Notes under the pieces: generated by a model | Seen by the model: only the letters and a program-made list of their open reading frames with translations | Database searches by the model: none | What the model was told of the DNA's origin: nothing | Virus record (IMG/VR): IMGVR_UViG_3300001683_001126 | Location: 1 to 21,519 of that record | Source of the DNA: a virus | Direction: 5' to 3' (one strand) | DNA: 21,519 bases | Shown here: in pieces, positions 1 to 21,519 of the stretch | How positions within the stretch are numbered: the first letter of the stretch is position 1 | Layout: each line of letters opens with the position of its first letter | Position numbers and translations under genes: made by a program

Positions 1-238
1 AGGCTTTGCGTATAACGGTGCTCACAACACCTAATGCACTACCTATAAAATACATAGGAATGAATATTTTTGTAGCAGGATCTAAAACTGTGAAAGTTAA
101 TATGGCACTTGCACCACCTACTAATACTGCTTCACAAAGCTCACTATAAAATGCAACTTTGCTTAACCGATAACTTTCTTTAAAATGATTTTTAACGCTT
201 AAAAAAGCCGAGCCTATTGTAATCTTTGTCTTCGACAT
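1..238 (-). CDS. Small membrane protein, 3' end cut by window edge
   Basis: An open frame runs from ATG at 238 to the left edge, giving 79 codons without a stop. An AAGGA ribosome binding site lies about 8 bases upstream of the ATG, which supports this start. The N-terminus (residues 1-27) is basic and polar. Two hydrophobic stretches follow, about residues 34-52 (ELCEAVLVGGASAILTFTVL) and 58-76 (IFIPMYFIGSALGVVSTVI), separated by a short Asp-Pro-containing loop, so a two-helix inner-membrane hairpin is likely. Its start overlaps the end of the preceding gene by 47 bases, so it is probably translated from the same transcript. Small two-helix proteins in phages include holins and membrane-modifying early proteins, but nothing here decides between them. 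Function unknown. Confidence 0.7.
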   Translation of the reverse strand, partial: MSKTKITIGSAFLSVKNHFKESYRLSKVAFYSELCEAVLVGGASAILTFTVLDPATKIFIPMYFIGSALGVVSTVIRKA

Positions 239-797
239 AAGTATATCCTTTTGGAGGTATAGATAATTCGCCTTCCCATACAGGAATTATTTCTTTAAAT
301 TCGCCCATATCTGGATTAGGTCTTAGGTGCATTTCAATGAGTTTACCGCCTACAAATTCACAATTTATATGTTCGTAAGAGCCTTTAAGTTTTGTTAACA
401 TGAAATGAATTTTAAATTTATCATTAACCCGTATCCATTTATCAAATTTCCATAAAGGGTTAGACTTATTTCTAAATCCTTCTGTTGTTATTCCTTGTTG
501 TACTATACGAGCTGAATTATCTATTGCATAATCTACGCTTAAATGTCTGCCTTCAAATAGCTCGCACCAAAAATAACCTGGTTTTAAATCCCATTTACCT
601 TTTTCTAAAAACCGTACTTCAGCACCTATGCCCATACCAGCAAGGTTGACACAAGGTCTAACTATATAATTATTTGATTCCGGTACTGCTACTTCAGCAG
701 GTCCGCATAGGTATCCTAATTTTTTGGCAAGAATTAGTTTGTCAAATATCCACAAGTCATCTGGATGACATTTTATCCAAGCATCGTGATCATACAT
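192..797 (-). CDS. Conserved phage protein with ATP-grasp-like features
   Basis: A 201-aa protein whose ATG overlaps the prs stop codon by one base (TAATG), so the two are probably translationally coupled; no separate Shine-Dalgarno is evident. I do not recognise the family with certainty. Several segments in order resemble an ATP-grasp fold: YIVRP followed by GMGIGA (residues 44-59), like a lysine/glycine-rich nucleotide loop; CELFEGRHLSVDY (78-90), like the 'E-G-E-S-D' strand; and NCEFVGGKLIEMHLRPN (145-161), like the C-terminal metal-binding strand that normally reads E-I-N-x-R. Here the Asn position is His157, with E147, E155 and R159 kept. The protein is short for a full ATP-grasp enzyme, so it may be a reduced or divergent member. 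Its coupling to prs suggests a role in nucleotide or cofactor metabolism, by inference only. Confidence 0.7.
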   Translation of the reverse strand: MYDHDAWIKCHPDDLWIFDKLILAKKLGYLCGPAEVAVPESNNYIVRPCVNLAGMGIGAEVRFLEKGKWDLKPGYFWCELFEGRHLSVDYAIDNSARIVQQGITTEGFRNKSNPLWKFDKWIRVNDKFKIHFMLTKLKGSYEHINCEFVGGKLIEMHLRPNPDMGEFKEIIPVWEGELSIPPKGYTYVEDKDYNRLGFFKR

Positions 798-1741
798 TAA
801 GGTATATATTCTGCTTTGTCAAATAACACTGATATAGATTCATCATGATGTACTCTACGAATTGCTTCTGCAAACATATTTGCTACTGATAGAATTCGTA
901 ATACTCTATTTTCTTTTGTTGGTATAGTATCAGTTATTACTAAACGAGACATCACCGAATGTTCCATCCTCTTCGCGCCATCGTTGCTCAATACCCCATG
1001 TGTTATGTAGGCTTGTACATCTTCTGCGCCTTCGTTTTCTAATGCTTTGGCGGCTTTTACAAGTGTTCCGCCTGTATCTATTATATCGTCTACTATTATA
1101 CATTGCTTTCCTAAAACGTCGCCGATGACGTTCATAGCCTCAGATTCGTTTGCACGATCTCTTCGCTTATCTATAATTGCAATATCTAGATTTAATTGTT
1201 TTGCTATCGCTCTTGCTCGAGGTACACCGCCTGCATCAGGTGAAATTATTATAGCTCTACCTTTAGTAACCATAGGATTTGTATTTAAATCTTTAACAAA
1301 TAAAGGTTGAGCATATAAATTATCTACTGGAATATCAAAGAAACCTTGAATTTGTCCTGCATGTAAATCCATTGTTAGTACACGATCAACACCTGCGGCT
1401 TCAATCATATTAGCAACAAGTTTTGCAGTAATAGGCGATCGCCCTGCTGGTTTTCTATCTTGTCTGGCATAACCGTAATAAGGCATTACAGCCGTAATTC
1501 TGCCTGCACTTGCTCTCTTACAAGCATCGGCAAGTATTAATAATTCCATTAAATTATCATTTGCTGGATTACATGTACTTTGAATTAAGAAAACATCTTC
1601 GCCACGGATATTTTCTTTTATTTCTACCCAGATTTCGTTGTCTGCGAATCTAGTAACTAGAGTTTCGCATAAATTTATGCCGGCAATGTTAGCAATATCA
1701 ATAGCAAGTTGGGTATTTGCGTTACCCGTTATCAGTTTCAT
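797..1741 (-). CDS. prs: Ribose-phosphate pyrophosphokinase (PRPP synthetase)
   Basis: Makes 5-phosphoribosyl-1-diphosphate from ribose 5-phosphate and ATP in the cytoplasm, the precursor for purine, pyrimidine and NAD synthesis. At 314 aa it has the full class I length. Visible landmarks are the RFADNE...ENIRGEDVF region (31-51), the catalytic flexible loop YYGYARQDRK (88-97), the metal/ATP segment DLHAGQIQGFF (125-135), the ribose-phosphate region SPDAGG (167-172), KRR (192-194) and the PRPP loop VDDIIDTGGT (217-226). No key residue appears lost, so the enzyme should be active. It begins 15 bases after the upstream coiled-coil gene ends and overlaps the next gene by one base. No clear Shine-Dalgarno precedes the ATG. 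Phage prs genes are known in several large myoviruses, where they support nucleotide supply or NAD+ rebuilding together with a nicotinamide phosphoribosyltransferase; no such partner is in this window. Confidence 0.97.
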   Translation of the reverse strand: MKLITGNANTQLAIDIANIAGINLCETLVTRFADNEIWVEIKENIRGEDVFLIQSTCNPANDNLMELLILADACKRASAGRITAVMPYYGYARQDRKPAGRSPITAKLVANMIEAAGVDRVLTMDLHAGQIQGFFDIPVDNLYAQPLFVKDLNTNPMVTKGRAIIISPDAGGVPRARAIAKQLNLDIAIIDKRRDRANESEAMNVIGDVLGKQCIIVDDIIDTGGTLVKAAKALENEGAEDVQAYITHGVLSNDGAKRMEHSVMSRLVITDTIPTKENRVLRILSVANMFAEAIRRVHHDESISVLFDKAEYIP

Positions 1742-1755
1742 ATATAGTTTCTGAG

Positions 1756-1920
1756 TTAAAAGTGTCCGTCTTTAAAATAAACTTTTTTAATATCATCTAG
1801 TTCTTTTTTTACTTCGACTAATTCTTTTTGAACTGCCTCATATTGTGCCTGATAATAATCTCGTTCTTGTTCTACTTCTTGCCATTCTGATAAATGGTCT
1901 TCTACGTGTGGTCCTGTCAT
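1756..1920 (-). CDS. Small coiled-coil protein (54 aa)
   Basis: A 54-residue acidic and lysine-rich protein. Residues 11-46 form a probable coiled coil rich in Glu, Lys and Gln (for example VQKELVEVKKELDDIKK), followed by a short tail YFKDGHF. The frame is open further upstream to 2019, but that extension would sit inside the end of the preceding gene in another frame and is Cys/Arg-rich without sense. ATG at 1920, 8 bases after the preceding stop, is the natural start. There is no strong Shine-Dalgarno; coupling to the upstream gene is likely. Function is unknown. It may be a small oligomerising or host-binding early protein. Confidence 0.65.
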   Translation of the reverse strand: MTGPHVEDHLSEWQEVEQERDYYQAQYEAVQKELVEVKKELDDIKKVYFKDGHF

Positions 1921-1928
1921 ACACGTAT

Positions 1929-2288
1929 TTATTTTATTAATTTTTCTTTGATAAATTCTCGTTCGTCGATACCACCATGTTTTTTGATTACTGCATTTAT
2001 TACATCCTGAGGAACCCAACCATAAACACTTTCGGTCGGATCATTGCCCGGTTCTATCCATTGTTCCCACAAAGATTCTTCAGCAGACGGATAACCTATT
2101 TCAAAAGCCGAGTAATAATCTGCTATTGCTTTTGGTTCACTGTAATGGGAAGGACCTGCTTGAAGAGAAAATTGGAATCCGTCTCTGCATATTACATAAC
2201 GTAATACACGGACCATAGGATATTGTGTATTAGGATTTTCGACTATTTTAAAAGTTTTGTGAAAGGTATTAGCCCAATCTTTTACCAT
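1929..2288 (-). CDS. Conserved phage hypothetical protein (about 119 aa)
   Basis: The frame can start at GTG 2321 (130 aa, overlapping the upstream gene by 14 bases) or at ATG 2288 (119 aa). I chose ATG because an AAAGGGA sequence sits just before it and it falls 19 bases after the upstream stop. The sequence shows ICRDGFQFSLQAG (about residues 33-45), HYSEPK (48-53), an EIGYPS turn (63-68) and VYGWVP...VIxxxIKKHGGI (88-107). This order (R-D-G-F, H-Y-x-x-P, Y-x-x-x-E-x-G-x-P, V-Y-x-x-V-P, H-G-G) resembles small uncharacterised proteins that I recall from many tailed phages. No catalytic signature or membrane segment is visible, and the function is unknown. It is probably cytoplasmic and co-transcribed with its neighbours. 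Confidence 0.75.
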   Translation of the reverse strand: MVKDWANTFHKTFKIVENPNTQYPMVRVLRYVICRDGFQFSLQAGPSHYSEPKAIADYYSAFEIGYPSAEESLWEQWIEPGNDPTESVYGWVPQDVINAVIKKHGGIDEREFIKEKLIK

Positions 2289-2307
2289 TTTTCCCTTTAG
2301 GTAAGGG

Positions 2308-2997
2308 TTAACGTAGACCACTCCAGTTCATATCTCTGTCGTAATACTGTCTTGCTTGTTTGTTATCTTTACTTTGGAGATACTCATCTGTATCGTGTCC
2401 ACCTGGTTGCAAATCGTCTGGTACCTGAGATGGTGTAGGTATTTTAGTTTGTTTGGGTTGTATTTTAAGTAAGCCTGCAAGTAAGCCCATGCCATTGTGA
2501 ATTGCTACTGCATTAGTTGTCATTGCAGTACCAATATTATGACCAATAAGTTGTTTTAATTTAGGACTTTTACCAAACCGTTCAACCCAACTATAATCGC
2601 CATCTTTTGATGCCTTATATAGTCGTGTTGCTTGTTCTTTTGTAACACCCATTGTTTCTAGTTGTCTAGAAATATATTTGGCAAATTCTAATTCTTTGCC
2701 AGTTCCTACAGTAAATTTTTCTGTATGTCTAAAGTCTGAAGATGGAAGATCAAATGATGCTTCGCCTACTGCTTGCATTAATGTTTTGGGTTTATTTTGC
2801 CGTTCTCCGTGATCCTTCATCCTATAAAATTTTTCATCCTCAATCTCGGCTTGCTTCATCATTTTATCGTCTTTGGCATCTTGGACTTTACCTGCGGCAT
2901 TAGCAAGTTTCGGATCTACATCACCTGCGCCAAATCCACGTTTAGGCCCCATTTGAACAACGCATTGCGTTTTAGTACATACTTCGTTGATTTTCAT
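2308..2997 (-). CDS. Hypothetical protein, first gene of the minus-strand operon
   Basis: A 229-aa soluble, charged protein starting MKINEV, with ATG at 2997 and an AGGA ribosome binding site about 8 bases upstream. It is the first gene downstream of the consensus sigma70 promoter at 3069-3096. Residues 28-75 are Lys/Asp/Glu-rich and probably helical. A central region (about 95-150) with LEFAKYISRQLETMG and EQATRLYKASKDGDY looks like a small helical domain. A glycine/alanine-rich, mildly hydrophobic patch (about 150-180) follows. The C-terminal 45 residues are Pro/Gln/Asp-rich and likely disordered. It has no signal peptide and no recognisable enzyme motif. I do not recognise a family. Its first place in an early-type operon hints at a host-takeover or DNA-associated role, but that is a guess. 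Confidence 0.75.
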   Translation of the reverse strand: MKINEVCTKTQCVVQMGPKRGFGAGDVDPKLANAAGKVQDAKDDKMMKQAEIEDEKFYRMKDHGERQNKPKTLMQAVGEASFDLPSSDFRHTEKFTVGTGKELEFAKYISRQLETMGVTKEQATRLYKASKDGDYSWVERFGKSPKLKQLIGHNIGTAMTTNAVAIHNGMGLLAGLLKIQPKQTKIPTPSQVPDDLQPGGHDTDEYLQSKDNKQARQYYDRDMNWSGLR

Positions 2998-3023
2998 TTA
3001 AATATCCTAATACTTACTTAAAT

Positions 3024-3031
3024 TATTTATC
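3024..3031 (-). promoter_or_regulatory. Late-promoter-like box (GATAAATA) facing the minus genes
   Basis: On the minus strand this octamer reads GATAAATA, one mismatch from the T4 late -10 box TATAAATA. It lies 27 bases upstream of the ATG at 2997. AT-rich DNA yields such matches by chance. It would let the minus-strand genes also be read late, but the sigma70 promoter just upstream is the better supported element. Confidence 0.3.
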
Positions 3032-3068
3032 AGTCTTTTGGTTCTTTTCATTTTTAACTTATACAACT

Positions 3069-3096
3069 ATTATACACTCTACAGATCATTTGTCAA
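3069..3096 (-). promoter_or_regulatory. Consensus sigma70 promoter for the minus-strand operon
   Basis: The minus strand reads TTGACA (3096-3091), a 16-base spacer, then TATAAT (3074-3069). Both hexamers match the bacterial sigma70 consensus exactly and the spacer is one base short of the usual 17. Transcription would begin near 3062, leaving a leader of about 65 bases before the ATG at 2997. This is the expected form of a promoter read by unmodified host RNA polymerase, so the prs operon is probably expressed early. On the opposite strand TTGTCA (3090-3095) with TATATA (3114-3119) is a weaker, 18-base-spaced match facing the baseplate genes. Confidence 0.8.
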
Positions 3097-3127
3097 CTAA
3101 AAAATTAAATGCGTATATAATATTTTC

Positions 3128-3135
3128 AATAAATA
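3128..3135 (+). promoter_or_regulatory. Late-type promoter box (AATAAATA) before gp25-like gene
   Basis: The octamer AATAAATA differs at one position from the T4-family late promoter TATAAATA, which is read by a phage sigma factor with the sliding clamp. It ends 23 bases before the ATG at 3159, leaving room for a short leader with the AAGGAT ribosome binding site. It is the best candidate promoter for the baseplate operon. The position supports the call; the mismatch and AT-rich context limit confidence. Confidence 0.5.
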
Positions 3136-3158
3136 CAATATAACCTGTTAAGGATACC

Positions 3159-3533
3159 ATGGCAAAGACATTATTTAAAGGTTTTTCAACAGTTCAAGGA
3201 CCGACAACTAGAAAATTACATGATATAGAGTTAGCAAAACAAGATTTAATAAATCATTTTCATACCAAAAAAGGGGAAAGAATTATGAGTCCCGGCTTTG
3301 GTTCAATGATTTGGCAATTAATGTTTGAACCATGGAATGATACAACCGAAGAAGCAGTTAAAGAAGATTGCATTAATATTGTAGCAAACGATCCTAGATG
3401 GAGATTAGAAGGAGTAAACACTTATTCAAGCGATAATGCGTTAAGTGTACAATTAAGATTATTTTACCAACCAACAGACCAATTGGAAGTTATGGCGTTA
3501 ACGTTTGACCGAGAACTAGAAGAAGGATTATAA
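3159..3533 (+). CDS. 25: gp25-like baseplate wedge subunit
   Basis: A 124-aa protein close to the length of T4 gp25 (132 aa). The family hallmark is GERIMSPGFGS...MFEPW (residues 39-59), followed by helical EEAVKEDCINIVANDPRW (64-81) and a C-terminal beta region. gp25 belongs to the gpW/gp25 lysozyme-like structural family. It sits in the baseplate wedge core, contacting gp6 and gp53, and helps initiate the sheath; it is not an active lysozyme. Its ATG follows AAGGAT at a good distance. The gp6-like gene starts 4 bases after its stop, the same order as in other T4-like phages. It is the first gene of the late plus-strand operon. Confidence 0.92.
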   Translation: MAKTLFKGFSTVQGPTTRKLHDIELAKQDLINHFHTKKGERIMSPGFGSMIWQLMFEPWNDTTEEAVKEDCINIVANDPRWRLEGVNTYSSDNALSVQLRLFYQPTDQLEVMALTFDRELEEGL

Positions 3534-3537
3534 ACAA

Positions 3538-6500
3538 ATGGCTACACGACAAGATGTTTTATTTGCCGCAGAAGATTACATAGCAAAATATCAATCATTT
3601 GCTCAATCTAATTTTCAAGCATATGATTTTGATACATTAAAAGCGGCTATGGTAGATTACATAAGATTAAACTACCCCGAAGATTACAATGATTGGATTC
3701 AATCATCTGAATTTATTAGTTTAATGGATCTAATAGCATTTATGGGCCATAATCTTGCTTTTAGAATTGATTTTGCTACTCGTGAAAATTTTATGGAAAC
3801 TGCTCAAAGCAGAGATTCAATATTAAAATTAGCTAGATTCTTAGGATATAATCCTACTAGAAATATAAATTCTAGTGGAGTATTAAAAATTAAAACAATA
3901 CGGACAACAGAAGCATTAATTGATTCTGATGGTAATAATATATTAAATGTAGATGTTACATGGAATGATTCCACAAATGCAAATGCATATGAACAATTTT
4001 TAATGATATTAAATTCTTCTTTTGGGAGTACTACACAATTTGGTACACCGTTTAAAACAGCAACATTAGATGGTGTTAAAACTGAAATTTATAAAATGAA
4101 TTCTCAAACACAACAAAATGTGACTCATACGTTTGCTGGTACAGTTCAAGGAGAATCTATACCATTTGAAATAACAAATGTCGATGTTGATTCGACCTTA
4201 GGTTTATTTGAGCCATATCCTGATCCAGATTCTGCTATGCGATGTTTATATCTTAATGATGGGAAAGGGAATTCTAGTGCTAAAACAGGATTTTTCTTTT
4301 ATTTTAAACAAGGTACTTTAGAATTTAAAGATACTTTAATTAATCGTCCTATTGAAAATCAAGTTATAGATATTACAACTGAAAATATTTCTAATGATGA
4401 TGTATGGGTACAAACTATTGATCAAAATGGAGCAATAACAACAATTTGGACTCCTGTTGATACTGTGGTCGGTTCTAATGTTATTTTTAATGCAGTTGAT
4501 AATAATATTAGAGATATTTTTCAAGTAGTTACTAATACCAATGATGCAATTAGTGTTAAATTTGCAGATGGTAGATTTGGTAATGCTCCAAAAGGAGTTA
4601 TTAGAGTATGGTATAGAGTAGGTAATGGGGAAGAATATACTATTAGAACAAATGATATTCAAAATATTGAAATTACTTTACCTTATTTCAGTAAACATGA
4701 TTTACAATTATATAATTTGATTGTAACATTGGATTTAGAAGAACCTGTAAGAAATAGTTCTTTAACTGAAACAAATACAAGCATCCAAACAAAAGCACCA
4801 CAGGTGTATAGTACACAAAATAGAATGGTATCTGCTACAGATTATGCAGTTTATCCTTTACAAGCATCTACAAATATTACAAAGATTAAGAGCACAAATA
4901 GAGTACATAGTGGTCATACTCGATATGTAGATATCAATGATCCAACAGGAACATATAAAGATTTAACAATATTTGGTGATGATGGATATATGTTTGAAGA
5001 AGAAACATTTTTACGAAAAACATTAACATTACCTTCTTCATTAAATGCTACCGATATAATAGAACAATATATACAATCCTATTTAGAAGAATCAGAAGTA
5101 CAAAATTTTTATTATCAAAAATATAAAAGTGATTTTGTTTGGTCAGGTGGCGATTCGGCGGACGATTTATATTTTACATCGTCAGATGAAGCAACCCCTG
5201 CTTTGGCCGCAAAAATGTGGACATGGAAAAAAATTACTGGATCTGCTAGGCAAGCAACTGGGTATTTTGAAAAGGGTGCAACGGCACCGGATATTGTTGC
5301 TATTGGAAAAGATTCATTAGATTCAATTGGTAAATTTTTAGTTGAAGGTGCAAATATAGAATTTGCAGAAGTAGATACTAACGGTCAATTTGTAATAGGA
5401 TCGTCTACTACTTGGGCAAGTATAACCGGAGTGTACGGAGATGGCAGAGGGGTTACAAGTTCTAGTTTGGGATATACAGGTAAAACCAAAGAAGACTATG
5501 GTACCATATCACTGTCTAGAAATATACCAAATAATGTTAGAATAAAACGTATAGCACCTGCATATAATAATAAATTTAGTTCAACAGAAATTACAGCAAT
5601 TAAAGATCAATTAGAACTTAATAATTCGTTTGGTATACGGTATGATCATCGAAATAATCGGTATGAAGTTATACTGGGAATTGATCTAGGCGAATCACAA
5701 GAAACATCGTTTAGTTTAACTGAGGATACTTCCGGAACACAATCGGATAGTAGTTATATATTAAGAGTAGAATTTCAAACAGAACAATGGGTATTTTTAG
5801 CAAGGGCCATAAAATATAATTTTGGATCTTTGAATAATGTTAGATTTTTTAATCAACGATTAGATAGTAAAGTTAGTAAGATAACAAAAAAATCAACAAA
5901 AGATGAGATTAGAATATTAGATATTAATTTACAACCGCTTATAACCTCAGGTGGCGGATTGGGTACATCCTTGTTAACTGCAAATTATAATTTTGATATA
6001 GAAGGGTTTTATACGTATGATGATGGTTACACAGATCCACGCAGAGTATTATTAAAATTTGCAGATACTAATAAAGATTATGTAATAGACAATCCGTTTG
6101 CATTTGAAAGTATTGTAGGATCAAATGAAATTTATATTGCAGATGAAGTAGTAGACAACTATGTTTATAAAACATTAATGACTACACCTCCTCCAACAAA
6201 TGCAAATGGTACTATAAAATATTGGGTATCATCTACTTCGTATGATTTGGCGGACAAAATTGAATACAATGGTGCAGAATATGAATCTAAAATTACAGGT
6301 AATTTAGGCATATTACCCACTGATACATCTAAATGGTCTTATATTAGAGATTTAATTTATGCAAAGTATACAGGTAGAGCAGGTGTACGATTTAAATGGA
6401 AACATGCCGCTAGTGAAGAAACAAGAATAGATCCAGCGGTTTCAAATATTATTGATACCTTTGTATTAACAAATACATATAATACTGAATTTAGAAATTG

Positions 6501-7089
6501 GCTTAAAAATGATAGACGAGCAAAATATAGACCTCTTTCTTATACTACTGAAGATTTAAAAACAATGTTTATAAAATTAGAAGATGCAAAAACATCCTCC
6601 GATACAATAATTTATAAATCTTGTGAATATAAAATTTTATTTGGAATAGAGGCAGATTATGCATTGCAAGCAAAATTTAAAGTAGTAAAAAATCCAATAT
6701 CGAGTTTAACTGATAATGAAATAAAAGCAACAATAGTAGATTATATTGATGATTATTTTGAACCAGAAAATTGGGATTTTGGTGAAACATTTTATTTTAC
6801 AGAACTTGCGGCGTATATTCATAGAAATATGATAGGTATAATTTCATCATTAGTTATTGTACCAACAAATGCTGATTCTAGATTTGGTAATATGTTTCAA
6901 GTTACACCCAATGCACACGAACTTTTCATAAGTGCCGCAAAAGTGTCTGATATAGATATAGTAGATTCATATACTGAAACAAATATAAGAATTGCCGCAG
7001 GACTTATAGAAACTCCGGTTTCAACAACAAGCATAACAGGTATTGCAACTGGATCAGGGTCTAGCTCTAGTAGTGGTAGTTATTATTAA
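3538..7089 (+). CDS. 6: gp6-like baseplate wedge protein, enlarged
   Basis: At 1183 aa it is almost twice T4 gp6 (660 aa). The N-terminal region (1-110) has the pattern expected of gp6: SNFQAYDFDTLKAAMVDYIR, DWIQSSEFISLMDLIAFMGHNLAFRID and the LARFLGYNP helix, which link it to neighbouring wedge proteins. A GRFGNAPKGVIRVWYRVGNG segment (about 345-370) resembles the baseplate-J-like core. The C-terminal domain (about 1050-1150: EIKATIVDYIDDYF, FYFTELAAYIHRN, SRFGNMFQVTP) matches the gp6 end that forms the wedge dimer ring around the hub. The extra length lies in the middle, including a chitin-binding-like segment at residues 895-935. The last 20 residues are Ser/Gly/Thr-rich and probably flexible. 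The ribosome binding site (AAGGAT) is inside the end of the gp25-like gene. It forms the inner baseplate ring. Confidence 0.9.
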   Translation: MATRQDVLFAAEDYIAKYQSFAQSNFQAYDFDTLKAAMVDYIRLNYPEDYNDWIQSSEFISLMDLIAFMGHNLAFRIDFATRENFMETAQSRDSILKLARFLGYNPTRNINSSGVLKIKTIRTTEALIDSDGNNILNVDVTWNDSTNANAYEQFLMILNSSFGSTTQFGTPFKTATLDGVKTEIYKMNSQTQQNVTHTFAGTVQGESIPFEITNVDVDSTLGLFEPYPDPDSAMRCLYLNDGKGNSSAKTGFFFYFKQGTLEFKDTLINRPIENQVIDITTENISNDDVWVQTIDQNGAITTIWTPVDTVVGSNVIFNAVDNNIRDIFQVVTNTNDAISVKFADGRFGNAPKGVIRVWYRVGNGEEYTIRTNDIQNIEITLPYFSKHDLQLYNLIVTLDLEEPVRNSSLTETNTSIQTKAPQVYSTQNRMVSATDYAVYPLQASTNITKIKSTNRVHSGHTRYVDINDPTGTYKDLTIFGDDGYMFEEETFLRKTLTLPSSLNATDIIEQYIQSYLEESEVQNFYYQKYKSDFVWSGGDSADDLYFTSSDEATPALAAKMWTWKKITGSARQATGYFEKGATAPDIVAIGKDSLDSIGKFLVEGANIEFAEVDTNGQFVIGSSTTWASITGVYGDGRGVTSSSLGYTGKTKEDYGTISLSRNIPNNVRIKRIAPAYNNKFSSTEITAIKDQLELNNSFGIRYDHRNNRYEVILGIDLGESQETSFSLTEDTSGTQSDSSYILRVEFQTEQWVFLARAIKYNFGSLNNVRFFNQRLDSKVSKITKKSTKDEIRILDINLQPLITSGGGLGTSLLTANYNFDIEGFYTYDDGYTDPRRVLLKFADTNKDYVIDNPFAFESIVGSNEIYIADEVVDNYVYKTLMTTPPPTNANGTIKYWVSSTSYDLADKIEYNGAEYESKITGNLGILPTDTSKWSYIRDLIYAKYTGRAGVRFKWKHAASEETRIDPAVSNIIDTFVLTNTYNTEFRNWLKNDRRAKYRPLSYTTEDLKTMFIKLEDAKTSSDTIIYKSCEYKILFGIEADYALQAKFKVVKNPISSLTDNEIKATIVDYIDDYFEPENWDFGETFYFTELAAYIHRNMIGIISSLVIVPTNADSRFGNMFQVTPNAHELFISAAKVSDIDIVDSYTETNIRIAAGLIETPVSTTSITGIATGSGSSSSSGSYY
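6220..6345 (+). other. CBM5/12-like (chitin-binding-like) segment in the gp6-like protein
   Basis: Residues 895-936 of the gp6-like protein read YWVSSTSYDLADKIEYNG, then AEYESKITGN, then a Pro-containing turn ending SKW. The pattern 'W, x5-6, Y, x2, D-x-hydrophobic, Y-N-G, x2, Y, ..., P, ..., W' is that of the small carbohydrate-binding module 5/12 often inserted in phage tail proteins. It is likely a surface-exposed decoration. The call rests on pattern memory only. Confidence 0.45.
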
Positions 7090-7100
7090 TGGAAAAATAA

Positions 7101-10100
7101 ATGGCAGATTATTCTAGTAACAATACCGATGATCAGGTTAATAATACTATACCTGGATCAACAAGTAAGAATATTTCAAAACGATCTACTTTTGATTTAT
7201 TACCTGAATATCTTCAGTCTGATACTAATAAGAAATTTTTAAATGCTACATTAGATCAAATGATTCTAAGTGGTAATCCTAAAATAGAATCAGGTTATAT
7301 TGGTAAAAAGGTAGGTACAATTCGATCATCAGCAAATGATGTTTATTCTGAAAGTAAGACAACCCTTAATAATAGATATCAATTAGATCCTACGGTTGTT
7401 AGTCAAAACCCATCTACATTAGAATATGAATCTGCTGTTCCTTATGATGATATTATTAGTAAATTAAAATACATCGAAGCTAATACTACAAATTTAGATA
7501 AATTATTTTCTGATTATAATTATTCTTGGCGTCCTCCAATTGATGTTGACAAGTTTATTAATTGGAATAGTTATGTTTGGTTACCGTTTGGTTTACCTCT
7601 AATAGGATTGCATGGCGAAGAAGCAAGCGATATTAACGGGAAACGTACATATACAACATCTGCTCAAGTAATTCATGGTAATAGAACACTTACTTTAGAA
7701 AATGGAATGCGTCTTGCATTTTCGGACGATAATAAAACATATCTAGTAACTGGTGTAGGTGAAAAAATAACATTAATTGATGAAAGTACTTTAGTTACAA
7801 CAACAGAAACGTCAATGGGTCTTGCTACACCAACATTGGCACTTGGTACAGCAGACACAGGAACTGGTGTTGTATCTTCTGTAACTGTAAGCAATCAAGG
7901 AACAGGTTATGTATATAATCCATTTTTTAATGTATATGATAGTACAGGCGGTCCAGCAACTCATGCAATAATAGAAGGCGAAATAGATCCGCCTACAGGA
8001 ACCGTTTCTTCATCTCCTACTATTACAGAAGCAGGTACCGGATATGCAACATCTGCTGTTGAACTACTTATAATGGGCGGACAAAAGTCTATGCCCCCAT
8101 ATATGAATGCTAATAAAGATGTACATTATGTTCATGAATATATTTGTATGGAACAATGTGCAAGAGATAATAATCCTTGGTCTAGAATTAATAACTGGCA
8201 TCATATTAATACTATAAAAGCAGTTAATACAATGTTAGGGCTTTCTCAATCATTTAAAATTGATGGTACTATAGTTGATGATGATTATGCCCAACGTCCT
8301 ATAATAGAATGGGAACGAAATTTACATTTATATAATTATGGTACACATTTTAGAAAACCTGTTGATATTATTATTACAGAAGCAATGGATCCGGCCGATG
8401 GAACAAATGGATTTTTATTATCTAGTGGTAGTGCGGCCCCCGAAGTTCACGAAGGATATACAGTTTTAGATAATGATAGAGTTTTATTTACAGCATCATC
8501 AAATGCTACATATCAAAATAGAATTTATAAAGTTAATACATCACAAACTGGTGCAACAGCCTTAACATTAGAAACAGATGGGAGAGGATCAGGATCCTCA
8601 ACACATGGTGATGTTGTTACTTCACTAAATGGTACTACATTACAAGGGCAAGATTATTGGTTCGACGGAAAAATACAAATATGGAAATTAGCACAAGAAA
8701 AAGATAGAAAAAATGTTCCAGTAAAATTTGAATTATACGATACAACATTTAATCCTTTATCTGAATATTTTGAAACAGATTTTTTGGGTAATACTGTTTT
8801 TGAATACCTAGAAGATAAAACTACTGCTGATAGATCAGAGGATAAATTTTTAGGGTTTGCATTAACATACGCAACTACAAATTATTTGTCATCTACAAAT
8901 ACATCTAATTTAATGTTTAATAATTCACACCAACAAACAATGTATCTATATGATAGAGGAACTACACCAAAAGATATTTCTGGCTCATATTACTTACGAA
9001 AATTTAATAGAGATACCACAAATTACGGGTTTGATAATGGTTGGCAACAAAGTTATAAACAAATTAGAACACCTATAATTATTACACAAGATGTTACTAA
9101 TGCAGATGACGATTTTGTTATAGATTTGGGCACAATAAATTTTGAACCAGAACGTAATTATACAGTTATAGCAACTGCAACTGGTTTTGAATTTTATTTA
9201 AAATCTGCATATGGTTATGAAAAACTTACAGGGGCCAATCCTACTCTTTATCTTGCAAGAAATAACACATACACATTTGATATAGAAAATGGTACAACAG
9301 CATTTCAAATACAAGATTCAAGCGCATCAGCATATAATACAGGTGTAACAAATAATAATACACATAGTGGAATAGTAACATTTGCTGTTGGAGAAACAGA
9401 ACCAAATGATATATTATATTATTCTTCTCCTAGTGGAACCGGTAAAATTATTTTATTGGATGAAGTTTTAGAGCAAGGATGGCCAGAAGTATTTCATAAA
9501 GGTGTACAATTAAAACGAACTATACATTATATTTTTAATGGTAAAAATATTGTTATACCATACGAAAGTACAGGTACAGATGAGACAGTATCTGATGGTG
9601 GTGTACCGGTATTTGCACCATCAGGACAAACACAAAGTACTGAAAATTTATTAACAGTAGGCGATATAGTAGATGTAAAATTTTATACAACAGACACAAG
9701 TACCACAGACGAATGGGCGTATAATGTTCCGAACAGTCTTAAAAATAATCCTGGTAATGAAGTGCTAGGGCAAGTTCAATATGCAGAAATATTTCCACAT
9801 TTTGTTGATGTATTAGATAGACAACCTGGATTAATGGGTTTAGCATTTGGTAATAATAATTATAGAAGTTTAGGGGTTGAAAAAAGATTAGGTGGAATAA
9901 TAAATCAACAAATATCCCCTTTACTTAAACTAGGATTAATATTAGGGAATGAAAATTATGATTTATTATTGGCACTTGACTATACTGCTGATAGTTATAA
10001 CGTATTTAAAAAGAAGTTTGTACAAAAAATAGAACAATTATATGCCTCAATGGCTCCCGGCACAAAAACAAGTGCTCTTGTAGACCAAGCATTATATGAT

Positions 10101-13100
10101 CTTAATTTAGGTAAAAATAATACATTTCCATTTGCTAATAGCGATATGGCATATTACTTTAATATGGTTGAAAAAACATATACAGTTACAACATCTGCTG
10201 ATACATTTATTTTACCCAAAACAATTACAAGAAAAAATCAATATCATAATCATGTATATGTTTATACAATAGATACTAACAATGTAGAAACATTTATAAC
10301 TTCATTCACATTAGATCCTACTGCAAATACTGTTAAATTAGGAACAGCGGTAAGTTCAGGAAAGGTTGTAATAAAAGTTAGTATTGACGAAGGACTAAGT
10401 TTTATACCACCTACTTTTGCTAAATTAGGTGTAGCTCCTGCATTTGTTCCAAAGAGTTATGTTGATGATACGGGTACTAGAACAGTAGTTGTAATAGAAG
10501 GACATGATGGATCAAAAACAGTAGCATTTGAATCATCTATTACTGGAGCAGGTTCTGTTTTATCTTATACAATTACAGATTATAGAGACAAAGCACTATT
10601 AGAATTAGAAAATAGAATTTATGGTCATATACAATCTGAGTTTGTAACTAATGATGATATAGTATATTATTCACATAGTCCGGAACCTAAACGCAAAGAT
10701 TTAAGTTTATTGCCTGGCAATTTTAGAACAACACCGTATACAACAAAAAATCAAAATGATTTTTATGACAATTATTTTAATACATTTAAACTCGCCCGAG
10801 GCATAACGTTATTAGAAAATACAGGATATGATGCTTCTAACCCGTTTACTCATAATTATTCATCTACTCAAGCAGAAGGAATAGGTTATTGGAGAGGTAT
10901 ATACAAATATTATTTTGATACAGATAGACCTCACACACATCCTTGGGAAATATTAGGTTTTATTGGAAAGCCATCGTGGTGGGATACCCATTATGAATGG
11001 GTTAATGTTACTAAACGTAACAATATGATTGATGCACTAGAAAGAGGAATTATATCAGAACCAGGGCAAGCTATTGTGCAAGATATTACTGTTACAAGAC
11101 CTGGCGTAACATTTCCTGTTGCCGCAGATGGTACATTAGAAGATCCTGTTACTGCCTTGTTAGTTACTGCCCCTACTGCTATTGGAGCCCAAGAAAATTG
11201 GACTATAGGTGATAGCAGTCCAATAGAAACAATATGGCAACGAAGTTCGTTGTTTCCATATGTAGAAAATCAATTTTTGTTTTCGATTACTCCGGCAAAA
11301 TTTTTAGAAAAACATTACGATACAGAAGATAGAAAAACAGATGGCGATGCCCAAGCAATAACAATTAATATAGTAGCGGCCAAACCCGAAGTTGGAGGGG
11401 GCAACAGTACTGTTAATTCTTATTTTGTTTATTACATAAACGGTATCCAGCAACAAAAATTAGTATTACAAGCAGGTAATGTATATACATTTGATCAAAC
11501 AGATTCATCTAATTCTATACACCCTTTTGAATTATCTGAAACATACGACGGTACTCGAGGAAGCGGTACAAAATATGTAACAGGCTGGGATCAAACAAAT
11601 TCTTCAATGCGTACATTTTCGCCTACATCTAGTACCCCAGAAGTATTATATTATTATTGTCAATATCATGACGACATGGGCGGTACTATAGAAGTATTAC
11701 CTGTATCACATGAAAAACAAATTATATCTAATAAAACAAAAAAACGACATAATTCAAATGAATTATATATTCATAATGAAGTAGATACTAATAGTTTATC
11801 GAGACGAGTATTAGGGTTGCAACAACCTATTGTTGATAGATTAATGTTTTTGGGTAATAATATATATACTGAATTTGCTAGACAGTTACGACAATTAAAT
11901 ACAAAATTAAGTTATAAAATGCAAGGATTTTCTAAAAAATCGTCAATATCTATGTTAGCAGATAGTTTACAATCTGAGAAATCAAATAACTTTATACCAA
12001 ATGATGACTTAACTATTAATTTTCATACTTCGGCTCCATACAAAGAATTTATTTATAGTGGTGTTGAGATTATCCAAACAGCAACTGGATATGCTGTTTA
12101 TGGTTATAATAATAATAAACCATATTTTTTAACACAAAAAACTTTAAAAACAACAATTTCTCAAATTAAAGTAAGTGAAACCAATATTCAATTATATACT
12201 GAATTTGCAGAAGGTACTGATAGAATAGATTATGGTACAGAATTTACATCAGCAAATGATGTTTATAACTTTTTACATGCGTATGGAAAATATCTAGAAA
12301 ATATTGGTTTTGAGTTTACACATCCTAATATAGATGGCGCATATGAAGATTGGACACTAACTGCCCAACAATTTATATTATGGTCCGAAGCAGAATGGGG
12401 TGACGATACATCAATTAAATTAAGTCCTGCTGGTAACTTATTATATCTTAAACATGATCATGGACATGTGAAAAGTAATGAGTATGAATATGGTAGTTTC
12501 TATTTAGATGTAAATAAATCATTGTTTAATTCAACAAGCATTGATGTTGATAGACAATTAAGTTATATTACAGTTAAACCTAAAGATGAAGATAGGGCAA
12601 TTTATTGTGCCTCACTTGTTGTTTGTGATTATGAACATTTATTAATAATCAATAATAAAACTATTTTTGATGATATGATTTATTATCCTATTTTAGGCGA
12701 TGCAAAACTTAGATTTAAAATAGAATATTTAAAATCTCCAGAATGGAATGGTACATTATATGCACCAGGATATTTTGTATATGGAGATACAATTTATGAG
12801 AATTTTGATAAAACAGCAGACAGTATAACTTCTAATTATTTTGCATCAGAGGAAACTGCTCTTAACAAAGATACAATAAATGTTGCTAGAAAAAACATAG
12901 GATACGAAAAGAAACAATTTTTAAGAAATATGCGTCTTTCAGAGGATGTTCAATTTCAATTTATGAAAGGTGTCAGCCATTTAAAAGGTACTCCTGAAGT
13001 TTTCAATAGATTAACTAGAAGTACATTTTTACTTGAAGCAAGTGTTGATATTAATTTACAAGAAGAATGGATGTTTAGGTTAGGCGAATTTGGGCCAACA

Positions 13101-16100
13101 ACTACCCAAACAACTAAAGAATTTACACTTAAAGATACTGACATAAAAGCAAATCCGCAATTAATAAACTTTGGGGAAATTTATCCAGGACAAGCAACAG
13201 ATTTTGATTATGATACAACTATTAGTATGTTGGGTGGAGATGGTAGATGGTTAGAGCAACCATCAACTAATCCTGCTGTTCAATTTAATACTAGAATTCA
13301 ATTTGATCAAAGTATTGATACTATTGCTGAAGTTGAAACATATGAAAAAGATTTACCTAATGCAGGTTATCCTAGATTAGAAGAAACAACATATCAAACT
13401 TTTAGAGTAGACGATTTGCCATCATTGTATAAGAAATATAAAGATGATGATAGTTCTTTATTGTACAAATTACTCCAAACTCCTAACTGGAAAGATACTT
13501 ACACTTATGCAAAAGCATACTATGTACGATATAAAGGTAAACGATATCTTTCTACTCGAATATTAGATTCTGCCGCTCAAAGTTTTTATGGTATAGTAAA
13601 TGCAAAATATACAAAAACACATGCAAGTGGTATGTTAGCAGAAGTTGTAATAGAAAAATGTCTTTTTACAGTAGATGGTATCACTAAAATGACATCAACA
13701 ACAGATCCATTTCTTTATGGTATTACTGGTGTTACTGCTAGATTTGGTGAGTATGATTTTGCTTATTATACTCCTTCTTCACAATTATCAGAAAGCACAG
13801 TTGATGCAAGTGTATCTAAAGGTGCTGATGCAAATGGTAATTTCACATATATTTTTACATTTGCAGATGGCCAAGTTCCGGCTGTTAATGTTCCGGCAGA
13901 TGATGATAAAATATATTTGTCTGCTTTTAATTATAAAACAGATGCAGAAGCATCTGATAATACTGTATTAGATAGATGGATTGAAGCAGGAGAAGCAGGA
14001 TTATTTAATGTATGGACAGCGGATGCGGGCGCAGGCGATTGGGCAACATTTAATCTTCAAGATGATGATTTTGCCATTGAACAAATTTGTAAAGGATATC
14101 TAACAGGCGACGAAGCTCTTATTAAATTAGGGTCTGCTCATTATTTGTCTGAAGGTGACTATGTTTTAATAACGGGTGCAGAAAACAATCCTGCATTAAA
14201 TGGAATTCATAAAGTAACAGGGTTTCCAACAGGAACAGATTGCCAAACTTGCGGTTTACGAGAAGATAAACAATTTTATATAGATGAATTTGTTGGTAAT
14301 AATGAAGTATATGGAAAAGTATTTGTATTTAGAAAATCGCGATTCTTTGGTTTTTCTGAATTGTTTTCTTCTATTGCCGATTTAAAATATTCGTGGGTAA
14401 CAAACAATTATGCTTATGCGGATCAATATTATGATGTTCAAAACCAAATAATAGGTGCTTCCTCTGCGTCTGGTTCGTATAACCCTGCATTCGAAGCAGG
14501 CGTGTTTACTATTCTTTCATCTTATGCTTTACTATATACTGCAACAACGGCAGATTTAGACATATATATAGGAGAATTTAGAACAGGATTTGAGCCTGGC
14601 ACAGGTAGTTCAAAAGCATGGGAAGTTATTGGAACTAGTCTTATTTTTTACCCTGAAAATTTAGGTGGTACTTTTCAAGCAGGCCAACCTATTGTTATTG
14701 TGTATAAAAATAGATCTATAGGTTGGGGTACATTTAAGTATGACAGTGAAAATAGAACATGGGTAGAATTAAACAAACAACAACCAAAAGCAGATACAGG
14801 ACAATTAGCAAATGTTATTGTTTATGATTATGAACAAAATAGAGAATTAGCTAGAGCAGAAGTATGGGATCCTTTTAAAGGTATTGTTCCTGGTGTTGCA
14901 GAAAAAGAAATTGATATTATTTCGGGTTATGACCAGGCATTGTACAACGCAACTACCCAAGACGAAGAAGCACTAACAACAACACGATGTTGGGGCGGAT
15001 CAGAAGTCGGAATATCTTGGTGGAATTTAAATACTGTTAGGTATATAGAGTATGAACAACCAAATGATTTAGATTATACATTTAAACATTGGGGGGAACA
15101 ATTTCCTGGGTCTTCAATAGATGTTTATGAATGGACCAAAAGCACGGTTGCCCCAGATGAATGGATTACTTTAGTTAATGGCAATTATGAAATAGATGAA
15201 GAAATTGCATCTGGCGAAGTATACACAAAAGTTTTAAGTGGAGTAACACATTATTATTGGGCCGAAGAAGAAGCAATGAATCCTCAAACTGGTCAGGTGG
15301 TTCCATATTATTATTTTTGGGTTAAAAATAAAACAACAGTTCCACGAACACAATCTCATAGAGAGATATCTACAAAAGTAATTGCTGAATATTTAAATGA
15401 TCCAACAGGTAATGGAATTTTTTGGGCATCGCCAGGCGGAGCATCAAATATTATAACAGGAAATGTAGGTGATCAATTAACTCAACACTCTGTTTTTCAA
15501 ATAAATTTTACAAGTGATGTAGAAGATGAACATAAAGAATGGATAACCATTCGAGAAGAAGATCAAGAAACAACAGTACCAGATAGATTTGCAAAAAGAT
15601 TACATGAAAGTATTTTAGGTGTAGATGAAAATAAAGATATTTTAACAGTAGCAGGAATAGAAGAAGATCAAAATTATGAGTATGATGATGGAGCAGGTAG
15701 TACAACAATTTATACTGCTAAGAAATTTAATTATGATTGGAATCAACAATTAGAATATAGAGAAAGAAATGTTGTTAAAAACAATACCAAATTGTATAAA
15801 ACACATAAAAATTTAAATTTAGTTAAAACAAATACTAAATTATCTGTTGATAATCAAACTAATACAATTCAACTTAGAATAGGTGAAAAAGCAAATGAAC
15901 TTACATTTCCTGCTTTTATTGAAATAGGAACACCGCCTGCTGAATCAAATACATATGGATTGCCATATGAAAATATATTGGCATATGCATATGCCAATAT
16001 AGTAAATGGTACAGTAGATAGTATTACTGTCAATAGACCCGGGCAGGGATATAATGCGGCAACTAAACCTATAGTTTCTATAAGTGATCCAATTACAGAA

Positions 16101-18512
16101 GGTGGAGTTCGGGCAGTAGTTGAAGATTCGGATATAACAATAGTAAATGGTGAAATTACTGCGATTGGTATTCAAACTGCAAATAAAGGATCAGGGTATG
16201 AACAAAGTTATGCAATTATAGATGAAGATGAAGTAGCAGAAGAAATTGTAGAGTTAAAATATTTTGATAGATTTGCTACCCGGTTATTTAATTCTGATGT
16301 TAATATATTAGCGAATGCAGATTTTGAACAGAAAACCACTGCTTTTTGGGATACAAAATTAGGAACGTTGGACACAACTGGTAAAGTTACCGGGGTTGCA
16401 ATTTATGCAGGTGGTACAGGTTATACAGACGGTCCCGCATCAGCCACTGGTGGTTCAGGAACAGGGTTATATCTTGATATAACACAAGTAAATGGAGTAA
16501 TTCAATCTGCTACGATTGCTATAGGTGGTGGAGGTTATGCAATAGGAGATGTAGTATCGGTATATTCACCAGCGGGCGGAATAGATGGTACTTTTACGAT
16601 TGAAACTGTTAATTCAAATGCAACAATTTATGGTAATGCAAGCGGAGTATATACTGGTGATAGTGTAAACGCAACCCATTATGTTGGTCAAAGAAGTTTA
16701 AAAAATGCTTCACTAGCTGGTGGTGTAGTATTAGAAAGTATACAATATCAAGCCAAAGCATTATTTAAAACAAATGTAAGTTTAGATGCTGTAAAATTAA
16801 AATATGGCCATGCGGCAACTGATGTTGATTTTGATGCCATGACAGCCGTTACCTTAACACCTCAAACCTCTTCAGAAGAATTAAGTGTAGGAACATCATT
16901 AGTTTATAGTGTACAAGGAGAATTTGTCTCGCATACAGACGATTATCATGCAATATGGTTAGAAGTAGTACCACCAGATTCAAATGGTTTTATATTACAT
17001 ATTGATAGTTTAGAATTTACAAATCCTGCTATCGGTGATCGAATTGTAGTAGGTAGAGGTGCTCAAAGCACTACCGCTCAAGCCCATTTACAATATGCAA
17101 CATTTAAAGAATTAGGCAATTTTGCCAGACAACGTTGGCAAGAATTATTAACTTATGAATGGATGGATGATAGAAATATATTTGTAGATACACCCAACAT
17201 GGTTCCTAATTTACGGTTGCATGAAATATTTAGATATGGAGGACAAGTTCGTCCATATAAACAAAGTTGGGTTAAGAGCAGAATTCAAGGAATACGAGCA
17301 TTAGTTCAAAATGCAAATAAGAATTTATTAAAAATGAATTTAAGTGATTCGCATCTTAATTGGAAGAAATATTTAGGTACTGCATTTGTTAAAGGTAATT
17401 CAACATTTACTCCTCAAGATTATTGGAAATACACAGATTGGTTCCATCCAGATTATACTATTAGTTCTTCATCTGTTGCCCAATATACTGTTACAGAAAG
17501 AAATAATTTATATGATGTTGATGAAGATGTATATTCTGTAGTAAGAGTTGATAGTGATGATGTAGATGGTAACTGGGCGTTTTATCAATGGATAGGTGAT
17601 AATTGGTTTAAAATTGCTAAACAAAATGGAACTATTCAATTATCAACATTATTGTATGATGTGCAGGATGTAGATGCAGGTTGGGATTCCGCAGAATATG
17701 ATATAGGTGGTTGGGATAAAAATTATACCAATGAATTAGCCGCAATACTTAGAGGATTACATGAAGATATTTTTATAGGTCCATATAAACAATATTATAA
17801 AGAGTTGTTTTTTGCAATTATACATTTTATCTATGCAGAACAAACCAATTTAGATTGGGTAGCAAAAACAACATTTTTACAATTACAACGAAAAACACCA
17901 GGGGCTCTTACTCCTAAAACATTTGATGTAGGTAGTGAAGAAGATATTTTAGATTATCTTAATGAAGTTAAACCGTATCATTCAAAAATTGAAACAATTT
18001 TTGATGCAAGAACATTTGATGAAGAAATTAATGCGTCTGCAGATGAAGTTGTAGATATACGAATACAAACAAACACATCTGGTAGTACTGAAGATAACGA
18101 CTCTAGAGCATGGAGAATGTTTATAGATAATACAGGTACAAGAATTTATGAAACAATGTTAGATGCTAACAAATCAACTACAGCAGAATATGTAGATGCA
18201 ATAGAAACAGAAATAACTGTTGTTGCTTCGGGAGGTTTCCCTGCATCTGGAGAAGTTGTTATTGGCGCTGAACGAATAAGATATGATTCTACAAGTAGCA
18301 ATATACTTCATTCATGTATACGAGGAGTAGCAGGTACAGCGGCGGCAATTCATATATCTGGAGCAGAGGTAGTAGTAGCAGGACCAGCAGTTGGTCTCCC
18401 GGTTGATCCTGATCCAGAGGCATATAATGCATTTAATGATGCAACAACAACAATACAGGCAAGTACAAATACACAAGCGGCTCTTATAAATTCTGGTAAA
18501 GGAACCATATAA
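7101..18512 (+). CDS. Giant baseplate/tail structural protein in the gp7 position
   Basis: A single uninterrupted frame of 3803 aa, starting 11 bases after the gp6-like stop. T4 has the 1032-aa wedge protein gp7 here; I infer a gp7-position protein but see no decisive homology. The N-terminus (LLPEYLQSDTNKKFLNATLDQM, then WRPPIDVDKFINWNSYVWLP) looks like a baseplate-docking region. Conserved-looking blocks lie along it: LMGLAFGNNNYRSLG (about 905-925), HPWEILGFIGKPSWWD (about 1280-1295), EVWDPFKGIVPG (about 2586-2597), FPGSSIDVYEW (about 2667-2677) and NEVKPYHSK (about 3620). Modules appear inserted between these: GxGY repeats (Tyr at 270, 315, 2984, 3033, 3108, 3146), a DNDRVLF...RIYKV unit (about 454-478), two cupredoxin-like domains (about 695-785 and 1414-1535) and a C-terminal FPASGEVVIGAERIRY unit (about 3710-3760). 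There is no signal peptide or membrane segment. It probably forms a large peripheral baseplate arm or fibre base. Confidence 0.85.
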   Translation: MADYSSNNTDDQVNNTIPGSTSKNISKRSTFDLLPEYLQSDTNKKFLNATLDQMILSGNPKIESGYIGKKVGTIRSSANDVYSESKTTLNNRYQLDPTVVSQNPSTLEYESAVPYDDIISKLKYIEANTTNLDKLFSDYNYSWRPPIDVDKFINWNSYVWLPFGLPLIGLHGEEASDINGKRTYTTSAQVIHGNRTLTLENGMRLAFSDDNKTYLVTGVGEKITLIDESTLVTTTETSMGLATPTLALGTADTGTGVVSSVTVSNQGTGYVYNPFFNVYDSTGGPATHAIIEGEIDPPTGTVSSSPTITEAGTGYATSAVELLIMGGQKSMPPYMNANKDVHYVHEYICMEQCARDNNPWSRINNWHHINTIKAVNTMLGLSQSFKIDGTIVDDDYAQRPIIEWERNLHLYNYGTHFRKPVDIIITEAMDPADGTNGFLLSSGSAAPEVHEGYTVLDNDRVLFTASSNATYQNRIYKVNTSQTGATALTLETDGRGSGSSTHGDVVTSLNGTTLQGQDYWFDGKIQIWKLAQEKDRKNVPVKFELYDTTFNPLSEYFETDFLGNTVFEYLEDKTTADRSEDKFLGFALTYATTNYLSSTNTSNLMFNNSHQQTMYLYDRGTTPKDISGSYYLRKFNRDTTNYGFDNGWQQSYKQIRTPIIITQDVTNADDDFVIDLGTINFEPERNYTVIATATGFEFYLKSAYGYEKLTGANPTLYLARNNTYTFDIENGTTAFQIQDSSASAYNTGVTNNNTHSGIVTFAVGETEPNDILYYSSPSGTGKIILLDEVLEQGWPEVFHKGVQLKRTIHYIFNGKNIVIPYESTGTDETVSDGGVPVFAPSGQTQSTENLLTVGDIVDVKFYTTDTSTTDEWAYNVPNSLKNNPGNEVLGQVQYAEIFPHFVDVLDRQPGLMGLAFGNNNYRSLGVEKRLGGIINQQISPLLKLGLILGNENYDLLLALDYTADSYNVFKKKFVQKIEQLYASMAPGTKTSALVDQALYDLNLGKNNTFPFANSDMAYYFNMVEKTYTVTTSADTFILPKTITRKNQYHNHVYVYTIDTNNVETFITSFTLDPTANTVKLGTAVSSGKVVIKVSIDEGLSFIPPTFAKLGVAPAFVPKSYVDDTGTRTVVVIEGHDGSKTVAFESSITGAGSVLSYTITDYRDKALLELENRIYGHIQSEFVTNDDIVYYSHSPEPKRKDLSLLPGNFRTTPYTTKNQNDFYDNYFNTFKLARGITLLENTGYDASNPFTHNYSSTQAEGIGYWRGIYKYYFDTDRPHTHPWEILGFIGKPSWWDTHYEWVNVTKRNNMIDALERGIISEPGQAIVQDITVTRPGVTFPVAADGTLEDPVTALLVTAPTAIGAQENWTIGDSSPIETIWQRSSLFPYVENQFLFSITPAKFLEKHYDTEDRKTDGDAQAITINIVAAKPEVGGGNSTVNSYFVYYINGIQQQKLVLQAGNVYTFDQTDSSNSIHPFELSETYDGTRGSGTKYVTGWDQTNSSMRTFSPTSSTPEVLYYYCQYHDDMGGTIEVLPVSHEKQIISNKTKKRHNSNELYIHNEVDTNSLSRRVLGLQQPIVDRLMFLGNNIYTEFARQLRQLNTKLSYKMQGFSKKSSISMLADSLQSEKSNNFIPNDDLTINFHTSAPYKEFIYSGVEIIQTATGYAVYGYNNNKPYFLTQKTLKTTISQIKVSETNIQLYTEFAEGTDRIDYGTEFTSANDVYNFLHAYGKYLENIGFEFTHPNIDGAYEDWTLTAQQFILWSEAEWGDDTSIKLSPAGNLLYLKHDHGHVKSNEYEYGSFYLDVNKSLFNSTSIDVDRQLSYITVKPKDEDRAIYCASLVVCDYEHLLIINNKTIFDDMIYYPILGDAKLRFKIEYLKSPEWNGTLYAPGYFVYGDTIYENFDKTADSITSNYFASEETALNKDTINVARKNIGYEKKQFLRNMRLSEDVQFQFMKGVSHLKGTPEVFNRLTRSTFLLEASVDINLQEEWMFRLGEFGPTTTQTTKEFTLKDTDIKANPQLINFGEIYPGQATDFDYDTTISMLGGDGRWLEQPSTNPAVQFNTRIQFDQSIDTIAEVETYEKDLPNAGYPRLEETTYQTFRVDDLPSLYKKYKDDDSSLLYKLLQTPNWKDTYTYAKAYYVRYKGKRYLSTRILDSAAQSFYGIVNAKYTKTHASGMLAEVVIEKCLFTVDGITKMTSTTDPFLYGITGVTARFGEYDFAYYTPSSQLSESTVDASVSKGADANGNFTYIFTFADGQVPAVNVPADDDKIYLSAFNYKTDAEASDNTVLDRWIEAGEAGLFNVWTADAGAGDWATFNLQDDDFAIEQICKGYLTGDEALIKLGSAHYLSEGDYVLITGAENNPALNGIHKVTGFPTGTDCQTCGLREDKQFYIDEFVGNNEVYGKVFVFRKSRFFGFSELFSSIADLKYSWVTNNYAYADQYYDVQNQIIGASSASGSYNPAFEAGVFTILSSYALLYTATTADLDIYIGEFRTGFEPGTGSSKAWEVIGTSLIFYPENLGGTFQAGQPIVIVYKNRSIGWGTFKYDSENRTWVELNKQQPKADTGQLANVIVYDYEQNRELARAEVWDPFKGIVPGVAEKEIDIISGYDQALYNATTQDEEALTTTRCWGGSEVGISWWNLNTVRYIEYEQPNDLDYTFKHWGEQFPGSSIDVYEWTKSTVAPDEWITLVNGNYEIDEEIASGEVYTKVLSGVTHYYWAEEEAMNPQTGQVVPYYYFWVKNKTTVPRTQSHREISTKVIAEYLNDPTGNGIFWASPGGASNIITGNVGDQLTQHSVFQINFTSDVEDEHKEWITIREEDQETTVPDRFAKRLHESILGVDENKDILTVAGIEEDQNYEYDDGAGSTTIYTAKKFNYDWNQQLEYRERNVVKNNTKLYKTHKNLNLVKTNTKLSVDNQTNTIQLRIGEKANELTFPAFIEIGTPPAESNTYGLPYENILAYAYANIVNGTVDSITVNRPGQGYNAATKPIVSISDPITEGGVRAVVEDSDITIVNGEITAIGIQTANKGSGYEQSYAIIDEDEVAEEIVELKYFDRFATRLFNSDVNILANADFEQKTTAFWDTKLGTLDTTGKVTGVAIYAGGTGYTDGPASATGGSGTGLYLDITQVNGVIQSATIAIGGGGYAIGDVVSVYSPAGGIDGTFTIETVNSNATIYGNASGVYTGDSVNATHYVGQRSLKNASLAGGVVLESIQYQAKALFKTNVSLDAVKLKYGHAATDVDFDAMTAVTLTPQTSSEELSVGTSLVYSVQGEFVSHTDDYHAIWLEVVPPDSNGFILHIDSLEFTNPAIGDRIVVGRGAQSTTAQAHLQYATFKELGNFARQRWQELLTYEWMDDRNIFVDTPNMVPNLRLHEIFRYGGQVRPYKQSWVKSRIQGIRALVQNANKNLLKMNLSDSHLNWKKYLGTAFVKGNSTFTPQDYWKYTDWFHPDYTISSSSVAQYTVTERNNLYDVDEDVYSVVRVDSDDVDGNWAFYQWIGDNWFKIAKQNGTIQLSTLLYDVQDVDAGWDSAEYDIGGWDKNYTNELAAILRGLHEDIFIGPYKQYYKELFFAIIHFIYAEQTNLDWVAKTTFLQLQRKTPGALTPKTFDVGSEEDILDYLNEVKPYHSKIETIFDARTFDEEINASADEVVDIRIQTNTSGSTEDNDSRAWRMFIDNTGTRIYETMLDANKSTTAEYVDAIETEITVVASGGFPASGEVVIGAERIRYDSTSSNILHSCIRGVAGTAAAIHISGAEVVVAGPAVGLPVDPDPEAYNAFNDATTTIQASTNTQAALINSGKGTI
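9183..9455 (+). other. Cupredoxin-like module 1, metal ligands lost
   Basis: Residues about 695-785 of the giant protein resemble the second module: LYLARNNTYTFDIENG aligns with LVLQAGNVYTFDQTDS, and the closing strand LYYSSPSGTGKI aligns with LYYYCQYHDDMGGTI. The Cys, His and Met positions are Ser, Pro/Ser and Thr, and no His is seen where the first ligand should be. It should fold as a beta sandwich without copper. Confidence 0.5.
11340..11705 (+). other. Cupredoxin-like module 2 with full His-Cys-His-Met set
   Basis: Residues about 1414-1535 of the giant protein contain an opening strand LVLQAGNVYTFDQTDSSNS, His1474 in SIHPFEL, and a closing segment LYYYCQYHDDMGG with Cys1520, His1523 and Met1526. 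Plastocyanin uses His37, Cys84, His87 and Met92: the first spacing (46 against 47) and the C-x2-H spacing match, while H-x2-M is shorter and recalls the CuA region of cytochrome oxidase subunit II. The fold call rests on this pattern; metal binding in the virion is inference. Confidence 0.6.
15952..15969 (+). repeat. Short inverted repeat next to a long palindrome
   Basis: Arms CATATGG and CCATATG (7 bp) flank the loop ATTG. It lies 4 bases upstream of the 28-nt palindrome and shares its CATATG core, so the two may have a common origin. It lies inside the giant gene and encodes residues near YGLPYE. Confidence 0.6.
15974..16001 (+). repeat. 28-nt perfect palindrome inside the giant gene
   Basis: The left arm TATATTGGCATATG (15974-15987) is followed without a loop by its exact reverse complement (15988-16001). 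It encodes ILAYAYANI, just before the third GxGY repeat of the giant protein. A loop-free 14-bp arm is unexpected by chance in about 21 kb even at this AT content. It could extrude as a cruciform or form a hairpin in the transcript; its role is unknown. Confidence 0.85.
15990..16570 (+). repeat. Cluster of four GxGY beta-repeat units in the giant protein
   Basis: Four units of the form hydrophobic-x-S/G-hydrophobic-x-hydrophobic, 4-6 residues, G-x-G-Y occur here: VDSITVNRPGQGY (Tyr2984), ITAIGIQTANKGSGY (Tyr3033), VTGVAIYAGGTGY (Tyr3108) and IQSATIAIGGGGY (Tyr3146). Two more lie near the N-terminus (Tyr270 and Tyr315) and four in the fibre-like protein downstream. Each unit probably makes two beta strands and a tight glycine turn. 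Confidence 0.65.
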
Positions 18513-18515
18513 ATA
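18508..18515 (+). promoter_or_regulatory. Perfect T4-type late promoter box TATAAATA
   Basis: An exact match to the T4-family late promoter -10 element, overlapping the stop codon of the giant gene. It ends 19 bases before the ATG at 18535, so the leader would be very short, as in some T4 late transcripts. It would give the 209-aa protein and the fibre-like protein their own late supply, independent of the 15-kb transcript from upstream. Confidence 0.6.
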
Positions 18516-18534
18516 TTGTATAAGGTAAATTATA

Positions 18535-19164
18535 ATGAAAAGTAATCTTAACATAGACATGCAAGGACACGTTAAAATATTTGATGTAGATACAGGGGAA
18601 ATCCTTGTCAATAAAGCAAACAAAATACATGCAGAGAATATGAGCAGATGTATTGCAACTACATTAAGCAATAAAGATTACTATTCGTTATACGAAATGC
18701 ATTTTGGAAACGATGGAACAATTATCGATGCTCAAGGAAATATTACATATAGAGAACCAAAAGTTACTTTAGCAAATGATGATTTATATAATGATAGATT
18801 TTTTAAAAATTTTGATATACTAGATGCCGATAATACTGATACAACAGAAAATTTTATTGATATTGCGTATACAGATGGTAATTCGTATACAGATATTATA
18901 ATAACAAGCACTTTAAATTATGATGAGCCAATGGCTAGTGATACAAATTTTAATTTGGCAGGTGCTGATCAAAAGGCAGATGATGCCACTATAGATGGAA
19001 ATTTTGTTTTTGACGAATTGGGTTTAAAATCTAAATCGTCTGAAGGTAGAAATGATGGATTATTATTAAGTCATGTAGTATTTCATCCTGTTCAAAAAAG
19101 TGCAAATAGAAAGATTCAAGTTCTGTACACAATTAAAGTGAGAACTAATTATACAGCGAGTTAA
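18535..19164 (+). CDS. Virion structural protein, unassigned (209 aa)
   Basis: Starts at ATG 18535, 22 bases after the giant gene, with AAGG about 10 bases upstream. The N-terminal part (GHVKIFDVDTGEILVNKANKI, 11-31) is a short beta segment followed by a helix (AENMSRCIATTL) and the turn MHFGNDGT (55-62). The C-terminal part (FDELGLKS...LLLSHVVFHPVQKSANRKIQVLYTIKV, about 159-202) is a beta region whose 'V-F-x-P-x-x-K-x-x-N-R-x-I-x-V-x-Y-T-I' pattern is familiar from small tail or baseplate structural proteins of marine T4-like phages. It occupies the place of T4 gp8 (334 aa), but it is much shorter and I see no convincing gp8 identity. It probably caps or connects the giant protein and the fibre-like protein. 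Confidence 0.8.
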   Translation: MKSNLNIDMQGHVKIFDVDTGEILVNKANKIHAENMSRCIATTLSNKDYYSLYEMHFGNDGTIIDAQGNITYREPKVTLANDDLYNDRFFKNFDILDADNTDTTENFIDIAYTDGNSYTDIIITSTLNYDEPMASDTNFNLAGADQKADDATIDGNFVFDELGLKSKSSEGRNDGLLLSHVVFHPVQKSANRKIQVLYTIKVRTNYTAS

Positions 19165-19176
19165 AAGGTAAAAACA

Positions 19177-21519
19177 ATGCCATATGATGTAAAAAACTAT
19201 AAAGGTGCTTCGATAGCAAGTGTGCTAGAAGGTACAGTTAACACACAAAGTCCTCTAAAATTGGTAGGGCAAAATTATAAAAACTATGGGCAACTTATTG
19301 CAGAAAATTTTGTTCATATAGTGGAAAATTTTTCCAGAGATATTGCTCCTACTAATCCTATTGTCGGCCAACTTTGGTATAAACCAGTGGATGGTCACAT
19401 ATACATGTTAGACCAAGATGCTAACAATAAGACCAAATGGAAATCATTAACAACATTAGATATTCGAGCAACAGATCCAGTAGATGATCCTAGCGGGTAT
19501 ACACCTCGAGAAGGTGATTTTTGGTTTGATAGTGCGGCAGATAAAGGTATATTAAATATACGATATAGAAATGATGAAACAGGTGCTTTAACATGGGGTC
19601 AACTTAGCGTACCGGTTGCCGCGGATGCTACATTACTTTTTCAGAATGTATATGATGATTCTGCCGCAGGGCAAACAACAACACCTCCGATTTCTCATGC
19701 ATGTATTAAATTTGTTGTAGATAATAAAGTTATTGGAATATATTCTACTGGTGAAAAAGAATGGTCACCTTTAGGAAAATTACTTGGTACACCTTTACAG
19801 ATTACTAGTGGTGGATCTTCTGTTACATATGATGTTGAGACAAATCCAGATGGATCGTCTTTACATCTTAATTTTCCATATGTAAGGGCAGGGCTAACGT
19901 TATCTGGACCATATGATCCTGATCTTCAAGTAGGATCTACCGAAGGACGAAGCTATAATGTTAAATTTCCTGCGCCTGCGGCAGGTGGTACTATTGCAGA
20001 AGGTTTTCCAATTATTAATAAAGCATTACAATCAATAGAATCAATCGTTATAACTAATCAAGGTAGTGGTTATACCTCAACTACTATAAGTGCTTGGAAT
20101 ACAAGTGGTGCAAGTGCATTTGATCAAATTCCTGCAGGACAAGGACCGTCAGGTACAGCACCAACTCTTACTGCTGTATTAGGAACAGCAGGAACAGAAT
20201 TTGAAGATAAAATTGTATCTGTAACAGTAGGTAATGATACTAATAGTAAAGCAGGCGGTAATGGATATTTTACTCCTCCTATTAGGCCTAGTCTTAATGG
20301 TAATATACAGGTTGGAAGAAATAGTACAGATTTTGCAGATTTTAGAAATCTTCAAGCAGGATTTGGTAGAAAAATTGTAGCAATAAGCATAGTAGGTGCT
20401 GGTACAGGTTACACAGATGGTACTATAATTATTCAAGCACCAGCCGGGGAAGACGGAACTACTGCAACTGCTTCTATTATTACTGATCAAGGCAACAACG
20501 GAACAATTACCTCCGTTACAATGGCACTCCAAGGAGATGGTTATACATATGCTCCTTCTACTACAAATAGTGGTATAACATTTACTGGTACAGCAGGGTC
20601 GGGTAACGGCGATGCAGTATTATTGGCAGTATTAGGTGATGATAGATTAATGATAGACGCCAATTCTATTAGCGGTGATAAAATACATGGTGGTAACATA
20701 TCTGGATTTGAATCAAGTGCTATTAGCGATCTTACTGATTGGACACGGAATGATCCGGGTATTCAAGGATTAAGAACAAAAAGTGGGTATGGTTCAGAAG
20801 AAGGATTGGGTACTGACACTACATCAGTACATAATGATGATAAAGATTTATGGACAGGAGAATATACATTTGGTGGCCAATTAAATGCTTGGACAATGCA
20901 AATTACAGACCTATCAGGTTCGGAACAAAAAAGACGAGCAGGTTATGTTAATGTTGCCTATGAACGTGAACAAACTTTAGGTACTACGTCCGGAGTGGTT
21001 ACTGCTAATGGTGCATTAAGAGTAGATGGTGGCGCCCATATAGGTAAAAATTTACATGTTAATGGAAGTGTTTCGATAACAGGTTCGTTATACACTGGCG
21101 GACAAATTAATAATATAGAAGTAAACAATTTAACTATTGAAGATAATTTAATAGAACTTAATAAAAGCCAAACAGATTTGGCTCCAGCAAATGCAGGATC
21201 TGCCCCACTAACAGGTATTTCGGGTTTATTTATAGATAGAGGATTACTTGCATCTGCTCAAGTTCCGTTTTCTACACTATTATGGGATGATTCGGATTTT
21301 TCTTTATCAGGCACAACACCAGTTGGTGGTGGACCTATCAATAAACAAGAAGACTTTTTTAAATTAGGTACATTTACTGGTAAAACAGAGCCTACTAGTC
21401 CTGATGATCCCGAAGACGGAACATTAGGATCAACAAATACAATTTCTGGATTTAAATTAGCATGTTTAGATACATTAATGTATACAGCTCAAGCAGGAGC
21501 CAAATGCGATATAATAAGT
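19177..21519 (+). CDS. Tail-fibre-like structural protein, 3' end beyond the window
   Basis: ATG at 19177, 12 bases after the previous stop with AAGG upstream, opens 781 codons with no stop before the right edge. The N-terminus (TQSPLKLVGQNYKNYGQLIAEN, NFVHIVENFS, then PTNPIVGQLWYKP) matches the opening block of fibre-like proteins of T4-like cyanophages and pelagiphages. A second WY/WF-type unit, GDFWFDSA, follows near residue 112. Residues about 280-470 carry four GxGY repeats (Tyr299, Tyr364, Tyr412, Tyr456). Then come the fibre motifs ISGDKIHGGNIS (about 498-509), DGGAHIGKNLHVNGSVSITG (about 616-635) and IEDNLIELNKS (about 650-660), typical of trimeric beta-structured shafts. The receptor-binding C-terminus is not seen. 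It likely projects from the baseplate and contributes to host attachment. Confidence 0.88.
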   Translation, partial: MPYDVKNYKGASIASVLEGTVNTQSPLKLVGQNYKNYGQLIAENFVHIVENFSRDIAPTNPIVGQLWYKPVDGHIYMLDQDANNKTKWKSLTTLDIRATDPVDDPSGYTPREGDFWFDSAADKGILNIRYRNDETGALTWGQLSVPVAADATLLFQNVYDDSAAGQTTTPPISHACIKFVVDNKVIGIYSTGEKEWSPLGKLLGTPLQITSGGSSVTYDVETNPDGSSLHLNFPYVRAGLTLSGPYDPDLQVGSTEGRSYNVKFPAPAAGGTIAEGFPIINKALQSIESIVITNQGSGYTSTTISAWNTSGASAFDQIPAGQGPSGTAPTLTAVLGTAGTEFEDKIVSVTVGNDTNSKAGGNGYFTPPIRPSLNGNIQVGRNSTDFADFRNLQAGFGRKIVAISIVGAGTGYTDGTIIIQAPAGEDGTTATASIITDQGNNGTITSVTMALQGDGYTYAPSTTNSGITFTGTAGSGNGDAVLLAVLGDDRLMIDANSISGDKIHGGNISGFESSAISDLTDWTRNDPGIQGLRTKSGYGSEEGLGTDTTSVHNDDKDLWTGEYTFGGQLNAWTMQITDLSGSEQKRRAGYVNVAYEREQTLGTTSGVVTANGALRVDGGAHIGKNLHVNGSVSITGSLYTGGQINNIEVNNLTIEDNLIELNKSQTDLAPANAGSAPLTGISGLFIDRGLLASAQVPFSTLLWDDSDFSLSGTTPVGGGPINKQEDFFKLGTFTGKTEPTSPDDPEDGTLGSTNTISGFKLACLDTLMYTAQAGAKCDIIS
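20030..20556 (+). repeat. Four GxGY beta-repeat units in the fibre-like protein
   Basis: Units IESIVITNQGSGY (Tyr299), VSVTVGNDTNSKAGGNGY (Tyr364), VAISIVGAGTGY (Tyr412) and ITSVTMALQGDGY (Tyr456) occur at 65-, 48- and 44-residue intervals. They share their pattern with those in the giant protein two genes upstream, which suggests a module exchanged between virion genes. Confidence 0.65.

Follow-up and report, generated by a model that had tools for sequence, protein, structure and literature searches.

A cupredoxin-like module with a putative metal site, inserted in a giant phage baseplate or tail protein and recurring in the tail proteins of marine phages

Background

Whether a giant structural protein of a phage carries a domain of the kind found in copper proteins, and whether such a domain is peculiar to that one protein, are the questions raised by the 21,519-base record of an uncultured marine phage (termed here the window). 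An open reading frame (ORF) of 3803 residues within it had been proposed (in what is called here the original prediction) to encode, at positions 11340-11705 (i.e., residues 1414-1535), a cupredoxin-like domain with an intact set of copper ligands: His1474, followed by Cys1520-x2-His1523-x2-Met1526. These residues are found where they had been placed, as is the turn AGNVYTFD, which starts at residue 1458; the segment YYYCQYHDDMGG, which contains the Cys-His-Met loop, starts at residue 1517.

The natural points of reference are the type 1 copper proteins amicyanin, plastocyanin and rusticyanin, with which the domain has in common the fold, the order His...Cys-x2-His...Met and the register of the ligands. 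Within the cupredoxins matched here, the set His, Cys, His and Met serves copper, and the amicyanin loop has the form C-x2-H-x2-M, which is also the loop spacing of the window domain. Here profile comparisons, alignments of orthologues and predicted structures are brought to bear on these questions.

A domain inserted in a giant virion protein

The giant ORF (7101..18512, plus strand) lies directly behind a gene for a gp6-like baseplate wedge subunit (3538..7089, plus strand; PHROG 10646), which in turn follows a gene for a gp25-like baseplate wedge subunit (3159..3533, plus strand; PF04965, PHROG 43); in phage 121Q the gene at the place equivalent to the gp6-like gene is annotated as T4 gp6-like. 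A match to the profile of PHROG 10938, a virion structural protein, runs along the giant protein (E 6.4e-300). The gene order (gp25-like, gp6-like, giant ORF) is identical in the Pseudomonas jumbo phage PA5oct, whose record notes ESI-MS/MS for the homologue of the giant protein. Hence, by its neighbours and by its PHROG family, the domain has the virion (baseplate or tail) context that had been proposed for it. By its position behind gp6 the giant ORF could correspond to gp7 of T4-like baseplate wedges; the reading as a true gp7 was dropped, since its profile matched none of the P-HM1 and S-RIM2 ORFs compared, among which those of gp7 are truncated where the locus ends. A ribose-phosphate pyrophosphokinase gene, identified by Pfam, also lies beside the baseplate genes, on the minus strand (window 797-1741).

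The domain itself (domain 2; residues 1414-1536; 11340..11708, plus strand) lies between the segments HYDTEDR and EKQIISNKTK and is missing from all four of the jumbo phage homologues that were aligned (those of PA5oct, 121Q, SCTP-2 and Vibrio 2.275.O); the PHROG 10938 profile, correspondingly, has only about 7 positions spanning residues 1412 to 1537. Profiles that do match it are those of PHROG 27200 (E 1.6e-14), PHROG 30742 (E 5.3e-11) and PHROG 677 (E 1.5e-9). An iterated profile places the core of the domain at residues 1444-1532 (11430-11696, plus strand); as the window copy was one of the four seeds of this profile, the E-value obtained for it lends no independent support. The giant ORF contains only 11 cysteines in its entire length, and domain 2 a single one. 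A second copy of the module, which the original prediction had missed, occurs upstream at residues 712-784 (domain 1; 9234..9452, plus strand; E 3.3e-21 with the HMM of the iterated profile, E 2.7e-8 with PHROG 677), and it has none of the four proposed ligands.

Alignment of the window protein with those of ten orthologue loci (11 giant copies in all) reveals how domain 2 varies among its nearest relatives. Against the close orthologues L006, L005 and L008, residues 1401-1500 form the least conserved block of 100 residues: 64%, 58% and 54% of the positions are identical to those of the window protein, as compared with 86%, 86% and 81% overall. This low conservation, taken together with the absence of the domain from the jumbo homologues, suggests that domain 2 is an exposed, swappable module within the giant protein. 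Both His residues are kept in 11/11 copies; Cys and Met are kept in six (the window, L004, L011, L012, L013 and L006), with the spacing C-x2-H-x2-M in all of these except L006, the loop of which is four residues longer. The other five (L005 and L007-L010) share the longer loop of L006 and have Cys replaced by Asp and Met by Glu (for L005, where the profile alignment ends before the Glu, this residue was read from the orthologue alignment). This variant, seen in one clade only, may mean that the site has come to suit a harder metal or that it no longer works. Domain 1 is without the ligands in all 11 copies.

A second swappable module occurs at another site of the giant protein: L005 and L008 share an insert of 253 residues, a repeat that by eye has the look of a beta-propeller, after window residue 2866 (window 15698), and the window and L006 lack it. 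Both carriers have the Asp/Glu variant of domain 2, and in L009 and L010 the gap count or the length matches this insert.

Retention and loss of the four residues

Conservation was counted after four loci (L001, L002, L003 and L106) had been left out as duplicates of loci that were kept. His-Cys-His-Met is present in 190 of 211 domains from 181 loci, which include the best 80 of at least 600 per scan, and in 42 of 48 non-redundant domains (<70% identity). Taken singly, and on the plus strand throughout, His1474, the first proposed ligand (CAC, 11520..11522), is His in 45/48 of these non-redundant domains; Cys1520, the proposed thiolate ligand (TGT, 11658..11660), is Cys in 43/48; His1523, the second proposed His ligand (CAT, 11667..11669), is His in 44/48; and Met1526, the proposed axial ligand (ATG, 11676..11678), is Met in 43/48. 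The residue after the first His is Pro in 42/48, as compared with Asn in 6/7 of the cupredoxins aligned.

The IMG/VR scans with N-terminal or gp9-type queries kept the best 80 loci of at least 600 rows each; hence domains closely related to the queries weigh more than their share in the counts. Queries with the N-terminal half of the domain, which contained the first His and none of the Cys, second His and Met, yielded 172 domains from 158 loci (the best 80 of at least 600 for each query), and 170 of these have all four residues. One of the two exceptions runs off the end of its contig; the second is the single copy in the ORF at 1513-2238 of locus L176, where Asp replaces the first His and Leu the Met, with Cys and the second His kept. 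For the gp9-type subfamily all four residues are present in 106/109 domains (from the best 80 loci of at least 600 rows).

The non-redundant domains were pooled into a set of 74, one 'HCH-' row having been dropped from an initial 75; domains of six phage records that were already in the first set had also been left out. All four ligands are present in 67 of these, three in none, two in one, one in two and none in four. In 0 of 10,000 independent permutations of the columns were there as many copies with one ligand or none. The procedure takes no account of shared descent, and among the seven exceptions are a pair of homologous copies and a pair that stand in tandem. With 67 domains keeping four residues, none keeping three and seven keeping two or fewer, the residues appear to be retained or lost as a set, as is expected of a metal site, and in this sense the intact ligand set of the original prediction is upheld. 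Free variation among homologues had been named in advance as evidence against that prediction; it is found in part, since Cys and Met are replaced in 5/11 giant copies, and the nearest orthologues thus keep both His throughout but Cys and Met in only 6/11, although across the family the residues are coupled. Loss can occur right beside retention: in a protein of phage locus L273 (ORF 4649-7147, residues 220-483) the module is repeated three times in tandem, once intact and twice with every one of the four residues changed (to DSTI and ESSA). One S-RIM2 copy keeps only His of the four ligands. A chance motif is excluded by the PHROG and tblastn matches of the domain and by the coupled conservation.

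Relationship to cupredoxins

Four alignments were compared: that of the window family (A6, 77 sequences); that of the gp9-type subfamily (A10, 45 sequences); that of the gp9 core alone (A11, 25 sequences); and that of seven cupredoxins (A8), which comprise two phage genes that pass the PF00127 cut-off and five plasmid sequences, four of these being annotated as plastocyanin/azurin family or halocyanin and the fifth an ORF without annotation. The window family matches the gp9-type subfamily with an hhalign E-value of 2e-25 (probability 99.7), and the gp9 core alone with an E-value of 4.2e-27; by sequence, the window and gp9-type domains are one family. The gp9-type alignment in turn matches the cupredoxins (E 5.7e-10, probability 96.6) with Cys, His and Met in register and its first His on a non-ligand His of the template. 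In a PDB search it aligns with rusticyanin (E 2.6e-6) such that each of the four residues falls on the corresponding His, Cys, His or Met of that protein, and copper proteins fill the best 60 of 80 rows. The gp9 core alone gives weaker matches, both to the cupredoxins (E 8.5e-6, probability 83, over 28 columns) and to the PDB (E 0.019, copper proteins in 12/15 rows), so that the strongest link to cupredoxins runs through the rusticyanin-like members of the subfamily. At least one of the 45 gp9-type sequences (L307) lies above the Pfam Copper-bind cut-off (24.1 versus 21.2 bits), and 28/45 match that family at E<=0.1.

Direct comparison of the window family with the seven cupredoxins gives E 3.7e-4 (probability 36.5) and sets H1474, C1520 and H1523 on the His, Cys and His of a phage plastocyanin; with trimmed alignments the score is 24.0 over 23 columns at the Cys-His loop, as compared with 16.8 for the highest of 200 column shuffles. 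The best PDB matches of the window family are a cerato-platanin-like protein (E 0.097) and pseudoazurin (E 0.33). Searches with the window domain itself gave no useful sequence match in the PDB (two unrelated rows at E 0.7) and no match to the Pfam cupredoxin families, the gathering cut-off of PF00127 Copper-bind not being reached; the NCBIfam search gave nothing of use. The HMM check proposed for the domain therefore fails for the window copy but succeeds for a member of its family.

The spacing that had been likened to that of plastocyanin agrees with it for the C-x2-H part but not for the Met, which follows the second His after two residues in the domain and after four in the phage-borne plastocyanins (PF00127 proteins) of P-SSM2 and S-RIM2 (CGPHKGAGM and CDPHAGAGM, i.e., C-x2-H-x4-M). 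A plastocyanin captured from a host was rejected as an origin of the domain, the PF00127 genes of these two phages being separate small genes with that other spacing.

The AlphaFold2 (AF2) model of the window domain has a pLDDT of 85.3. Within it, strands E90-95 and E101-108 place C95 and M101 at facing ends, and the predicted order of the proposed ligands is His, Cys, His, Met, with Cys, the second His and Met sharing the loop that connects the final two strands. Foldseek gives this model no clear match in the PDB (semaphorins come first, nitrous oxide reductase (N2OR) at rank 4 and amicyanin at rank 21), but with VIA-align the top 12 rows are all cupredoxins (Z 5.6-6.3); Ig-like dystroglycan (Z 5.3-5.6) is level with the last cupredoxin row (5.6), and N2OR reaches Z 4.5-5.0. 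From the register at the end of the VIA alignment, model residue 108 on amicyanin residue 105 puts M101 on M98, if there is no gap between. The gp9-type model has a pLDDT of 90.8; cupredoxin or copper-oxidase domains make up 49/50 of the Foldseek matches listed for it, and its best VIA Z is 7.0, with an rmsd of 2.0-2.2 over 74-79 residues. For both models the VIA Z values are below 8, which according to the tool may mean only a common arrangement of elements and is not decisive alone. Hence the cupredoxin match of the window domain's own predicted model is suggestive only, and the comparison of predicted structures that had been called for speaks for the claim with one program and not clearly with the other. 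A Greek-key beta-sandwich with cupredoxin topology follows by homology, that is, through the links from the window family to the gp9-type subfamily and from the latter to cupredoxins, along with the fold of the gp9-type model; the proposal of a cupredoxin-like domain is thus supported by profile and fold evidence tying the family to cupredoxins.

CuA domains (those of nitrous oxide reductase and COX2) were considered as well, given the fold match to N2OR and the similar end of the loop. In CuA the loop likewise ends in H-x2-M and two Cys bridge the centre; a CuA centre was rejected for the window domain, which has one Cys, not two.

A recurring module of marine phage tail proteins

The domain had been described from a single giant baseplate protein; it is not confined to that protein but recurs as a module in many tail proteins of marine phages (cyanophages, pelagiphages and Methylophilales phages). 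With the domain as a tblastn query, 183 of 50,697 phage records match at E<=0.01, many of them near-identical isolates: 137 are Synechococcus, 19 Prochlorococcus, 17 Cyanophage, 4 Methylophilales and 3 Pelagibacter records, and 3 are others. A gp9-type query matches 21 records at E<=1e-5 and adds one Actinomycetia phage. Isolates on record with the domain include S-TIM5, P-SSM2, P-HM1, S-RIM2, HTVC028P, Mosig and Melnitz-2. Where the carriers are annotated, they are described as tail fibres or baseplate wedge subunits, among others, and as gp9, the baseplate wedge tail fibre connector. As expected, many proteins of cyanophage tails and baseplates also come up in a BFVD search with the window model. 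Members of the 77-sequence alignment are matched by twelve PHROG families, including 677, 693, 708, 30742 and 32294. For the phage tail proteins of PHROG 677, 708, 693, 30742 and 27200, the profiles match the domain, which is only a part of each, and the names of the matching PHROGs mention neither copper nor cupredoxin.

Hardly more than the domain is present in Cyanophage PSS2 gp080 (112 residues), which has Met alone of the four ligands. A Subtilase (Peptidase_S8) domain is joined to cupredoxin-like modules in a P-HM1 protein (locus L187), and in phage S-H9-1 a domain match lies under a gene annotated as a subtilisin-like serine protease.

Nature and role of the site

The explanation favoured here, and considered quite probable, is that a conserved giant tail or baseplate protein has acquired a module of cupredoxin fold at a position that varies and is probably exposed, and that this module bears a putative metal site with copper as the likely metal. 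In most copies His, Cys, the second His and Met would form a mononuclear site at one end of the beta-sandwich, copper being suggested by precedent and zinc being the likely substitute, perhaps if the protein is assembled in the cytoplasm. As a beta-sandwich on display, the module would serve adhesion or stability, and the metal site, where present, would add stability or a binding feature. That ligand-free copies persist beside intact ones suggests that the site is optional and that the module is probably a displayed adhesion or stability domain; both the Asp/Glu residues of 5/11 giant copies and the ligand-free second copy in the giant protein suggest that the fold is useful without the site. 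As compared with type 1 cupredoxins, which are soluble or membrane electron carriers, the phage module is internal or terminal in large tail proteins, is often tandem or ligand-free, and mostly has Pro after the first His.

These same ligand-free or ligand-poor copies (domain 1 of the giant protein, PSS2 gp080, the S-RIM2 copy and two of the three L273 copies) are what one would see if the domain were a cupredoxin relic serving as an Ig-like spacer or adhesion domain, with the four residues kept for packing rather than for metal, and the resemblance of the window model to Ig-like dystroglycan points the same way; packing, however, hardly explains why Cys and Met are each kept in 43/48 domains between the last two strands, nor the all-or-none pattern of loss, and this reading is regarded as quite unlikely. 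Somewhat better placed, though still doubtful, is the possibility that the site holds another metal, namely zinc taken up from the cytoplasm at assembly rather than copper, one clade having exchanged Cys and Met for Asp and Glu to suit a harder metal. The five giant copies that keep both His with these carboxylates agree with this, as does a Bacillus cupredoxin (4hcg) that, by the title of its structure, was solved with zinc bound; on the other hand, the exchange was seen in one clade only, and the matched cupredoxins use the same four-residue set for copper. Homology to electron carriers might also suggest a redox or electron-transfer element, or a copper sensor acting during attachment. Redox work is nevertheless the least likely role, and a very improbable one, inasmuch as Pfam matches listed for nine ORFs of the window include no redox domain that could act as a partner, and copies with and without the site occur within one protein; the presence of the module in many unrelated tail proteins likewise counts against it.

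A bolder proposal, rather unlikely on present evidence, is that many common marine phages display real copper sites on their tails: their cupredoxin modules would be loaded with copper, either by the host as it lyses or by the surrounding seawater, and this copper would help in host docking. Such sites would parallel, for copper, the 'Trojan horse' proposed for iron, one clade perhaps having been re-tooled with carboxylates for another metal. Were this so, a classical copper-protein fold would be at work in phage tails, away from electron transport, and copper would be added to the list of trace metals possibly carried by marine viruses. Since isolates with the domain are on record, copper in marine phage particles is directly testable on purified virions.

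No description of a cupredoxin domain in a phage virion was found among the matches listed from titles and beginnings of abstracts in the open-licence literature, and the use of the cupredoxin family as a tail module is rated here as what is new. The nearest printed idea, among those matches and as far as the parts of that source consulted indicate, is that of iron in tail fibres: HxH sites are proposed there to bind iron (the 'Trojan horse' or 'Ferrojan horse' idea), and metal in marine phage tails is proposed to matter for docking and for trace-metal chemistry (PMC11705849). In contrast to the HxH sites in those parts of that paper, the present domain has a cupredoxin fold with Cys and Met among its proposed ligands. 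A word search of the paper on the P-SCSP1u structure (PMC10575957) finds 'copper' once, for an EM grid, and no mention of a cupredoxin, an Ig-like domain or a metal.

Relatives in cellular contigs and beyond

Relatives of the domain were also found at 40 loci in cellular contigs, some of which may be phage DNA, judging by their resemblance to phage carriers. Of 44 cellular copies 39 are intact; among the five others, two are cut by contig ends and three are ligand-poor second copies. Giant proteins of Bacteroidetes carry the domain, one of them on a chromosome of 2.0 Mb (L202), and in three Bacteroidetes giants (L212, L226 and L227) there are second copies without most of the ligands. Two other proteins from cellular contigs (L210 and L213) combine the module with lipoprotein-like N-termini and with cadherin or Big_9 domains, and three Prochlorococcus proteins (L220, L221 and L225) combine it with DUF4214.

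The Pfam family PF25489 (At5g54830-like domain) is a possible eukaryotic relative of the module: it matches 10/77 and 13/45 members of the window-family and gp9-type alignments, respectively, at E<=0.1 (best 1.4e-5), its score for the window domain being below the cut-off. The window model also resembles, with E-values of 1.8e-6 to 2.2e-4, three beta-sandwich proteins in BFVD (A0A481Z6J5, A0A481Z7Q7 and A0A481YVH3), which come from Pithovirus LCPAC302/304 and Marseillevirus LCMAC201.
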